Origin: Dissulfuribacter thermophilus
GTDB taxonomy: Bacteria > Desulfobacterota > Dissulfuribacteria > Dissulfuribacterales > Dissulfuribacteraceae
NCBI RefSeq assembly: GCF_001687335.1
Contig: NZ_MAGO01000006.1
Span: 62,001 to 126,000, forward strand
Direction of reading: 5' to 3'
Length of the DNA stretch: 64,000 bases
This document shows, piece by piece, positions 1 to 64,000 of this stretch (positions are counted from its first letter, which is position 1; each line of letters starts with the position of its first letter). A model generated the notes under the pieces. That model saw nothing but the letters and a program-made list of their open reading frames with translations, was not told the DNA's origin and searched no databases. The position numbers and the translations under genes are program-made.

Positions 1-1071
1 GATCCTCTTGGCCTTTGGAGATGCAGAGTACATTGGGATACGAACTGCTGCACTCCTGTTACGGCTTGAGTATGCCAGATTTACTGGTGCCTCATAGCCT
101 GGGACCAATCTCTTGTAGGAGTTGGTTGAGGGGTTGGTGAAGGCGCAAAGGGCCCTGCAGTGCTTCAGAATTCCGCCAATGGCATAAAGGGCAGTTTCTG
201 AAAGACCAGCATACTTGTCTCCGGCAAAGACAGGTTCACCATCTTTCCATATACTTATATGGGTGTGCATACCAGTACCATTGTCGCCAAAGATTGGTTT
301 GGGCATGAAGGTCACTGTGCGACCGTACTTGTATGCCACATTCTTGAGCACGTACTTGAACCACATTAACTGGTCGCCCATCTGGAGAAGGGGTTTGAAG
401 CGCATGTCAATTTCAGCCTGACCAGCAGTGGCGACCTCGTGGTGCTGGCATTCTACGTCGATACCGAGGGATTCCAAAGTGAGGAGCATTTCTGTCCTCA
501 TGTCCTGGAACTTGTCAGTTGGAGGAACTGGGAAGTAGCCTTCTTTGTGTCTTGGCTTGTAGGCAAGGTTTGGGCACTCATCGCGGCCTGAATTCCAGAT
601 ACCCTCAATGGAATCAACCTGATAGAAGCAACCGTTGGGTTGATTTTCATAGCGAACGTCGTCAAAGATGAAGAATTCTGCCTCTGGGCCGAAGTAAGCT
701 ATATCACCTATCCCTGTACTTTTAAGATATGCCTCTGCCTTTTTGGCAATGTTCCTGGGGTCCCTTGAATATGGCTCCCTTGTCACAGGGTCAACAATGT
801 CTCCAATGAGGACAAGAGTTGGTTCTTCGAAGAATGGATCGATTTGGGCAGTGGAAGGATCTGGTATAACAAGCATGTCACTTGCATTGATTGGCTGCCA
901 GCCCCTTATACTTGAGCCGTCAAATCCGTACCCATCTTCGAAGCTTCCTTCATCAAGTTCGCTGATGGGCACAGAAAAGTGCTGCCAGACTCCAGGATAG
1001 TCAAGGAATCTAATGTCTACTACCTTGACCCCTTTTTCCTTCGCAAATTCAAGCACATCTTTAGGTGTCAT
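1..1071 (-). CDS. glnA: Glutamine synthetase type I, 3' end beyond the window
   Basis: Glutamine synthetase makes glutamine from glutamate, ammonia and ATP in the cytoplasm. The first 357 codons are present; the gene runs off the left edge, so about 110 C-terminal residues are missing, including the region of the adenylylation tyrosine. Visible GSI signatures are GFDGSS at residues 49-54, the metal-ligand segment PEAEFF at 129-134, [12 protein letters not shown] at 210-221 and the MHTH segment with His269. The ATG at 1071 has an upstream AAGGAGG. The gene is the last visible member of the amt/PII/glnD cluster and starts about 60 bp after glnD, so readthrough from glnBD is likely. Family assignment is secure; whether the enzyme is regulated by adenylylation cannot be judged here. 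Confidence 0.97.
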
Positions 1072-1115
1072 AACGCGTCCTCCTTAGATTTATTTTTTTC
1101 TAGATTATAATTCTC

Positions 1116-1128
1116 AGGGTCTAAGACC

Positions 1129-1130
<2 letters not shown>
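1116..1130 (-). other. Short hairpin at the glnD stop codon
   Basis: AGGGTC and GACCCT form a perfect 6-bp stem with a 3-nt loop that overlaps the glnD stop codon. It lies in the 57-bp gap before glnA. It is not followed by a good T tract, so it is more likely a processing or attenuation structure than a strong terminator. Seen in the sequence; its function is inference. Confidence 0.4.
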
Positions 1131-4090
<2,960 letters not shown>

Positions 4091-4113
4091 TTATGCCTGG
4101 AGTGTACAGTTCT

Positions 4114-5328
4114 CTAAAGACTATAGCCCATCTCACTGTGTTGTGTAAGATCCAGACCCTGAACTTCTTGCTCTTCATCAACTCTAACTCCCACAACGAG
4201 ATCTGTGATTTTGAGTATTATATAAGTAACTACCATTGAATATCCGATTGCTGCAAAGGCGCCAATGGCCTGAACCACAAATTGATGAGGGTTTCCAAAA
4301 AATAGACCGTTTGCCCCGTCTGGATTCCAAAATGTAGATGCAAAAAGTCCTGTTGCTAGAGCACCCCAAAGGCCTCCAATTCCATGCACGCCTACTACAT
4401 CTAGGGCATCGTCATAACCCAATTTGACCTTTAAAAGGACAGCCATATAACATACGATTCCAGCAACACCACCGATAATGACTGCAGGAATTGGTCCAAC
4501 AAAACCCGCAGCTGGTGTGATGGCCACAAGCCCAGCAACTGCACCTGAGGCAGCGCCAAGGGTAGTGGGTTTTTTCTGGAAGATCCATTCTGCAAAGGTC
4601 CAGGAAAGAAGTGCGGCTCCAGTTGCAATCTGTGTAGTAAAGAATGCAAGTGCTGCGGTTTTTCCAGCAGAAAGGGCGCTTCCAGCATTAAAGCCAAACC
4701 ATCCAAACCATAGGATTCCAGCCCCCAGTATGGTCATTGGAAGGTTATGTGGATGAAATGCCTCTTTTCCATAGCCTCTTCTTTTACCGAGAAACATTGC
4801 TGTGACCAGTGCAGCAGCCCCTGAGTTGATGTGGATAACAGTACCTCCAGCGAAATCAAGAGCACCCATATTGCCAAGCCATCCACCGCCCCAGACCCAA
4901 TGACAAACTGGGAAGTAAACGAAGGTTGCCCACAGCGTAGTAAAAATCATAAATGCCGAGAACTTCATTCTTTCTGCAAATGCACCTGTAATTAGGGCAG
5001 GTGTAATAATGGCAAACATGAGTTGAAATGCACAAAATATCAGTCCAGGGATGGTATCAGCATAAGGGCTAGGTTCAAGTCCAACTCCCTTAAGCCACAA
5101 ATGATCCAGCCCACCAATAAAGCCCCCTATATCTGGACCAAAAGAAAGAGAATATCCAAATATTACCCATAAGATAGAGATAAGCCCAAGACAAACGAAG
5201 CTCTGCATAATGGTACTTAGGACGTTTTTTGATCGTACTAATCCACCGTAAAATAGCGCGAGTCCAGGGGTCATTAACATAACAAGGGCAGTTGCGATCA
5301 TCATAAAGGCTGTATCTGCACTGTTCAT
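4114..5328 (-). CDS. amtB: Ammonium channel (Amt family), copy 1
   Basis: This inner-membrane ammonium channel of 404 residues has the usual Amt pattern of about eleven hydrophobic helices. The two pore histidines are visible in FAGGTVIHINSG and DVVGVHGIGGLWG, and the CHWVWGGGWL segment with the conserved Asp (ALDFAGG) is intact. The N-terminus begins directly with a membrane helix and no separate signal peptide is evident. The C-terminal tail EVQGLDLTQHSEMGYSL is the region that contacts PII in characterised members. It sits between a second amtB and glnB. A large inverted repeat lies just upstream of its ribosome binding site. Confidence 0.95.
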   Translation of the reverse strand: MNSADTAFMMIATALVMLMTPGLALFYGGLVRSKNVLSTIMQSFVCLGLISILWVIFGYSLSFGPDIGGFIGGLDHLWLKGVGLEPSPYADTIPGLIFCAFQLMFAIITPALITGAFAERMKFSAFMIFTTLWATFVYFPVCHWVWGGGWLGNMGALDFAGGTVIHINSGAAALVTAMFLGKRRGYGKEAFHPHNLPMTILGAGILWFGWFGFNAGSALSAGKTAALAFFTTQIATGAALLSWTFAEWIFQKKPTTLGAASGAVAGLVAITPAAGFVGPIPAVIIGGVAGIVCYMAVLLKVKLGYDDALDVVGVHGIGGLWGALATGLFASTFWNPDGANGLFFGNPHQFVVQAIGAFAAIGYSMVVTYIILKITDLVVGVRVDEEQEVQGLDLTQHSEMGYSL

Positions 5329-5356
5329 AAGGTATTGATTCCTCCTTTTTTAAATT

Positions 5357-5439
5357 AAACATTTGAATATCGGAATTTGAAAAGAGAAAAATGAGTTTTT
5401 CTCAAATTTTTTTTGTACAATTCCGATATTCAAATGTTT
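5357..5439. repeat. Nested inverted repeat between the two amtB genes
   Basis: Perfect 21-bp arms lie at 5357-5377 and 5419-5439 (AAACATTTGAATATCGG plus AATT, and its complement), separated by 41 bp. Inside is a second hairpin with 8-bp arms at 5384-5391 and 5396-5403. In the minus-strand transcript the structure falls between the stop of the upstream amtB and the ribosome binding site of the downstream one. It could be an attenuator, a processing site or a small mobile palindromic element. Confidence 0.85.
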
Positions 5440-5446
5440 TTTGTGG

Positions 5447-6676
5447 TTATGAAGTATACGCCGTTTCACTGTGTTCGCTAAGATCGAGACCTTCGGTCTC
5501 TGCCTCAGAAGATACTCTGAATCCCATGGCAACATCTATTGCCTTCATAATGATCCAGGTGACAACGAGTGTGTAAACACCAACTGCAACTATCCCATAA
5601 AGCTGAGTAAAGAGGAACTGAGGATTTCCAAAAAATAGCCCGTTAACTCCACCGGGATTAATGGCTTTTGAAGCAAAAAGTCCTAGACAAATGGTCCCTG
5701 TCAGTCCTCCAACTCCGTGAATACCCACGACATCAAGGCTATCATCATAGCCAAATTTATCTTTTAGTATTACAGCAATGTAGCAGATGATACCGGCAGT
5801 TAGGCCAATTATTATGGCTGAAACTGGCCCAACAAATCCTGCTGCAGGGGTTATTGTGGCAAGCCCTGCTATGGCCCCAGATGCTGCTCCAAGGGTGGTT
5901 GGTTTGCCCCTATGGATCCATTCGATTCCAAGCCATGTAGCCATGGCTACAAGTCCTGCTATATGGGTTGCCACTGCTGCTGATGCAGCTATTTCATTTG
6001 CAGCTAGGGCGCTTCCTCCATTGAAACCGAACCATCCAAACCATAGGAGCCCTGTGCCAAGCAGGGTCATGGGAAGGTTGTGAGGTGCAAAGCTCTGTTT
6101 TCCATAACCCTTTCTCTTCCCAGTGATCAAGGCTCCAACCAGTGCTGCAACACCACAGGTGAGGTGAACAACAAGGCCTCCAGCAAAATCAAGAACGCCC
6201 TTTTCCTTCAGCCAACCACCTGTGCCCCAGATCCAGTGGCATACTGGATTATATACAAAAATTGCCCATAGAAGGCTAAATACAATAAATGGAGCAAACC
6301 TAACGCGTTCTGCAAATGCCCCTGTTATGAGCGCAGGGGTAATGATTGCAAACATACATTGGTATAGCATGAATGCAGTTTGAGGAATTGTTGGAGCATA
6401 GTCTGGGTTTGGTGCCATACCAACTCCTTTTAGACCCAGCCATGAAAGGTCTCCTACAAAGCCATGGACGTCAGGGCCAAAAGACATAGAATAACCAATA
6501 ATTACCCATTCAATCCCAACAATAGACGCCATAATAAGGCTTTGGAGTATAGTGCCTAATACATTTTTGCTTCTCACCATTCCTGCATAAAAGAGACCCA
6601 ATGCCGGGGTCATCAAAAACACAAGGGCTGCACAGATAAGGATAAAAGCAGTGTCACCTGGATTTATTTGGCTCAT
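5447..6676 (-). CDS. amtB: Ammonium channel (Amt family), copy 2
   Basis: This 409-residue Amt channel is a close paralogue of the product of 4114-5328. The start is placed at the ATG at 6676 because GGGAGG lies at proper spacing and homology starts at MSQINPGDTAF; a longer reading frame upstream (to 6850) is low-complexity and outside the family. Pore histidines are in FAGGLVVHLTCG and DVVGIHGVGGLTG. The tail EGLDLSEHSE is PII-binding type. The two adjacent copies suggest tandem duplication followed by divergence. Its long 5' region carries a palindrome and three TACA-N4-TGTA type sites, so it probably has its own regulated promoter. Confidence 0.94.
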   Translation of the reverse strand: MSQINPGDTAFILICAALVFLMTPALGLFYAGMVRSKNVLGTILQSLIMASIVGIEWVIIGYSMSFGPDVHGFVGDLSWLGLKGVGMAPNPDYAPTIPQTAFMLYQCMFAIITPALITGAFAERVRFAPFIVFSLLWAIFVYNPVCHWIWGTGGWLKEKGVLDFAGGLVVHLTCGVAALVGALITGKRKGYGKQSFAPHNLPMTLLGTGLLWFGWFGFNGGSALAANEIAASAAVATHIAGLVAMATWLGIEWIHRGKPTTLGAASGAIAGLATITPAAGFVGPVSAIIIGLTAGIICYIAVILKDKFGYDDSLDVVGIHGVGGLTGTICLGLFASKAINPGGVNGLFFGNPQFLFTQLYGIVAVGVYTLVVTWIIMKAIDVAMGFRVSSEAETEGLDLSEHSETAYTS

Positions 6677-6707
6677 TTTACGTAACCTCCCGAATTTTTT
6701 GTTTTTG

Positions 6708-6727
6708 ATGCTACAAAATTGTAGCAT
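6708..6727. promoter_or_regulatory. 20-bp palindrome upstream of amtB copy 2
   Basis: ATGCTACAA-AA-TTGTAGCAT is a perfect palindrome with 9-bp arms, 32 bp before the amtB start. It could be an operator or a leader hairpin. The half-site TTGTAGCA also occurs near 15017 and just before ptsH (about 46216), in unrelated contexts. Confidence 0.5.
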
Positions 6728-6825
6728 GAAATATATCTCACGAGAGGTACGCAATTTTTTTGCCAAAAAAATCGATCTATTAACTAATTTATTGTTTTTA
6801 TTTAAAAATTTTTCAAAGAGCAGTT

Positions 6826-6887
6826 TACAATTTTGTCCTTTTTGTTTCAAAAATGTAATAAAATGCTTTTTAATTTACAAAAATGTA
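6826..6887. promoter_or_regulatory. Three TACA-N4-TGTA type sites upstream of amtB copy 2
   Basis: Sites are TACAATTTTGTC (6826-6837), TTCAAAAATGTA (6846-6857) and TACAAAAATGTA (6876-6887), spaced 20 and 30 bp start to start, close to whole helical turns. Two similar sites lie before the third amt gene. They do not match NtrC, sigma-54 or NifA sites as I know them. An operator role is inference. Confidence 0.4.
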
Positions 6888-6888
6888 T

Positions 6889-6913
6889 CTTTGGGCGCCT
6901 GAGGCGCCCAAAG
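6889..6913 (-). terminator. Terminator hairpin after the porin gene
   Basis: CTTTGGGCGCC / GGCGCCCAAAG give an 11-bp perfect GC-rich stem with a TGA loop, 23 bp beyond the porin stop codon. On the minus strand it is followed by a T-rich run (ATACATTTTTG). It probably ends the amt-glnK-porin transcript and isolates amtB copy 2. Confidence 0.65.
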
Positions 6914-6935
6914 AATTAAGTTGGAGGTCCCTAGA

Positions 6936-7724
6936 TTAAAAAGAGAGATTTACTGTTATGCCACCATAAACAAAATTGTCCTTTCCTCCGTGATTTGCAT
7001 TGCCTGCTTGCATATCATCTGCAGCATCCTGACAGAGGGGAAAAGACCAGTAAAGTTCTGGGGAAACCGATATATATTCTGCTACAGGAATATTTAATGA
7101 TATAGAAGCAAGGCCATCATGGAAATTACTGTACTCATCACTAGGATCATTTGGGTCTGCGTAGACGCCACTGTCATTTGAGATGAGATAGCTTCCCTGC
7201 AATCCCATATCCAGGCTGGCATTTCTCCATGGCAATGCAATGGAATGAGAAATGCCAAGGGTAATATATGTGCTGGGGGCATGGGCAAATTCCCTGTAAA
7301 TAGTAAGTGTTGGGTTTAAGAATGTATTTAATCCTGCGGTTACGTACACCTCATGGCTGTCGTCACTGCCGGGAAGTGCATACCAAATCCAGCCTGCACC
7401 AACAGAAACACCATTAATTTCAGTGTCATATGATAGGGTAAAGTCTGTTTCATTTAGATTCTCGAGGCTTGTGTCATAGGGGTTAGTGTCTATGTTTTGC
7501 CATATACTTGCTCCAAAGCCCTCGTAGCTCAATCCAAAATAGGGTTGGACCACTAGACTGTCTTTTGAAAGTTCATAGCCTCTCCATATGTATTGGCTTG
7601 TTAGGGTAAGAGAGGCATCTACACTGGGTTTTGCCTCATCAGCCCTTACAAATCGTGGTGTAAAGACAGTTGCACAGATCATCATGCATAAGACCAGTAT
7701 ATTAATTTTTTTACAGTTTTTCAT
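6936..7724 (-). CDS. TorF-family putative outer-membrane porin
   Basis: This 262-residue exported protein has an N-terminal signal peptide (basic start, hydrophobic core, likely cut after FVRA at about residue 28). The mature part has alternating hydrophobic strands with many aromatic residues and ends in VNLSF, as expected for an outer-membrane beta-barrel. The opening SLTLTSQYIWRGYELSK matches the TorF / gcw_chp family of small putative porins, whose substrate is not established. Placement between a PII-amt pair and a second amt gene suggests a role in entry of ammonium or another nitrogen source through the outer membrane; that is inference. A good AAGGAGG precedes the ATG. Confidence 0.8.
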   Translation of the reverse strand: MKNCKKINILVLCMMICATVFTPRFVRADEAKPSVDASLTLTSQYIWRGYELSKDSLVVQPYFGLSYEGFGASIWQNIDTNPYDTSLENLNETDFTLSYDTEINGVSVGAGWIWYALPGSDDSHEVYVTAGLNTFLNPTLTIYREFAHAPSTYITLGISHSIALPWRNASLDMGLQGSYLISNDSGVYADPNDPSDEYSNFHDGLASISLNIPVAEYISVSPELYWSFPLCQDAADDMQAGNANHGGKDNFVYGGITVNLSF

Positions 7725-7736
7725 GATTTATCCTCC

Positions 7737-7787
7737 TTAATTAAGTTTTTTTATATTCTTTTTAATATTCTCCCTATCTCTCCACAT
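7737..7787 (-). CDS. Possible 16-residue leader ORF before the porin gene
   Basis: The region before the porin gene contains a very strong Shine-Dalgarno AAAGGAGGTG (7804-7813) followed at 8 nt by ATG-TAA, a start codon directly followed by a stop. Eight nt later a second ATG opens a 16-codon frame, MWRDRENIKKNIKKLN, whose stop overlaps the porin ribosome binding site. No family is recognised. It could be a translated leader coupling translation to the porin, or a remnant of an old ribosome binding site. Confidence 0.25.
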   Translation of the reverse strand: MWRDRENIKKNIKKLN

Positions 7788-7833
7788 ATATTTACATATA
7801 TATCACCTCCTTTCTATTCATTAAATTATTGTT

Positions 7834-7849
7834 TAGCATATTTATGCTA
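7834..7849 (-). other. Hairpin overlapping the glnK-like stop codon
   Basis: TAGCATA and TATGCTA form a 7-bp stem with a 2-nt loop that includes the stop codon of the PII gene. There is no strong T tract; a weak attenuator between PII and porin is possible. Confidence 0.35.
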
Positions 7850-8185
7850 TATAGCTGTTTCTCCCATTTCGCCACTTCTTATTCTTAAGGCATTTTCCAC
7901 TGGATAGATAAAAATCTTTCCATCCCCTATTTCACCAGTCCGTGCAGTCTGCCTAATGGCAACCACTATCTTTTCTACCTCTTCGTCTTTACAGACAATT
8001 TCTAGTTTTGCCTTTGGAAGAAGATCTACCTTAAATTCTCTTCCTCTAAACTGTTCAACAATTCCACTTTGCCTGCCATGGCCTTCAACAGGCGTTATAG
8101 TAACGCCTGGAATTCCAATCTCTTCAAGAGCATTCCTTACCTCATCTAGCTTTTCGGTTCTAATAATCGCCCTTATCTCTTTCAT
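7847..8185 (-). CDS. glnK: PII-family signal protein lacking the uridylylation tyrosine
   Basis: This is a 112-residue PII protein, 16 bp downstream of an amt gene in the classic channel-sensor pairing. The ATP-binding segment TGEIGDGKIF and C-terminal RIRSGE are intact. Aligned without gaps to the GlnB at 3731-4069, position 51 is Phe (RGREFKVDL) instead of Tyr, and position 46 is also Phe, so GlnD cannot modify it at the normal site. It should still bind nucleotides and 2-oxoglutarate and could gate its channel by ligand state alone, as unmodified PII proteins do elsewhere. The name glnK is by context; the family is certain. Confidence 0.95.
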   Translation of the reverse strand: MKEIRAIIRTEKLDEVRNALEEIGIPGVTITPVEGHGRQSGIVEQFRGREFKVDLLPKAKLEIVCKDEEVEKIVVAIRQTARTGEIGDGKIFIYPVENALRIRSGEMGETAI

Positions 8186-8201
8186 TTCATTGCCTCCGTT
8201 T

Positions 8202-9578
8202 TTATGACCTTATTGTGTAAAATTCAGGATATGCAGGTGTTCCGTGTTCAATAATATCGAGACCCTGTATTTCCTCTTTGGGAGAGACCCTGATTCCTAT
8301 TGTGGCATCCAGGACCTTGAATACAATGTAGCCAGTCACAAAGGCCCATAGGATCAGAGCGCCTGCTCCAATAAGCTGTGCAATAAGCTGGTCTGCACCG
8401 CCTCCAAAGAAGAGACCCTTTACGAAAGGTGGTTCTGTTGAGTAGTTTCCATATGTACCGTCTGCAAAAAGGCCCACTGCTATGAGGCCCCAGATTCCGC
8501 ACACTCCATGTACGCTAACTGCACCAACAGGGTCATCAACGCCTCTATTTTCCAGGAACAGTACGCTTAAGACCACGAGTACACCTGCTATTGCCCCAAT
8601 TATCACTGCACTTGTAGAATTTACCCAGGCACATGGGGCTGTTATTGCCACTAAACCAGCAAGTGCTCCGTTAAGGGCCATTGCCACATCGAACTTCCCT
8701 GTTCTGGCGAGCACCACAAGAAGAGCTGCTAGAGAGGCTGCTGATGCTGCAAGGGTGGTGTTTACAGCTATTATGGAAATCCTTAAGTGATGGGCGCTAA
8801 AGGTGCTTCCGGGATTGAAGCCAAACCACCCAAACCAAAGGATGAAGGTTCCAAGGGCTGCAAGGGTCAGGTTGTGGCCTGGAATCACTCTGGGTTTTCC
8901 ATTTTTGTCATACTTTCCAAAGCGTGGGCCAAGGACTATTGCACCTGCAAGGCCTACAATGCCGCCAACTGCATGTACTACTCCTGAACCGGCAAAATCA
9001 GCGAATCCTATTCCGTATGGAAGATTACTTAGCCAACCGCCACCCCATGCCCAATGTCCAAATACAGGATAGATAATAAGGCATATTGCAGCAGAATATC
9101 CGAGATATGCCTGAAATTTTAGCCTTTCAGCTACTGCGCCAGAAACGATTGTGGCGGCTGTGGCAGCAAATACCATCTGCCAGAAAAATGTAAGGTAATT
9201 GTTTACGTCGTAGCCATCTCCAGAAAGAAAAAATCCTGATGTACCTATGAGACCAAATTTGTCAGCACCCAGCATTATTCCGTATCCAAGTGCCCAATAC
9301 GAAAGAGACCCAACAACGAAGTCCATGAGATTCTTTGCCAACAAATTGGTTACGTTTTTACTCCTGCAAAAGCCCGATTCAACACAGGCGAAACCTGCCT
9401 GCATAAACATGACTAAAAAACCGCAGATAAGTACCCATACAAAGTCTACGGCGAGTCCAGGGTCTCCTTTTAGAGTTTCAACCCCTAATGGATCTCCAGC
9501 ATTGGAGATAGAGACCATGGCCACAGAAAGGAACAACAATAAAAAGGTTGCGATTCGTAGGGGGCTTTTAAAAATCAT
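8202..9578 (-). CDS. amt: Ammonium channel (Amt family) with signal sequence, copy 3
   Basis: This 458-residue Amt protein differs from the two other copies. It has a cleavable-type signal sequence (MIFKSPLRIATFLLLFLS, likely cut after ISNA) and an extended first helix with AGFACVESGFCRSKN, as in the Amt group that includes cyanobacterial and plant AMT1-like proteins. Both pore histidines are present (FAGSGVVHAVGG and AVSVHGVCGIWG). The tail GLDIIEHGTPAYPEF fits PII contact. It heads the nitrogen cluster with an AGGAGGACG ribosome binding site. Its PII partner is the non-uridylylatable protein just downstream. Confidence 0.95.
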   Translation of the reverse strand: MIFKSPLRIATFLLLFLSVAMVSISNAGDPLGVETLKGDPGLAVDFVWVLICGFLVMFMQAGFACVESGFCRSKNVTNLLAKNLMDFVVGSLSYWALGYGIMLGADKFGLIGTSGFFLSGDGYDVNNYLTFFWQMVFAATAATIVSGAVAERLKFQAYLGYSAAICLIIYPVFGHWAWGGGWLSNLPYGIGFADFAGSGVVHAVGGIVGLAGAIVLGPRFGKYDKNGKPRVIPGHNLTLAALGTFILWFGWFGFNPGSTFSAHHLRISIIAVNTTLAASAASLAALLVVLARTGKFDVAMALNGALAGLVAITAPCAWVNSTSAVIIGAIAGVLVVLSVLFLENRGVDDPVGAVSVHGVCGIWGLIAVGLFADGTYGNYSTEPPFVKGLFFGGGADQLIAQLIGAGALILWAFVTGYIVFKVLDATIGIRVSPKEEIQGLDIIEHGTPAYPEFYTIRS

Positions 9579-9603
9579 ATTCGTCCTCCTTTTGGTGTTT
9601 TTG

Positions 9604-9638
9604 TTTTGGCTATTAAATTTGCAGATTTAATGCCAAAA
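9604..9638 (-). promoter_or_regulatory. Stem-loop in the 5' region of amt copy 3
   Basis: TTTTGGC-T-ATTAAAT pairs with ATTTAAT-GCCAAAA: 14 base pairs, one bulged T and a 6-nt loop, 26 bp before the amt start codon. It lies in the probable leader and could act on translation or mRNA stability. No known riboswitch class is recognised. Confidence 0.45.
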
Positions 9639-10194
9639 ATAAAAAGCTTGTTAAATCAATTGGTTATAATTTTCGAAAAAGGATTTGTTAAAATAGATTT
9701 AATATGCACTACATTTTTGTAATAAATTTTATGTGGCGGTTTACATTTTTGTTTAATTTTTTCGTATCTCTGGCAAAATGGGTCTGTGGTGAAAGCTCGT
9801 TGGGGGGTAAAGTTTTTCTTTAGGACATTTGCTTGGCACTTTTTATTGGGCACTCAACAAAAAAGGGGAGGTATCGGAGTCTTTAAATCATCCCTTTTGC
9901 ATCTTTGGGGCTTCTGGATGCTTACTACAATTTGTATTAGTATGTATGTGATGAATTAAGTTTTTAAAATAAGCCAAAGATATTTAGTACGTTTATTCGA
10001 GTGGTTGAACCGATGTTTCAAAAAAGATTAACAAGGGCCTTTCATATGAATTTATTGGTCCAGCTAGGTTGATTTCGAAATCTATTTGCCCTTTAGGGTT
10101 GAAAGGGTATATTCATGCTTAAAGATTAAGTTTCCATGCTCAATGAAGTGATTTACTGATTGTAAGGAGGGTAGTAGGGACACCTACTTCATTT
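9639..10194. other. Divergent intergenic region with two TACA-N4-TGTA sites
   Basis: This 556-bp A+T-rich gap separates the minus-strand nitrogen cluster from the plus-strand radical SAM unit. The only pattern I can support is the pair TACATTTTTGTA (9710-9721) and TACATTTTTGTT (9742-9753), 32 bp apart, related to the sites before amtB copy 2. No convincing gene, RNA or terminator is seen in the rest. Near the right end an AAGGAGG at 10164-10170 lies 24 nt from the ATG at 10195, with a GTAGG-GACA-CCTAC hairpin (10174-10187) in between. Confidence 0.5.
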
Positions 10195-11874
10195 ATGAAA
10201 GTCTTACTTGTATATCCGTATTTCTTGACTGAAAGAGGAAAAGATTATGACGTCAGACCCCTGCCAATAGGTTTGCATTACATTGGTGCCTATTTAATTG
10301 AGGCGGGCCATGAGGTGGAAATCCTCAATCTCCATGGACTTGGGGGGAACCTAGATGAACTTCGTTCTATTTTTGAAGAAAGAGAATTTGACTGCCTTGG
10401 AGTATCGCTTTTCAATGGAAATAGGTTTGGTGCCCTTGATTGCGCAAAGATAGCCAAAGAAATAAACCCCAATACTAAGGTCATATTTGGTGGGGTTGGT
10501 GCAACATTTTTGTGGGATTTCTTTTTAAGGCATTTTGATTTCGTTGACTTTATCGTAAGAGGAGAAGGGGAAGAGACATTTAAGGAGCTTTTGGAGGCTG
10601 TTGAAAAGGGAGGAGATCCAGAGAGTTTTCTCCGTATTAAGGGCTTGGCCCTACGGGATATTAAGGGCAGGCCAGTTAAGACACAAGAGCGTCCATTTAT
10701 TAAAGACCTTGATGCGCTTCCAGACCCATCCAAGTACTTTAAATTTCAGCACGTAATATCGTCTCGTGGTTGTCCATGGAATTGTACATTTTGTGGATCA
10801 CCCCGATTTTGGAAAAGGAGAGTTAGGTTCCATTCTCCAAAGTATTTTGTAGATCAGCTTGAACGATTAAACAAAAAGGGAGTTAATTTCTTTTATGTTT
10901 CAGATGACACCTTCACCTTAAACAAGGACCGAGTCATTGATATTTGTCAGGAAATTGTGAAAAGAAGACTCAATATATCCTGGTACGCAATTTCTAGGGT
11001 AAACTGTGTGGATGAAGATATTGTTTACTGGATGAAAAGAGCCGGATGTATTCAAATTAGTTACGGAGTAGAGAGTGGATCAAAGGCGATCAGAGATTTC
11101 TTTAATAAACAGATATCAGATGATGACATAAAGAAGGCCTTTCATATTACAAGACGTTTTGGGATATTACCGAGGGCTTATTTCATTTATGGCGCTCCAG
11201 GAGATGGGAAGAAGTCAATTCAGGAGTCTATAGATCTGATTCGAGACATAAAACCCCTTTCAATGGTATCCTATATACTAGATTTGTATCCAGGCACTAA
11301 ACTTTATGACAATTTTGTAAAAAAGAACAGGGTTACAGATGACATTTGGTTAGAGCCAATAGAAGACATCATGTATTTTGAGACCGATCCAAAGATGAAC
11401 TCAGACGAAGTCCTTCAGATGGGCCGTCGCCTGAAAAAGGCATTTTATTCAATGCTACCAAATTTCATAGAAGAGCTTGAATTTGAAGAAAAAGACGAAC
11501 TAAAAGAGCATTATGCGGCATTTTGTGCTAGACTTGGTTTTACTTTTACCCATGGTGACTACGCTCAAAACGAGCTGATTCCCAACAAAGAAAGGGCAGC
11601 TGAGATGCTTTTTAAAAAGGCCCTGAAATGGTGGCCCAATCACGATGCCTTTTTAGGCCTTGGAATGCTATATCAAAAGAGAAGGGAATTTGATAATTCC
11701 ATAGAAATTTTAAGACAAGGTCTTAAACTCTATGATGATAGTGAAGAATTGAATATTTGCCTTGGAATAAATTTGATGAATTTGGGTCAATTTAAAGATG
11801 CAATGGCCATTTTTAAAAGGTTTCCATCATCTCCACGGGCAAAAAGGTTTTACGAGATTTGTGCCTCTAAATGA
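10195..11874 (+). CDS. B12-binding-fold radical SAM protein with C-terminal TPR region
   Basis: The 559 residues fall into three parts: an N-terminal cobalamin-binding-like Rossmann domain (about 1-160, including GGVGATFLWDF and VRGEGEETF, but without the usual DxHxxG base-on motif), a radical SAM core with RGCPWNCTFCGSPRFW (CxxxCxxC near residue 200), and a C-terminal helical part from about 460 with TPR-like pairs (LGLGMLYQKRREFDNSIEIL, then LGINLMNLGQFKDAMAIF). Such proteins modify lipids, cofactors or RNA, but the substrate cannot be read here. Its stop overlaps the next start by 4 nt and a histidine kinase follows, so the three genes probably act together. Specific function unknown. Confidence 0.85.
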   Translation: MKVLLVYPYFLTERGKDYDVRPLPIGLHYIGAYLIEAGHEVEILNLHGLGGNLDELRSIFEEREFDCLGVSLFNGNRFGALDCAKIAKEINPNTKVIFGGVGATFLWDFFLRHFDFVDFIVRGEGEETFKELLEAVEKGGDPESFLRIKGLALRDIKGRPVKTQERPFIKDLDALPDPSKYFKFQHVISSRGCPWNCTFCGSPRFWKRRVRFHSPKYFVDQLERLNKKGVNFFYVSDDTFTLNKDRVIDICQEIVKRRLNISWYAISRVNCVDEDIVYWMKRAGCIQISYGVESGSKAIRDFFNKQISDDDIKKAFHITRRFGILPRAYFIYGAPGDGKKSIQESIDLIRDIKPLSMVSYILDLYPGTKLYDNFVKKNRVTDDIWLEPIEDIMYFETDPKMNSDEVLQMGRRLKKAFYSMLPNFIEELEFEEKDELKEHYAAFCARLGFTFTHGDYAQNELIPNKERAAEMLFKKALKWWPNHDAFLGLGMLYQKRREFDNSIEILRQGLKLYDDSEELNICLGINLMNLGQFKDAMAIFKRFPSSPRAKRFYEICASK

Positions 11875-12326
11875 AAAATTATTGGTTTTTCTTCATTATA
11901 TTTTTCTTGATATTTACTCCATTTAAATGTTATGCCCTTCAAGAACATGGAGCTATTGAAGGCCTTTTGGCACATCAAGGGGCACACATACTCTTTTTTT
12001 GGGCAATGTGCGACTTTTCGTACCGCTTGATAAAAACAGATTTTTTTCAACCTAAGATTAGAAAATACTTTCTTATTGGTTCTATCTTGTTGTGCATTTG
12101 GAATATTTGGGCCTTTGTGGGGCACATATTAGCAATAAAATACAAGGTAGGGCCTCTTATTCATGAGGAAGGCATTATTTGGGGTGGTAAATGGAAAATT
12201 AATGGATTTATAGACCTCTTATATTATACGCTAAAGATGGACCACTTAGTCCTCGTTCCTTCAATAATCTTTTTCTTTTTGGCCTCACGTAGTGTTTTGA
12301 AAAAAAATACTAGGGATCAATCCTGA
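11871..12326 (+). CDS. Small histidine-containing membrane protein, unknown function
   Basis: This 151-residue protein has an N-terminal hydrophobic segment that could be a signal peptide (to about residue 23, ending KCYA) and three further hydrophobic stretches. A histidine-rich stretch follows the signal (HGAIEGLLAHQGAH), with more histidines at FVGHILA and KMDHLVLVP; these could bind heme or metal but no motif is diagnostic. I do not recognise the family. It overlaps the upstream radical SAM gene by 4 nt and the downstream kinase by 1 nt, so the three are almost certainly co-translated, and it may be the sensory partner of the kinase. Confidence 0.75.
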   Translation: MKNYWFFFIIFFLIFTPFKCYALQEHGAIEGLLAHQGAHILFFWAMCDFSYRLIKTDFFQPKIRKYFLIGSILLCIWNIWAFVGHILAIKYKVGPLIHEEGIIWGGKWKINGFIDLLYYTLKMDHLVLVPSIIFFFLASRSVLKKNTRDQS

Positions 12327-13432
12327 TGGTATTGCCTCACGTTCCCATAATGTTTGTCGATATTTTGGGATCCTTTTTGGTGATAATTTTTTCAATTTTC
12401 ATGGTGAGAAATTTTGCGAAGAATTTTAAGAGATCACCCTCGAATGCCATGGCAGTATATCTCTTTTGGTTCGCCGCATCACTCTTTATTTTTGCCCTGT
12501 CCCGTTCCATGGGACATATTTTAAAACATATCCTTTTTTTTACTGGGAGAACCCATGTATGGACTGTTATTTCTTCCTATAGCGGGGCTATTAATACGAT
12601 TGCAATAGTATTTATGGCTGCAGTCACAATGTTTTTTAAACGTATGCTAGGTATTTTTAGGGCTATGGAACATGACCAGCGCAAGATAGCAGAGTCATCT
12701 AGAGAACTCCTAAGATTAAATGAACAGATGAATCAATTAGTTGGTGAAAGAACAAGGTCTGAGATGGTATTGCGTCTTGCCCATGAGATAAGAAATCCAA
12801 TTACGATAATTGGGGGTCTTTTACGAAGGGCAGAGAAGGGGATATCGGATTACAATAAATTTAAGAAATCTTATATACCAAAGATATTGGAACAGGCTGG
12901 AAGGCTTGAAGAGATTGTAAGGCGTTTTGAAGAAGTCCTATCTAAACAGACCAGGAGCTTTGTGGTCTTAGATTTAAATGAGTTGGCCCTAAGGTGCGTT
13001 GATCAGACCAGGGAGATGGCTTCAAAGAAGGAAATTTCCCTCGATTTTGAAGGGGCTAAACAACCTTTATTCTTTAAAGGGAATAGAGAGATTTTGGAAT
13101 TAAGCATAAGACATCTGATAGACAATGCCATTGAGGCATGTAAAAGGGGAGATAATATTAAAGTTACTGCATCTCCGTCTCTCGATGGCGTGGTGTTGGA
13201 GGTGTCTGATACAGGGCCAGGTATCCCGAAAGAAGTTTTGGATCACATTTTCGAACCCATTTTTGAAACGCATGAGGGGACGATAGGCCTTGGACTATCT
13301 TTTGTAAAGCAGGTGGTGGAAGAACACAATGGTGCTTTGAAAGTAGAGACTATTCCTGGAAAAGGTACTACTATAGTAATGGAATTTCCTACCTATCTCA
13401 AAGAAGAACCTATGAATGGAAAAGATTTATAA
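12326..13432 (+). CDS. Membrane-bound sensor histidine kinase (orphan)
   Basis: The 368 residues comprise three N-terminal membrane helices (about 9-28, 43-60, 83-105), a coiled linker to about 140, a HisKA domain with the phosphorylatable His153 in RLAHEIRNPITIIGG, and a HATPase domain with N box (HLIDNAIEACKRG), G1 box (SDTGPGIP) and G2 box (GTIGLGLSFVKQVV). The helix region contains SRSMGHILKHIL, whose histidines are the only hint of the input signal. No response regulator is adjacent. The gene is coupled to a membrane protein and a radical SAM gene upstream and overlaps the convergent gph gene by 23 bp. Confidence 0.9.
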   Translation: MVLPHVPIMFVDILGSFLVIIFSIFMVRNFAKNFKRSPSNAMAVYLFWFAASLFIFALSRSMGHILKHILFFTGRTHVWTVISSYSGAINTIAIVFMAAVTMFFKRMLGIFRAMEHDQRKIAESSRELLRLNEQMNQLVGERTRSEMVLRLAHEIRNPITIIGGLLRRAEKGISDYNKFKKSYIPKILEQAGRLEEIVRRFEEVLSKQTRSFVVLDLNELALRCVDQTREMASKKEISLDFEGAKQPLFFKGNREILELSIRHLIDNAIEACKRGDNIKVTASPSLDGVVLEVSDTGPGIPKEVLDHIFEPIFETHEGTIGLGLSFVKQVVEEHNGALKVETIPGKGTTIVMEFPTYLKEEPMNGKDL

Positions 13433-14084
13433 GATCCATAGGTTTTTTCAGTAGTGCCTTTGCCCCATTTTTTGATAATTCTTCCTGGGTTCTAAAACCC
13501 CAAAGTACTCCACAAGGGAACATTTTAGCATTCTGTGCAGTCTTCATATCGATCTTGGTATCGCCAACAAAAATGATTTCATTCGGCGAAATATCAAGTT
13601 CTTTAGCAATAATGGTAGCACCTTTTGGATCAGGTTTTCTTGGGATATCTTCTTTTTCACCTAGTGCCATTTTAAAAGGCCATTTTGCCAAAAACGATTC
13701 CACGCATGCAATGGTAAATGCGTGAGGTTTATTTGAGAGCACTGCTAGATCAATTCCCATTTGAACAAGGGTATCCAGAAGTTCTGGAATACCATCATAG
13801 GGTTTTGTATAGTGGTTCCAATTTGAACGATAGTCACTTATGAACTGTTGCCTTAAGTGCTCAATATTTTCCTGGGTACGTAACTTTTGGGGAAGAACCT
13901 TTTCTGCAAGTACTCTCGCCCCTTCTCCAACAAAATTTTTATATGCCTCAATTGGATATGGCTTGAGCCCAAAGGCAACTAGTGTCCTATTCATGGCCTC
14001 TGCTATATCCCTTAAGGTATCCAAAAGTGTCCCATCAAGGTCGAAAATGACTGCCTTAAACCTTTTTTCTGAATGCTGGCCCAT
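13410..14084 (-). CDS. gph: HAD-family hydrolase, phosphoglycolate phosphatase-like
   Basis: This is a 224-residue HAD phosphatase with all four motifs: DLDGTLLDT near the start (nucleophile Asp), LSNKP (motif II), RKPDP (motif III lysine) and FVGDTKIDMKTA (acidic motif IV), plus a helical cap between motifs I and II. The cap and overall layout fit Gph, which removes 2-phosphoglycolate formed in DNA repair, but related HAD enzymes act on other small phosphates. It converges on and overlaps the histidine kinase gene. The start at 14084 has only a weak ribosome binding site. Confidence 0.85.
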   Translation of the reverse strand: MGQHSEKRFKAVIFDLDGTLLDTLRDIAEAMNRTLVAFGLKPYPIEAYKNFVGEGARVLAEKVLPQKLRTQENIEHLRQQFISDYRSNWNHYTKPYDGIPELLDTLVQMGIDLAVLSNKPHAFTIACVESFLAKWPFKMALGEKEDIPRKPDPKGATIIAKELDISPNEIIFVGDTKIDMKTAQNAKMFPCGVLWGFRTQEELSKNGAKALLKKPMDLINLFHS

Positions 14085-14222
14085 TTTTTCACCTAAAAAT
14101 CATTCACTTATTTGAATAACACACTATAATCAAAATTATACACTTTCGCCATTCAGGATTTTATTTTTCGTAGAGCTTATTGTATGTAGATTTCCTCGTG
14201 ATGTTACCTGGGAGGTGTGAAA

Positions 14223-14963
14223 ATGAAATGCCATGAGGTTGATTATAAAATTTATGGACATGATTTACAGGTGGTTGAAGTGGAACTCGATCCTGGAGAA
14301 ACCGTTGTTGCTGAAGCAGGGGCAATGAATTGGATGGAAGATGGAATAACCTTTGAGACAAAAATGGGAGATGGATCAGAGGCTTCGGCAGGTCTTATTG
14401 GAAAGGTACTAGGTGCTGCAAAAAGAAGGTTAGCCGGAGAATCGATCTTTATGACTCATTTTACCAACAGAGGAGAAGGCAAACGCAGAGTGGCATTCGG
14501 GGCACCGTATCCAGGTCAAATTATACCAGTGGATATGTCTAGGATAGGTAATGTGCTCTATTGTCAAAAAGATGCATTTTTGTGTGCAGCACTTGGTACA
14601 AGAATAGGGATAGCGTTTACTAAACGTTTTGGAGCCGGATTTTTTGGTGGAGAGGGATTTATACTTGAAAAGTTGGAAGGAGACGGCATGGCCTTTATCC
14701 ATGCAGGGGGTACCCTTGTGGAAAAGGAACTTTCAGGAGAAGCCCTTAGGGTGGATACTGGATGCATTGTTGGCTTTACCCAGGAAATCGACTATTCTAT
14801 TGAGGCCGTTGGAGGCCTTAAGTCTATGTTTTTTGGGGGTGAAGGCATTTTCTTGGCCACCCTTAGAGGATATGGAAAGGTTTATCTTCAAAGTCTTCCT
14901 TTCTCTAGGCTTGCCGACCGAATTTTTAGGAATGCTCCAGAACTGGTGAAGGATCAGTGCTAG
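14223..14963 (+). CDS. AIM24 / TIGR00266-family protein
   Basis: This 246-residue protein is of the widespread AIM24/TIGR00266 family, seen from [24 protein letters not shown] near the N-terminus, glycine-rich [15 protein letters not shown] in the middle and [20 protein letters not shown] near the end. The fold is an all-beta barrel-like unit; bacterial functions are poorly defined. I chose the ATG at 14223 because GGGAGG ends 7 nt before it; an in-frame GTG two codons earlier is less well placed. It appears monocistronic. Confidence 0.88.
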
Positions 14964-15103
14964 GGGCCTTTGGAGATTTTTTTAACGGCGATGATGATTG
15001 AAGAATTTATTAAAATTGTAGCAAATTTTCTTGACGTTTCTAAAAAAAAATGGTATCCACCCCATGCCAATTGAACTGGACGCTTACTCATTTTTTGCCT
15101 GGC

Positions 15104-15133
15104 TTGGCACTAAATGAGAAAGCGATCTATAAT
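15104..15133 (+). promoter_or_regulatory. Sigma-70-type promoter for tRNA-Pro
   Basis: TTGGCA (15104-15109), an 18-bp spacer and a perfect TATAAT (15128-15133) place the start point about 27 bp before the tRNA. Confidence 0.6.
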
Positions 15134-15166
15134 TGGTACTATATCTAGACGAAAGTAAGTCCTGGT

Positions 15167-15243
15167 CGGGACGTGGCGCAGTCTGGAAGCGCACCTGAAT
15201 GGGGTTCAGGGGGTCGGAGGTTCAAATCCTCTCGTCCCGACCA
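15167..15243 (+). tRNA. tRNA-Pro (anticodon GGG)
   Basis: This 77-nt tRNA has a 7-bp acceptor stem CGGGACG/CGTCCCG, D arm GGCGCAGTCTGGAAGCGC, anticodon stem CCTGA/TCAGG with loop ATGGGGT (anticodon GGG), T arm GGAGGTTCAAATCCTCT and an encoded CCA. It is strongly similar to enterobacterial tRNA-Pro(GGG). Confidence 0.97.
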
Positions 15244-15277
15244 AATATCCTAAGTAAGAATGAATGGAGGGCGTGCC

Positions 15278-15730
15278 ATGGGCGCAAGTTTAACAGCAGG
15301 CCTTTCGGTCAACCATATGGCATGTTCCCAGGGAGACTATCCTGGTGAGCAGAGAGAGCAGTGCCTTGGCACACATTTGCTAGTTGAGCTGTGGAGTGCT
15401 CCATTCCCAAAGCTTGCAGATGCCCGGCAGATTCAAGAGATTTTAGGCAAGGCTGGGGCCTGCGACAACGGAATGGGTACGGATAGTCCTGCTGAGGTTA
15501 GAGTGCATCAGTTTGATCCGTACGGTGTTTCAGGAACTGCCAGCAGCCCATTGGCCCACATACTCATTCATACATGGCCTGAGAATAGGTATGCTGCTGT
15601 GGACATCTTCTCTCATGGAAGAGATGATGCTTACCTAGTTCTTGAACGTATGAAAGAGGCCCTTTGTCCAGAATATGTACACGTTTTGGAAATGAAAAGA
15701 GGCCAATTACTTGATATGGAGGACACTTGA
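15278..15730 (+). CDS. AdoMet decarboxylase (SpeD) homologue without the pyruvoyl serine
   Basis: This 150-residue protein clearly has the SpeD fold: LGTHLLVELW, HQFDPYGVSG and IHTWPENRYAAVDIF match the prokaryotic AdoMet decarboxylase proenzyme. In that family a Glu-Ser bond (E62-S63, T. maritima numbering) self-cleaves to make the catalytic pyruvoyl group and Cys83 is a proton donor. Here the segment reads SSPLAHILIHTWPE: Leu replaces Glu62, Ala replaces Ser63 and His replaces Cys83, while Ser55, His64 and His68 remain. Self-processing and normal decarboxylation are therefore not expected. The ATG at 15278 is chosen for its GGAGG. The stop overlaps the next gene, an aminopropyltransferase-like protein, by 4 nt. 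Confidence 0.85.
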   Translation: MGASLTAGLSVNHMACSQGDYPGEQREQCLGTHLLVELWSAPFPKLADARQIQEILGKAGACDNGMGTDSPAEVRVHQFDPYGVSGTASSPLAHILIHTWPENRYAAVDIFSHGRDDAYLVLERMKEALCPEYVHVLEMKRGQLLDMEDT

Positions 15731-16596
15731 CTCGAACAATTTGGTCCGAGCGAATTGGACCCGGATATCTTCATTGCTATGAGGCGGAACTTCTTTATGA
15801 GGAGAGGACTAAGTACCAACACATGGTCCTCTTTCACAACCCTCTCTTTGGCCGCTGCCTCGTCCTTGATGGCATAGTTCAGTTGACCCAAAAGGACGAA
15901 TTTATCTATCATGAGATGTTCGTCCATTGTCCTTTTCTGGGGTTACGTTCCACGCCTGAATCAGTTCTCATCATAGGCGGAGCAGACGGAGGGGTACTTA
16001 GAGAAGTCCTTACATACGAAGAAGTTAAGCGGGTTGTTCATGTAGAAATTGATGAGGCTGTATTAAAGGCGTGTAAAAAGTATTTGCCTGAAGTATGCGG
16101 TGATTGGAATGATCCCAGAGTAGAGCTCATAATAGGGGACGGGGCAAAATATGTAAAAGAGGCAAAAGAAAGGGGAGAAAAGTTCGATTGCATTCTTTTA
16201 GATTCCACTGACCCAGTTGGACCGGCAATCGTACTTTTTGAACCGCCTTTTCATAAAGACCTGTTTGATATCTTGAACGATGGCGGAGTGGTAGTACGCC
16301 AATCAGGGCTTCCACTTACTATGCCAAAGGTAATGCCTTTTGTTTTTAAAAGATTTCAGGATTTTTTCCAAACCGTAGAGGTCTATAGGGCTCCGGTACC
16401 AACCTACGGTGATGAAATGGCATTTGTTGCCGCTACAAAAGGTCCACAGGGTATTTCAAAGTCCAATAAAGAGAGGGTAGGGCGTTTTTATAATCCCAAG
16501 ATACATGAGGCAGCCTTTGCCCTTCCCACGTGGTGGACAGAACTAATAGATAACTTTGAGGATACTGGCGAGGTGCCTATAGATTCTCTCTATTGA
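15727..16596 (+). CDS. Spermidine synthase-like aminopropyltransferase, variant active site
   Basis: This 289-residue SpeE-family protein has an N-terminal beta domain and a Rossmann methyltransferase-like fold. Family landmarks are LDGIVQLTQKDEFIYHEM, IGGADGGVLREV (usually GGGDGG) and LDSTDPVGPA. Where typical SpeE reads QSESP or similar, this reads RQSGLPLTMP, so the amine pocket may differ. It starts with TTG at 15727 behind GGAGG and overlaps the SpeD-like gene. A second, canonical SpeE lies at 43189-44049. Spermidine synthase is the default annotation; a different amine or a regulatory pairing with the SpeD-like partner is plausible. Confidence 0.85.
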   Translation: MTRTIWSERIGPGYLHCYEAELLYEERTKYQHMVLFHNPLFGRCLVLDGIVQLTQKDEFIYHEMFVHCPFLGLRSTPESVLIIGGADGGVLREVLTYEEVKRVVHVEIDEAVLKACKKYLPEVCGDWNDPRVELIIGDGAKYVKEAKERGEKFDCILLDSTDPVGPAIVLFEPPFHKDLFDILNDGGVVVRQSGLPLTMPKVMPFVFKRFQDFFQTVEVYRAPVPTYGDEMAFVAATKGPQGISKSNKERVGRFYNPKIHEAAFALPTWWTELIDNFEDTGEVPIDSLY

Positions 16597-17399
16597 TGAT
16601 TGCCTTTTTAAGTGATTTTGGGCATGCAGATCCATATGTGGGTATAGTTAAAGGAGTAATTCACTCCATAGTAAATGATACCCACGTCATCGACCTTACG
16701 CATGAGATAGAGCCTGGAAATATCTTCCAGGCTTCTTTTGTCTTGGGCATTTCCTATAAGTATTTCCCAAAGGGTACCATATTCCTTTGTGTTGTAGATC
16801 CAGGAGTTGGTTCTAATAGAAGGGGAATTGTCGGAGCTGGGGGAGGATATTTTTTTGTAGGGCCTGATAACGGAATTTTTAGCCATGTATCCAATGAGTT
16901 AGACCTTAAATTTTTTGAAATCAAAAATAAAAATCTCTTTCTCCCAGAAGTTAGCGTAACTTTTCATGGAAGAGATGTCTTTGGACCAGTCGCAGCACAC
17001 TTAGAAAAAGGAGTTCCTTTAGAAGATATAGGTCCAGGAGTTGAGGACATCACCATCTTAAATATTCCAAAGCCTATCAAGAGGGGGGACTCGATCCAGG
17101 GAGAAATTCTCTATTTCGACAGATTCGGCAATGCAATTACAAACATTCCTCTAGATCTCTTTGATGGTTCAGGTAAACAAGACGTAAAAAGTCTATGTGT
17201 ATCTGTAAAAGGACATAAGTTCCCAGTGGTTGACTGTTATGAATCTGGGAAGGGGAAAGGGGTCTTTGGTATCCTCGGAAGTCATGGATTCCTTGAGCTA
17301 TCTGTTTATTTGGGAAGTGTAAGGAGTAAGTTGGAAATTAATAGGGGAGACAAGGTAGAAGTTAAAAGTGTGGAGTGTTTTAGAAGTGTTGAGTTTTGA
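16596..17399 (+). CDS. SAM hydrolase (SAM hydroxide adenosyltransferase, DUF62 family)
   Basis: This 267-residue member of the fluorinase/chlorinase superfamily (DUF62) is of the type that hydrolyses S-adenosylmethionine to adenosine and methionine. Near the N-terminus IAFLSDFGHADPYVG carries the catalytic Asp, VDPGVGSNRRG follows, and TFHGRDVFGPVAAHL supplies the Arg and His of the Asp-Arg-His set; the C-terminal beta domain begins after about residue 165. The ATG at 16596 overlaps the SpeE-like stop by 1 nt. The last residues, FRSVEF, are encoded by the start of the dispersed repeat. All three genes of this unit belong to families that use SAM or its derivatives. Confidence 0.9.
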   Translation: MIAFLSDFGHADPYVGIVKGVIHSIVNDTHVIDLTHEIEPGNIFQASFVLGISYKYFPKGTIFLCVVDPGVGSNRRGIVGAGGGYFFVGPDNGIFSHVSNELDLKFFEIKNKNLFLPEVSVTFHGRDVFGPVAAHLEKGVPLEDIGPGVEDITILNIPKPIKRGDSIQGEILYFDRFGNAITNIPLDLFDGSGKQDVKSLCVSVKGHKFPVVDCYESGKGKGVFGILGSHGFLELSVYLGSVRSKLEINRGDKVEVKSVECFRSVEF

Positions 17400-17506
17400 G
17401 TGTTGAGTTTTAAGTTGAAGGAAGAAAAATTTTTAGAAGTGTTGAGTTTTGAGTGTTGAGTTTTGAGTTGAAGGAAGAAAAACTTTTAGAAGTGTTGAGT
17501 TTTGAG
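17382..17506 (+). repeat. Dispersed heptad-rich repeat, 2.4 tandem units of 53 bp
   Basis: Units begin at 17382, 17435 and 17488 (period exactly 53 bp). Each starts AGAAGTG, continues with tandem TTGAGTT/TTGAGTG heptamers and ends GTTGAAGGAAGAAAAA plus T-rich sequence. The first unit encodes the last residues and stop of the SAM hydrolase gene. The same family recurs at 19411, 36456, 36918, 36975, 44024 and 48282. Confidence 0.95.
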
Positions 17507-17530
17507 AATAGGTAGTCTTTTTGTCCCCTT

Positions 17531-18028
17531 CTATGAGTATTTAGCCTGATTTAGCTTTAACATCCGCAACTTGTATGCCAGGTAAACCCGTTCAAGCCTC
17601 TGTCTTAGCTCAGGATCTCTCACTCCACTTACCAGTACCTTTGCCCGTTCCTTTAGTTCTTCTGGTACATTATCATAATTAGGTCTATAGGAGTCTCGTT
17701 TATCTTTTGATCTGGCCTTAAGCTCTTTGACGTCTCCCTGAATAAACCTAATTTCCTTTAACTTTGCCTCTGGAGGCAGATGGGAGTTTAGTTGTTGAAG
17801 AATCTTGAAACGTTCCAAAAAGAGTTGTTGCATCCAAACTGCATCGGATACCCTCACTATCAACAGCTCTGTTCCAACTATTCTTTCAGGCCATGCGTTG
17901 TGAGATACAGGTTCTCCAACAACTTCGCTCCATTTTTTCCAGATTATGGCCTGACTGAAGTTTCTACTCCAGCCAGGCCTTCTTTCAGTCACACTGGTTA
18001 AAATACTCTTAATTGGCCTTAAACTCAC
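17531..18028 (-). CDS. DUF721 / DciA-like protein
   Basis: This is a 165-residue DUF721 protein. The N-terminal part (WKKWSEVVGEPVSHNAWPERI, then LLIVRVSDAVWMQQLFLERFKIL) is the DciA-type KH-like domain; DciA loads the replicative helicase DnaB in bacteria lacking DnaC. The C-terminal half (about 100-165) is charged and predicted mostly helical. It overlaps the upstream phosphohexomutase gene by 20 bp. The family match is good; a helicase-loading role is inferred from the family. Confidence 0.8.
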   Translation of the reverse strand: MSLRPIKSILTSVTERRPGWSRNFSQAIIWKKWSEVVGEPVSHNAWPERIVGTELLIVRVSDAVWMQQLFLERFKILQQLNSHLPPEAKLKEIRFIQGDVKELKARSKDKRDSYRPNYDNVPEELKERAKVLVSGVRDPELRQRLERVYLAYKLRMLKLNQAKYS

Positions 18029-19376
18029 CCTTCAACCTCTCCAGGGGTTCCTCTATTACCTTTCTTATCTCTTCCATGCGTTCTGGGCTGGTGGCTTCGA
18101 ACCTCAAAACAAGAACTGGCTGAGTGTTGGATGCCCGAACAAGCCCCCAGCCATCTGGAAAGATTACCCTTACTCCATCGACATCAACTACCTTATATTC
18201 TGTCTCATCTTTGAAATACTGTACCAGTCGTTCAACCAGTTTAAACTTTATCTCTTCTGGGCAATCGACTCGGATCTCAGGGGTGGAGTAGGTCTTTGGT
18301 ACATCTTTTAAGAGTTCAGAGGCAGGTGAGTTTGATCTAGAAAGGATCTCTGCAAACCTTAAAGATGCATAGATGCCATCGTCAAAACCAAAGTATCTGT
18401 CTGCAAAGAAGATATGTCCACTCATTTCGCCAGCAAGGAGGGCATTTTCTTCCTTCATCTTCTTTTTAATTAGACTATGGCCGGTCTTCCACATTATGGG
18501 GCGTCCGCCGTGTTTTTCAATGTCATCATACAAGACCTGAGAACATTTAACCTCACCAATAATAGTGGCACCTGGATTAGACTTTAATAAGTCTCTTGAA
18601 AAAATCATAAGTAGTTGATCACCAAAGAAAATACCACCTTTTTCGTCTACAACTCCAAGCCTGTCTCCATCACCATCATAGGCTACTCCAAGGTCTGCCT
18701 GGACCTCTTTGACCTTTTCAATGAGCATCTCAAGGTTTTTGGGGACTGTTGGATCTGGGTGATGGTTGGGAAAGTTTCCATCTACCTCACAAAAGAGGGG
18801 GACAACATCTGCACCTTGATCTTCGAAGACTCTAGGTGCCACGAGGCCAGCCACACCATTTCCCGCATCTACCACGATTTTTAACGGCCTTTCAATGTTT
18901 ATGTTTTCTTTCATGTAATTTATATAGGGAGTAATAATATCTGAGGTCTTGAGTGTGCCTTCTCCTGTTTCAAAGTCATGGGATTCAATTATTTGTCTAA
19001 GCTCCTGAATCTTTGCTCCGTAAAGGGTTTCTTTCCCCACACATAATTTAAACCCGTTGAATTCAGGAGGATTATGACTGCCAGTTATCTGGGCACCTCC
19101 ATCTGTATTGAGATGAAATATAGAAAAATATAGTAAGGGGGTAGGGCACTCGCCAATATTAATTACATTTACACCGGTTTTTCGTACTCCATCTATGAAA
19201 TAACCCTGAATTCTTTCAGAATGGGTCCTACCATCTCGTCCACAAGTTATGGTATTTAAACCTTCTCTTTTTACATATGTTCCGTAGGCCTTTCCTATTG
19301 CCTCTACGACTTCTTGGGTTAGATCTTCATCAACCATCCCCCTTATGTCGTATTCCCGAAAAATTTGTGGGTTCAT
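18009..19376 (-). CDS. Phosphomannomutase / phosphoglucomutase
   Basis: This 455-residue alpha-D-phosphohexomutase moves phosphate between C1 and C6 of mannose or glucose for nucleotide-sugar, LPS and polysaccharide synthesis. All four family motifs are visible: the phosphoserine loop TGSHNPPEFNG near residue 100, metal loop DGDGDRLG near 240, sugar-specificity loop GEMSGH near 315 and phosphate-binding RASNTQP near 420. The GEMSGH loop fits dual Man/Glc enzymes of the AlgC/ManB type. It is transcribed ahead of the dciA-like gene, and a copy of the dispersed repeat separates it from hemG. Confidence 0.93.
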   Translation of the reverse strand: MNPQIFREYDIRGMVDEDLTQEVVEAIGKAYGTYVKREGLNTITCGRDGRTHSERIQGYFIDGVRKTGVNVINIGECPTPLLYFSIFHLNTDGGAQITGSHNPPEFNGFKLCVGKETLYGAKIQELRQIIESHDFETGEGTLKTSDIITPYINYMKENINIERPLKIVVDAGNGVAGLVAPRVFEDQGADVVPLFCEVDGNFPNHHPDPTVPKNLEMLIEKVKEVQADLGVAYDGDGDRLGVVDEKGGIFFGDQLLMIFSRDLLKSNPGATIIGEVKCSQVLYDDIEKHGGRPIMWKTGHSLIKKKMKEENALLAGEMSGHIFFADRYFGFDDGIYASLRFAEILSRSNSPASELLKDVPKTYSTPEIRVDCPEEIKFKLVERLVQYFKDETEYKVVDVDGVRVIFPDGWGLVRASNTQPVLVLRFEATSPERMEEIRKVIEEPLERLKGEFKAN

Positions 19377-19410
19377 TTTCTCCCTCCTTCCTTAAAACAA
19401 AACTAAAAGT

Positions 19411-19458
19411 TTTTCTTCCTTCAACTCAACAATCAACACTCAAAACTCAACACTTCTA
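19411..19458 (-). repeat. Dispersed heptad-rich repeat (hemG 3' end)
   Basis: One copy of the family on the minus strand, beginning AGAAGTGTTGAGTTTTGAG and ending GTTGAAGGAAGAAAAA. The TAG stop codon of hemG (19456-19458) lies at the first bases of the repeat. Confidence 0.9.
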
Positions 19459-20820
19459 AATCTTATTTGCCAATTCAAAGCTATTTTGAATGCAGTCATT
19501 TAGACTTACACCACCTACCCAGTTACACCTAACAAAAAGCCCTGAATTTTTCTTGAGGATTTTAAAAAGTTTTTCCACACGACCTTGATGTCCTATATTA
19601 TATTGCGGTATTGCATGACGCCACCTGTGAATTTTTATGTAATCTGGGGCCTTCTTGAGCCCCATAAGTTCTTTTAATTCTTTATAGGTTAAGTCTATGA
19701 GCGTTTGATTGGACTTATACGGGATATCTCTTCTCCTGGCCCCTCCCAAAAGGCTCCTTAAAAGGATCCAACCAACTGGCGCCCTATTTGGAAATATTGA
19801 AGAATCCCAAAGGGTTCCTAGAATTGATCTGTTTTCAGGTCCAGGGCTTAGAAAACCAAATCCATTTAGATCCCTATCAACCCACTTTGGTCTAATCCCA
19901 AAGGCCACGATTGCAATGGGTGGATAATCAATAGAATTTGCAAGCCTTGAAAGCTCTGGAATAGAATCTTTGGTCAGTGAAGCCGTCTCCTTAGCAGGGC
20001 ATGAAAGAACAACATGGCTACACTCTATTGCCTCACCATTTTTTAGATGAACTTCCCATTCAAATCTTCCTTTTTTTATGATCTCTGTAACTTCACTGCC
20101 ACATTTTATGATGTCAGGACCAAGATCTTCCTTAAGGGCATTAACAAGCTCACTCATGCCTTCATTAAAGGAAACGAGATTACCTCCAGGGCCTGCTTCG
20201 ACCTTTTTTCCGGACTTCGCTCTCTTGGCCTCCATTGTGAGTTTTATCATTGCACGTATTAGACTGCCGTATTGGGATTCAAGCTCCCAGATCCTAGGAA
20301 AACAGCTCTTTAGAGAGAGTCTAGCAGGATCTCCGGCAAATATCCCTGTTGCCATAGGATCAATGAGCCTTTTAAACGCCTCATTTCCAAGTCTCCTAAT
20401 CGCAAAAGACTCCAAGGATTCGTCTCCGATTCCCGATGCCTTTGGGATAAATGGTTCCATTAAAACTCTAAGTCGTCCGCTTATTGAGAGAAGGTCTGAA
20501 GAAAGGAAATCAACAGGGGATTCAGGCAGTCGTTTGAGACCCGAGTCTTTTACTACAAAACGCCTTTTTGAATTTTGATTACTCATTAAAATCTCAAGAC
20601 CAAGGCGCTTTGCAAGGCCGACTGTGGATGGCTTGTTATCCAGTACGCCATTTACACCGAGTTCAACAAGGAAACCTTCATTTTTCTCAGTCCTAGCCTT
20701 TCCACCCAATATGGATTCTTTTTCTAATAGCAGTATTTCATATGACGGTCTATTTTCTCTCAAAAAATATGCAAGGGATAGGCCTGAAAGCCCTCCTCCA
20801 ATTATTACTATCTTAGCCAT
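19456..20820 (-). CDS. hemG: Protoporphyrinogen / coproporphyrinogen oxidase, HemY type
   Basis: This 454-residue FAD-dependent oxidase of the HemY/PPOX/CgoX family oxidises a porphyrinogen to the porphyrin. The FAD-binding GGGLSGLSLAYFL lies at the N-terminus with EKESILGGKART, and the C-terminal FAD segment GLFVRCNWVGGVSLNDCI is intact. The family includes enzymes acting on protoporphyrinogen IX (classical route) and on coproporphyrinogen III (coproporphyrin route); sequence alone does not decide. It overlaps hemH by 13 bp as last gene of lysR-ahbD-hemE-hemH-hemG. The AhbD-like enzyme in the same operon raises the coproporphyrin option. Confidence 0.9.
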   Translation of the reverse strand: MAKIVIIGGGLSGLSLAYFLRENRPSYEILLLEKESILGGKARTEKNEGFLVELGVNGVLDNKPSTVGLAKRLGLEILMSNQNSKRRFVVKDSGLKRLPESPVDFLSSDLLSISGRLRVLMEPFIPKASGIGDESLESFAIRRLGNEAFKRLIDPMATGIFAGDPARLSLKSCFPRIWELESQYGSLIRAMIKLTMEAKRAKSGKKVEAGPGGNLVSFNEGMSELVNALKEDLGPDIIKCGSEVTEIIKKGRFEWEVHLKNGEAIECSHVVLSCPAKETASLTKDSIPELSRLANSIDYPPIAIVAFGIRPKWVDRDLNGFGFLSPGPENRSILGTLWDSSIFPNRAPVGWILLRSLLGGARRRDIPYKSNQTLIDLTYKELKELMGLKKAPDYIKIHRWRHAIPQYNIGHQGRVEKLFKILKKNSGLFVRCNWVGGVSLNDCIQNSFELANKI

Positions 20821-21779
20821 TTATTTTCCCCTAATTTTTCAACTACTAATTCATATAGTGCATTAATAAATGAAGGCCTGGTATTCAGGCCAGGGGTTTT
20901 GAAGAGCTCTCCTCCAGCCTCCTTTACAATACTTTTAAATAATATATCGATCTCGTAAAGGGTCTCAATGTGATCGGAGACAAAGCTGATTGGCAGACAA
21001 AGCAGTCTTTTTTTGCCTGACTTTACCAACTCCAAAAGATGGATATCAGTCTGTGGTTCAAGCCATTTTACAGGGCCTGATCTACTTTGAAATGAAAGCG
21101 TACCCTTGATTCCAGTTTGGCTTTCAAGGGCCCTTATTGTGGCGTTTATGTCTTCTAGATACGGATCCCCTTCATCTATAAACTTTTTGGGAAGACTGTG
21201 AGCACTGTAAACAAGATGAAAATCTTTGTTCCCGATTTTTTTTTGCCCTTCATCTAATACTTCGCAAAGTGCTGATATGTAGGCAGGATGTGTTGGAAAC
21301 CGATCAATCACATCCCAACTAAGACCAAGAGAGTCACAACAACTCTTAAACTCTTCAATAGAAGATCCACTTGTTGCCCTACTGTAGTGAGGATAAAGAG
21401 AAAGGCCTAGGACCTTTTTTACCCCAGTGTCCTTTAACTCTTTTAAAACATCAGGTGTACGAGGATGCCAATACCTCATACCCACGACACATTTAAATTC
21501 TTCCCCGTATTTGGGACCTAGTTCCTCATTAAGACGACCTTCAAGCAACTTTGCCTGCTCTATAGTAATCTCTGTAAGGGGGGTTTTCCCTCCAATGAGC
21601 TCATAATTTTGAGCACTTTTGGGAGCCCTTTTTTTTGCTATCAACCATGCTATTGGCCTTTGTAAAAAAGAAGGGCCGAGGCGAATAATATATCTATCTG
21701 AAAAGAGATTGAATAAAAAAGGCCTGATCGCATCAAGCGAATCTGGCCCACCCATATTTAAAAGGCAGATACCTATCAT
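20808..21779 (-). CDS. hemH: Ferrochelatase (protoporphyrin or coproporphyrin)
   Basis: This 323-residue ferrochelatase inserts Fe(II) into a porphyrin. It has the opening LLNMGGPDS, the metal-site histidine in YSAHSLPKKFIDEGDPY and the conserved glutamate in SDHIETLYEID. Its short length without a C-terminal membrane or iron-sulfur extension fits bacterial chelatases, including the coproporphyrin type CpfC. It overlaps hemE by 4 bp and hemG by 13 bp, so translation is coupled. Substrate choice is unresolved and depends on the partner enzymes. Confidence 0.93.
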   Translation of the reverse strand: MIGICLLNMGGPDSLDAIRPFLFNLFSDRYIIRLGPSFLQRPIAWLIAKKRAPKSAQNYELIGGKTPLTEITIEQAKLLEGRLNEELGPKYGEEFKCVVGMRYWHPRTPDVLKELKDTGVKKVLGLSLYPHYSRATSGSSIEEFKSCCDSLGLSWDVIDRFPTHPAYISALCEVLDEGQKKIGNKDFHLVYSAHSLPKKFIDEGDPYLEDINATIRALESQTGIKGTLSFQSRSGPVKWLEPQTDIHLLELVKSGKKRLLCLPISFVSDHIETLYEIDILFKSIVKEAGGELFKTPGLNTRPSFINALYELVVEKLGENKWLR

Positions 21780-22804
21780 TTTGACAGATCGTGGACTATC
21801 TCAACCAACAACTTGACCTTTTCAGCAGGAATCTGGGGGAGTACTCCATGGCCTAGATTGAAGATGTGGCTCTTTGCCACTTTGCCCTCTTCCAGTATCA
21901 CTTTTACGCGATCCCTTAAATCCTTTTCTGGAAGAAATAAGGCCAAGGGATCCAGATTGCCCTGAACGACTTTGTCGTTTCCCAGGAGGTCCGAGGCTTT
22001 ATTTAGTGGTGTTCGCCAGTCGATCCCAAAACAGTCTACCTTCAGATCTTTTATGGTTGACAGAAGATGATGGCCGCCAAAGGCAAAATATATTTTTGGG
22101 CAATCGAATGTTGAAAGTTCTTTGAAGATACGATCCACATGGGGAAATACATGCTGGAAGTAGTCGTTTACACTCAAGATTCCAGCCCAAGTATCAAAGA
22201 CCTGGATGGCTTCAGCCCCTGAATTTATCTGCATTGAAAGGTAGCGAATGGTCACATCTGTTATCTTTTCCATTAATTTGTTAAAGAGATCCGGGGCCTC
22301 AAACATCATCTTTTTAGTAAAGAGAAAGTTTCTGCTTGAGCCTCCTTCAATCATATATGTGGCCAGGGTAAATGGCGCTCCGGAAAAACCTATGAGAGGC
22401 ACCTTTTGAGAAAGCTCTTTTCTCAAAATCTTTACAGTCTCACTTACAAAGCCACAGGTTTCATTAGGGTCATGGACAACAAGTCTTGAAACATCAGCTT
22501 CTGTTCTTACAGGGGGGGAGAGTACAGGACCGTGCCCCTCTTTAAAGTCGAGTCCTATACCCATAGGTTCAAGAGGAATGAGAATGTCTGAAAAGAGTAT
22601 TGCTGCATCGACGCCAAGAACGTCTACAGGTTGAATGGTGACCTGGGCTGCAAGTTCCGGTGTCTTACAAAGGGTTAAAAAATCAGTTTTCCCTCTAACT
22701 TCCTGATATTCTGGGAGATATCTTCCTGCCTGTCTCATGATCCAGATGGGAATAGGCCTTAGTTGTTCTCCCCTCAGGGCCTTCAAAAAACGATCATTCT
22801 TCAT
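21776..22804 (-). CDS. hemE: Uroporphyrinogen decarboxylase
   Basis: HemE removes four acetate carboxyls from uroporphyrinogen III to give coproporphyrinogen III. The 342 residues carry the signature [16 protein letters not shown] near residue 20, the [12 protein letters not shown] segment with catalytic Asp, [17 protein letters not shown] and the C-terminal [12 protein letters not shown]. It overlaps the upstream radical SAM gene by 11 bp. Its presence shows that the organism uses the coproporphyrinogen branch rather than only the siroheme branch that usually accompanies AhbD. Confidence 0.96.
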
Positions 22805-23870
22805 GGGAATCTCCCTTCAGCTTTCTTGGTAAATAGCTACAATAGGGCTCTTCAGCCATATAATCTCCACTTACAGCATAAGCACGGGCCCGACATCCTC
22901 CACATACCCGTATGTATTCACATGATCCACATTTTCCCTTATAGGCATCCCAGTTCCTGAGTTCTTTAAATAGAGGGCTTTGTTCCCATATCTCCTTGAG
23001 GGATTTGTCCTTTATGTTCCCTGCAGACACTGGAAAATAACTGCAAGGAAGGACATTTCCATCTACGTCGATAAGGACAATTAGTTGGCCTGCAAGGCAC
23101 CCCTTTGATCCACCAGTGGAAAACTTGAGGCTCCTTATTTCAACCTTTTCACCCTGTTCTTTAGCCTTCTGGAGTCGCACCCTATAGTAGTGGGGAGCGC
23201 ATGTTGGACGAACTAGGATGTCCTTTTCCCGCTTTTCCATCTCATAGTGCCAGTCAAGGATGGCCTCGTAATCCTCGGGCGATATGAGTTCCTCTAGTAT
23301 GTCTTCACCTCGGCCAGTTGGCACAATCATGAACATATACCAGGCTGTGGCCCCAAGTTCTTTTGCAAGTCTAAAGACGTTAGGAATGTCATCCTGATTT
23401 CTTTTGGTAAAGGAGGAATTTATAAGAAAGTCTATGCCATTCTCTTTAAAAAGCTTTGCAGCGCCTACAGTCCCTTCGAATGCACCTGGTTGCTGTCTGA
23501 AATTATCATGGATCTCAGCAGTGGACCCATCAAGGCTCAGACTCACCATTTTGATCCCAGATGCCTTAATGTTATCACATACTTCTTGGGTAACCAATGT
23601 TCCATTTGTGGCAAGGCACATCCTGAGTCCCTTTTTAGTGCCATAGGATGCTATATCAAAGACGTCTTCTCTTAGTAGGGGCTCTCCTCCAGAAAGGACC
23701 ACAACAGGCTTTGCAAAGCTAGCAATGTCATCGATTATTCTATATGCTTCAGCTGTAGAAAAATCAGGATGGGCCTTTACTTCAAGCTCTGATGATGATC
23801 TGCAGTGAACACAATGGAGATTGCATCTCCTAGTTATCTCCCAGGCAAGCCATTTGAGTTCAAATTTCAT
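22794..23870 (-). CDS. Radical SAM/SPASM protein, AhbD-like heme synthase
   Basis: This 358-residue radical SAM enzyme has CNLHCVHC near the N-terminus preceded by [11 protein letters not shown], and SPASM-type cysteines at the C-terminus ([33 protein letters not shown]) for auxiliary iron-sulfur clusters. The opening and C-terminal pattern resemble AhbD, which decarboxylates Fe-coproporphyrin III to heme b in sulfate reducers and methanogens; the related AhbC has a longer, different N-terminus. Tight coupling to hemE, hemH and hemG supports a heme role. I cannot exclude another SPASM function without a profile search. Confidence 0.7.
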
Positions 23871-24784
23871 TAGTTATTTTCCTTTTCTTGGACCTTCGCA
23901 AGGATAAATTCTTTTAGGGCCTTACATGTGGGGCTCATAGTGCGACGGCCGTCCCATGCAAGGTAAAATTTTCTCTTTAGTTCAACGCCTTTAATGGAGT
24001 ACTGCTTTAGTACACCATATGCTATCTCATCTCGAACCGCCCTTTCAGACACAATGGCATATCCAACACCTGCCTTGACTGCCTGTTTAACTGCCTCTGT
24101 GCTCCCCATCTCAGCCACTACTTTTAGTGCTGAAGAATCCAGACCAAATTGTCTCTTTAGAGCATCCTCAATTGCTAACCTCGTCCCAGAGCCTTTTTCC
24201 CTAAAAATGAATGGGATATTGACCAGTTCCTTAGGGTCTATGAACTGATTTTTAAATAACGCCCTTTCTTTACTAGATATGAAAACCAGTTTGTCTTCAA
24301 AACAGGGTTCAAATTTTAAATGTTCCATGGGAAGTTCGGCCCCAACCATTCCCAGGTCAATCTCTCTTTGTAAGAGCATTTCTGATATTGATTGGCTATC
24401 ACCTATCCTCAAAGATACTTCTATGAGCGGTTTTTCCCTTTTAAACTCCCCTAAAAGTGTGGGTAATATATATTGACCGGGAATGTTACTTCCGCCCAAA
24501 TAGACTTGGCCTGTATCAGCACCTTTGAACACTTCAATTTCATCTTGGGCCTGCTTAACGAGGTTAAGTATCTCCTTTGCATAGGGATAAAGGATTTCTC
24601 CAGCCTTTGTTGGATAGATGCGTCTACCAGCCCTGTCAAAGAGTCTAATCCCAAGAGTATCTTCGAGGGCTTTAATGTGGCCGCTAACTGTTGGCTGAGT
24701 AAGAAATACAATTTTAGCGGCCTTAGAAAAGCTCTTTTCTTTCCATACAGCCAAAAAAACTTGAAGTTGTCTTACGTCAATCAA
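23870..24784 (-). CDS. LysR-family transcriptional regulator
   Basis: This 304-residue LysR regulator has an N-terminal winged helix ([28 protein letters not shown], with LFDRAGRR after it) and an effector-binding domain from about residue 90. The start is TTG at 24784, and the stop shares one base with the ahbD-like start, so it is cotranslated with the heme genes. It probably controls this operon in response to a small molecule; the ligand cannot be inferred. Similar regulators occur near selenium and sulfur genes in anaerobes. Confidence 0.88.
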
Positions 24785-24835
24785 TTCTTATTGCCCTGGT
24801 TAAAAAGTATTGTTCAAAAACTAACTTTATGAATC

Positions 24836-24864
24836 ATTATGCCTGTAATTGCCAGCTATTTCAA
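24836..24864 (-). promoter_or_regulatory. Sigma-70-type promoter for the lysR-heme operon
   Basis: On the minus strand TTGAAA (24859-24864) and CATAAT (24836-24841) are separated by exactly 17 bp, about 50 bp before the lysR start. Just upstream, near 24880-24950, is a structured stretch with CTGCG/CGCAG and ATCAAAGTT/AACTTTGAT inverted repeats following the RACo gene. Confidence 0.55.
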
Positions 24865-24952
24865 GTCGAACCTCAGGGCAAGATCAAAGTTCAAAGTTCC
24901 TTTTACCTGCGGGTTCGCAGTTAGCCTTCGTCAAGACTCAAAACTTTGATTG

Positions 24953-26836
24953 TTATGGTGCCTTTACAGAGGGGAACAATGACGAGTCTGTGTGTGGAAG
25001 GAAAAGGCTTGATACATAGTGATCCATAAACCTCGCATTATCACTAAGATCAAAGTGTGTCATCATGTCTGCAACCCTCTTGGCATCCTCAATAGCCACC
25101 TTTGAAAGGGCCATGGCCCTTGCCCCAATAAGTGAGGTGTTTCCAGCAAAAAAGAACTTGTCTCTCTCAATGTCTGGCAGTAAGCCAATGGTAATGGCCT
25201 GTTCAAGGTCGATGTAGCTTCCAAAATTACCAGCTAGTATTACTTGATCTATGTCTTGAACAGTCATACCAACGGACTCTAATAGGGTCTGATACCCTGC
25301 AAACATAGCCCCTTTTGCCCTGATGAGATTCTCTATATCAGCCTCAGTAAAGACAATATCTGCATCGATCTGGGTGGCCTCCTTTTCTACAACCACGTAT
25401 TCCCAGCCATCCCTTCCTTCTCTGATCCTTTTAGTATTGAGATTACGCACAAACTTTCCCTGTCTATCTATGGCACCAGTTTGAAACAGGCCTGCAAGTA
25501 AGCTTATAATGCCTGAGCCACAAATTCCCTTTGCACGCTTTCTCCCAATTGTGAGGACCATTGGTTCATAGGTTTCGGGGTGTATGTGCACTACTTCAAC
25601 GGCACCAGTAGTTGCTCTCATTCCGTGTTTAATCCCGCCGCCTTCAAAAGCAGGGCCAGCAGAACATGCAGCACATGCCATCCAATCCTGATTTCCAAGG
25701 ACAATCTCTCCGTTAGTTCCAATATCTATGAAAAGGGTGAGTTTTTCAGTCTTATGTATTCCAACCCCTATTACTCCTGCGACGATGTCGCCTCCTACAT
25801 AGCTTGCCACACATGGGGCGAGTAGGCACTGGACATGGCTAGGAAGGTCAAAATCAATATCTGATGCTGAAAGAGTGGGGAAGTGAGAGGCCACTGGGAT
25901 ATAGGGGTTTTCACGCAAATACCTTGTCTCAAGGCCTAGGAGTAGGTGCGACATAACGGTGTTACCAGCGATAGTCAGGTGTGAGAGTTCCTGGATGTCT
26001 CGCCTGGCCCTTGAGAAGAGCTCCTGTATTAATTCGCTAAGCTTTTGGGTAATCTTATCTTTTAGAGTTTGAAGGCCTCCAGGCTTTCTGGCAAACTCCA
26101 TCCTGGATATGACATCTTCTCCAAAACTCACCTGGGGATTGTAGTCGGAGACCTTGCCAAGCAAAGTGCCTGTCTTTGTCTCTAGTAGCTCGGCGCTAAT
26201 AGTGGTAGTCCCGAGATCGATTGCCACGCTCAAACACCCTTTTGTTTTATCTCCAGGTTCTACCCTTAAGAGCTGAACTAGGTTTGATGATTCATTGAGA
26301 TCCTTCAGCGTGACAGTGATTTTCCACTGGCCCTCTCTTACTACATTAGGGAGAAAATAGAGTATTTCTGGGTCGATTTCCAGTGAAGCCCCCTTGAATT
26401 TTCCCTGGCGCACTTCACGCATAAGCCTTTCTAGATCGCTGATCTGATCACTAAGACTGGGTTCTGGAAGTTCTATAAGGAATTTTTTGACTGGAGGATC
26501 TTTTGGATATTCTACGCATGCTTGGGCTTCTCGCATCCAGCTTGTGGCCTTTGCACTAGACCTTTCAAGGGCCCGTCTGTCCATCTCTGATTCAACAGGA
26601 ATCCTGATCACTAGGTCTTCAACAGGGGTGGCAGTACATGCTTTGATGCCGCCGTCAGGAAGCTCTTCAGCTTCAACCTTTCCTTTTTCTACGAATACCC
26701 TGCATTTGTTACAGACTCCTGCACCACCGCACGATGCATTTATATGAATTCCCGCCTTCATTGCGGCTTTGAGTAGGGTATCTTCAGGGCCTATCTCTAT
26801 AGTTATGCCAGATGGTAGAAATTGAACTTTCGGCAT
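24953..26836 (-). CDS. ASKHA-domain corrinoid activation protein (RACo-like) with 2Fe-2S domain
   Basis: This 627-residue protein has an N-terminal plant-type ferredoxin domain (CGGAGVCNKCRVF, then KACTA) and a large actin-like ATPase region (AIDLGTTTISAELL, later LFIDIGTNGEIVLG, GICGSGIISLLAGL and LAGNFGSYIDLEQA). This is the architecture of RACo and related activators, which use ATP to reduce the Co(II) state of corrinoid proteins in the Wood-Ljungdahl pathway and in O-demethylases. The start at 26836 is preferred over an upstream in-frame GTG because AGAGGT is correctly spaced. No corrinoid protein gene is in the window, so the partner is unknown. Confidence 0.87.
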   Translation of the reverse strand: MPKVQFLPSGITIEIGPEDTLLKAAMKAGIHINASCGGAGVCNKCRVFVEKGKVEAEELPDGGIKACTATPVEDLVIRIPVESEMDRRALERSSAKATSWMREAQACVEYPKDPPVKKFLIELPEPSLSDQISDLERLMREVRQGKFKGASLEIDPEILYFLPNVVREGQWKITVTLKDLNESSNLVQLLRVEPGDKTKGCLSVAIDLGTTTISAELLETKTGTLLGKVSDYNPQVSFGEDVISRMEFARKPGGLQTLKDKITQKLSELIQELFSRARRDIQELSHLTIAGNTVMSHLLLGLETRYLRENPYIPVASHFPTLSASDIDFDLPSHVQCLLAPCVASYVGGDIVAGVIGVGIHKTEKLTLFIDIGTNGEIVLGNQDWMACAACSAGPAFEGGGIKHGMRATTGAVEVVHIHPETYEPMVLTIGRKRAKGICGSGIISLLAGLFQTGAIDRQGKFVRNLNTKRIREGRDGWEYVVVEKEATQIDADIVFTEADIENLIRAKGAMFAGYQTLLESVGMTVQDIDQVILAGNFGSYIDLEQAITIGLLPDIERDKFFFAGNTSLIGARAMALSKVAIEDAKRVADMMTHFDLSDNARFMDHYVSSLFLPHTDSSLFPSVKAP

Positions 26837-27117
26837 GGCAATACCTCTCACACCTTTTGAGATTTTTAACTAGCCATTTTGACCAATTCGAACATGAAAT
26901 GCAAGTACGCTTTTTTAGTTTTACCTTATTATCCCAGATTGGATAGGTTGCAAGTTTTACGAAGAAGCAAGGCTAAAGAGGCTCTAGTATGAGATACAAA
27001 GGGAAGAATCACTGGGTAACAAAAGGGGGGGGACTTAAATGAAAAAAGTAGGACTGATAAAAAAGGAGTTTGACCTGTATAGTTTTCGGTGGAGTAAGGG
27101 ATTTTTTAGTAAAAAAA

Positions 27118-27193
27118 TGGCGGTCCCAAGGGGACTCGAACCCCTGTTTCCGGCGTGAGAGGCCGGCGTCCTAGACCGCTAGACGATGGGACC
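27118..27193 (-). tRNA. tRNA-Glu (anticodon CTC)
   Basis: This 76-nt tRNA on the minus strand has acceptor GGTCCCA/TGGGACC, the Glu-type D arm CGTCTAGCGGTCTAGGAC, anticodon stem CCGGC/GCCGG with loop CTCTCAC (anticodon CTC), T arm CAGGGGTTCGAGTCCCCT and an encoded CCA. Confidence 0.97.
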
Positions 27194-27215
27194 GCAGCGG
27201 ATTTGCGATGGGGGG

Positions 27216-27244
27216 ACAATATAAACAAATTTCGGGCATGTCAA
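27216..27244 (-). promoter_or_regulatory. Sigma-70-type promoter for tRNA-Glu
   Basis: On the minus strand a perfect TTGACA (27239-27244) and TATTGT (27216-27221) are separated by 17 bp, about 23 bp before the tRNA. Confidence 0.6.
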
Positions 27245-27431
27245 GAGGGAAAAGTAGCGGTATCTAATTTGCCTTTTCTGGCTCAAGTGGGGAACAAATT
27301 TTGTAGTAAGATTTTTCATTTAAAGATGGGAGGTTGTATCGATTTTTGAAGTGGTGAAAAAAATACTTTAAATCCATACTGATTTAGTATATATTAGAGA
27401 GGTAAGATAAATCTTTAAGGAGAGCTGCTTC

Positions 27432-28691
27432 ATGGAAAAGAAAAAACAGTGGCGTTTTGACACACGGGTGATACACGAAGCATTTAGGCCAGAGGAGTGG
27501 CAGGGGGCCACTCAACCCCCAATTTTTCAGACAGCTTCACATCTTCATCCAACTGCTGAAAGTTTGAGTGATACCTTTGGTGGAAAGAGCCAAGACCACA
27601 TATATATGCGCCTTACAAATCCCACCAATAGGGTCCTTGAGCAAAAGATCGCATCCCTTGAGGGCGGAAAGGCAGCAGTGGTCACAGGCTCAGGAATGGC
27701 AGCTATTACTACTTCCTGTATGGCCCTTTTGAGGGCAGGGGATGAGTTTGTAACTGGAAACTCCCTTTTCATGTCCACGTATCTATTGTTTTCCAATGTA
27801 TTCAAAAAGTATGGGATAACCCCAAGATTTGTGGAGCCAACAGATATAGATGCCATCTGTGGAGCCATAAACGACAAGACTAGATTCATTTATATCGAGA
27901 CCATTGGAAATCCCAAGATGGATGTGCCTGACATAAAGAAGATTGCAAAGGTGGCCCATGATCATGGGCTCCCGCTCCTGGTGGACAACACTCTGGCCAC
28001 CCCCTATCTGTGTCGCCCAATCGAACTTGGGGCAGACGTAGTCATCCACTCAACAACCAAGTACTTGACTGGACACGGTTGCGCCACAGGCGGGGTGGTA
28101 ATAGATGCTGGAACATTCGACTGGGAAAGTGGCCGTTTTTCTGATTTTAAGCCATTTGTTCATAGAAAGGGCCCCCTTGCCTACATAGATCGGGTATGGC
28201 GTGAGATCCACATAAACTTTGGGACCACCCAGGCACCATTTCACTCGTACCTCACGGCAATAGGGCTCGATACTCTGGTAGTGCGCATGGAACGTCATCT
28301 TAAAAACGCCATGAAGGTAGCGGAGTTTTTAAATGGGCACCCAGAGGTCAGGTGGGTAAGATATCCAGGACTTCCAGAGCACCCGTGTCATGAAGTGGCG
28401 AGAACTCAATTTGAAGATAAGGGCTTTGGGGCACTCATATCCTTTGGTCTAAAAGACCAGGATGCGTGTTTTAGATTCATTAACAACCTGAATATGATCT
28501 ATCACCTGGCAAATCTTGGAGACTGTAAAACCCTCGTCATCCATCCGTATTCCACACAGTATCTGTCGTTTCCTGAGGAGACGAGAAGGTATTTGTCCAT
28601 CACACCGGACCTCGTAAGGCTTTCTGTGGGGATAGAGGCTGTGGAAGACATCTTGGACGATATTGCCCAGGCCCTGGAGGGACTCACATAG
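27432..28691 (+). CDS. metY: O-acetylhomoserine sulfhydrylase
   Basis: This 419-residue PLP enzyme of the Cys/Met metabolism family condenses O-acetylhomoserine with sulfide to give homocysteine. The PLP lysine is in HSTTKYLTGHG near residue 210, and YMRLTNPTNRVLEQKIASLEGG and the GSGMAAIT cofactor loop are intact. The length and the internal insertion around GPLAYIDRVWREIHINFG favour MetY over the shorter gamma-synthases. An AAGGAGAGC precedes the ATG. It is followed after 3 bp by metX, which makes its substrate. No SAM riboswitch is recognisable upstream. Confidence 0.92.
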   Translation: MEKKKQWRFDTRVIHEAFRPEEWQGATQPPIFQTASHLHPTAESLSDTFGGKSQDHIYMRLTNPTNRVLEQKIASLEGGKAAVVTGSGMAAITTSCMALLRAGDEFVTGNSLFMSTYLLFSNVFKKYGITPRFVEPTDIDAICGAINDKTRFIYIETIGNPKMDVPDIKKIAKVAHDHGLPLLVDNTLATPYLCRPIELGADVVIHSTTKYLTGHGCATGGVVIDAGTFDWESGRFSDFKPFVHRKGPLAYIDRVWREIHINFGTTQAPFHSYLTAIGLDTLVVRMERHLKNAMKVAEFLNGHPEVRWVRYPGLPEHPCHEVARTQFEDKGFGALISFGLKDQDACFRFINNLNMIYHLANLGDCKTLVIHPYSTQYLSFPEETRRYLSITPDLVRLSVGIEAVEDILDDIAQALEGLT

Positions 28692-28694
28692 ACC

Positions 28695-29867
28695 ATGAGT
28701 GAGTATGTAGTCAAAGGCTCAGAAAAAGGCTCTGTGGGACTAGTTGAAAAGAGGTATTTTACCTTTGCACAACCCCCAGACCTCATGACCCTGGATTGTG
28801 GAGCAAAGTTTGGGCCCATCACCATTGCATATGAGACCCTTGGAACTCTTAACCCAGATAGGTCCAATGCCATTTTGGTGTTACATGCCCTTTCTGGGGA
28901 CTCGCATGTAGCAGGCTACTATTCTTACGACGACCCTAAACCTGGCTGGTGGGATATCATGGTTGGGCCAGGAAAGGCCATTGACACCAATAAGTATTTT
29001 GTCATCTGTTCCAACATCCTGGGCGGATGCATGGGAAGCACTGGGCCTTCCAGTATTAATCCAGCAACTGGCCGACCCTATGCCATGGATTTCCCTGTGG
29101 TCACTATTGGCGACATGGTAAGGGCACAAAAGGCACTCATTGATTACCTTGGAATCCCAAAGCTACTTGCAGTAATCGGTGGTTCTCTTGGAGGAATGCA
29201 GGTCCTTGAGTGGACGCTCCTCTATCCAAATATGATGAAGGCAGCCATAGCCCTTGCCACTACGGCAAGGCATTCAGCCTTGGCCATTGCCTTTAACGAG
29301 GTGGCGCGCCAGGCCATTATGGCAGACTCCAATTGGAATGGAGGAAACTACTATGATGGCGATGCCAAACCCGATGTTGGGCTTGCGGTTGCGCGCATGA
29401 TAGGTCACATCACGTATCTTTCTGATGAGGCCATGAGGCGTAAGTTCGGAAGGCGCCTTCAGGATAAAAGCGATTTTTCCTTTAACTTCGATGTGGATTT
29501 TCAGGTAGAAAGTTATTTGAGGTATCAGGGTAGAAAATTTGTCGAGAGGTTTGATGCAAATTCATTTCTGTATATCACAAAGGCAGCAGACTACTTTGAT
29601 GTGGCTCGGGAACACGGGCAGGGCTCTCTTGTAAAGGCCTTTTCCAAGGCCAGGGCGAAGTTTTTGGTGGTGTCTTTTTCTTCTGACTGGTTGTATCCCA
29701 CCTACCAGTCAAAAGAACTTGTGAAGGCTATGAAGAAAAACTGCCTTGATGTGAGCTTCTGTGAGATAGACGCAGAATGGGGCCATGATGCATTTTTATT
29801 GCCTAATGAGAGGCTATTTTCACTAATAAGTGGGTTTTTAGACCATGCAAGCCATGAGATCAACTAG
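28695..29867 (+). CDS. metX: Homoserine O-acetyltransferase
   Basis: This 390-residue alpha/beta hydrolase-fold acyltransferase activates homoserine with acetyl-CoA. The nucleophile elbow GGSLGGMQVLEW lies near residue 155 and the catalytic Asp and His are in FSSDWLYP and EWGHDAFLLP. It lies 3 bp after metY and overlaps metW by 23 bp, the classical metXW arrangement. Some MetX enzymes prefer succinyl-CoA; the MetY partner favours acetyl transfer here. Confidence 0.94.
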   Translation: MSEYVVKGSEKGSVGLVEKRYFTFAQPPDLMTLDCGAKFGPITIAYETLGTLNPDRSNAILVLHALSGDSHVAGYYSYDDPKPGWWDIMVGPGKAIDTNKYFVICSNILGGCMGSTGPSSINPATGRPYAMDFPVVTIGDMVRAQKALIDYLGIPKLLAVIGGSLGGMQVLEWTLLYPNMMKAAIALATTARHSALAIAFNEVARQAIMADSNWNGGNYYDGDAKPDVGLAVARMIGHITYLSDEAMRRKFGRRLQDKSDFSFNFDVDFQVESYLRYQGRKFVERFDANSFLYITKAADYFDVAREHGQGSLVKAFSKARAKFLVVSFSSDWLYPTYQSKELVKAMKKNCLDVSFCEIDAEWGHDAFLLPNERLFSLISGFLDHASHEIN

Positions 29868-30495
29868 TTCAGGAAATATAAACGGCGATGCCAAGGATCT
29901 TCGCTTTGATCTTAAGATCATCGCCTCGTGGGTAGAGCCGAGGAGCAGTGTGATCGATCTTGGCTGCGGCCGTGGTGAACTCTTAAAATATCTGAAAGAC
30001 GTTAAAGAAGTTAGGGGCACAGGTATTGAACAGGACGAGGACGAGGTGGCGATCTGCATAGAAAAGGGGCTCTCAGTGCTCCAGGGCGATTTAAATGAAG
30101 AGGTCCTGGATTATCCGGACCATGCTTTTGATTATGTCATCTTGAGCCAGACCCTTCAGCAGGTCTACAGGCCAATGGAACTCATAAAGGAACTCCTTCG
30201 CATTGGTAAACACGTGATTGTGAGCTTCCCAAATTTTAGCCACTGGTCCATAAGGATGCAGGTACTTTTTACAGGCTATGCCCCAAAAAATAAGCTCCTA
30301 CCCTATGATTGGTTTGATACCCCCAATATTAGAGTGATTACCATCAAGGACTTTAGAAAGTTCGTAAAAGATGTGGGCTTTAGGGTCATTAAAGAGGCAG
30401 CCATAAATACTCACCACGAAGAGAGATATGGGAAAATAATCAACTTCCTACCTAACCTAAGGGCGACATACGGTATTTTTATGATTGGGAAGTAA
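29845..30495 (+). CDS. metW: Methionine biosynthesis protein MetW
   Basis: This 216-residue methyltransferase-like protein has the SAM-site sequence VIDLGCGRGELLKYL and the family-typical FPNFSHWSIRMQVLFTGYAP and YDWFDTPNIRVIT. MetW pairs with MetX and is required for full homoserine acyltransferase activity in several proteobacteria. It overlaps the metX end by 23 bp, consistent with a complex made from coupled translation. The ATG at 29845 is used; an in-frame alternative three codons on would change little. Confidence 0.93.
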   Translation: MQAMRSTSSGNINGDAKDLRFDLKIIASWVEPRSSVIDLGCGRGELLKYLKDVKEVRGTGIEQDEDEVAICIEKGLSVLQGDLNEEVLDYPDHAFDYVILSQTLQQVYRPMELIKELLRIGKHVIVSFPNFSHWSIRMQVLFTGYAPKNKLLPYDWFDTPNIRVITIKDFRKFVKDVGFRVIKEAAINTHHEERYGKIINFLPNLRATYGIFMIGK

Positions 30496-30510
30496 AAAGG
30501 AGCAGATGCA

Positions 30511-31512
30511 ATGAGAGATGAAGATCGCGCAATTGAGGATCAATCCCTTAGTAGTGGCAAAGAGGCAGTGAACTGCTATGGAAGGCTTTCTGGGATAGTT
30601 AAAGACCTTGTGTCATCATGGGATAATACGCATCCATGGAAACACGGTGGCGCCATCCCTATGCCATCGCAAGAGGCGGTGATAAGGATCATACACAGGG
30701 GAAGGCGCATCCTTTTTCCAGGGTATTTCACCCAGGCAAATATTAATGTGGAAAACCTCGAATACTATATTGGGCAAGAGACTTGTCAGCTTTTTGAAGA
30801 ACTTTCAGAACAGATCGATCTTGCGTTCAAATACCAGGCGCTCTCTCTTGGTGCTGGCGTAAGTTCTTCCATACCTGATAGCCGGGAGCTAACCCTACGA
30901 TTTCTAGAGAAACTCCCCTCCATAAAGGCAGTGCTCATGACCGATGTGGAAGCTGCAATGATGGGAGATCCTGCGGCAAAGAGTGAGAGTGAAGTCATCT
31001 TTAGCTATCCAGGGTTTATGGCAATCAGCATTTACAGGATGGCTCACATACTCTATCAGCTTAAAGTGCCTTTTATCCCCCGCATCATGACAGAGCATGC
31101 CCATAGTCTCACAGGAATAGACATCCACCCAGGGGCCACTATAGGAGAGAGTTTCTTTATAGATCACGGTACAGGAGTGGTGATAGGTGAGACAACATGG
31201 ATTGGAAAAAGGGTCAGGATCTATCAAGGCGTAACTCTTGGGGCTCTATCTCTTCCAAAAGAGGCAGTTCCAGAGTTGAGATATAAAAAAAGGCACCCCA
31301 CTGTAGAGGACGATGTTATCATATATTCAAATACAACAATCCTGGGAGGGGACACAGTCATCGGTGCACGCTCTGTGATAGGTGGAAATATTTGGATCAC
31401 TGAAAGCGTGCCTCCTGACACAAGGGTGCTATTGAAGCGGCCAGAACTCATATACATGGGAAAAGGCAGCAAAGGGGCAAAAAACAAAAAAGATGCGGAG
31501 ATGATAAAATGA
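30511..31512 (+). CDS. cysE: Serine O-acetyltransferase
   Basis: CysE acetylates serine for cysteine synthesis. The protein has 333 residues, longer than E. coli CysE because of an N-terminal helical extension. The left-handed hexapeptide domain starts near residue 195: [33 protein letters not shown] in two successive stretches, then [18 protein letters not shown]. The catalytic His in the IDHGTG loop is present. An AAGGAG precedes the ATG, and the stop overlaps cysK by 4 bp, fitting the cysteine synthase pair. Confidence 0.92.
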
Positions 31513-32438
31513 CTATACAAATACCATATGTTACTGAAACTATTGGAAAAACTCCACTAGTGAAGCTGAGGCGTTTGGCTGATGGAATGGTTGAATGCCA
31601 TTTATTTGCAAAGCTTGAATCGTTCAATCCAGCATCCAGTGTTAAGGACAGGATTGGGCTCGCCATGATAAGAGCTGCTGAGGAACAGGGGCTCATTGGC
31701 CCAGGGGCAACCATTGTGGAGTCAACCAGTGGTAACACAGGGATTGCCCTTGCCTGGGTCTGTGCTGCCAGAGGATACAGGCTCATCTTGACCATGCCTG
31801 AGACCATGAGTTTGGAGCGCCGCGCCATGCTAAAACACATAGGAGCAGAGCTCGTACTCACGCCAGGAGAATTGGGCATGAAAGGGGCTATCAATAAGGC
31901 AAAGGAACTTGCAGAGGAAATAAAAGGCGCCTATATGCCTGATCAATTTTCAAATCCTGCGAATCCAGAGATTCACAGAAGGACAACGGCAGAGGAGATA
32001 TGGCGAGATACCCAGGGTAAAATTGATATCTTTGTTGCTGGAGTAGGCACTGGAGGCACCATCACAGGGGTATCAGAGGTATTGAAGGCCAGAAGGCCAT
32101 CCATAAAGGTGGTGGCAGTTGAGCCCAAAGAGTCCCCTGTTCTTTCAGGTGGTAAGCCTGGGCCACACAAGATTCAGGGCATAGGTGCAGGGTTCGTTCC
32201 ACCTATATTGAATACATCCATAATTGACGAAGTCTTTTGTGTTAGCAGTGATGAAGCCATTCATACAGCACGGATGCTTGCCCGAAAGGAGGGTATACCC
32301 TGTGGCATATCGTCAGGGGCCGCATGTTATGCAGCGCTTCAAGTTGCAAAGCGGCCTGAGAATGCAGGAAAAGTAATAGTATTTATCCTGCCGGACACAG
32401 GAGAACGGTATCTTAGTACGGATTTGTTTGAAAAATAG
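31509..32438 (+). CDS. cysK: Cysteine synthase
   Basis: This 309-residue PLP enzyme makes cysteine from O-acetylserine and sulfide. The PLP lysine is in [11 protein letters not shown] near residue 45, the substrate loop is [12 protein letters not shown], the phosphate loop [11 protein letters not shown] and the C-terminal part GISSGAAC. All match CysK, and linkage to cysE supports it. It ends the met-cys run; about 75 bp later the TPP riboswitch begins. Confidence 0.94.
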
Positions 32439-32512
32439 TAGAAGATAGGACCCAGGATGCCTGATCTTCCTGCTTGACTTGTACCCCACTATGGGGTTAA
32501 CTCAACTATGAT

Positions 32513-32618
32513 GGCGCCCTAGGGGAGTGTTACGACACTGAGAGCCCTGGCCCCTTACATGAGGCTAGGGGACCCTTTGAACCTGATCCGGGTAATGCCG
32601 GCGTAGGGAAGTGGCGCG
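32513..32618 (+). promoter_or_regulatory. TPP riboswitch (THI element)
   Basis: The conserved cores are clear: CTGAGAG with its flanks in the first half and ACCCTTTGAACCTGATC followed by CGGGTAATGCCGGCGTAGGGAA in the second. The closing stem pairs GCGCC (32514-32518) with GGCGC (32613-32617). It is followed by a small stem (32623-32645) and a terminator, and then thiFSGHE, so it should stop transcription when thiamine pyrophosphate is high. Confidence 0.97.
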
Positions 32619-32646
32619 ACTCACCGAAAGTCTTTTGACTTTTGGG

Positions 32647-32673
32647 AAGGCCGCGCTCAAAGCGGCCTTTTTT
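32647..32673 (+). terminator. Riboswitch-controlled intrinsic terminator
   Basis: AAGGCCGC/GCGGCCTT form an 8-bp stem with a 7-nt loop followed by TTTTTT. It lies directly between the TPP aptamer and thiF, as expected for the expression platform. Confidence 0.92.
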
Positions 32674-32731
32674 GATGGTAGCACTCCTCCTTTGCCCGCC
32701 AAATTTTATGTTATTTATGAGCAATTTAAAG

Positions 32732-33535
32732 ATGAAGATCTTCCTAAACGAAAGGCCCCTTGAAGTCGATGAAGGGACAAGCCTCTATAGGCTAAGGGAC
32801 AGGTTTGATCCCTCAGCCGATGTCTTAATAGTAGACGGTTATCCCGTTACAGATGACGTGATCTTAAAAGAGGGAAACCGTGTGGTTCTCATTAAGAAAG
32901 GACGAATGCCATCTAAAGAGGAATTTCATGCCCTCTTGACTGCAAGACACACCCCTGGTGTCCATGAAAAGGTAAAGCGTGCTACAGTTGGAATTGCAGG
33001 TCTTGGTGGCCTTGGCTCAATGGTGGCAGTGGCCCTTGCAAGGACTGGTGTTGGACGACTCATCCTTGTGGATTATGACGTTGTGGAGCCTTCGAACCTA
33101 AACAGGCAGTATTATTTTATTGATCAGATTGGAATGCCAAAGACCGAGGCATTGACTGAGACCATAAAAAGGATAAATCCCGTCATTGACATAGAGGCGC
33201 ACAATATAAAGATTAATAAAGAAAATGTTTCCACTCTTTTTGATGGGGTGGATGTCATGGTTGAGGCCCTTGATAGGGCAGAGGAAAAGGCCATGCTCAC
33301 AGAGTGCTTTTTGAAGATGTTTCCGGGGATTCCATTGGTGGCTGCTTCCGGGCTTGCTGGTTACGGACCGGCAAATCAGATAGTTACAAAGGCCGTGATG
33401 AAAGGGCTATATGTGTGTGGAGATTTTGAGAGTGAGGCAATGCCCAGCCAAGGGCTCATGGCACCACGAGTAGGCGTGTGCGCCCATCATCAGGCAAATG
33501 CAGTGCTCAGGCTCCTCTTGGGACAGGAACCTTAG
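32732..33535 (+). CDS. thiF: ThiS adenylyltransferase ThiF with N-terminal ThiS-like domain
   Basis: ThiF activates the C-terminus of the sulfur carrier ThiS. The 267 residues consist of a ThiS-like beta-grasp domain (MKIFLNERPLEVDEG to about residue 60, without the C-terminal Gly-Gly) and an E1-like ATP domain with GIAGLGGLGSMVAVALAR and DYDVVEPSNLNRQYY. The start is uncertain: earlier in-frame codons reach into the terminator, so the ATG at 32732, where the beta-grasp homology begins, is preferred; no clear ribosome binding site is seen. The fused type is known in anaerobes and the separate ThiS follows. Confidence 0.88.
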   Translation: MKIFLNERPLEVDEGTSLYRLRDRFDPSADVLIVDGYPVTDDVILKEGNRVVLIKKGRMPSKEEFHALLTARHTPGVHEKVKRATVGIAGLGGLGSMVAVALARTGVGRLILVDYDVVEPSNLNRQYYFIDQIGMPKTEALTETIKRINPVIDIEAHNIKINKENVSTLFDGVDVMVEALDRAEEKAMLTECFLKMFPGIPLVAASGLAGYGPANQIVTKAVMKGLYVCGDFESEAMPSQGLMAPRVGVCAHHQANAVLRLLLGQEP

Positions 33536-33559
33536 GGGCTTCTTTTAAAGGGAAAAGCC

Positions 33560-33760
33560 ATGAAGGTCAAGATAAACGGAAAAGAACAAGAAATCGCAGA
33601 AATAAGTACAGTAAAGGATCTCTTGGATCAACTTGGGTTAGATTGCTCAAGGGTTGCAGTGGAACTCAATTACAAGATCCTAGAGAGAGATAAGTTTGAA
33701 TCCACAGAGCTCTCTGAGGGTGATGTGGTAGAAATAGTAAGATTCGTGGGCGGGGGCTAA
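33560..33760 (+). CDS. thiS: Sulfur carrier protein ThiS
   Basis: This 66-residue ubiquitin-like protein ends in VRFVGGG, the C-terminal glycine tail that becomes a thiocarboxylate and donates sulfur to the thiazole ring. MKVKINGKEQEI and LLDQLGLDCSRVAVELNYKI, read as two segments, are typical. It lies between thiF and thiG with 24-bp and 3-bp gaps. Confidence 0.95.
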   Translation: MKVKINGKEQEIAEISTVKDLLDQLGLDCSRVAVELNYKILERDKFESTELSEGDVVEIVRFVGGG

Positions 33761-33763
33761 AAA

Positions 33764-34552
33764 ATGGCAAATAAAACACAAGAAGATTATTTGGTAATAA
33801 ATGGCAGGCGCTTTAGGTCCCGCCTCATGGTGGGGACAGGCAAGTTTTCATCTCCTCAAGTGATGATGGAGGCAATAGAGGCCTCTGGGGCTGAAATCGT
33901 TACAGTTGCTCTAAGGCGCGTGGAACTGAACAATCCCGAGGACGACCTTTTGAAATACATCGATACTGAAAAGTACCTACTTTTACCCAACACAAGTGGT
34001 GCCAGAGACGCCCAAGAGGCAGTGAGGCTTGCTAGACTTACACGGGCCGCAGGATGTGAGCCCTGGGTTAAGCTAGAGGTCACTCCTGATCCCTATTATC
34101 TGCTTCCAGACCCTGTTGAGACCTTGAAGGCAGCGGAAATACTGGTAAAAGACGGGTTCACTGTTCTTCCCTACATAAATGCAGATCCAGTGCTTGCAAA
34201 GAGGCTCCAGGATATAGGCACAGCTACTGTCATGCCCCTTGGTGCCCCAATTGGGACCAACAGGGGCATCAGGACCAAGGAACAGATAGAGATCATTATT
34301 GAGCAGGCAACAGTGCCAGTAGTGGTGGATGCAGGCCTTGGTGCGCCGTCTCATGCAGCTGAGGCCATGGAGATGGGGGCTGATGCCGTGCTTGTAAATA
34401 CTGCCCTTGCAGTAACTCCAAACCCAAAACTCATGGCAGGGGCATTTAAAAAGGCGGTTGAGGCTGGAAGAGAGGCCTTTTTAGCTGGTATTCCAGAAAA
34501 AAGCCTAAAAGCCCAGGCCTCGAGTCCACTCACTGGCTTTTTAAGGGAATGA
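33764..34552 (+). CDS. thiG: Thiazole synthase ThiG
   Basis: This 262-residue TIM-barrel enzyme joins ThiS thiocarboxylate, deoxyxylulose phosphate and dehydroglycine to form the thiazole. Family segments are [33 protein letters not shown] and [20 protein letters not shown]; the Schiff-base lysine lies in the region WVKLEVTPD. It follows thiS after 3 bp and is completely typical. Confidence 0.96.
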
Positions 34553-34578
34553 TCTAAGTTTATTATTGAGGGAATGAT

Positions 34579-35694
34579 GTGAGTTTCTTAGAAGTTATAA
34601 AAGAGTTTCATCCAAAGGATGTGGCGCAGGCCATTGAGGCCAAGGGTCCCGAGGATGTGGAGCATGCCCTTGGGGCAAAGAGGCTTAGCCTAGACGATTT
34701 TATGGCGCTTCTTTCCCCTTGTGCTGAGGCATATTTGGAAGAGATGGCCCAAAAGGCCCATGCGATTACTGTAAAGAGGTTTGGAAAGACCATATTGCTC
34801 TATGCTCCACTTTATATCTCAAATGAATGCTCTAACTCATGTAGTTACTGCGGTTTTAACGTCACAAACAAGATCCCAAGAAAGACCCTTACTCTAGATG
34901 AGATAGAAGAAGAGGCAAAGGTCTTACACAATCAGGGCTTTAGGCACGTACTTTTACTTACAGGAGAGGCGCCCAGCCGGTGTGGACTCGACTATATTGA
35001 GGCTGCCATTAGGCGCATAAGGCCACTTTTTAGCTCAATTGCAGTGGAGATATACCCCCTTGATGAGGCTGGATACAGGCGGCTAATCAATGCAGGGGTA
35101 GACGGGCTCACAGTGTACCAAGAGACCTATGACAAAGATCTCTATTTGAACCTTCATCCAAGGGGCAAGAAAAGGGACTATGTGTGGCGGCTCCTCACCC
35201 CGGAAAGAGGGGGAAGGGCAGGTATGAGGCGAATAGGTATAGGTGCGCTCTTGGGGCTCAGTGATTTTCGAGTTGATGGTTTTTACACAGGGCTTCATGC
35301 AATGTATCTTCAAAAACACTTTTGGCGCACCCAGGTCACTGTGTCTTTTCCCAGGATAAGACCAGCAGAAGGTGGTTTTAGGCCACTAAGCCCGGTTACG
35401 GACAAGAATCTCGTGCAACTCATATGTGCCATGCGCCTTTTGATACACGATGCAGGCCTTGTGCTATCTACGCGTGAGAGCGCAGAGCTTAGAAACAACC
35501 TTCTGCCACTGGGCATTACACAGATGAGTGCTGGGTCATGCACTGCCCCAGGAGGCTATTCTCATAAGGCAGATACAGCTGGCCAGTTTGAGATCCACGA
35601 CACCCGAACTCCTGAGGATGTGTTCTCCTACATTCGTTCAAGGGGCTATGACCCTGTTTGGAAAGACTGGGATACGGCCTTTTTGAGCAAGTAA
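34579..35694 (+). CDS. thiH: Dehydroglycine synthase ThiH (tyrosine lyase)
   Basis: This 371-residue radical SAM enzyme cleaves tyrosine to give dehydroglycine for ThiG. The cluster motif CSNSCSYCGF lies near residue 90, followed by LLLTGEAPS and VYQETYDKDLY. The start is GTG at 34579. Just before it, GGGAATGAT followed by AGTTT appears twice (about 34545 and 34570), a small duplication around the start. Use of ThiH rather than ThiO fits an anaerobe. Confidence 0.96.
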   Translation: MSFLEVIKEFHPKDVAQAIEAKGPEDVEHALGAKRLSLDDFMALLSPCAEAYLEEMAQKAHAITVKRFGKTILLYAPLYISNECSNSCSYCGFNVTNKIPRKTLTLDEIEEEAKVLHNQGFRHVLLLTGEAPSRCGLDYIEAAIRRIRPLFSSIAVEIYPLDEAGYRRLINAGVDGLTVYQETYDKDLYLNLHPRGKKRDYVWRLLTPERGGRAGMRRIGIGALLGLSDFRVDGFYTGLHAMYLQKHFWRTQVTVSFPRIRPAEGGFRPLSPVTDKNLVQLICAMRLLIHDAGLVLSTRESAELRNNLLPLGITQMSAGSCTAPGGYSHKADTAGQFEIHDTRTPEDVFSYIRSRGYDPVWKDWDTAFLSK

Positions 35695-35699
35695 TAGAT

Positions 35700-36347
35700 A
35701 TGGGTCTACAAAACGATTTTCTCTCCAGTCTCTCTGTCTACCTCATTACCAATAGATATGCCTTACCGCCTGGAAAGGACCTTATAGACACCTTAGAAGA
35801 GGCTCTAAAGGGAGGGGTAAGGGCCGTTCAACTTAGGGAAAAAGATCTCTCTTCCAAGGAGCTTTTTGAACTTGCAAGGCGAGTGAGGGATCTTACTGCC
35901 CACTACAAGGCCCTTTTGTTCATAAACGACAGGGTGGATGTTGCCATGGCGGTTGGAGCAGATGGAGTTCATCTTGGAGGCCATTCCATGCCTGTTGGAG
36001 TAGTGAGGGAGATGGTCGGAAGAGATCTGCTCATCGGAGCATCTACCCACTCTATTGACGAATTGGACGTTGCAAGGGCGGGTGGAGCCGACTTTGTAAC
36101 ATTTGGTCCAGTGTACTTTACTCCATCTAAGGCCCCATATGGCGACCCAGTTGGTGTTGAGGCCTTGAGGGAGGCCTGCAACCACGCAGAGGGTTTTCCA
36201 GTCCTGGCCCTTGGGGGAATAGTTCAAGACAGAGTTAAAGAGGTGATTTCGGCTGGAGCAAAGGGGGTAGGGGTGATTTCTGCCATCATCTCTGCTGCCA
36301 ATCCCAGGAGTGCTGCAGAGTCATTTTTAAAGAGAATCTATGGTTGA
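35700..36347 (+). CDS. thiE: Thiamine-phosphate synthase
   Basis: This 215-residue TIM-barrel enzyme joins the thiazole phosphate and pyrimidine pyrophosphate to thiamine phosphate. VRAVQLREKDLSSKEL, FINDRVDVAMAVGADGVHLG (as consecutive parts), GASTHSIDEL and FGPVYFTPSKAPYGDP are diagnostic. The ATG at 35700 lies 6 bp after the thiH stop; a longer frame would overlap thiH without homology. No pyrimidine gene (thiC, thiD) is in this operon. Confidence 0.94.
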   Translation: MGLQNDFLSSLSVYLITNRYALPPGKDLIDTLEEALKGGVRAVQLREKDLSSKELFELARRVRDLTAHYKALLFINDRVDVAMAVGADGVHLGGHSMPVGVVREMVGRDLLIGASTHSIDELDVARAGGADFVTFGPVYFTPSKAPYGDPVGVEALREACNHAEGFPVLALGGIVQDRVKEVISAGAKGVGVISAIISAANPRSAAESFLKRIYG

Positions 36348-36455
36348 ATAACAGGACGTTTAGGTACCATTGGACCAGTGGACGGGCTGTGGGACCCCTG
36401 TGGGACAAGGCCTCACTAGACGGACATGCTCCGCTTGGCCGACCCTAATTTTTTT

Positions 36456-36500
36456 AGTTTTGAGTTTTGAGTGTTGAGTTTTGAGTTGAAGGAAGAAAAA
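36456..36500 (+). repeat. Dispersed heptad-rich repeat (after thiE)
   Basis: Tandem TTGAGTT/TTGAGTG heptamers followed by GTTGAAGGAAGAAAAA, plus strand, about 110 bp after thiE. Confidence 0.9.
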
Positions 36501-36917
36501 CGTGGTAAAGGTCGGCCTACAGGGCGGTTCCTTAAGGACTTTACCAACGACTTTGACGGAGTCCTGTTTTTGCCTTCTTTTTGCCGTGCAGTATTTAGGT
36601 TCTACGATTACCCTCAAAGATTTTCCTGGTCATCCTAAAACTACAGTGTAGACCTTAGAACATAGAACTTTAACTTTCATGACGAACAAAAAGGAAGTGG
36701 GGACAAACTGGCTAATTTCATGAGTAAGGATAGCGGTTTTGGGTACGAGTTTTGATGCAGGCAAAGGCGGGGGCGCATCCAATAAGGAACGATTTGGTCG
36801 AGCTCCGAAGCGCGGAGCAAAACAGGCCCGAGGCCCGAAAGGGCCTGACATTTACCCAGCCCTGACACCATTGGTTTCTGTATTTCTCCCTATTCAATAG
36901 CAATGCCCCCAAATTAA

Positions 36918-37017
36918 AGTTTTGAGTGTTGAGTTTTGAGTTTTAAGTTGAAGGAATAGGGCTATTAAACGTTGCTTCCTCTAACTCAAAACTCATAACT
37001 CAAAACTCAACACTTTT
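36918..37017. repeat. Inverted pair of heptad-rich repeats
   Basis: A direct copy (36918-36957, ending GTTGAAGGAATAGG) and an inverted copy (36975-37017, starting TTCCTCTAACTC) face each other about 17 bp apart and could form a long imperfect hairpin. Confidence 0.85.
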
Positions 37018-37271
37018 AAATGGATGCCAGCTAGTCCGGCCAAGCGGAGCGCTGAGGAAAAAGTGAGACCATGTTCCGTTTGGAGCGCCCCCGCCATCCC
37101 CATCCCATCTCATTCGTTCTTGTAACGATACAGGAGGAAGGGTGCCAAAGCTATTATACCGCTTTGTTAAAATTGCTGTTTTTTATATGAAATATAAAGA
37201 GGAACAAAAGAGGGTGGCAGATTAGTTCGAGAAGAGGTAAATAGGGACAAGGAGAAGGTATTACACATCAC

Positions 37272-39842
37272 ATGAAAGTCCAAGGTCCGGAACTCATCAG
37301 GATTAAGGCCTCTGCAGGGGCAGGAAAGACCTACGCCCTTAGTATACGTTTTTTGAGTCTTTTAAAAAAGATTCCTCCCAGTTCTAAGGGGCTTAGGTCT
37401 TTGATTGCCATAACCTTTACGAATAAAGCTGCCATAGAGATGAGGCAGCGTATATTAAACCACTTAAAAGCCATTGCCCTTAAGTCTGGGGGCTGGCGAG
37501 AAATTTCAAGAAAGACGGGTCTTACTCCCGAAGAGGCTGGAAAATGGATTGAGGTCATCTTGTCGAACTATTCAGACTTTCATATTCGTACTGTAGACAG
37601 TCTCCTTTTTTCAATCCTTAAAGGATTTTCTTTTGAATTTTCCATAAGGCCCGATTTTAACGTCGTTTTTAATATTGATGATATACTTGACGATGTTTTT
37701 GATATCATTTTATCTGGCGTTCAACACGATAAAAAGGAACTCATTGATAGAGCCCTTTCCACCTATTTTGACATTGACACCCAGGGGGGATTTTATCCTG
37801 AAAACGGCTTAAAAAAACGTTTAAAAGCCCTTTATTCGAAAGTAACTGAAGACATCGCCCAAAGAGAGATCGATGCTAAAAAGATACGAATTTCAAAAGA
37901 AAAGTCTGAGAGGGCATACAAGGAGTTTTTGGAGATCTTAAGCCAAATAGATGATGGGGCTGTTAAACGCAACCTTATTAGAGGACTTACACCCAATTTG
38001 GAAGCAGACAAGCTCCTCGACAGGGCCATATTTAAAAAGGATGTTGATGATCTATTTAAAAAGAATGCATCTGTGTCATCAGATGAGAAGGCTCATCTTG
38101 AAAGGGCGTTACAGTCCGTAAAGAAAAATCTGAGAGATTACGAGAGGATCTGTGAGGAGATTCCGTATTCAAGGGTTGGAGGCTATGTGCCGCTTCTTCA
38201 TGAAATGCGAAGGTGCTGTGAGAATTTGTCTTTAAGGGAAGGGCTCATCCTTGGCTCAGATCACTGGACAGCCCTTATCCTAAAAGCCCTTCAAGAGGAT
38301 GGCTTTGTCCCCCTTGTCTTTGAACATTTTGGAGGTCTATTTTCCCACTTTCTCTTTGATGAATTCCAGGACACCTCGCGCCAGCAATGGGAAGCCCTTT
38401 ACCCCATATTCGAAGAGGCCCTCTCCCAGGGAGGCAGCCTATTTGTTGTGGGAGATGTAAAGCAGGCCATCTATCACTGGAGGGGAGGGGACATGGAACT
38501 TTTTGACGAGGTCCTTCAAAGGGACCGCTATTTCCCTTTCATCGATGTAATGAAAGATGAAATTCTTGGTAAAAACTATAGGGCCCATCCAGCCCTTGTG
38601 GACTTTGTAAACAGATTATTTGCTCCTCTAAAGGATCTTTCCACAGTAAAAAGCTGTATCGCAGACGAACTATTGGGAAAAAACACACCGGTAGTGGTTA
38701 AAAATGACCTCGCTGAAAAGATACTCAAGGCATATGATTCCCACGAACAGGAGGCTTCAGCAAAACGCCCTTTTAAAAGGAGGCCTAAGGTAAGCATTTT
38801 TGAGGTCTCAGGCTCAAAAAAGGAGATACGTTCTGGCATAAAGAATAGACTAATTCAAAAGGTGAGGGAAGAGTGGGAAAGTAGGCCCAGAGAAGATGGG
38901 GACTGTGCTTCACCCATAGCCTGTCTGGTGAGATCCCATAAGGATGCAGAAGAGGTTTCATCCTGGCTAATCTCAGAGGGTATACCCGTCATAACAGAGA
39001 ATGCCTTAAAATTAAGCTCTTCTCTTTTGGTAAAAGGGATCATATGCCTCATGAAGCTCATAAATGATCCAGCAGACAATATTGCTCTCTATGGCCTTTT
39101 GGCGTCCAAGATTCTAAATTTCGGCCCTCAAAGTGAGGAAGAGCTGTCAAAGGCATGGTTAAGGGGAGAACACCATAAATGGACTCAGAAAGTAAATGAG
39201 ATTATTCAGTCCTTAAAAGGGGCACTTATTAGGCGTACGCCATATGAGCTTTTACAGCAGATTATCGAAGTCACGGGTCTTTCAGATCGGATCAAAGATC
39301 ATTTCCCTGACCAGTCAGTCTTTCTGGAAAGGCTCCTTGAAGTGACACATAATTTTGAAACAAAAGAAGGTGCCAGTCTACAAAAGTATCTTGATTTTTG
39401 GGATAAAGGTGGGCTGGAAGAGCGAGTAGGACTCCCTGAAAATATTGATGCTGTAAGGGTTATGACTATACACAAGGCGAAAGGCCTTGAATTCCCTGTG
39501 GTCTTCATACCGTTTACGGACTGGCAGATAAAAGACAGAACCCCAGTGGATGTCTATAATAACAGCCTTGTGTACCTGGGAGGAAAGCTAAACAATGAAC
39601 TCCTGAGGGTGCGTGGACAAATATGGGCTATGGAAGTGCTCGAATCTCTAAATCTTTTTTATGTGGCACTGACACGGGCAATGGAAAGGATTTACTTTTT
39701 CGTAACTCTTCCAAAAACTAGTGGCCTAAAGCCGTTTTCTGTTGGCCTAAGACAACTTATTGAGAAAGCAAAAAAGACTGGGCTATTAGAAAAGGAGTAC
39801 GTGTGTTGGGAGACCTTGGATCTGACACCTATGCCTCATTAA
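37272..39842 (+). CDS. addA: AddA-like UvrD-family helicase subunit
   Basis: This 856-residue superfamily 1 helicase is of the RecB/AddA group, acting on double-strand breaks with AddB. Visible motifs are Walker A ASAGAGKTYALS near residue 13, motif Ia AITFTNKAAIEMRQR, motif II FDEFQDTSRQQWE, motif III VVGDVKQAIYHWRGG, motif V TIHKAKGLEFPVV and motif VI YVALTRAMERIYFF. The frame ends soon after motif VI, before the PD-(D/E)XK nuclease domain AddA normally carries. That domain is in the overlapping next frame. A slippery heptamer A-AAA-AAG at 39770-39776 could shift ribosomes into that frame, giving one protein of about 1017 residues. Confidence 0.88.
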   Translation: MKVQGPELIRIKASAGAGKTYALSIRFLSLLKKIPPSSKGLRSLIAITFTNKAAIEMRQRILNHLKAIALKSGGWREISRKTGLTPEEAGKWIEVILSNYSDFHIRTVDSLLFSILKGFSFEFSIRPDFNVVFNIDDILDDVFDIILSGVQHDKKELIDRALSTYFDIDTQGGFYPENGLKKRLKALYSKVTEDIAQREIDAKKIRISKEKSERAYKEFLEILSQIDDGAVKRNLIRGLTPNLEADKLLDRAIFKKDVDDLFKKNASVSSDEKAHLERALQSVKKNLRDYERICEEIPYSRVGGYVPLLHEMRRCCENLSLREGLILGSDHWTALILKALQEDGFVPLVFEHFGGLFSHFLFDEFQDTSRQQWEALYPIFEEALSQGGSLFVVGDVKQAIYHWRGGDMELFDEVLQRDRYFPFIDVMKDEILGKNYRAHPALVDFVNRLFAPLKDLSTVKSCIADELLGKNTPVVVKNDLAEKILKAYDSHEQEASAKRPFKRRPKVSIFEVSGSKKEIRSGIKNRLIQKVREEWESRPREDGDCASPIACLVRSHKDAEEVSSWLISEGIPVITENALKLSSSLLVKGIICLMKLINDPADNIALYGLLASKILNFGPQSEEELSKAWLRGEHHKWTQKVNEIIQSLKGALIRRTPYELLQQIIEVTGLSDRIKDHFPDQSVFLERLLEVTHNFETKEGASLQKYLDFWDKGGLEERVGLPENIDAVRVMTIHKAKGLEFPVVFIPFTDWQIKDRTPVDVYNNSLVYLGGKLNNELLRVRGQIWAMEVLESLNLFYVALTRAMERIYFFVTLPKTSGLKPFSVGLRQLIEKAKKTGLLEKEYVCWETLDLTPMPH
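39770..39776 (+). other. Candidate -1 frameshift site (A-AAA-AAG)
   Basis: The heptamer is in phase with addA as A AAA AAG (codons 834-836 boundary region, GCA AAA AAG), the sequence used for -1 frameshifting in E. coli dnaX. The -1 frame is open from here into the nuclease ORF. I see no strong stimulatory stem-loop. An AAGGAG at 39791-39796 could instead serve re-initiation at GTG 39803. Confidence 0.45.
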
Positions 39843-40324
39843 GGAGCCGCAAAAAAGGCCGTCTTCTCCACCAGGCCCTCTACTTTGTGGAGAAAAAGGA
39901 AGATCTTCTAGATCCAGAGCCATTGGTGAAAAAGGCATTTTGTTTTTTAGGAGAAAGGGTCAAAGGCTGGGACCTTAAGGGAGAATTCGTTTTGCCCCTT
40001 AAAAATCTCCTTAACCTTCCTGAAGTTGACATCATCTTTCCTAATGCTCCAAGTCTTGTTTTAAAAGAGAGAGAATTTCTTGTACCCAAGGGCAAGGATG
40101 GATTTTTCTCACTTAGACCTGATCGTGTGATAATCAAGGAAAATGAGGCCATTATAATAGAGTTTAAAAGTGAGGGGATTGACGCTTATCTTAAAAAGAA
40201 GCATCAAGAACAGGTCCTAACCTATAGAAAAATTGTAGAAAAGTCCTTTGGGCTATCAACTGTTGGATATCTTGTTTACTTAATTGAAAACCTTTGTGAA
40301 CAGGTAAGATTTTCTTATGAATGA
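39803..40324 (+). CDS. PD-(D/E)XK nuclease domain of AddA in a separate frame
   Basis: This 173-residue ORF in the -1 frame relative to addA overlaps it by 40 bp. It matches the C-terminal nuclease of AddA/RecB: GRLLHQALYFVE near the start, then SLRPDRVIIKENEAIIIEFKS and HQEQVLTYRKIV, giving the H, D, E-x-K and Q-x3-Y pattern. It may be read as its own protein (GTG at 39803, AAGGAG 6 nt upstream) or fused by frameshifting at 39770-39776. A missed base in the A tract would also join the frames. It overlaps addB by 8 bp. Confidence 0.8.
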   Translation: MLGDLGSDTYASLRSRKKGRLLHQALYFVEKKEDLLDPEPLVKKAFCFLGERVKGWDLKGEFVLPLKNLLNLPEVDIIFPNAPSLVLKEREFLVPKGKDGFFSLRPDRVIIKENEAIIIEFKSEGIDAYLKKKHQEQVLTYRKIVEKSFGLSTVGYLVYLIENLCEQVRFSYE

Positions 40325-43157
40325 GATTATCGTTGTCCACCCGCGGCAAAATTTACTCAACATCGTAATGAATGATCTTCTGAAAAAGAATGAGCCTTGG
40401 GTGACTACTGTGCTTTTACCAAATAGGAGAGCAGGGCTATTTTTAAAACACTATCTCTCAAAGAGGGTGCATGGCCCGTTCTTGCTACCGCGCATTCTGA
40501 CCCTGGAAGAGTGGATCAAGGAAATATATCTTAATCACACTGACTCCCCAAAGGAATTTATTGATGAATATGACCAGGCATGGATAATCTTCGAGGCATA
40601 TAAAAGCTTGGTTGAGAAAAATGGGGCAAGACCTCCTTTATGGGACGACTTTTTCCCCTGGGCAATGAGAATCCAGCGTTTATTCGAGGAGCTGGACCTA
40701 GAGCTCACAGATCCCAAAAATATCGAATATCCCCCTACAGAAACCCTTTCAAGGGTCGCAATTTCCATTTTAGAAAGACTTGGAGATCTTTACGGTATTT
40801 TTCACAATCTCCTTGAAGAAAGGGGATTAATAACCTATTCGAGGCTGTTTTATGAAGTTGCCAGGACTCCATCAAGTTTTCTACAGCATGAAAATCCAGA
40901 AAATTTTCTCATAGTGGGGTTTTATGCCTTAACAAACGCAGAGGATCAGGTATTCAGGTGGCTATTTGACAATGGTGCCAGGATATACTGGCACAGTGAA
41001 ACAGATCCACTGCCAGAACTTTATAGGAGATGGAAGGAAAACTGGAAGGTAGCTATAAATGAGGTTGAATGTGACTCATGTAAAGAAGAGAGCCCTACTT
41101 TGTCATTTTTTGAGGCACATGACCTCCATGCAGAACTAAAGGAGCTCAAAAAGGGACTTTCAAAAATAGATGATTTCGAGCCAGACCGCTGTGCAGTGGT
41201 CCCGCTTCTCAATACAAGCCTTATACCACTTTTACACCACCTCCCAGACGTACCAGTAAATTTGACAATGGGTTACCCCCTAAACCTCACAGGACCCTAT
41301 ACCTTTATCAAACTATTGATGAATATAGTAAGTGGCCTTGTAGAGTCCAAATTTCACCTTAAAGATCTGATTGAATTTTTGAGAGGACCTTATACGGATT
41401 ATCCTGGACTGGTTGATGCCCTTAGGGAATATGGGGCGCCTTTCGTTACAAAAGAGGAACTCATACAAATAGCTAATAGGCTAGGCATAAAAAAAGAGAT
41501 TCTTTTATTAATAGAGGAAATACTGATCCCTTTTGAAACAGCCCGTAGTACAAAAGACCTTTGTCTAGCATTAAATGGAGTAATTTCATATCTCAAATCA
41601 CGTCTTTTGCCAGATGAAAATGATGAGAATATAGAGTCAAATTCCAGTGACCTTTTGAAATTAGACCTTTCGGTATTGATGGTCCTCGAAGAAAACGTTC
41701 TGCCTATTCTTGAAAATGGATTCTTTTCCCATGTACCCATGACAACACGGGGGCTTTTCAGGTTTTTTGAGGACATTTCATCTTCGATAAGGATACCTTT
41801 TGAGGGTGAGCCCTTATCCGGCATTCAGGTCATGGGACTTTTAGAGACAAGGCTAATAAATTTTGAAGAAATTTTTTTCATTGACGTAAATGAAGGGGTG
41901 TTTCCAGGCTCAGAAGAGGTGGATCCTATTCTACCCTATGGAATGCGTATAGTGCTTGGGCTTCCAGACAGATATCGTGAGGAATTGATACTGAAATACC
42001 ATTTTGAAAGGCTGATAAAGGGGTCCAAGGTAACTCACCTAATGTGGCAATACCAGACCAATAAGGCGTCGAATAATGAACTCGAGGCCAAGAAAGTTAG
42101 AAGCCGATTCATTGAAAAACTCATATGGGAAATAGAAAAGAAAGAAGCCAAACCCTTGAGCCCAAATGAAAGAGTAAAATTTTCCAGGGTGGATCTCCCC
42201 TTAAACGGTATTTTTTCAGAAGCAGCCTTAAAAAAGGATGAGGAACACCTTAGAGTACTAAGGACCAGGCTTGGTAAAATCAGTCCGACTGCCCTTGAGC
42301 TTTATCTTACCTGCCCCAAAAAATTCTATTTTGAAAAGATTCTTGGCCTGTCACCTGGAAAGGTACCAGAAGAAATTGACCATGGAGCAATAGGTACTGC
42401 TGTACATAAGGCCCTTGAAAGGTATTATAGAGAGCTTACTGTTTCAAAAGCTTACATAAAAAAAGATGAATTAGATATAGATAGACTCTTTTTATTTTTT
42501 AAGGAGATATTGCAGGGGGAAGAATTTTTCCAACATCTGTCTTCTGAACGACGTTATTTAGTATTTAAGGGGGCATATTTTCGTTTAAAGAAGTTTATTG
42601 AATGCCAACCTAACTATACGGAAATACAGGCACTGGAAAAAGTGCTTAAGAAACGACTCAGCATTTACGATGATTTTTCAATAGAACTTTTTGGGATTGC
42701 AGACCGAATCGATAAAAGAGATCAACATTTTTTGATATTGGACTATAAAACCGGTTATGTAGAAGAAATTAACGGATTAAAATTGATGAATTTCAATCCA
42801 TCTGCTCTTGAGGCCACATTTAATGAAGATTCACTTCTTGAATTCAGAGAACAAATTGGGCATATTCAGCTTCCCTTTTATAACTACCTATTTTGTACTG
42901 AAAAACAAGGTGATTTTAAACAGGTGTGGCACCACACCACAGCCGCATATGTCGATCTGAGGAAGACAGGAAAAGAACAATTTTTAATAAAACCTGACAA
43001 ATTAGGTGAGGAATGGGGGGAATGGCTAAAGGCAGATTTTATTGAGGGCATTAAATTTTTAATAAAGCACATACTACATTCGCCATATTGGTACCCTGCC
43101 ACCGACCCGCTTTCATGCAGGTGGTGCGATTATAGGGATGGTTGTAAGCACAGCTAA
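40317..43157 (+). CDS. addB: AddB-like helicase-nuclease subunit with iron-sulfur cysteines
   Basis: This 946-residue partner of AddA in double-strand break processing has an inactivated-helicase-like N-terminal half with no clear Walker A and a C-terminal PD-(D/E)XK nuclease: GTAVHKALERYY, FGIADRIDKRDQHFLILDYKTG in successive stretches, and HIQLPFYNYLF. Cysteines in YLTCPKKFYFE and CRWCDYRDGC surround the nuclease, matching the 4Fe-4S clasp of AddB. It overlaps the split AddA nuclease frame by 8 bp. The order addA-addB is the reverse of that in Bacillus. Confidence 0.88.
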   Translation: MNEIIVVHPRQNLLNIVMNDLLKKNEPWVTTVLLPNRRAGLFLKHYLSKRVHGPFLLPRILTLEEWIKEIYLNHTDSPKEFIDEYDQAWIIFEAYKSLVEKNGARPPLWDDFFPWAMRIQRLFEELDLELTDPKNIEYPPTETLSRVAISILERLGDLYGIFHNLLEERGLITYSRLFYEVARTPSSFLQHENPENFLIVGFYALTNAEDQVFRWLFDNGARIYWHSETDPLPELYRRWKENWKVAINEVECDSCKEESPTLSFFEAHDLHAELKELKKGLSKIDDFEPDRCAVVPLLNTSLIPLLHHLPDVPVNLTMGYPLNLTGPYTFIKLLMNIVSGLVESKFHLKDLIEFLRGPYTDYPGLVDALREYGAPFVTKEELIQIANRLGIKKEILLLIEEILIPFETARSTKDLCLALNGVISYLKSRLLPDENDENIESNSSDLLKLDLSVLMVLEENVLPILENGFFSHVPMTTRGLFRFFEDISSSIRIPFEGEPLSGIQVMGLLETRLINFEEIFFIDVNEGVFPGSEEVDPILPYGMRIVLGLPDRYREELILKYHFERLIKGSKVTHLMWQYQTNKASNNELEAKKVRSRFIEKLIWEIEKKEAKPLSPNERVKFSRVDLPLNGIFSEAALKKDEEHLRVLRTRLGKISPTALELYLTCPKKFYFEKILGLSPGKVPEEIDHGAIGTAVHKALERYYRELTVSKAYIKKDELDIDRLFLFFKEILQGEEFFQHLSSERRYLVFKGAYFRLKKFIECQPNYTEIQALEKVLKKRLSIYDDFSIELFGIADRIDKRDQHFLILDYKTGYVEEINGLKLMNFNPSALEATFNEDSLLEFREQIGHIQLPFYNYLFCTEKQGDFKQVWHHTTAAYVDLRKTGKEQFLIKPDKLGEEWGEWLKADFIEGIKFLIKHILHSPYWYPATDPLSCRWCDYRDGCKHS

Positions 43158-43188
43158 AAAAACAATATAGAAAAGGTCAGGATTTACT

Positions 43189-44049
43189 ATGGAACTTTGG
43201 TACACAGAATTACACACAAAAGGATCTGGAATTTGTTTTAAGGTGAAGGAGACACTCTTTAAAAAGCATTCCAAGTTTCAAGAAGTAACTGTGTTAGATA
43301 CAGAAGACTATGGACGCATGCTGGTAATTGATGGCCTTGTGATGCTCACAGAAAGAGATGAATTCATATATCACGAAATGATGGCACATCCAGCCTTATT
43401 CCTCCATAGATCCCCAGAAAACGTGCTCGTAATTGGAGGGGGAGACGGCGGTACTGTAAGAGAAGTAGCAAGACACAAGGCAGTTAAAAGTATAACTCTT
43501 TGCGAAATTGATGATGTGGTCTTGGATGTGGCCAAGAAATTTTTCCCCAATCTCTCAACTCAACTCTTTTCAGACAACAGGGTGGAGATAATAGTTGATG
43601 ATGCATCAAAACATATAAAAGACAAAAAAGAGAATTACGATGTCATTTTAGTAGATTCCTCAGACCCCGTTGGACCAGCTGAAAATCTTTTTAAAAGAGA
43701 TTTTTTCGAATCCCTCAAAAAATCATTAAAACCTGACGGAATAGTGGTTTTACAGAGCGAATCACCATTTTATCACCTGGATATCATAAAAAATGTTCGG
43801 GAAAATCTGCTTGGAGCCGGTTTTGATAATGTACTATTCTATTGGGCACACATTCCAACCTATCCAGGTGGTGTGTGGTGCTGGGCCATTGCATCTTGCA
43901 CGTATCATCCAATAAAGGATTTTTCTCTCGAGGGCAAAGATTTTAACATGGAGTTAAAGTACTATAGCCCTGAAATCCACAAGGCCTCCTTTATACTGCC
44001 AGAATACTTTAAAAGAGCGCTTTCGGAAGTGTTGAGTTTTGAGTTTTGA
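43189..44049 (+). CDS. speE: Spermidine synthase (canonical aminopropyltransferase)
   Basis: This 286-residue SpeE has the standard motifs: MELWYTELHTKG start, DGLVMLTERDEFIYHEM, VIGGGDGGTVREV, VDSSDPVGPAENLF, LQSESPFYH and HIPTYPGGVWCW. It would transfer an aminopropyl group from decarboxylated SAM to putrescine or another diamine. Unlike the SpeE-like protein at 15727 it keeps GGGDGG and QSESP. Its last six residues, VLSFEF, and the stop codon are encoded by the dispersed heptad repeat. No functional speD is in the window. Confidence 0.94.
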   Translation: MELWYTELHTKGSGICFKVKETLFKKHSKFQEVTVLDTEDYGRMLVIDGLVMLTERDEFIYHEMMAHPALFLHRSPENVLVIGGGDGGTVREVARHKAVKSITLCEIDDVVLDVAKKFFPNLSTQLFSDNRVEIIVDDASKHIKDKKENYDVILVDSSDPVGPAENLFKRDFFESLKKSLKPDGIVVLQSESPFYHLDIIKNVRENLLGAGFDNVLFYWAHIPTYPGGVWCWAIASCTYHPIKDFSLEGKDFNMELKYYSPEIHKASFILPEYFKRALSEVLSFEF

Positions 44050-44168
44050 GTGTCGAGTTGAAGGAAGAAAGGCGTTCGGAAGTGTTGAGTTTTGAGTGTT
44101 GAGTGTTGAGTTGAAGGAAAAGAACTTTAGAAGGAATGTTGAGTTTTGAGTTGAAGGAGGAAGAAGTT
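44024..44168 (+). repeat. Dispersed heptad-rich repeat, three degenerate units
   Basis: Three units, each starting GGAAGTG or GGAATG, running through TTGAGTT/TTGAGTG heptamers and ending GTTGAAGGAA with A/G-rich sequence. The first unit forms the 3' end of speE. Confidence 0.93.
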
Positions 44169-44216
44169 CGAATTTGCATTCTTTGATGGAGTCCTGAGGA
44201 AGAGGTCAGGGCGGAA

Positions 44217-46058
44217 ATGAAGAAAAAGGGTATAACTCTCCCTTTTGAGAAAGAAAACTGTATATATATTCCTGAGTCGCCAGGGGTCTACATTTTTAAG
44301 GACTCAAAGGAGTCCGTTATCTATATAGGTAAGGCTGTAAACCTTAGAAAGCGAGTCCAATCTTACCATAGAGACCCTGGTACGCAGCCCCCCAAAGTTC
44401 AGCTGATTTCCTCAAGGGCTGCGACAATGGAATTCATAGTATGTTCTACAGAAAAAGAGGCACTCATCTTAGAAGATGCCCTAATTAAGGAAAAGCGGCC
44501 CAAATACAACGTCAGACTGAGGGATGATAAGGCCTATCCATTTATAAGAATTGGATTGGATCATGAATTTCCAAGGATCCATCTAGTGCGAAAGAGAAAG
44601 GATGATGGTGCATCTTATTTTGGGCCTTATACATCTTCAGAGGCAGCAAGGAGCACTTTGCGATTCGTGGCAAAGACGTTTGGACTCAGGACATGCCCTG
44701 ACACCGTTTTAAAGACCCAGAAAAGGCCGTGTCTTCGGGCACAAATAAATCTTTGCCTTGCTCCGTGTGATGAGGACATAAATAAGGAATTATATAAAAA
44801 GAGTGTCAATGATGCTTTGGCATTTCTTGGGGGCAGAAAAAGGGATCTCATAGAACGCCTTCGCTGCCAAATGGAAGATGCATCTCAGGCCTTAGATTTT
44901 GAAAAGGCAGCTCGCTTGCGAGATCAGATAAAGGCAATTGAGGTGGCTATAGAGCCTCAAGACGTAGTCTTATCAAAACCACTTGATTTGGATTGTATAG
45001 GCCTTGCTGCAGATACAACCGTGGGCCGAGCACTGGTGGTAATGCTAAAGGTAAGAGAAGGCCGGGTCGTTGGTAGAGATCAATTTGAATTTGATGTGAT
45101 TGAAGGAGAAGAGGAAGGAGAAATTCTAAGGGCCTTTTTAAAGGAAAAATACCACTGTCTTGAGACAAAAATGGTAATTTTGCCACTGGAACTAGAGGAC
45201 AAGTCATTAATGGAGGAATTTCTTAAGGCGAAGAATTCTTTACCAATTAAATTGATCCATCCCAAAAGAGGGGAAAAGAAGAAGCTTTTGTCATTGGCCA
45301 GAGAAAATGCTGAGGTGGCATTGGCCACTGTATTGAAAAACATATATGAGTGGAACAAGATACAAAAGGCATTAAAGAATAGGCTTGACTTAGATTTTGA
45401 ACCATCCTGGATAGAGTGTATAGATGTCTCTCATACAGTTGGAAGAGATAGGGTCGGCAGCCTTGTTTGTTTTAAAGACGGCGAGCCGCTAAAGTCCTAC
45501 TATAGGCAATATAATCTTTGTCCAAGCAAGGGAGCAGATGATTACGCTGGTATTCGTGAAATTATAAAAAGGAGAATAGAAAGGGTAAAAAAAGAGGGTA
45601 GGGGACCTGATTTGATCATTATTGACGGTGGTAAGGGCCAATTAAATGCGGCATGCGAAGAACTTTCTTTGAGAACTCCAGATATTGGTGACACTCTAGT
45701 GCCCTTTCTAATTGCCATTGCAAAAGAACGAGATGGTTCAGTTGACAAGATTTATACCAAGGGACATGGATTACCCTTATTATTGAAAAAGGACGATCCA
45801 GTCCTGCTTTTTATACAAAAAATCAGGGATGAGGCCCATAGATTTGGGATAACTGCCCATAGAAAAAAAAGGCTTAAGGGCATTCGTTTTTCTGTTCTGG
45901 AAGAGATACCTGGGGTAGGCGCTAGGAGAAAGGAGAAACTTTTAAAAGAGTTTGGCAGTCTAGGTGGTATTAAAAATGCGACCATCGAAGAACTGAGAAA
46001 GGTCCCTGGAATTACCTATGATATTGCAAAACAGATTAAGGAAAAACTTGATGCATAA
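44217..46058 (+). CDS. uvrC: Excinuclease ABC subunit C
   Basis: UvrC makes both incisions in nucleotide excision repair. The 613 residues show the GIY-YIG domain (SPGVYIFKDSKESVIYIGKA near residue 20), four cysteines in RTCPDTVLKTQKRPCLRAQ and LCLAPCD for the iron-sulfur cluster, a UVR segment (ALDFEKAARLRDQI near 225), the RNase H-like second nuclease (ECIDVSHTVG and DLIIIDGGKGQL) and C-terminal helix-hairpin-helix repeats (IPGVGARRKEKLLKEFGS). It is complete. The repeat cluster after speE lies just upstream. Confidence 0.97.
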   Translation: MKKKGITLPFEKENCIYIPESPGVYIFKDSKESVIYIGKAVNLRKRVQSYHRDPGTQPPKVQLISSRAATMEFIVCSTEKEALILEDALIKEKRPKYNVRLRDDKAYPFIRIGLDHEFPRIHLVRKRKDDGASYFGPYTSSEAARSTLRFVAKTFGLRTCPDTVLKTQKRPCLRAQINLCLAPCDEDINKELYKKSVNDALAFLGGRKRDLIERLRCQMEDASQALDFEKAARLRDQIKAIEVAIEPQDVVLSKPLDLDCIGLAADTTVGRALVVMLKVREGRVVGRDQFEFDVIEGEEEGEILRAFLKEKYHCLETKMVILPLELEDKSLMEEFLKAKNSLPIKLIHPKRGEKKKLLSLARENAEVALATVLKNIYEWNKIQKALKNRLDLDFEPSWIECIDVSHTVGRDRVGSLVCFKDGEPLKSYYRQYNLCPSKGADDYAGIREIIKRRIERVKKEGRGPDLIIIDGGKGQLNAACEELSLRTPDIGDTLVPFLIAIAKERDGSVDKIYTKGHGLPLLLKKDDPVLLFIQKIRDEAHRFGITAHRKKRLKGIRFSVLEEIPGVGARRKEKLLKEFGSLGGIKNATIEELRKVPGITYDIAKQIKEKLDA

Positions 46059-46170
46059 ATTGTAGAGGAGCTACATTTAAAATGTCTGCGTCTGGGTGGC
46101 GACCCTGTGAGGGGTTTGTATGTGCTCATGACAAAATGATATGTTTCTGTTATAAATTGTTGATGAATAT

Positions 46171-46184
46171 GGAACGGTCGTTCC
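46171..46184. promoter_or_regulatory. GGAACGGTCGTTCC palindrome upstream of ptsH
   Basis: A perfect 6-2-6 palindrome just before a TATACT (46188-46193) that could be a -10 box. GAAC-N4-GTTC resembles the Gram-positive LexA/DinR box, but a LexA site before ptsH is not expected. A role as operator is inference. Confidence 0.35.
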
Positions 46185-46232
46185 CTTTATACTGACTGTG
46201 GTGTATGTTTTAATTGTAGCAAATTTAAGGGG

Positions 46233-46505
46233 ATGAAAGCTGAACAAAAAATCACTATAAAAAATAGGTTAGGATTGCATGCCCGCCCAGCTACAAGATT
46301 TGCCCAACTTGCAAGCACTTTCCAATCCCAGATTTGGCTTGAGAGAAATGGTGAGTCTGTAGATGGAAAAAGTATACTTGAGGTTCTTACATTGGCCTGT
46401 CCAAAAGGCACTACTTTGATTGTGCGTGCTGAAGGTCCAGATTCAATAGACGCAGTTGAGGCTTTGAAGCGTTTGGTTGAAAATCGATTTGGAGAGATTG
46501 ATTAA
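46233..46505 (+). CDS. ptsH: Phosphocarrier protein HPr
   Basis: This 90-residue HPr accepts phosphate from enzyme I on the histidine in RLGLHARPATRFA near residue 16. The regulatory serine region VDGKSILEVLTLAC is also present, so control by an HPr kinase is possible. It overlaps ptsI by 1 bp. No sugar permease is in the window, as in many relatives where the partial system is regulatory. Confidence 0.95.
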   Translation: MKAEQKITIKNRLGLHARPATRFAQLASTFQSQIWLERNGESVDGKSILEVLTLACPKGTTLIVRAEGPDSIDAVEALKRLVENRFGEID

Positions 46506-48313
46506 TGAAAACCCTTGTGTTTAGAGGGGTTGGAGCATCTCCTGGAATCGCCATTGGTAAGGCACGTATTCTTGAGCAGGGGAAATTTGAAGTAATCCGC
46601 CAAAAAATACCTGCTCATTCTATTGAAAAAGAAAAAACGAGATTCAAAGAGGCTGTATCCAGGGTTGAAAATCAACTAGAGTCCTTACTTCAAGAAATTT
46701 CCGAAGAACTAAAAGATCATGCCGCAATTTTTAAGGCCCACCTCATGATGCTTAGGGACAATATGATCTATGATCGCACCCTTCAATTGATAGAACAGGA
46801 GGGAATCAATGCGGAATGGGCCTTATCTAAAGTACTCGACTGGATAAAGAAAGTCTTTGCCAAGATTAAAGATGACTTCATCAGAGAGCGTTTTACAGAC
46901 GTTGAGGATGTCATAAAAAGGGTTCAAATGACCCTAGTAGGGGAAAATTTAGTAAAAAATCTCAATTTTACAGAACCATCAGTGCTTATAGCCAATGATC
47001 TGTCCCCAGCAGACACAGTGCAGATGAATCCAGAACTGATAATGGGGTTTGTGACAGAAAAGGGCAGTAGAACATCGCATACTGCAATTGTTGCAAGATC
47101 CCTTGGCATTCCCGCAGTAGTTGGAGTTGAAGGGATTTTGAATCATGTGCTCTCGGATGAAACGGTAATAGTAGATGGACTGTGTGGAGAGCTCATCATC
47201 ACCGATGATCCAGTAGTTCTTTCCCGCTACAGGGAAAAGCAGGAGGCATTTAGTAAATACAGTTTAGACATAATCAATACTAGTCATCTTCCAGCAGAGA
47301 CCAAAGACGGCTTTAGGGTGACAATAAAGGCCAATATCGAAATGATCGATGAAATACCTTCAGTAATAACCTATGGAGCTGAAGGTGTTGGCCTGTTGAG
47401 AACGGAATTTTTATATCTGTCAAAAAAGGGGCTCCCAAAAGAAGAAGATCTCTATAGCGTTTATAGAGAAATGGTGGAAAGACTAAATCCATATCCTGTC
47501 ACAATCCGTACGCTGGATATTGGCGGGGATAAATTTGTTTCCTCAGTCCCGTTGTGTGAGGAAATGAATCCTGCCCTTGGACTTAGGGCCATAAGGCTTT
47601 GCCTAAGAGAACCAGAACTTTTTAAGACCCAACTCAGGGCAATACTTAGAGCAAGCGCCCATGGAGAGGTGAAGATACTCTTCCCATTGATTTCAGGGAA
47701 GATGGAGATAATTGAGGCCAGAGAAATCTTGGAAGAAGCCAAACAGGAACTCAAACAAAAGAATCATCCCTTTGATGAAAATATCCAAGTTGGGATAATG
47801 ATAGAGGTGCCCACTGCCGTGATGATGGCAGATGTACTGGCCAAAGAAGTTGATTTCTTTAGTATCGGCACCAATGACCTAATCCAATATTCCCTTGCAA
47901 TTGATAGGGTGAATGAGAGGGTTGCCCACCTTTATGAGCCCCTGCATCCGGCAATATTAAGGATGCTGCAAAAGACTGTTGATGCTGCCCATGCTCACGG
48001 TATTGAAGTGGCTGTTTGCGGCGAGATGGCAGGAGAGCCAATGTATGTACCGGTATTGCTTGGTATGGGAGTTGATGAATTCAGCATGAACGCCATTGTT
48101 GTCCCAAGAATAAAAAAGATGATCAGGGGCATTTCGCAGGAAAAGTGTAAAGAACTTTTTAATGAACTCCTAGAGGAAAGCACAGCAATTGCCATTAGGA
48201 GACGTCTCTTGAAGTTTTTAAGCGACTATTATCCTGAAGAATTTAGCCCTGAAAAGGGACTTTATTGCGATCTTGCTCGCACCAACTCAAAACTCAGCAC
48301 CCAAAATTTTTAA
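46505..48313 (+). CDS. ptsI: Phosphoenolpyruvate-protein phosphotransferase (enzyme I)
   Basis: This 602-residue enzyme I moves phosphate from PEP to HPr. The active-site histidine is in GSRTSHTAIVARSLGIPAVVG near residue 190. The C-terminal PEP-binding barrel shows LLRTEFLYL, PVTIRTLDIGGDKF and FFSIGTNDLIQYSLA, and CGEMAG follows. The last nine residues, NSKLSTQNF, read through an inverted copy of the dispersed repeat and are not part of the family. The stop TAA overlaps the hemW start. Confidence 0.95.
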   Translation: MKTLVFRGVGASPGIAIGKARILEQGKFEVIRQKIPAHSIEKEKTRFKEAVSRVENQLESLLQEISEELKDHAAIFKAHLMMLRDNMIYDRTLQLIEQEGINAEWALSKVLDWIKKVFAKIKDDFIRERFTDVEDVIKRVQMTLVGENLVKNLNFTEPSVLIANDLSPADTVQMNPELIMGFVTEKGSRTSHTAIVARSLGIPAVVGVEGILNHVLSDETVIVDGLCGELIITDDPVVLSRYREKQEAFSKYSLDIINTSHLPAETKDGFRVTIKANIEMIDEIPSVITYGAEGVGLLRTEFLYLSKKGLPKEEDLYSVYREMVERLNPYPVTIRTLDIGGDKFVSSVPLCEEMNPALGLRAIRLCLREPELFKTQLRAILRASAHGEVKILFPLISGKMEIIEAREILEEAKQELKQKNHPFDENIQVGIMIEVPTAVMMADVLAKEVDFFSIGTNDLIQYSLAIDRVNERVAHLYEPLHPAILRMLQKTVDAAHAHGIEVAVCGEMAGEPMYVPVLLGMGVDEFSMNAIVVPRIKKMIRGISQEKCKELFNELLEESTAIAIRRRLLKFLSDYYPEEFSPEKGLYCDLARTNSKLSTQNF

Positions 48314-48364
48314 TGTTTTCTTCCTTCAACTCAAAACTCATCACTCAAAACTCAACACTTTTAA
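48282..48364 (-). repeat. Dispersed heptad-rich repeats at the ptsI-hemW junction
   Basis: Two inverted copies, seen on the plus strand as CAACTCAAAACTC runs with TTTTCTTCCTTCAACTC between them. They encode the C-terminus of PtsI and the N-terminus of HemW. Confidence 0.92.
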
Positions 48365-49500
48365 GTGGGGGCCTCTATATCCACGTTCCATTTTGTAGAA
48401 AAAAGTGTCCTTATTGTGATTTTTTAAGTATTCCATATTCCAAGGAAGCGGAAGCCAAATATTTAAAACGCCTTTTAGGTGAACTAAAGGAAAAAAAACG
48501 ATTAGTTGCGAAAAGGCCGTTTAATCTAAAAACTCTCTATGTCGGTGGTGGAACCCCTTCGGTATTATCACTTGAATCCATTACAAAGATAGTAGAGGCT
48601 GTCAAAGAAGCCTTCTTTAGGGACAGACCTCCTGTTGAAGCCACTATTGAATGCAATCCAGAATCATCTTCCTTGAAATCATTCAAAAAATTTAAGGAAC
48701 TGGGCTTTAGCAGACTAAGTATAGGGGTTCAGGATCTCACCCAGCGGGGGCTTGACGCACTTGATCGGCCACACGGTGTGATTGAAGCAAAAAATGCAAT
48801 TGAGTTGGCAAAAGAGGCAGGATTTGAGGACATCTCAATAGATTTAATCTTTGGCTGGCCCACTCAATCCAAAGAGGAGCTTTTGACTACTCTTGATCTA
48901 GTGGCAACTCTAAAGGCCGTTACACATATTTCCTATTATGAACTAACTATTGAGGAAAACACCAAATTCTATGAACTAGAATCACTTGGCCGCCTTGAGG
49001 TTTTAAATCAAGATACCTTATGGGAATTCACTGAAATTATAGAAGATACTCTTAAAAAGCTTGGTTTTACCCAATACGAAATTTCAAATTTTGCAAAACC
49101 AGGTCATGAAGCAAGACACAACACTGGATACTGGAAAAACCTGCCATATATAGGGTTGGGGCCCTCGGCCGTATCATATCTACCTCCGAGGCGATGGATG
49201 AATGTAAGAGATCTAAATCTGTATTTGGACCCTGGATTTGGTGAGATCCCAATTGAATGGGAAGAGTCCCTTGAAAACGAGGAATCCTTTAGGGAAACCC
49301 TTGTAATAGGGCTGAGAATGGTAGAGGGGGTCTCTATAAAAGGGCTTGAGATGAGATACGGGATAAATCCATTTGATTATTATGGACAGACCTTGAATGA
49401 ACTAATGGAGGATAATTTCTTGGGGCTGGAAAATGATCATCTCTTCCTTACCAAAAAAGGAAGAAGAGTGGCTAATGGGGTGCTATCAAAGCTTGTATAG
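48313..49500 (+). CDS. hemW: HemW-like radical SAM protein (heme chaperone family)
   Basis: This 395-residue member of the HemN/HemW family has the signature HVPFCRKKCPYCDF. The Phe after the third cysteine's Asp places it with HemW, a heme-binding chaperone, rather than the coproporphyrinogen oxidase HemN, which has CxxxCxxCxC. VGGGTPSVL and ECNPESS follow. The ATG at 48313 shares TAATG with the ptsI stop. No other start lies before the conserved GGLYIHVPF, so about 20 N-terminal residues are encoded by the inverted dispersed repeat. There is no evident ribosome binding site; translation is probably coupled. Confidence 0.88.
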   Translation: MFSSFNSKLITQNSTLLSGGLYIHVPFCRKKCPYCDFLSIPYSKEAEAKYLKRLLGELKEKKRLVAKRPFNLKTLYVGGGTPSVLSLESITKIVEAVKEAFFRDRPPVEATIECNPESSSLKSFKKFKELGFSRLSIGVQDLTQRGLDALDRPHGVIEAKNAIELAKEAGFEDISIDLIFGWPTQSKEELLTTLDLVATLKAVTHISYYELTIEENTKFYELESLGRLEVLNQDTLWEFTEIIEDTLKKLGFTQYEISNFAKPGHEARHNTGYWKNLPYIGLGPSAVSYLPPRRWMNVRDLNLYLDPGFGEIPIEWEESLENEESFRETLVIGLRMVEGVSIKGLEMRYGINPFDYYGQTLNELMEDNFLGLENDHLFLTKKGRRVANGVLSKLV

Positions 49501-49664
49501 AGAAAAAGGTCAAAAAAGGCCTCATCCTGAGATAAATCACGGTTTACTGTGCGCAATTTATGGATTATTTTAAGATCCAATTCTGCATAGGTTGCCTGTT
49601 TTAAAGTCAATTTTCACTAAACAGAGAACTGTTGACACCATATTCAATCTTCGAGGGGACTAAA

Positions 49665-50438
49665 ATGAGCAAAGACGTAGAAACTGTTCTGGATACTTCA
49701 AAGGAGCTTCGTTCCAAAGATGAATTTTGTTTTTCCTGTGTACCAGATAAGGACTGTTTTACACAGTGCTGTTATGATCTCACCTTAATGCTGATGCCCT
49801 ATGACATTTACAGGCTGAAAAAGGCCTTGGGTATGAGTTCTAAGGAATTTTTGGAACGTTATACCAGTGTGCATGTGGGGCCTGGCACTGGCATTCCAGT
49901 TGTCACAGTAAAGATGGAAGGTCCTTATCTCAAATGCCCCTTTTTGGAAGAGGGCAAAGGATGTACTGTCTACAACGACCGGCCCGGTGCCTGTAGGGCA
50001 TATCCACTTGCGAGAATTGCACAACGATCCCACGAAACAGGGGAGATTGACGAATATTATTATGTAGTGAGAGAGTCTGATTGTAGAGGCTTTAAAGATT
50101 GTAAATCCTGGACAGTGGAAGAGTGGGTCCAGCACGAAGGACTTTCGGAATATAATGAGTTTAATGACCTTTTCAGCGAGCTCATTCATGCAAAGAACAA
50201 ATCAGGCGTCGGCCAACTCAATGCGGATCAAATAGAAATGTTTTACATGGGTTGCTATGATATTGACTCATTCAGAGAATTTTTCCTCGAAGGCCCGAAC
50301 CTTGATAGATACATGGAAGATGAGGCAACCATACAAAAGCTCCAGGAAGATGAACTTGAGCTTTTAAAATACGGAATTCGGTGGGTAAAGAAAAAGCTAT
50401 TTGAAGGCGGGAGTTGTATTGCCTGTGGACTCAGCTGA
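49665..50438 (+). CDS. YkgJ-family cysteine-cluster protein
   Basis: This 257-residue protein has the YkgJ (CxxCxxxCC) pattern: [19 protein letters not shown] near the N-terminus, then [25 protein letters not shown], a zinc- or iron-sulfur-binding arrangement. Further cysteines occur at [10 protein letters not shown] and GGSCIACG at the C-terminus. Function is unknown for most members. The start at 49665 follows GAGGGG at good spacing; an upstream in-frame start is weaker. It overlaps rnhA. Confidence 0.85.
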
Positions 50439-50907
50439 AGTGGAAATTCATACTGATGGAGCATGTTCGGGAAATCCTGGCCCCGGTGGTTATGGTGCGA
50501 TCCTGCGGTATAAGAATGTTGAGAAAGAGATTTTTGGCTGGACCTCAAAGACCACCAATAATCGCATGGAGATGCTCGCTGCCATACGTGCCCTAGAAGC
50601 CCTAAAGAGACCGTGTAAAGTAAAAATATTTACAGATTCTCAGTATCTTAAAAATGGAATTACTCAATGGGTTTCAGGCTGGATATGTAAGGGATGGAAA
50701 AATTCTGCTGGAAAACCAGTAAAAAATATCGACTTGTGGCAGCGCCTCCTTGAACTTGTAAAGATCCATACGCTTGAATGGATTTGGTTGAAGGGGCATG
50801 CTGGCCACGAATTAAATGAAAGAGCAGATAATCTTGCGCGTTTTGCTATAGTCAAGGGTCAGAAAGGGGAACTTCCTGAGGATGTAGAGGGTCGTCTACC
50901 TGTATAG
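50419..50907 (+). CDS. rnhA: Ribonuclease HI
   Basis: RNase HI removes RNA from RNA-DNA hybrids. The four catalytic carboxylates are in [37 protein letters not shown] and NERADNLAR. The start is ambiguous: TTG at 50419 sits 6 nt after GGGAG and gives 162 residues, while TTG at 50401 or GTG at 50425 are in frame. It overlaps the YkgJ-type gene by about 20 bp and the convergent menG/ubiE gene by 49 bp. Confidence 0.93.
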
Positions 50908-51602
50908 AGGGTGACGATACCGAAGGTTAGGGGGCGGTACTTTACATCTCTAAAGCCAGCAGACTCCATCATTGCAGCAACCACCTCTGGGGCGTGGAAT
51001 TCCTGTATTGAAGTTGCGAGATATGAATATGCCTCCTTATCTCCTGAAATGATACCGCCAATATTGGGCAAAATATTATGTAAATAAAAAAAGTAATACT
51101 TTGAAAACAGCTTATTTTTAGGTCTTGAAAACTCCAGAATACTTAAGACCCCTCCTGGTTTAAGGACCCTAAACATCTCCATAAGGCCCTTTTCAGGGTT
51201 AGCAAGATTACGAATTCCAAAGGCAATAGTTATTCCAGAAAACACATTTTCTTTAAAAGGAATTAACTCTGCGTCTCCCTGAACCAAAAGAATATCATTG
51301 GCCATTTTGAGACTGTTGATTCTGTTTTTCCCATGAAGTAACATGTCGAGGCAAAAGTCTAAGGCAATGATTTTTCTTTTGGTATATTTTCTCAGGACAA
51401 TCGAGAGAGGAAGCGTGCCTGCACATAAATCCAAAATAGGACCATCAGGCAAATTTTTAAGGGTCTCAGCAGTCCTTTTCCTCCAATACTTGTCCACAGA
51501 AAAGCTTAAAAGGGTATTGAGTAGGTCGTAGCGACTTGTTACAGAGGAAAATTTATTTTTTACAAAACTTTTTTTTTCGTCGTTATTTTGAGAAAATTTC
51601 AT
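50859..51602 (-). CDS. ubiE: Demethylmenaquinone methyltransferase (MenG/UbiE)
   Basis: This 247-residue class I methyltransferase performs the last C-methylation in menaquinone synthesis. The SAM-binding motif is [15 protein letters not shown], and [25 protein letters not shown] and [12 protein letters not shown] are typical of UbiE/MenG. An anaerobe with menaquinone would use it as MenG. The ATG at 51602 is chosen; an ATG 7 codons upstream would overlap the divergent larB start. The C-terminal residues are read antisense to the end of rnhA. Confidence 0.9.
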
Positions 51603-51611
51603 TTTTGACAC

Positions 51612-52382
51612 ATGAAGGAACAAATTTACAAGATCCTAAAAGACCTTTCTGATGGTAAAACTGACGTAGAGGATGCTCTCTACCAATTAAAAAAGCTTCC
51701 CTATGAAGATCTTGGTTGGGCCAAGATTGATCATCACAGGAGCATCCGAAAAGGTATTCCTGAGGCCATTTATGGGGAAGGGAAGGGGGCTGAGCAGATT
51801 GTAAAAATTGCTCAGAAAATGAGTGAATCTGGCCATCCCATATTGGTGACACGGGTTTGCCCTCAAAAGGCAAGCGAAATCCTAAAAAAGGCCCCTTTTC
51901 TCGAATACAATTCGGATGCAAGGCTACTTCATTCACCTATTTCCCCTCCTAATAACTCCGACAAAAAAGTTATTACTGTACCAGTGATTACCGCGGGCAC
52001 TAGTGACATCCCCGTGGCAGAAGAGGCAGCCATTACACTCGAACTCAATGGCATCAGGGCCAAAAGAATCTTTGATTGCGGGGTAGCTGGTATTCACCGG
52101 CTCTTTGACCATATAGACGTAATACAAAAGGCCCCGGTTATTATCGTTGTCGCAGGCATGGATGGAGTGTTACCTGGACTAATTGCCGGCATTGCTCCAT
52201 GTCCTGTAATAGGAGTGCCAACAAGTATTGGATATGGTGCAAATTTTAAAGGAGTCGCCCCCCTTTTAACTATGTTAAACACCTGTTCTCAGGGCCTCTG
52301 CGTGGTAAATATTGATAACGGATTTGGAGCAGCCTGTGTGGCTGCCCTTATATGTTCAAGGATTAAAGAATTTAATCCTTGA
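51612..52382 (+). CDS. larB: LarB-like nickel-pincer cofactor / AIR carboxylase-family protein
   Basis: This is a 256-residue LarB. LarB carboxylates and hydrolyses nicotinic acid adenine dinucleotide as the first step to the nickel-pincer nucleotide of lactate racemase-type enzymes. The C-terminal half is PurE-like: PVITAGTSDIPVAEEAA, DCGVAGIHRLFDH, VVAGMDGVLPGLIAG and VGVPTSIGYGANF (as IGVPTSIGYG). The N-terminal region DYHRSIRKGIPEAIYG-like segment (HHRSIRKGIPEAIYGEGK) is typical. Neither larC nor larA is in the window; a short LarE-like gene lies 2 kb away. Confidence 0.9.
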   Translation: MKEQIYKILKDLSDGKTDVEDALYQLKKLPYEDLGWAKIDHHRSIRKGIPEAIYGEGKGAEQIVKIAQKMSESGHPILVTRVCPQKASEILKKAPFLEYNSDARLLHSPISPPNNSDKKVITVPVITAGTSDIPVAEEAAITLELNGIRAKRIFDCGVAGIHRLFDHIDVIQKAPVIIVVAGMDGVLPGLIAGIAPCPVIGVPTSIGYGANFKGVAPLLTMLNTCSQGLCVVNIDNGFGAACVAALICSRIKEFNP

Positions 52383-52476
52383 GAAGTCCTTTTGCCCTAA
52401 GCTTTTTACGTTTTTCTCTACGTCTACGCCTTCTTTCGATTTCCCTTCTTCTTTCTATCTTTTTGTGCTTCGCCAT
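52372..52476 (-). CDS. Very small, highly basic protein (34 residues)
   Basis: A 34-codon ORF with a strong GGAGG 4 nt before its ATG. The product begins MAKHKKIERRREIERRRRRR and ends KLRAKGLLKD; 19 of 34 residues are Lys or Arg, with interspersed Glu, suggesting a single charged helix that binds RNA or another polyanion. It overlaps the 3' end of larB by 11 bp on the opposite strand. Similar tiny basic proteins occur in Desulfobacterota; I cannot name the family with certainty. Confidence 0.65.
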   Translation of the reverse strand: MAKHKKIERRREIERRRRRREKRKKLRAKGLLKD

Positions 52477-52601
52477 ACTACCTCCTTTTTTTTGAGCCTC
52501 TTTAATAAAAAAGGAATTGGGTTAAGTCAACTTTTTCTTGATAAGAAATTCTTTATAAATATGATTGAATTAAAATAAGCCGAATGTGAGGGAGCCACAA
52601 G

Positions 52602-53201
52602 GTGAAAGTCAAAAATTGGATGACGAAAAAATTGATCACGATTGGACCCAATTGCAGTGTAAAGGAAGCAGTCCACTTGATGTACAAATATTCTATTAGG
52701 CATATCCCCGTTGTGGACCACAATGAACTACTAGGCTTAGTAACAGAAAGCAATCTCAGACAATATTTTTACCACTCTGAATTGGACTCTTTAAAAGTCG
52801 AAGACGTGATGATTTTAAACCCTATTACTGTGGATCCTAATTCAAGTATCGACTCAGCAGCTCGTCTAATCCATGAATTTAAGATTGGCGGTCTTCCAGT
52901 ACTAGATAAGAGATCCCTTGTAGGAATTATTACAACAACGGATATTTTATCTGCATTTTTACAGTTTTTAGGACTCTTGAAAGAAAGCTCTCGGCTGGAT
53001 GTCATTTTAAATGACACCAAGAACCTAGATGAAGTCCTGACAATAATTAGGAAGCATGGTGGAAAGGTCATAAGTGTCGGCATGGAGGCCACTAGTACTA
53101 GGAAGAAAATACATTATATACGTCTTGAAAAAATAGATCTTTTACCTATAGTGAAAGCCATTGAGGAGAAGGGCCACAAAGTGGTATCTGTCCTCGATTA
53201 A
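52602..53201 (+). CDS. CBS-pair and ACT domain protein (AcuB-like)
   Basis: This 199-residue protein has two CBS domains (MTKKLITIGPNCSVKEAVHL with IRHIPVVDHNELLGLVTES, and MILNPITVDPNSSIDSAARL with IGGLPVLDKRSLVGIITTTD), then an ACT-like C-terminal domain from about residue 135. CBS pairs bind adenine nucleotides and ACT domains bind amino acids, so it probably senses energy or amino-acid status. It starts with GTG behind GAGGGAG and lies 17 bp before the DUF39 gene, suggesting control of that pathway. Confidence 0.88.
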   Translation: MKVKNWMTKKLITIGPNCSVKEAVHLMYKYSIRHIPVVDHNELLGLVTESNLRQYFYHSELDSLKVEDVMILNPITVDPNSSIDSAARLIHEFKIGGLPVLDKRSLVGIITTTDILSAFLQFLGLLKESSRLDVILNDTKNLDEVLTIIRKHGGKVISVGMEATSTRKKIHYIRLEKIDLLPIVKAIEEKGHKVVSVLD

Positions 53202-53218
53202 AAACATTGGGGGAAAAT

Positions 53219-54394
53219 ATGGCCGGCTACGCAGTTCAAAAGACCATTGCAGAGATCAATGAAAAGATAAAAAAGGGCAAAGCTGTAGTTGTTACAGCAG
53301 AGGAGATGATTGACATTGTAAAGACTAAAGGCGAAAAAGAGGCAGCCAAACAGGTAGATGTGGTAACTACTGGCACATTTTCTCCAATGTGTTCCTCTGG
53401 GGCTTTCATAAATTTTGGGCACAGCGTTCCAGGGATCAAGGCTGCAAAGGTATGGTTAAACGGAGTGCCTGCATATGCAGGGCTTGCAGCAGTGGATATT
53501 TACATTGGCTGTACTGAACCTAGGGAAGGGGATCCTCTGAACAAAGTATATCCAGGGGAATTCCTCTACGGTGGTGGTCATGTTATTCAAGATCTCGTCA
53601 GCGGAAAACAGGTACTTTTAGAAGCAGAGGCCTATGGCACCCACTGTTATCCTAGAAAACGCCTAGAAAAAAAGATTACATTAAAGGACCTCCCATTTGC
53701 CCAACTTTGTAATCCACGAAATGCCTATCAAAATTACAACTGTGCTGTAAACGTAACGACAAAAACAATTTATACCTATATGGGCACTCTAAAACCAAGG
53801 CTAGGCAATGCCAATTACTGTACTTCAGGTCAATTGAGTCCTCTCTTTAATGACCCCTATTATAAGACTATTGGAATCGGGACTAGGATCTTTCTAGGCG
53901 GGGGCATTGGATATGTAGTTTCTCCAGGTACCCAGCACAACCCAGATGTTCCAAGGACTGAGAAGGGGCTACCAAAGCGTCCTGCAGGTACACTCATGGT
54001 ACTAGGAGACCTTAAGGGAATGCATCCAAGGTATCTCACTGGAGTAAGTATCCTCGGTTATGGTTGTTCGCTTGCTGTCGGTATAGGGGTACCGATTCCT
54101 ATATTAAATGAAGAGATAGCCATGTATACAGGGGTATCTGACGAAGACATAGTGACCCAGGTAGTGGATTACGGCCTCGATTACCCAATGGGTAAGGGAC
54201 GCCCCCTTGCAGAAGTGACTTATAAAGAACTTCGAAGTGGTTCCATAAGGATAAACGGCAAAGAAGTTCCCACAGCGCCACTTTCAAGTTATGCAAGGGC
54301 AAGGGAAATAGCTCAAAAGCTGAAAAAGTGGATAGAAGAGGGCAATTTCCTCCTTTCAGAACCCCAAGAACTTTTGCCATCATCACGTGACTAA
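53219..54394 (+). CDS. DUF39 homocysteine biosynthesis protein
   Basis: This 391-residue DUF39 protein is of the family shown in methanogens (MA1821 type) to be needed for making homocysteine from aspartate semialdehyde and sulfide together with a ferredoxin/NIL-domain partner. Conserved segments are VVTTGTFSPMCSSGAFINFGH in consecutive parts, YIGCTEPREGDP, GGGHVIQDLVSGK, EAEAYGTHCYPR and CTSGQLSPL; the cysteines are probably catalytic. The ATG at 53219 follows GGGGG. No separate NIL/ferredoxin partner is visible. The metX-metY route is also present in this window. Confidence 0.9.
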   Translation: MAGYAVQKTIAEINEKIKKGKAVVVTAEEMIDIVKTKGEKEAAKQVDVVTTGTFSPMCSSGAFINFGHSVPGIKAAKVWLNGVPAYAGLAAVDIYIGCTEPREGDPLNKVYPGEFLYGGGHVIQDLVSGKQVLLEAEAYGTHCYPRKRLEKKITLKDLPFAQLCNPRNAYQNYNCAVNVTTKTIYTYMGTLKPRLGNANYCTSGQLSPLFNDPYYKTIGIGTRIFLGGGIGYVVSPGTQHNPDVPRTEKGLPKRPAGTLMVLGDLKGMHPRYLTGVSILGYGCSLAVGIGVPIPILNEEIAMYTGVSDEDIVTQVVDYGLDYPMGKGRPLAEVTYKELRSGSIRINGKEVPTAPLSSYARAREIAQKLKKWIEEGNFLLSEPQELLPSSRD

Positions 54395-54986
54395 GATAGA
54401 TAGGCTGAGAGAATACCTGAGCACATTAAGGCCGCCCATTGCAGTCGCGTGTTCCGGTGGGGTGGATAGTACTTTTTTGGTGAAAATTGCCCTTGATGTC
54501 CATGGGAAACAATGGGTCTATCCTGTTTTTATGGACTCTGTGTTTGTAACAGAAGCGGATCGGTCCTGGATAGAGGCAGTTTCACGCAATTTAGGGGTTC
54601 AGGTGCTCAGGTATAAATGGAATCCCTTGTCCTATTTGGAGATTAGATCCAATACAAGGCGACGCTGTTATTGGTGTAAACTACATATGTATTCGATTAT
54701 TAAAGAAAAAGTAAAAACATTTGGGGTATCACAAATCCTTGATGGGACCCAAGGAGATGATTTGAATCGCGACAGACCTGGTATTTTTGCCATAAAAAAA
54801 CTAAACATATTGACTCCAATGGCCGATTTATTCTTGACAAAAGATGAAATTCGGTTTGAGTCTAATAAATACAGTTTGGCACCAGCAAACAGGCCCAGTG
54901 AATCGTGTCTTGCAACTAAAATTGATTTTGGAATCGTAATAACTAAAAATCAATTAAAACAAATTGAAAATGGCTTAATAAACTGA
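54387..54986 (+). CDS. Short LarE-like PP-loop sulfur transferase
   Basis: This 199-residue ATP pyrophosphatase-type protein has the PP-loop VACSGGVDSTF near residue 20, RRRCYWCKLHMY near 90 and the LarE-type RPSESCLATKIDFG near 170. LarE sacrifices a cysteine sulfur to the nickel-pincer precursor; the corresponding Cys is present here. Usual LarE is about 270 residues; this one stops about 20 residues after the cysteine, with no continuation in other frames, so the C-terminal domain is absent. GTG start, overlapping the DUF39 gene by 8 bp, suggests a job in the DUF39 pathway rather than with larB. Confidence 0.8.
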   Translation: MTKIDRLREYLSTLRPPIAVACSGGVDSTFLVKIALDVHGKQWVYPVFMDSVFVTEADRSWIEAVSRNLGVQVLRYKWNPLSYLEIRSNTRRRCYWCKLHMYSIIKEKVKTFGVSQILDGTQGDDLNRDRPGIFAIKKLNILTPMADLFLTKDEIRFESNKYSLAPANRPSESCLATKIDFGIVITKNQLKQIENGLIN

Positions 54987-55082
54987 GAGGCCGTAATCAA
55001 GGCTTTTGAGCCAGCACTACATCATTTTTATTTATATACCGGCAAGTTATGCTGGCAAAATATCAGATAAATGGAGGGCAAG

Positions 55083-55355
55083 ATGAATAAGGGACAACTG
55101 ATTGACCGCATTGCTGAGAATGCAAATTTGCCAAAGAGTGTGGCTGAAAAGGCCTTGAACGGCTTCATTCAGGCTATTACAGAGGCGTTAGAGTCTGGTG
55201 AAAAAGTCACTCTCGTAGGCTTTGGGACCTTTTATGTGACTGAAAGGAAGGCAAGGACAGGCATAAATCCAAGTACTGGAAAAACAATCAACATTCCTGC
55301 GAAAAAGGTTCCAAAATTTAAAGCTGGTTCCAAGCTTCAAGAGGCTGTTTTGTAG
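55083..55355 (+). CDS. hup: HU-family DNA-binding protein
   Basis: This 90-residue HU/IHF-type nucleoid protein has MNKGQLIDRIAENANLPKS (helical dimer part), VTLVGFGTFYVTERKAR, and GINPSTGKTINIPAKKVPKF for the DNA-bending arm. GTNP-type sequence and length favour HU. The ATG at 55083 has GGAGGGC. A strong terminator follows, so it is monocistronic. Confidence 0.95.
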   Translation: MNKGQLIDRIAENANLPKSVAEKALNGFIQAITEALESGEKVTLVGFGTFYVTERKARTGINPSTGKTINIPAKKVPKFKAGSKLQEAVL

Positions 55356-55435
55356 TAAAAAACTATTTTTGGGGAATAAGAGGCAAAGGGCAACTAATAA
55401 AAGGCCCTTTAGTCTTGGGTCTTCTTTTATCTTAG

Positions 55436-55482
55436 AAAAGCCCCAAAGCCACGAGAATGGAGTGGTCAGAGGGGCTTTTTTT
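55436..55482 (+). terminator. Intrinsic terminator after hup
   Basis: AAAAGCCCC (55436-55444) pairs with GGGGCTTTT (55471-55479), followed by further T. A preceding AAAGGGC/GCCCTTT pair (about 55385-55410) may be an additional hairpin. Confidence 0.85.
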
Positions 55483-55578
55483 ATGATTAATATTGTGGGA
55501 GAAAAAATTAAAGTCGACCACATCCGTTGCCGATAAATATTACAGCTAACATAGGCCTAAGGAAACGGGTTGGTTACC

Positions 55579-55995
55579 ATGAATGTTTCACCATATCAGA
55601 TACAAAATGTAATAAGGGCCTACGGTCAGAGGATCGGGAAAAAGGGCCTGATAAGACTTGAATCCGACAATTCTAGATATTCTCCGGATGTGGTTAACAT
55701 ATCTTCTGAGGCAAAACAAAAGCTTATAACCCAAAAGGTGGCCACTGATATTATAGCAAAGGTTAAGGGAAAAGAGGTAACTGATTCGAGGCTAGGGGCA
55801 TATCTTGCAGAGAAGGTGAGCGAAGAATTGGGAGGAAATTTGGAAATTGCTGGCTCACTTGAAGGAAAAAAGGGGTTAAGATTTCGGGTTATTGACCCTC
55901 AAAAAGGAGAGATTCTAAAGGAACTCTCTTCAAAAGATGCAGAAGACCTCATAATGAGGATTTACTCAAAAATAGAAAAAATAGGTAGCGAATAG
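55579..55995 (+). CDS. DVU0524-type FlgM-associated protein
   Basis: This 138-residue protein lies directly before flgM. MNVSPYQIQNVIRAYGQR at the N-terminus, VNISSEAKQKL in the middle and the C-terminal RFRVIDPQKGEILKELSS (a FlaG-like stretch) match the flgM-linked family seen in Desulfovibrio. Its role is unknown but is assumed to be in flagellar regulation. The ATG at 55579 fits the conserved start; a TTG three codons earlier has better spacing to AAGGA, so the start is not certain. Confidence 0.78.
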   Translation: MNVSPYQIQNVIRAYGQRIGKKGLIRLESDNSRYSPDVVNISSEAKQKLITQKVATDIIAKVKGKEVTDSRLGAYLAEKVSEELGGNLEIAGSLEGKKGLRFRVIDPQKGEILKELSSKDAEDLIMRIYSKIEKIGSE

Positions 55996-56007
55996 GGGTT
56001 TAACAAA

Positions 56008-56328
56008 ATGAAGATCAACGATACTCACCAGAAATTGCTAGAAGCATACTTAAACCAAGTGCATGCAGTACAAGGACAGCAGGCACAACAGGTGCAAAAT
56101 GAAAAAAATGCTTCTCAGCAACAAGCAACTCAATCTACTGATAAGGTTGACTTGTCCTCTGGTTCGAGATTGATGCAACAGGTTAATAAGGCTATGTACG
56201 TTAAAGAGCCAGAAAGGACAGCCTATGTCAACGCCTTAAGAGATCAGATCCAACAAGGTACTTACCAAGTGAATGCTGATAAGGTTGCAGACAAAATGAT
56301 GACTGATCTCATCAAGGACTTAGGATAG
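56008..56328 (+). CDS. flgM: Anti-sigma-28 factor FlgM
   Basis: This 106-residue FlgM holds back the flagellar sigma factor FliA until hook completion. The C-terminal half has the sigma-binding pattern TDKVDLSSGSRLMQQVNKA and YVNALRDQIQQGTYQVNADK, then VADKMMTDLIKDL. The N-terminal 45 residues are Gln-rich and disordered. It is 12 bp after the FlgM-associated gene and is followed by two terminators; no other flagellar gene is in the window. Confidence 0.9.
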   Translation: MKINDTHQKLLEAYLNQVHAVQGQQAQQVQNEKNASQQQATQSTDKVDLSSGSRLMQQVNKAMYVKEPERTAYVNALRDQIQQGTYQVNADKVADKMMTDLIKDLG

Positions 56329-56356
56329 TTCCTCCTCCTTATTAATCCCCCGCCTG

Positions 56357-56385
56357 AGGCCCCTTGTTCAAGCTTGGGGCCTTTT
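56357..56385 (+). terminator. Intrinsic terminator after flgM
   Basis: AGGCCCC (56357-56363) pairs with GGGGCCT (56376-56382), followed by TTT. Confidence 0.8.
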
Positions 56386-56396
56386 AGGGTAAAAAC

Positions 56397-56417
56397 AGAG
56401 GCCAAAGGCCTCTTTTT
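56397..56417. terminator. Second, possibly bidirectional terminator
   Basis: AGAGGCC-AAA-GGCCTCT followed by TTTTT on the plus strand and preceded by AAAAAC, so it can also end the minus-strand signalling operon that converges from 56567. The remaining bases to 56566 are A+T-rich with nothing recognised. Confidence 0.8.
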
Positions 56418-56566
56418 ATTTTTTCTCATAAAGATAAATTCCAGCGCCAATACCTTCTAAGAGCTTGATTTATAAAGATTTTCTAATTTTAGAGGTTTAT
56501 ATAATGTCGCATAATATATATTATGTAAAATTAAAACAAACTTTTTTTATTGGGCCTTCTTTTTTA

Positions 56567-57688
56567 TTAGGCCTTCCCTGATGCTATTCGGGCAATTTTT
56601 GAATTAATATCCGACAATAAAAGGACGCTTTTCTTTATGTCCTCAAAGATTGAAGGATATTGATCTTGGCCAACCACTCCTAACTCCACAAGGTCAGCCT
56701 TTCCCAAAATTACTTGAAGTGGCTGATTGAGTTTATGTGAAGCAGCCCTAATAGACTCAAGGATCGAGTCATGAGTGGCCTGTAATTTAGAATAGGCCCT
56801 AAGAACAGAAATTTGGTATCCCTTCATTATATGCTTTGTTAATGTAGAGGCGTTCAGCCCTGAAGACAAAACCAAATCTACACCCAAGACTTCTAATGCC
56901 TCTGCGCTATTGAGATCAGAATTTATAACTATAATAAAAATGCAATCTAATCTCCTATTTTGTCGTATGTTTTTTATTTTAGATTTGATTTCATCTTTTT
57001 TAGTTAAATCATCCCCGATCAACAGTACGCAAAATTTGTCCTCTAAGGCCAACAATCTCTGTTCCAGAATTTGTTCAGTACCATCTTCAATGGCATCTAG
57101 ATTTTCAATCCTGTAACCAAATGGGACCAGTTCATCCCCGAGCCCCTTAATGATTTCCTGGTTCACTCCATAAAGAAGGACTGGACCTATTGTGGCCTTA
57201 CACGAAACCTGATGATTTTTAAACAATAGAGGCTGGCAGTTTTTTTCTACTTCAAGGCCTGTTAAGAGGATCTTTAAGATGTCATCAACTCCTCGAATGT
57301 CCACTATGGACTTGCTACAGGTCCCTATCATGAAACACAAATCAAGACCTATGGCCTCTTTTGCCGCTGATGATAGAGCCTTTTTAATCCTACTTGCCAC
57401 AAAATCTGCCCCTGCTTCATGGGTCTCTTTCAAATGGATGAGAAACGATGAATCACTTAAGAAATAAATTTCATCATAGTTTCTAATTAACGATTTAATC
57501 GTATGAATTCCTCTTTCATGCAGGAACCTTGCGGCTATTTCTTTTTCTTCATCTTCATGAAGGCACTGGGGGTCCAATGCAACCAAGATTACCGTTAGAT
57601 CATAGTCCTGGACCCCTCTTCCCTTTTGAATCAAGGAGCCAAGGATCTTTTTTAAATTCTCTAAAGACGTATTATCGATTTCTATCAT
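56567..57688 (-). CDS. Degenerate GGDEF / REC-like protein ending in a lone HisKA-like helix pair
   Basis: This 373-residue protein lies directly after a histidine kinase gene (adjacent stop and start). The first 125 residues (LTVILVALDP, LIRNYDEIYFLSDSSFLIHL) look like a GGDEF-type fold without the GG[D/E]EF motif. Residues about 205-300 (FCVLLIGDDLTKKDEI, VLGVDLVLSSGLNASTL) resemble a receiver domain. The end (ASHKLNQPLQVILGKADLVE) resembles a HisKA dimerisation helix with its histidine, but no ATPase domain follows. It may be a scaffold or phosphoacceptor for the neighbouring kinase. Domain calls are by eye. Confidence 0.6.
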   Translation of the reverse strand: MIEIDNTSLENLKKILGSLIQKGRGVQDYDLTVILVALDPQCLHEDEEKEIAARFLHERGIHTIKSLIRNYDEIYFLSDSSFLIHLKETHEAGADFVASRIKKALSSAAKEAIGLDLCFMIGTCSKSIVDIRGVDDILKILLTGLEVEKNCQPLLFKNHQVSCKATIGPVLLYGVNQEIIKGLGDELVPFGYRIENLDAIEDGTEQILEQRLLALEDKFCVLLIGDDLTKKDEIKSKIKNIRQNRRLDCIFIIVINSDLNSAEALEVLGVDLVLSSGLNASTLTKHIMKGYQISVLRAYSKLQATHDSILESIRAASHKLNQPLQVILGKADLVELGVVGQDQYPSIFEDIKKSVLLLSDINSKIARIASGKA

Positions 57689-58774
57689 CTATTCTTGTCC
57701 TCCATGTTTTGGGACCTTAAACCAAAATTTCATTCCGCCTTCAGGTCTATTCTGCGCCCAAACCTCCCCTCCATGGGCCTCGATAATGCTTTTTACAACT
57801 GCAAGTCCGAGGCCAGAACCAGGCTCCTCGCCCTCTTCCACTTTTGTCTTTCCTTTGAAGAATGGATCAAACACGTGGGGCAAATCTTTTTCGTCAATAC
57901 CAGGACCCCGATCTTCGACTTCCAGGATTACTGAATCATCAACTGGTTTCACCTTAACGTAGACCTCAGAACTTTTTGGAGAAAACTTTATTGCGTTGTC
58001 CAAAAGGTTTGTGATAGCACGCTGAAGTTGTTTGGAGTCAGCCTTAATTATGGTCAATTCATCGGGGACTTGCATCATTATCTTTATTTTCTTTTCACCT
58101 GCCTTTACCTTTATGCCATCAATTATCTCTTCTATTATTTCTTCCAGACTGCACTCCTCCAACGAAAGCGGAACCTTCCCTGCCTCCAATCTCAAAATTT
58201 CCAAGATAACATGAATGTAGTTTTCAAGACGCTGGATCTCCCTATAGACGGTCTCTAAGTAGGTCTTTTGTTTGGCATTTAACTCACCTGCCTTCCCATT
58301 AAGTAGCCTCAAAATAAAGCCCCCGGCAATTGCAACGGGGGCCTTTAGGTCGTGAGCAAACATAGATATCAAAATATCTCTGTGTTGTTCCAGTTTTTCC
58401 TGCTCTCTCCTGTCTCTCAAGAGCTCAATTATTCCATATTGTTTACCCGTAGGATCCGTTATGGATGTCACTGTGATAGAAACCGGTATACGGGTACCTG
58501 ATTTGTTTATCAAAAAGGTGTCTTCTTTTATTATCTTGGTTTGTTCAAATTCTTCTGAGATTGGACACTTTGCATCACAAAGGCTACTTTTTAGTACCTC
58601 ATTACACCTTTTGCCTACAGCCTCATTTCGGGTATATCCTGTGAGTTTTTCTGCTTCTCTATTAAATTCAAGGATAGTACCACTGGTATCTATGGCAACA
58701 AATCCTATAGGCAAACTAGGAATAATGAGGTTGCATAGTTCCTCATGACCAATACCGTCTTTTAAAATTTTCAT
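57689..58774 (-). CDS. PAS-domain sensor histidine kinase
   Basis: This 361-residue soluble kinase has a PAS domain (about 15-125, GFVAIDTSGTILEFNREAEKL), with three cysteines in RCNEVLKSSLCDAKCPI that could bind a metal or sense redox. A HisKA domain follows with the histidine in MFAHDLKAPVAIAGGF, then HATPase with N box NLLDNAIKFSPKSSEVY, G1 DRGPGID and G2 GSGLGLAVVKSI. No membrane helix. The ATG at 58774 has AGGTGA at 5 nt; a TTG six codons earlier would overlap mrp. It is coupled to the kinase-like partner downstream. Confidence 0.9.
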   Translation of the reverse strand: MKILKDGIGHEELCNLIIPSLPIGFVAIDTSGTILEFNREAEKLTGYTRNEAVGKRCNEVLKSSLCDAKCPISEEFEQTKIIKEDTFLINKSGTRIPVSITVTSITDPTGKQYGIIELLRDRREQEKLEQHRDILISMFAHDLKAPVAIAGGFILRLLNGKAGELNAKQKTYLETVYREIQRLENYIHVILEILRLEAGKVPLSLEECSLEEIIEEIIDGIKVKAGEKKIKIMMQVPDELTIIKADSKQLQRAITNLLDNAIKFSPKSSEVYVKVKPVDDSVILEVEDRGPGIDEKDLPHVFDPFFKGKTKVEEGEEPGSGLGLAVVKSIIEAHGGEVWAQNRPEGGMKFWFKVPKHGGQE

Positions 58775-58788
58775 TTGCTCACCTGAGG

Positions 58789-59853
58789 TCAATTATTTGG
58801 TTGAGTTTCACACTCCTCTATTACTTTTTGGGCAAGCGTGAAAAAGACCTCTGATGTCTCGTCTCTTTTTGCAGAGATCGGCTCACCAGAATCCCCTCCT
58901 ATACGTATCTGTGGATCGATGGGGATTTTCGCAAGGAGTGGAATTTGAAAGGCCTTTGCAAGTTTTTCACCACCACCGCTTCCGAATATATCCAGAATAT
59001 CATCTTCGCTTCCACCTGGCATCTTTAAATATGACATATTTTCAACTATTCCCAAAATTGGTATTTCCTCGGTTTTAAAAAGGCCAATTGCCCTTCTCAC
59101 ATCTGATACAGCCACCTTTTGTGGGGTTGTAACAACTATGACGCCATCCAAGGGGATTGATTTGGTTACAGTGATAGTGGCATCTCCAGTTCCAGGTGGC
59201 AAATCCACTATCAAGAAGTCAAGATCGTCCCATTTCACCTTTCCCAAAAATTCTTTTATTGCCTTGTTTACCAGAGGGCCTCTCCATACAATTGGAACCC
59301 CCTCCCCTGCCAAAGTGGCTGTAGACATAACTTTCACCCCATATTTTTCCAAGGGAAGAAGCATCCCCTTTGATCCAAGGGGACGATCCTTTATACCCAT
59401 CATAATGGGGATATCTGGACCATGAAAATCGGCATCGAGGATACCTGTGTTTTTCCCTAATCCCTTAAGTGCAACTGCCAGGTTCACAGATACCGTAGAT
59501 TTTCCTACCCCACCCTTTCCGCTGGCAACAGCGATTACCCTCTTTACTTTCTTAATTCCTTCCATTTCAGATGGGGCCTGACCAAAGAGTTTTGCGCGTT
59601 CCTCGCTGGTCATGGCAGTCATCACAACTTCCACGTAGTTCACACCTGGGACAGCCTTTACAGCCTCTTCAACATCCTGTTTTATTTTTGTCTTTAGAGG
59701 ACATCCTGCAAAGGTAAGTGAAATGGTAACTCGTACTGCATCGCCACTTATTTCAACATCTTTTACCATACCGAGATCTACTAGGCTTCTATTGAGCTCC
59801 GGATCATTAACCCCTTTCAGGGCATCCATAATAGTTTCCTTGGTCACTGCCAT
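58789..59853 (-). CDS. mrp: Mrp/NBP35-family P-loop ATPase without the CxxC motif
   Basis: This 354-residue protein has an N-terminal MIP18/DUF59 domain (DPELNRSLVDLGMVKDV, FAGCPLKTKI) and a ParA-like ATPase with the deviant Walker A ASGKGGVGKSTVSVNLA, DADFHGPD and DLPPGTGDATIT. Mrp proteins carry and transfer 4Fe-4S clusters through a CxxC before the IFG(S/T)GGGEKLA segment. Here that stretch reads NMSYLKMPGGSEDDILDIFG and has no cysteine, so cluster binding at the usual site is not expected. The ATG at 59853 follows GGAGG. It heads the minus-strand signalling run. Confidence 0.92.
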   Translation of the reverse strand: MAVTKETIMDALKGVNDPELNRSLVDLGMVKDVEISGDAVRVTISLTFAGCPLKTKIKQDVEEAVKAVPGVNYVEVVMTAMTSEERAKLFGQAPSEMEGIKKVKRVIAVASGKGGVGKSTVSVNLAVALKGLGKNTGILDADFHGPDIPIMMGIKDRPLGSKGMLLPLEKYGVKVMSTATLAGEGVPIVWRGPLVNKAIKEFLGKVKWDDLDFLIVDLPPGTGDATITVTKSIPLDGVIVVTTPQKVAVSDVRRAIGLFKTEEIPILGIVENMSYLKMPGGSEDDILDIFGSGGGEKLAKAFQIPLLAKIPIDPQIRIGGDSGEPISAKRDETSEVFFTLAQKVIEECETQPNN

Positions 59854-59967
59854 TTTTTTTTTATTCCTCCAGACACAAAAGCTTTTATTCACCTCTTTAG
59901 GATATTACAATAAAACTCAAAAATGGAAAAACAAAATCCGAATCAATTCTCAATTCAAAATTTGAAA

Positions 59968-60735
59968 ATGAACAAAAGCGATCAAAAAAAACGTCTTGAT
60001 TCTCTTTTGGTAGATCGTGGCCTATGCCCTTCCCGCTCAAAGGCCCAGGCACTTATATTATCTGGCAAGGTCTTGGTGGACGGGAAGGTCAGAGATAAGC
60101 CTGGAATCAGATTTAAACAAGATTGTAACATCACTATTGAGGAGCCTCTAAATCCTTTTGTTAGCAGAGGTGGCCTAAAATTGGAAAAGGCCCTAGATCA
60201 CTTTTCCATTGATGTCCGAGAAAAAGTCTGTATAGACGTAGGTGCATCCACAGGTGGGTTCACCCACTGTTTATTGATGAGAGGGGCACGGCGCGTTATA
60301 GCAATCGATGTAGGCTATGGGCAACTTGACTGGTCATTGAGGAATGATCCCAGGGTCGTTGTCATGGAAAGGACGAATTTTAGGCACATCAATCCAGACT
60401 CCTTTCCTTATAAAGATAATGATCTTATAGTGATTGATGTGTCCTTTATATCTCTTAAACTTATTTTACCAGTAGCAAAAGAACTGCTTAGGGCAGATGG
60501 CCTTATTGTAGCACTTGTAAAACCCCAGTTTGAAGTCGGTCCCCAACATGTTGGCAAAGGCGGCATAGTAAAAGATCCAAATCTTCACAAAATGGTGGTA
60601 GATGAGATTACCCGTTTTTCCCAAGAGCAACTGGCTCTTTTGCCTTTGGGAGTAGTAGAATCCCCTATTCTAGGGGCAAAAGGGAATAAAGAGTTTTTAC
60701 TGACCTTGAAAGCAAAAACTTCATGTTGTACATGA
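59968..60735 (+). CDS. tlyA: TlyA-family rRNA methyltransferase
   Basis: This protein of about 255 residues has an N-terminal S4 RNA-binding domain (RLDSLLVDRGLCPSRSKAQA, LILSGKVLVDGK) and an FtsJ/RrmJ-type methyltransferase (VSRGGLKLEKALD, VCIDVGASTGGFTHCLL, ALVKPQFEVG). TlyA makes 2'-O-methylcytidine in rRNA. The start is uncertain: ATG 59968 fits the domain, a longer frame begins at 59923, and neither has a clear ribosome binding site. It is divergent from mrp. Confidence 0.88.
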   Translation: MNKSDQKKRLDSLLVDRGLCPSRSKAQALILSGKVLVDGKVRDKPGIRFKQDCNITIEEPLNPFVSRGGLKLEKALDHFSIDVREKVCIDVGASTGGFTHCLLMRGARRVIAIDVGYGQLDWSLRNDPRVVVMERTNFRHINPDSFPYKDNDLIVIDVSFISLKLILPVAKELLRADGLIVALVKPQFEVGPQHVGKGGIVKDPNLHKMVVDEITRFSQEQLALLPLGVVESPILGAKGNKEFLLTLKAKTSCCT

Positions 60736-60804
60736 GAGATTTATTAGATTTGATAATAAAAAAATCAGACAATAATAAAATGGGGCTCACCCGGAGGTAA
60801 AAAA

Positions 60805-61119
60805 GTGGACGAAACTCGATTTTCAGAATTTGCAGACATTGAGGAAGAAGCAGATGAAGTAGTAGAAGAACCCCCCTTATATAAGGTTATACTTTTAAAT
60901 GATGATTACACTACTATGGATTTTGTTGTGGGAATTTTGGAAGAAATCTTCCATAAAACACCTTCAGAAGCGACTCAGATTATGTTACTCATACACAATA
61001 CAGGGTCTGGAGTCTGTGGGATTTATCCTAAAGAGATTGCAGAAACTAAAATAGAACAGGTCCACTCTAAGGCGAAAAATGCCGGTTTTCCCCTTAGAGC
61101 CGTTATGGAAAAGGAGTAA
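60805..61119 (+). CDS. clpS: ClpS adaptor
   Basis: This 104-residue N-degron adaptor delivers substrates to ClpA. The acidic N-terminal 20 residues precede YKVILLNDDYTTMDFVVGIL, which holds the conserved Asn-Asp pocket, and LLIHNTGSGVCGIYPKEIAE supplies the histidine. GTG start at 60805 behind GGAGG. It lies 6 bp before clpA, the standard pair. Confidence 0.95.
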   Translation: MDETRFSEFADIEEEADEVVEEPPLYKVILLNDDYTTMDFVVGILEEIFHKTPSEATQIMLLIHNTGSGVCGIYPKEIAETKIEQVHSKAKNAGFPLRAVMEKE

Positions 61120-61125
61120 TTTTTC

Positions 61126-63420
61126 ATGATTAATAAAGATCTTGAATTGATGCTTGGTGCAGCTGCAAGAGAGGCCCAGGCAAGACATCATGAATATCTA
61201 TCTGTGGAACACTTGCTTTACGCCCTACTCCATCACAATGAGGCTTTGACAATTATCACAGCATGTGGTGGGAATCCAGAAAGACTGAAGCAGAGACTAG
61301 AACACTTTTTTAATACACATATGGAGACCTTGGAGGAACAACCTACAGAGGCTCCTCAACCTACCCTTGCGCTCCAGCGTGTCCTTCAAAGAACAATAAT
61401 GCATGTTCAATCAGCAGGGAAAGACGAAGCTGGAATCGGAGATCTCCTTGCTGCCATCATGACAGAAGAAGATTCTTACGCAGTATTCTTTCTAAAACAA
61501 GAAGGGATTTCGAGGATTGACATACTAGAATTCATTTCCCACGGCGTATCCAAGGTGCCCTATATTCAGAGAGAAACAGACGATAATCCAACAAAGAAAC
61601 AGGCACAAGAAGAATCGCAAAAGGCAGCAAAACAGGGCGAGGCCACAGCCCTAGAACATTTCACCATCAACCTCACTCAGCGAGCAAGGGATGGAAAAAT
61701 TGACCCTTTAGTAGGCCGTAGCCGGGAACTTGAACGCGTCATGCAGGTATTGGTTCGCCGGAGGAAAAACAATCCCATATTTGTCGGAGAACCTGGTGTT
61801 GGCAAGACTGCCCTGTGTGAGGGACTAGCAAGGCTTATTGAATCAGGGAACGTACCTGATGAACTCAAAGGTTTTGAAATGTATTCCCTGGACATGGGTT
61901 CACTTATTGCCGGAACTAAGTATAGAGGTGAATTCGAGGCGAGGTTAAAAGAGGTATTAAAAGAGCTCAAACAGAGGGAAAAGGTCATTCTGGTAATAGA
62001 TGAAATCCATACCATCGTAGGAGCTGGTGCCACAAGCGGCGGCTCCCTGGATGCATCAAACATACTTAAGCCAGTCTTACAAGAAGGTGAGATTCGATTT
62101 ATTGGCTCAACTACTTATGAAGAGTACAGGAATTTCTTTGAAAAAGACCGGGCGCTAACAAGACGTTTTCAAAAGATAGAGATTGGGGAACCAACTGTCG
62201 AGGAAACTATTGAGATACTTAAAGGCCTAAAATCCCGTTACGAAGACTACCATGGATGCAAATTTACAGAAGGAGCCTTAAAGGCCGCTGCTAGACTGTC
62301 CCAACGCTACATCACTGATAGGTTTCTCCCAGATAAGGCAATAGATGTAATCGATGAGGCAGCAGCAATAGTAAAACTAAAAAAGAGTGGTTCCAAGGCA
62401 AAGAGACTTGTCACCCAACGGCACATCGAACAGGTGGTTGCCAAAATCGCAAGGATACCTGCAAGGAGCCTAAGCCGTACAGATCTATCGAGGCTTGAAG
62501 ACCTAGAACCACGGCTAAAGACGAGGGTATTCGGACAGGACAGAGGAGTGGAACTACTAGTTAGGGCCATTAAAAGGTCCAAGGCAGGATTAGGGCATCC
62601 TGACCATCCCATTGGTTCCTTTTTGTTTATTGGTCCTACAGGGGTTGGAAAGACTGAACTTGCCCGTGAGACTGCACGAATACTTGGAATCAACTTCATT
62701 CGTTTTGATATGAGTGAATACATGGAAAAGCATTCTGTATCCAGACTAATCGGAGCACCTCCAGGGTATGTTGGCTTTGAACAGGGGGGACTCCTTACGG
62801 AAGCTGTTAGAAAGAGCCCCCACTGTGTTTTGTTACTCGACGAAATTGAAAAGGCACATCCAGATGTCTTCAATGTGCTCCTTCAGGTCATGGACTACGC
62901 CACCCTCACTGACAATACAGGGAGGAAGACAGACTTTAGGCACACTATTTTGATCATGACATCAAATGTGGGTGCAAGGGAATTGGAACGCCGAACAATT
63001 GGCTTTTCTCCTGATAACATTAAAGAAAACGTAGAGAAGGCCGACGCTGCCGTCAAGGAATGCTTTAGTCCTGAATTCAGAAACAGACTGGATGCCGTGA
63101 TTCCATTCAATCCTTTAACCCCCAAAATTATGGAATCCATTGTTGACAAATTTATAGAGGAGTTGAACACCCAGCTAAAATCCAAAAAAATTGTGGTCAA
63201 ACTCTCAGCCAAGGCAAGACAGTGGTTTGCCAAACACGGCTATGATGAAAGACGTGGGGCACGTCCTTTATCAAGACTCATACAGGAAAAGATAAAGGAT
63301 CCATTGGCCGATGTGCTTTTGTTTAGAAAAGAAATGAAGAAGGATAAGGCTACCAAGAGGTTCAATGAAATTGTGGTTGATATTGATCCACAAAAGGAAG
63401 TGGTTTTGAAAAGCGAATAA
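61126..63420 (+). CDS. clpA: ATP-dependent Clp protease ATPase ClpA
   Basis: This 764-residue AAA+ unfoldase works with ClpP. It has the N-terminal double repeat (LMLGAAAREAQARHHEYLSV to about 140), a first ATPase domain with GEPGVGKTALCEGLA and VIDEIHTIVGAGATSGG, and a second with GPTGVGKTELARETA and LLLDEIEKAHPDVFN. The ClpP-docking loop RTIGFSPDN is present. There is no ClpB-type middle coiled coil, which with clpS adjacency confirms ClpA. Confidence 0.97.
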   Translation: MINKDLELMLGAAAREAQARHHEYLSVEHLLYALLHHNEALTIITACGGNPERLKQRLEHFFNTHMETLEEQPTEAPQPTLALQRVLQRTIMHVQSAGKDEAGIGDLLAAIMTEEDSYAVFFLKQEGISRIDILEFISHGVSKVPYIQRETDDNPTKKQAQEESQKAAKQGEATALEHFTINLTQRARDGKIDPLVGRSRELERVMQVLVRRRKNNPIFVGEPGVGKTALCEGLARLIESGNVPDELKGFEMYSLDMGSLIAGTKYRGEFEARLKEVLKELKQREKVILVIDEIHTIVGAGATSGGSLDASNILKPVLQEGEIRFIGSTTYEEYRNFFEKDRALTRRFQKIEIGEPTVEETIEILKGLKSRYEDYHGCKFTEGALKAAARLSQRYITDRFLPDKAIDVIDEAAAIVKLKKSGSKAKRLVTQRHIEQVVAKIARIPARSLSRTDLSRLEDLEPRLKTRVFGQDRGVELLVRAIKRSKAGLGHPDHPIGSFLFIGPTGVGKTELARETARILGINFIRFDMSEYMEKHSVSRLIGAPPGYVGFEQGGLLTEAVRKSPHCVLLLDEIEKAHPDVFNVLLQVMDYATLTDNTGRKTDFRHTILIMTSNVGARELERRTIGFSPDNIKENVEKADAAVKECFSPEFRNRLDAVIPFNPLTPKIMESIVDKFIEELNTQLKSKKIVVKLSAKARQWFAKHGYDERRGARPLSRLIQEKIKDPLADVLLFRKEMKKDKATKRFNEIVVDIDPQKEVVLKSE

Positions 63421-63520
63421 TCCCAGATTATACACCTAAAATGGAGCTTTTTAAGCATCTTAGGCAAACTCGCTGCATGATCTGGGATGAACTCTTGACC
63501 ATTCAGAAAGGATTTTATTC

Positions 63521-64000
63521 ATGCCCATAATAAAAGAGATTACTATAGAGCCAAACTTGCCTTCAAAACTCCTTCCGCTCTTGGACATAGCATATAATCT
63601 CTGGTGGACTTGGACTCCAGACGCCATCTACCTCTTTGAAGATATGGACAGGGAGTGCTGGGAAAGAGTAAACCACAATCCAGTGGCACTTCTTGGCACA
63701 ATAGAACAGCCAAGACTTGAGGAACTTTCCAGTGACGAAGTCTTTTTGGCCCGGATGGAGGCTGTAAAATCTGAACTCGATAGATACCTCGCCTCCAAGA
63801 CCTGGTACCATAAGGTCAAACAAAATGAGGGACTCATCGCCTACTTTTCTGCAGAGTTCGGGCTGCATGAATCCCTGCCTCTTTATTCAGGTGGCCTCGG
63901 TATACTTGCAGGAGATCACATGAAATCAGCAAGTGATTTGGGTTTGCCATTGGTAGGTGTAGGGCTCCTCTATAAACACGGATATCTCACCCAATACCTA
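63521..64000 (+). CDS. glgP: Alpha-glucan phosphorylase, 5' part only
   Basis: The first 160 codons of a glycogen/maltodextrin phosphorylase, cut by the right edge. The N-terminal DUF3417-type start (LLPLLDIAYNLWWTWTPDA) and AYFSAEFGLHESLPLYSGG followed by GILAGDHMKSASDLGLPLVG are the bacterial alpha-glucan phosphorylase type, which releases glucose-1-phosphate. AAAGGA precedes the ATG at 8 nt. It follows clpA by 100 bp, a gap that contains a TCCCAGAT/ATCTGGGA inverted pair. Confidence 0.92.
   Translation, partial: MPIIKEITIEPNLPSKLLPLLDIAYNLWWTWTPDAIYLFEDMDRECWERVNHNPVALLGTIEQPRLEELSSDEVFLARMEAVKSELDRYLASKTWYHKVKQNEGLIAYFSAEFGLHESLPLYSGGLGILAGDHMKSASDLGLPLVGVGLLYKHGYLTQYL

Follow-up and report, generated by a model that had tools for sequence, protein, structure and literature searches.

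A SpeD homologue without its own pyruvoyl-forming site, predicted to act as one subunit of a split adenosylmethionine decarboxylase in Thermodesulfobacteriota

Background

Can a SpeD protein that has lost the residues from which the pyruvoyl cofactor is made still take part in the decarboxylation of S-adenosylmethionine (SAM), and if so, with which partner? The question is raised by an open reading frame, designated pSpeD, in a 64,000-nucleotide stretch of Dissulfuribacter thermophilus DNA (the window), where it precedes a speE-like gene. Unless pSpeD or human positions are named, residues are given in T. maritima numbering (Glu62, Ser63, Cys83 and so on).

The dimer of class 1b adenosylmethionine decarboxylase (AdoMetDC) consists of two alpha/beta half-sandwiches. 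One protomer contributes the pyruvoyl group, its Glu and the proton-donating Cys to each active site, while the other provides the residues for adenine stacking, proenzyme processing and ribose holding. The N-half set consists of Ser and Cys, the C-half set of the His in strand 12 and the Glu that binds the ribose; Phe49, Ser55, His68 and Glu72 of T. maritima SpeD act across the dimer, a trans/cis division taken here from published structure reviews and from motif spacing. The product, decarboxylated SAM (dcSAM), is needed by SpeE. To our knowledge, the origin of the dead half of the eukaryotic enzyme is debated and only fused bacterial models of it have been described.

In eukaryotic AdoMetDC, each half of the sandwich supplies part of the active site (PMC1282579; see PMC5201418), and autoproteolysis no longer takes place in the C-half (PMC1282579). 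In prokaryotes two identical protomers form the sandwich, so that a single SpeD chain has both residue sets; the roles of the strand-12 His and Glu are described in the same work (PMC1282579). A literature search returned no stand-alone bacterial dead SpeD and no heteromeric class 1b AdoMetDC; Thermus thermophilus, which has SpeD1 and SpeD2, the former called SAM-decarboxylase-like, may hold a precedent.

Results

pSpeD is a full-length SpeD homologue without the pyruvoyl-forming site

The features of the locus are collected in Table 1. In a profile search, pSpeD matched PF02675 at 3.1e-24 with positions 1-107 of 107 covered, and sequence alignment to T. maritima SpeD (1tmi, 1vr7, 1tlu) gave about 1e-17. 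The AlphaFold2 model has a pLDDT of 84.9 (core >95); T. maritima SpeD was its top Foldseek match (3.7e-12), followed by Aquifex SpeD, potato and human AdoMetDC, an AdoMetDC/prozyme complex and human spermine synthase. PF02675, AlphaFold2 and Foldseek together establish the SpeD fold and homology over the full length. Alignment to 1tmi places GVSG and IHTWPE in register with T. maritima SpeD, converts SES-H to an SPLA-H-like sequence and FTCGED to FSHGRD, and so upholds what the initial annotation had read from the letters: a SpeD homologue with its motifs in the normal register, in which Leu-Ala replaces Glu62-Ser63 and His replaces Cys83. Judged by these residues, pSpeD is unable to make its own pyruvoyl group, as had been claimed. 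Its TIGR03330 score (76.6) passes the cut-off of 75.65 by one bit, so that automatic annotation would call it an active adenosylmethionine decarboxylase.

Table 1. Features of the pSpeD locus and the second spermidine synthase gene in the window
Feature	Position	Strand	Remarks
tRNA-Pro(GGG)	15167..15243	+	just upstream of pSpeD
GGAGGG, Shine-Dalgarno-like	15266..15271	+	before the pSpeD ATG; read from letters
pSpeD	15278..15730	+	150 aa, open frame; pseudoenzyme with the SpeD fold, predicted to be the substrate-side half of an AdoMetDC heterodimer
Phe79...Ser85	15512..15532	+	T. maritima Phe49...Ser55, human Phe223...Ser229; substrate side, kept in 45/45
Leu92-Ala93 for Glu62-Ser63	15551..15556	+	codons TTG GCC; pyruvoyl-forming site lost; 1tmi alignment, clade counts
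His98...Glu102 (HTWPE)	15569..15583	+	T. maritima His68...Glu72, human His243...Glu247; substrate side, kept in 45/45
His113 for Cys83	15614..15616	+	codon CAT; proton donor lost; 1tmi alignment, clade counts
GGAGGA, ribosome-binding-like for speE2, and TTGA stop/start overlap	15718..15730	+	in the pSpeD C-terminus; read from letters
SpeE2, aminopropyltransferase	15727..16596	+	PF01564 3.3e-51; NF002010 and TIGR00417 above cut-off; overlaps pSpeD
SAM hydroxide adenosyltransferase (SAM hydrolase) family gene	16593..17399	+	PF01887 2.1e-53; overlaps speE2
SpeE1, second, more canonical spermidine synthase	43189..44049	+	TIGR00417 339.8 bits

One residue set is largely lost and the other kept throughout a clade

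Among 60 related genomes searched, 27 others belonging to the order have pSpeD orthologues (48-85% identity), and a named-genome scan and phylum survey added relatives from Thermodesulfobacterium, Caldimicrobium and Thermodesulfatator. The 45 distinct sequences, found only in Thermodesulfobacteriota, form a single clade (SH-aLRT 99), which in the tree is joined to canonical SpeD and not to SpeDx, the second SpeD treated below. Cys83 is absent from all 45 members, 12 residue types standing in its place, and Glu62 survives in two, with 15 residue types at that position; Ser63 is present in five and so is not lost throughout the clade. Phe49, Ser55, His68 and Glu72 are each found in 45/45. Since Ser63 and Cys83 are both retained in 148/148 homologues outside the clade that were returned by the same query (68 cellular, 80 viral), their loss within it goes beyond chance. 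No pSpeD was found on viral contigs among the best 80 relatives, all of which have Ser63 and Cys83 and are at most 40% identical.

Of the residues that mark a class 1b AdoMetDC, pSpeD has neither the Glu62-Ser63 pair nor Cys83, and of the Ser63, His68 and Cys83 of the SpeD-derived decarboxylases SpeDA and SpeDC (PMC10407285) it retains only His68. By its sequence it carries the C-half residue set without the N-half set: Phe, Ser, His and Glu are present, and the cleavage Ser and the Cys are not. Residues 219-259 of PDB 1msv contain the motif of the human C-half, Phe223-x-Pro-x-Gly-x-Ser229 ... Ile-His243-x-x-Pro-Glu247, and its pSpeD counterpart is Phe79-x-Pro-x-Gly-x-Ser85 ... Ile-His98-x-x-Pro-Glu102. 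A pSpeD profile run against the PDB detected no eukaryotic AdoMetDC, the credible matches being prokaryotic SpeD; the human mapping therefore draws on motif spacing, residue numbers and PMC1282579.

The five members with Ser63 (L168 in G276, and L173, L175, L176 and L198 of the Thermodesulfobacterium type) have Ser or Glu in place of Cys83. They are possibly intermediates of the loss, or may still cleave themselves.

The gene is retained

Absence of key catalytic residues is what a decaying pseudogene or a sequencing artefact might leave, and an error at the TTGGCC codons was one way in which the initial reading could have failed. Both are rejected, and the chance that either accounts for pSpeD is negligible. 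Sequencing error is ruled out as the cause by orthologues from over 25 further genomes of the order, which also lack Cys83 and none of which has Ser63; the same losses run through more than 40 distinct sequences with intact frames, the clade alignment has 27 invariant columns, and the predicted fold is confident. Against its nearest relatives pSpeD has a low dN with saturated dS (dN 0.10 against G002; 0.12 for the neighbouring speE). pSpeD is under purifying selection, and the view that it is a retained, non-decaying gene is borne out by this and by its conservation across the clade.

Neighbouring genes are frequent companions but missing from some pSpeD genomes

The whole genome has only two PF01564 genes, SpeE1 and SpeE2. 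The TGA of pSpeD (15728-15730) overlaps the TTG start of speE2 at 15727, and this -4 overlap recurs in most relatives; the pair is probably coupled in translation. The intact frame that had been reported, and its overlap with a SpeE-like gene, are confirmed. Six genomes nevertheless have pSpeD with no speE beside it (G006, G007, G009, G012, G014, G016). Among them, G006 is a single-contig genome that also lacks the SAM hydrolase gene, and in G012 pSpeD and SpeDx are present but no SpeE was found. pSpeD often has the SAM hydrolase gene nearby, but that gene is dispensable, being missing from the pSpeD-bearing G006 and G012. SpeE2 or the SAM hydrolase as sole partner is disfavoured, both being absent from genomes with pSpeD.

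In several speE2-less genomes the SAM hydrolase gene stays beside pSpeD (L013, L018, L021, L023). The C-terminal Glu-Asp-Thr of pSpeD, which overlaps the ribosome-binding site and start of speE2, is present in five of the six speE-less loci, the sixth (L032) ending in Lys-Asp-Thr. A downstream speE was considered as the reason for this ending and is made less likely by the same count; the tripeptide may instead be kept at the protein level.

A second SpeD accompanies pSpeD

A PF02675 search of the rest of the genome for a canonical speD, as had been suggested, returned one other SpeD gene, at C4:193667 (contig C4; reading frame 193631-194071). This protein, SpeDx, falls in a separate clade of the tree, outside the canonical group, and no canonical SpeD was found elsewhere in the genome. 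All of Glu62, Ser63, Ser55, His68 and Cys83 are present in 47/47 SpeDx sequences, in which position 49 is Tyr and position 72 Glu, Asp or Leu. Across the whole order, as well as in several further families, SpeDx has an agmatinase gene next to it.

SpeDx is found in 26 of the 28 pSpeD genomes of the order (Fisher p = 1.8e-7, uncorrected for kinship); the two without it are 88% and 55% complete. Outside the order it is present in 13/13 examined pSpeD genomes, a sample chosen for holding SpeDx, so that the independent evidence there comes only from the named genomes fetched by pSpeD. Ten of these 11, which overlap in part with the bins counted within the order, have SpeDx, and the exception is a 1.3-Mb partial bin. 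The two genes were never seen adjoining one another, the usual neighbour of pSpeD being speE2. Given the six genomes with pSpeD and no speE beside it, and SpeDx in 26/28, SpeDx is on these genomic data most likely the partner of pSpeD rather than the SpeE-like neighbour. Of the earlier picture of a retained, repurposed and SpeE-linked protein, the retention stands and the SpeE-like partner is less likely. A dead pSpeD and an intact SpeD-family paralogue in the same genome are also the arrangement of the trypanosomatid prozyme, a useful analogy that the initial annotation had drawn.

One bin, G341 (Caldimicrobium sp. SKYB6; L271, L278, L288, L289), has two SpeDx and two pSpeD, reflecting either a joint duplication of both partners or a mixture of two strains. 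Outside the order, SpeDx repeatedly has as a neighbour a CBS/CorC_HlyC protein that is similar to PaeA, a polyamine exporter, in the C-terminal part of the latter (L152, L153, L158, L159, L160, L151, L076).

The source of decarboxylated SAM and of agmatine

No canonical SpeD was found in the pSpeD genomes examined. Outside the order, a true SpeE (a PF01564 protein of ordinary length) was found in 13/13 genomes that have SpeDx and pSpeD and in 9/9 with SpeDx and canonical SpeD, but in only 1 of the 14 with SpeDx only; these counts, uncorrected for phylogeny, indicate that pSpeD, though unable to carry a pyruvoyl group, fills the place of the canonical AdoMetDC. There are genomes of another kind. 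G282 has SpeDx and a 343-aa SpeE and no other SpeD, and G004, G008 and G018 (86-90% complete) have SpeDx and SpeE with no pSpeD found. The last three lack the entire pSpeD-speE2-SAM hydrolase block, and one of them has a congener with pSpeD (G021).

Searches of the genome itself (G000) and 11 relatives found no PF01862 (pyruvoyl) arginine decarboxylase and no OKR-type PF01276 enzyme above cut-off. The sole PF02784 protein of G000 is the LysA beside DapF; a PF02784 protein of comparable size is present in every one of the 11 relatives, one of which has three. No known PLP or PvlArgDC arginine/ornithine decarboxylase was found in the genome. In the SpeDx-only genome G084, SpeDx adjoins the gene for 1,9-bis(guanidino)-5-aza-nonane synthase, an agmatine-using enzyme of the homospermidine route, near an agmatinase gene, and a SpeD-derived arginine decarboxylase has been proven in such a gene arrangement (PMC10407285). 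SpeDx shares with SpeDA the retained Ser63, His68 and Cys83 and stands next to agmatinase or in genomes without SpeE and SpeA/SpeC, the SpeA/SpeC absence referring to G000 and its relatives. Its sequence and context resemble those of SpeD-derived arginine decarboxylases, and it looks like the arginine decarboxylase of these organisms.

Thermodesulfobacterium hveragerdense has SpeDx and pSpeD as its only SpeDs. Its congener T. thermophilum was chosen for study as a spermine/thermospermine accumulator, and the spermidine and thermospermine synthases of that species work in E. coli (PMC11107197).

Discussion

A predicted heterodimer and its rivals

pSpeD has lost the pyruvoyl-side set and kept the substrate-side set; lacking the former, it cannot host a pyruvoyl group, yet could complete the site of a partner that bears one. 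The candidate partner is SpeDx, with its Ser, Glu and Cys, encoded beside agmatinase. On balance we consider it probable that pSpeD and SpeDx together form a heterodimeric AdoMetDC, a split counterpart of the eukaryotic enzyme with pSpeD as its catalytically dead subunit. In the simplest model, a SpeDA-like SpeDx homodimer would turn arginine into agmatine and SpeDx:pSpeD would decarboxylate SAM, thereby feeding SpeE1 and SpeE2. Such a choice of substrate by subunit exchange is a proposal that we put forward more tentatively. Physical pairing, the activity of each species and the assignment of substrates are here inferred. An allosteric partner, a SAM-binding subunit and a different enzyme had all been envisaged for pSpeD; as the residues retained are exactly those lent to a partner's site, a half-site subunit of a working decarboxylase is favoured over an unrelated new enzyme.

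The strongest competitor, although we hold it unlikely, is that SpeDx itself is the AdoMetDC, or acts on both SAM and arginine, and that pSpeD is a regulatory or stabilising paralogue which binds SpeDx or free SAM/dcSAM and resembles less an active-site half than the prozyme, a dead AdoMetDC paralogue that activates its partner about 1000-fold (PMC5201418). Every catalytic residue is present in SpeDx, and a homodimer with Ser55, His68 and usually Glu72 could in principle decarboxylate SAM alone; G282, G004, G008 and G018 speak for this, although the last three are incomplete. Of the 14 genomes outside the order with SpeDx only, however, 13 have no true SpeE, SpeDx lies beside agmatinase or an enzyme that uses agmatine, and the 12 genomes contain no other arginine decarboxylase among the families searched. 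A purely allosteric subunit, moreover, needs no four invariant substrate-side residues.

Two further readings turn to the neighbouring genes, and both match the genetics less well than a SpeDx:pSpeD heterodimer. That pSpeD is a structural partner of SpeE2, as an unfused counterpart of the AdoMetDC-like N-terminal dimerisation domain of human spermine synthase, is improbable, even though the stop/start overlap is found in most genomes, Foldseek matches human spermine synthase 3c6k at 2e-4, and animal spermine synthase derives from a bacterial AdoMetDC-aminopropyltransferase fusion whose AdoMetDC function was lost (PMC12803844). The six genomes without an adjacent speE, one of them a single contig and another (G012) with no SpeE found, speak against it, as does the human domain being SpeD-like in structure and not in sequence, unlike the invariant residues of pSpeD; the link to SpeDx and the source of dcSAM would also be left unexplained. 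More doubtful still is a sensor of SAM, dcSAM or MTA, or a different, non-decarboxylating enzyme, working with SpeE2 and the neighbouring SAM hydrolase. The retained nucleoside-binding residues and the often adjacent SAM hydroxide adenosyltransferase gene would suit such a role, but that gene is missing from G006 and G012, no new conserved catalytic set is seen, the invariant active-site positions being the old SpeD ones, and again the link to SpeDx would go unexplained.

Comparison with known systems

With class 1b AdoMetDC (T. maritima TM0655; PDB 1tlu/1vr7/1tmi), pSpeD shares fold, length, 36-38% identity in the structural match, Phe49/Ser55/His68/Glu72 and linkage to speE; unlike it, pSpeD lacks Ser63, Glu62 and Cys83, and hence self-processing and product protonation. 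The C-half of eukaryotic class 2 AdoMetDC (human AMD1, potato) likewise has F-x-P-x-G-x-S and I-H-x-x-P-E without a self-cleaving Ser or a Cys, and pSpeD is predicted to do as it does, completing the site of a half that bears the pyruvoyl group. Class 2 enzymes, however, hold both halves in one polypeptide, whereas pSpeD is a 150-aa stand-alone reading frame with a predicted partner encoded elsewhere and, we infer, a separate origin. The trypanosomatid prozyme is also a dead paralogue, and pSpeD is predicted to activate AdoMetDC by heterodimerising; the prozyme has the complete two-domain build of class 2 and exerts its effect by allostery, while pSpeD is of half size and class 1b, has no class 2 architecture with a dimerisation domain and is predicted to share an active site.

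SpeDA and SpeDC are pyruvoyl enzymes that arose from SpeD and decarboxylate arginine and ornithine, respectively (Li et al. 2023). Their genomes can also contain two divergent SpeDs, and SpeDx matches the SpeDA context; those enzymes have the Ser, His and Cys, and pSpeD does not have all three. The N-terminal domain of human spermine synthase (PDB 3c6k) is another degenerate SpeD fold tied to an aminopropyltransferase. It is fused to its enzyme and diverged in sequence, whereas pSpeD is still present in six genomes that have no speE beside it.

The nearest described case to pSpeD is in Victivallis vadensis, where a degenerate, non-cleaving SpeD-type domain is fused behind an active SpeD (PMC10407285). 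Here, too, a bacterial non-cleaving domain is paired with an active one, but it is fused and described as a defunct SpeDC remnant, while pSpeD stands alone, belongs to another lineage and has the substrate-side residues. The earlier statement that no bacterial equivalent in such an operon was known must be qualified by this fused relative, and holds for a stand-alone gene in the literature searched.

Should the heterodimer exist, a whole group of Thermodesulfobacteriota would make its polyamine precursor with a split enzyme, one that has been hidden from annotation because the dead subunit is named AdoMetDC and its partner resembles an enzyme that decarboxylates arginine. Two bacterial genes would then encode what eukaryotic AdoMetDC holds in one chain, and the dead half would have a natural counterpart that stands alone, a living model for its rise. 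The enzyme would also change substrate by a swap of partner, a question that two small genes make testable.

Two other departures from the SpeD pattern were seen. A separate, unrelated degenerate SpeD (L075:2651; G050:C36:2822-3154) has Gly for Ser63, Ala for His68 and Tyr for Cys83 and sits on a very long branch; it is hit in both half-site sets, unlike pSpeD, and G050 also has a canonical SpeD. In G116 and G141 (L146, L147), a SpeD beside or near speE has Ser for Cys83 with Glu62-Ser63 retained, and in the sister genome G083 (L145) the SpeD has the Cys.
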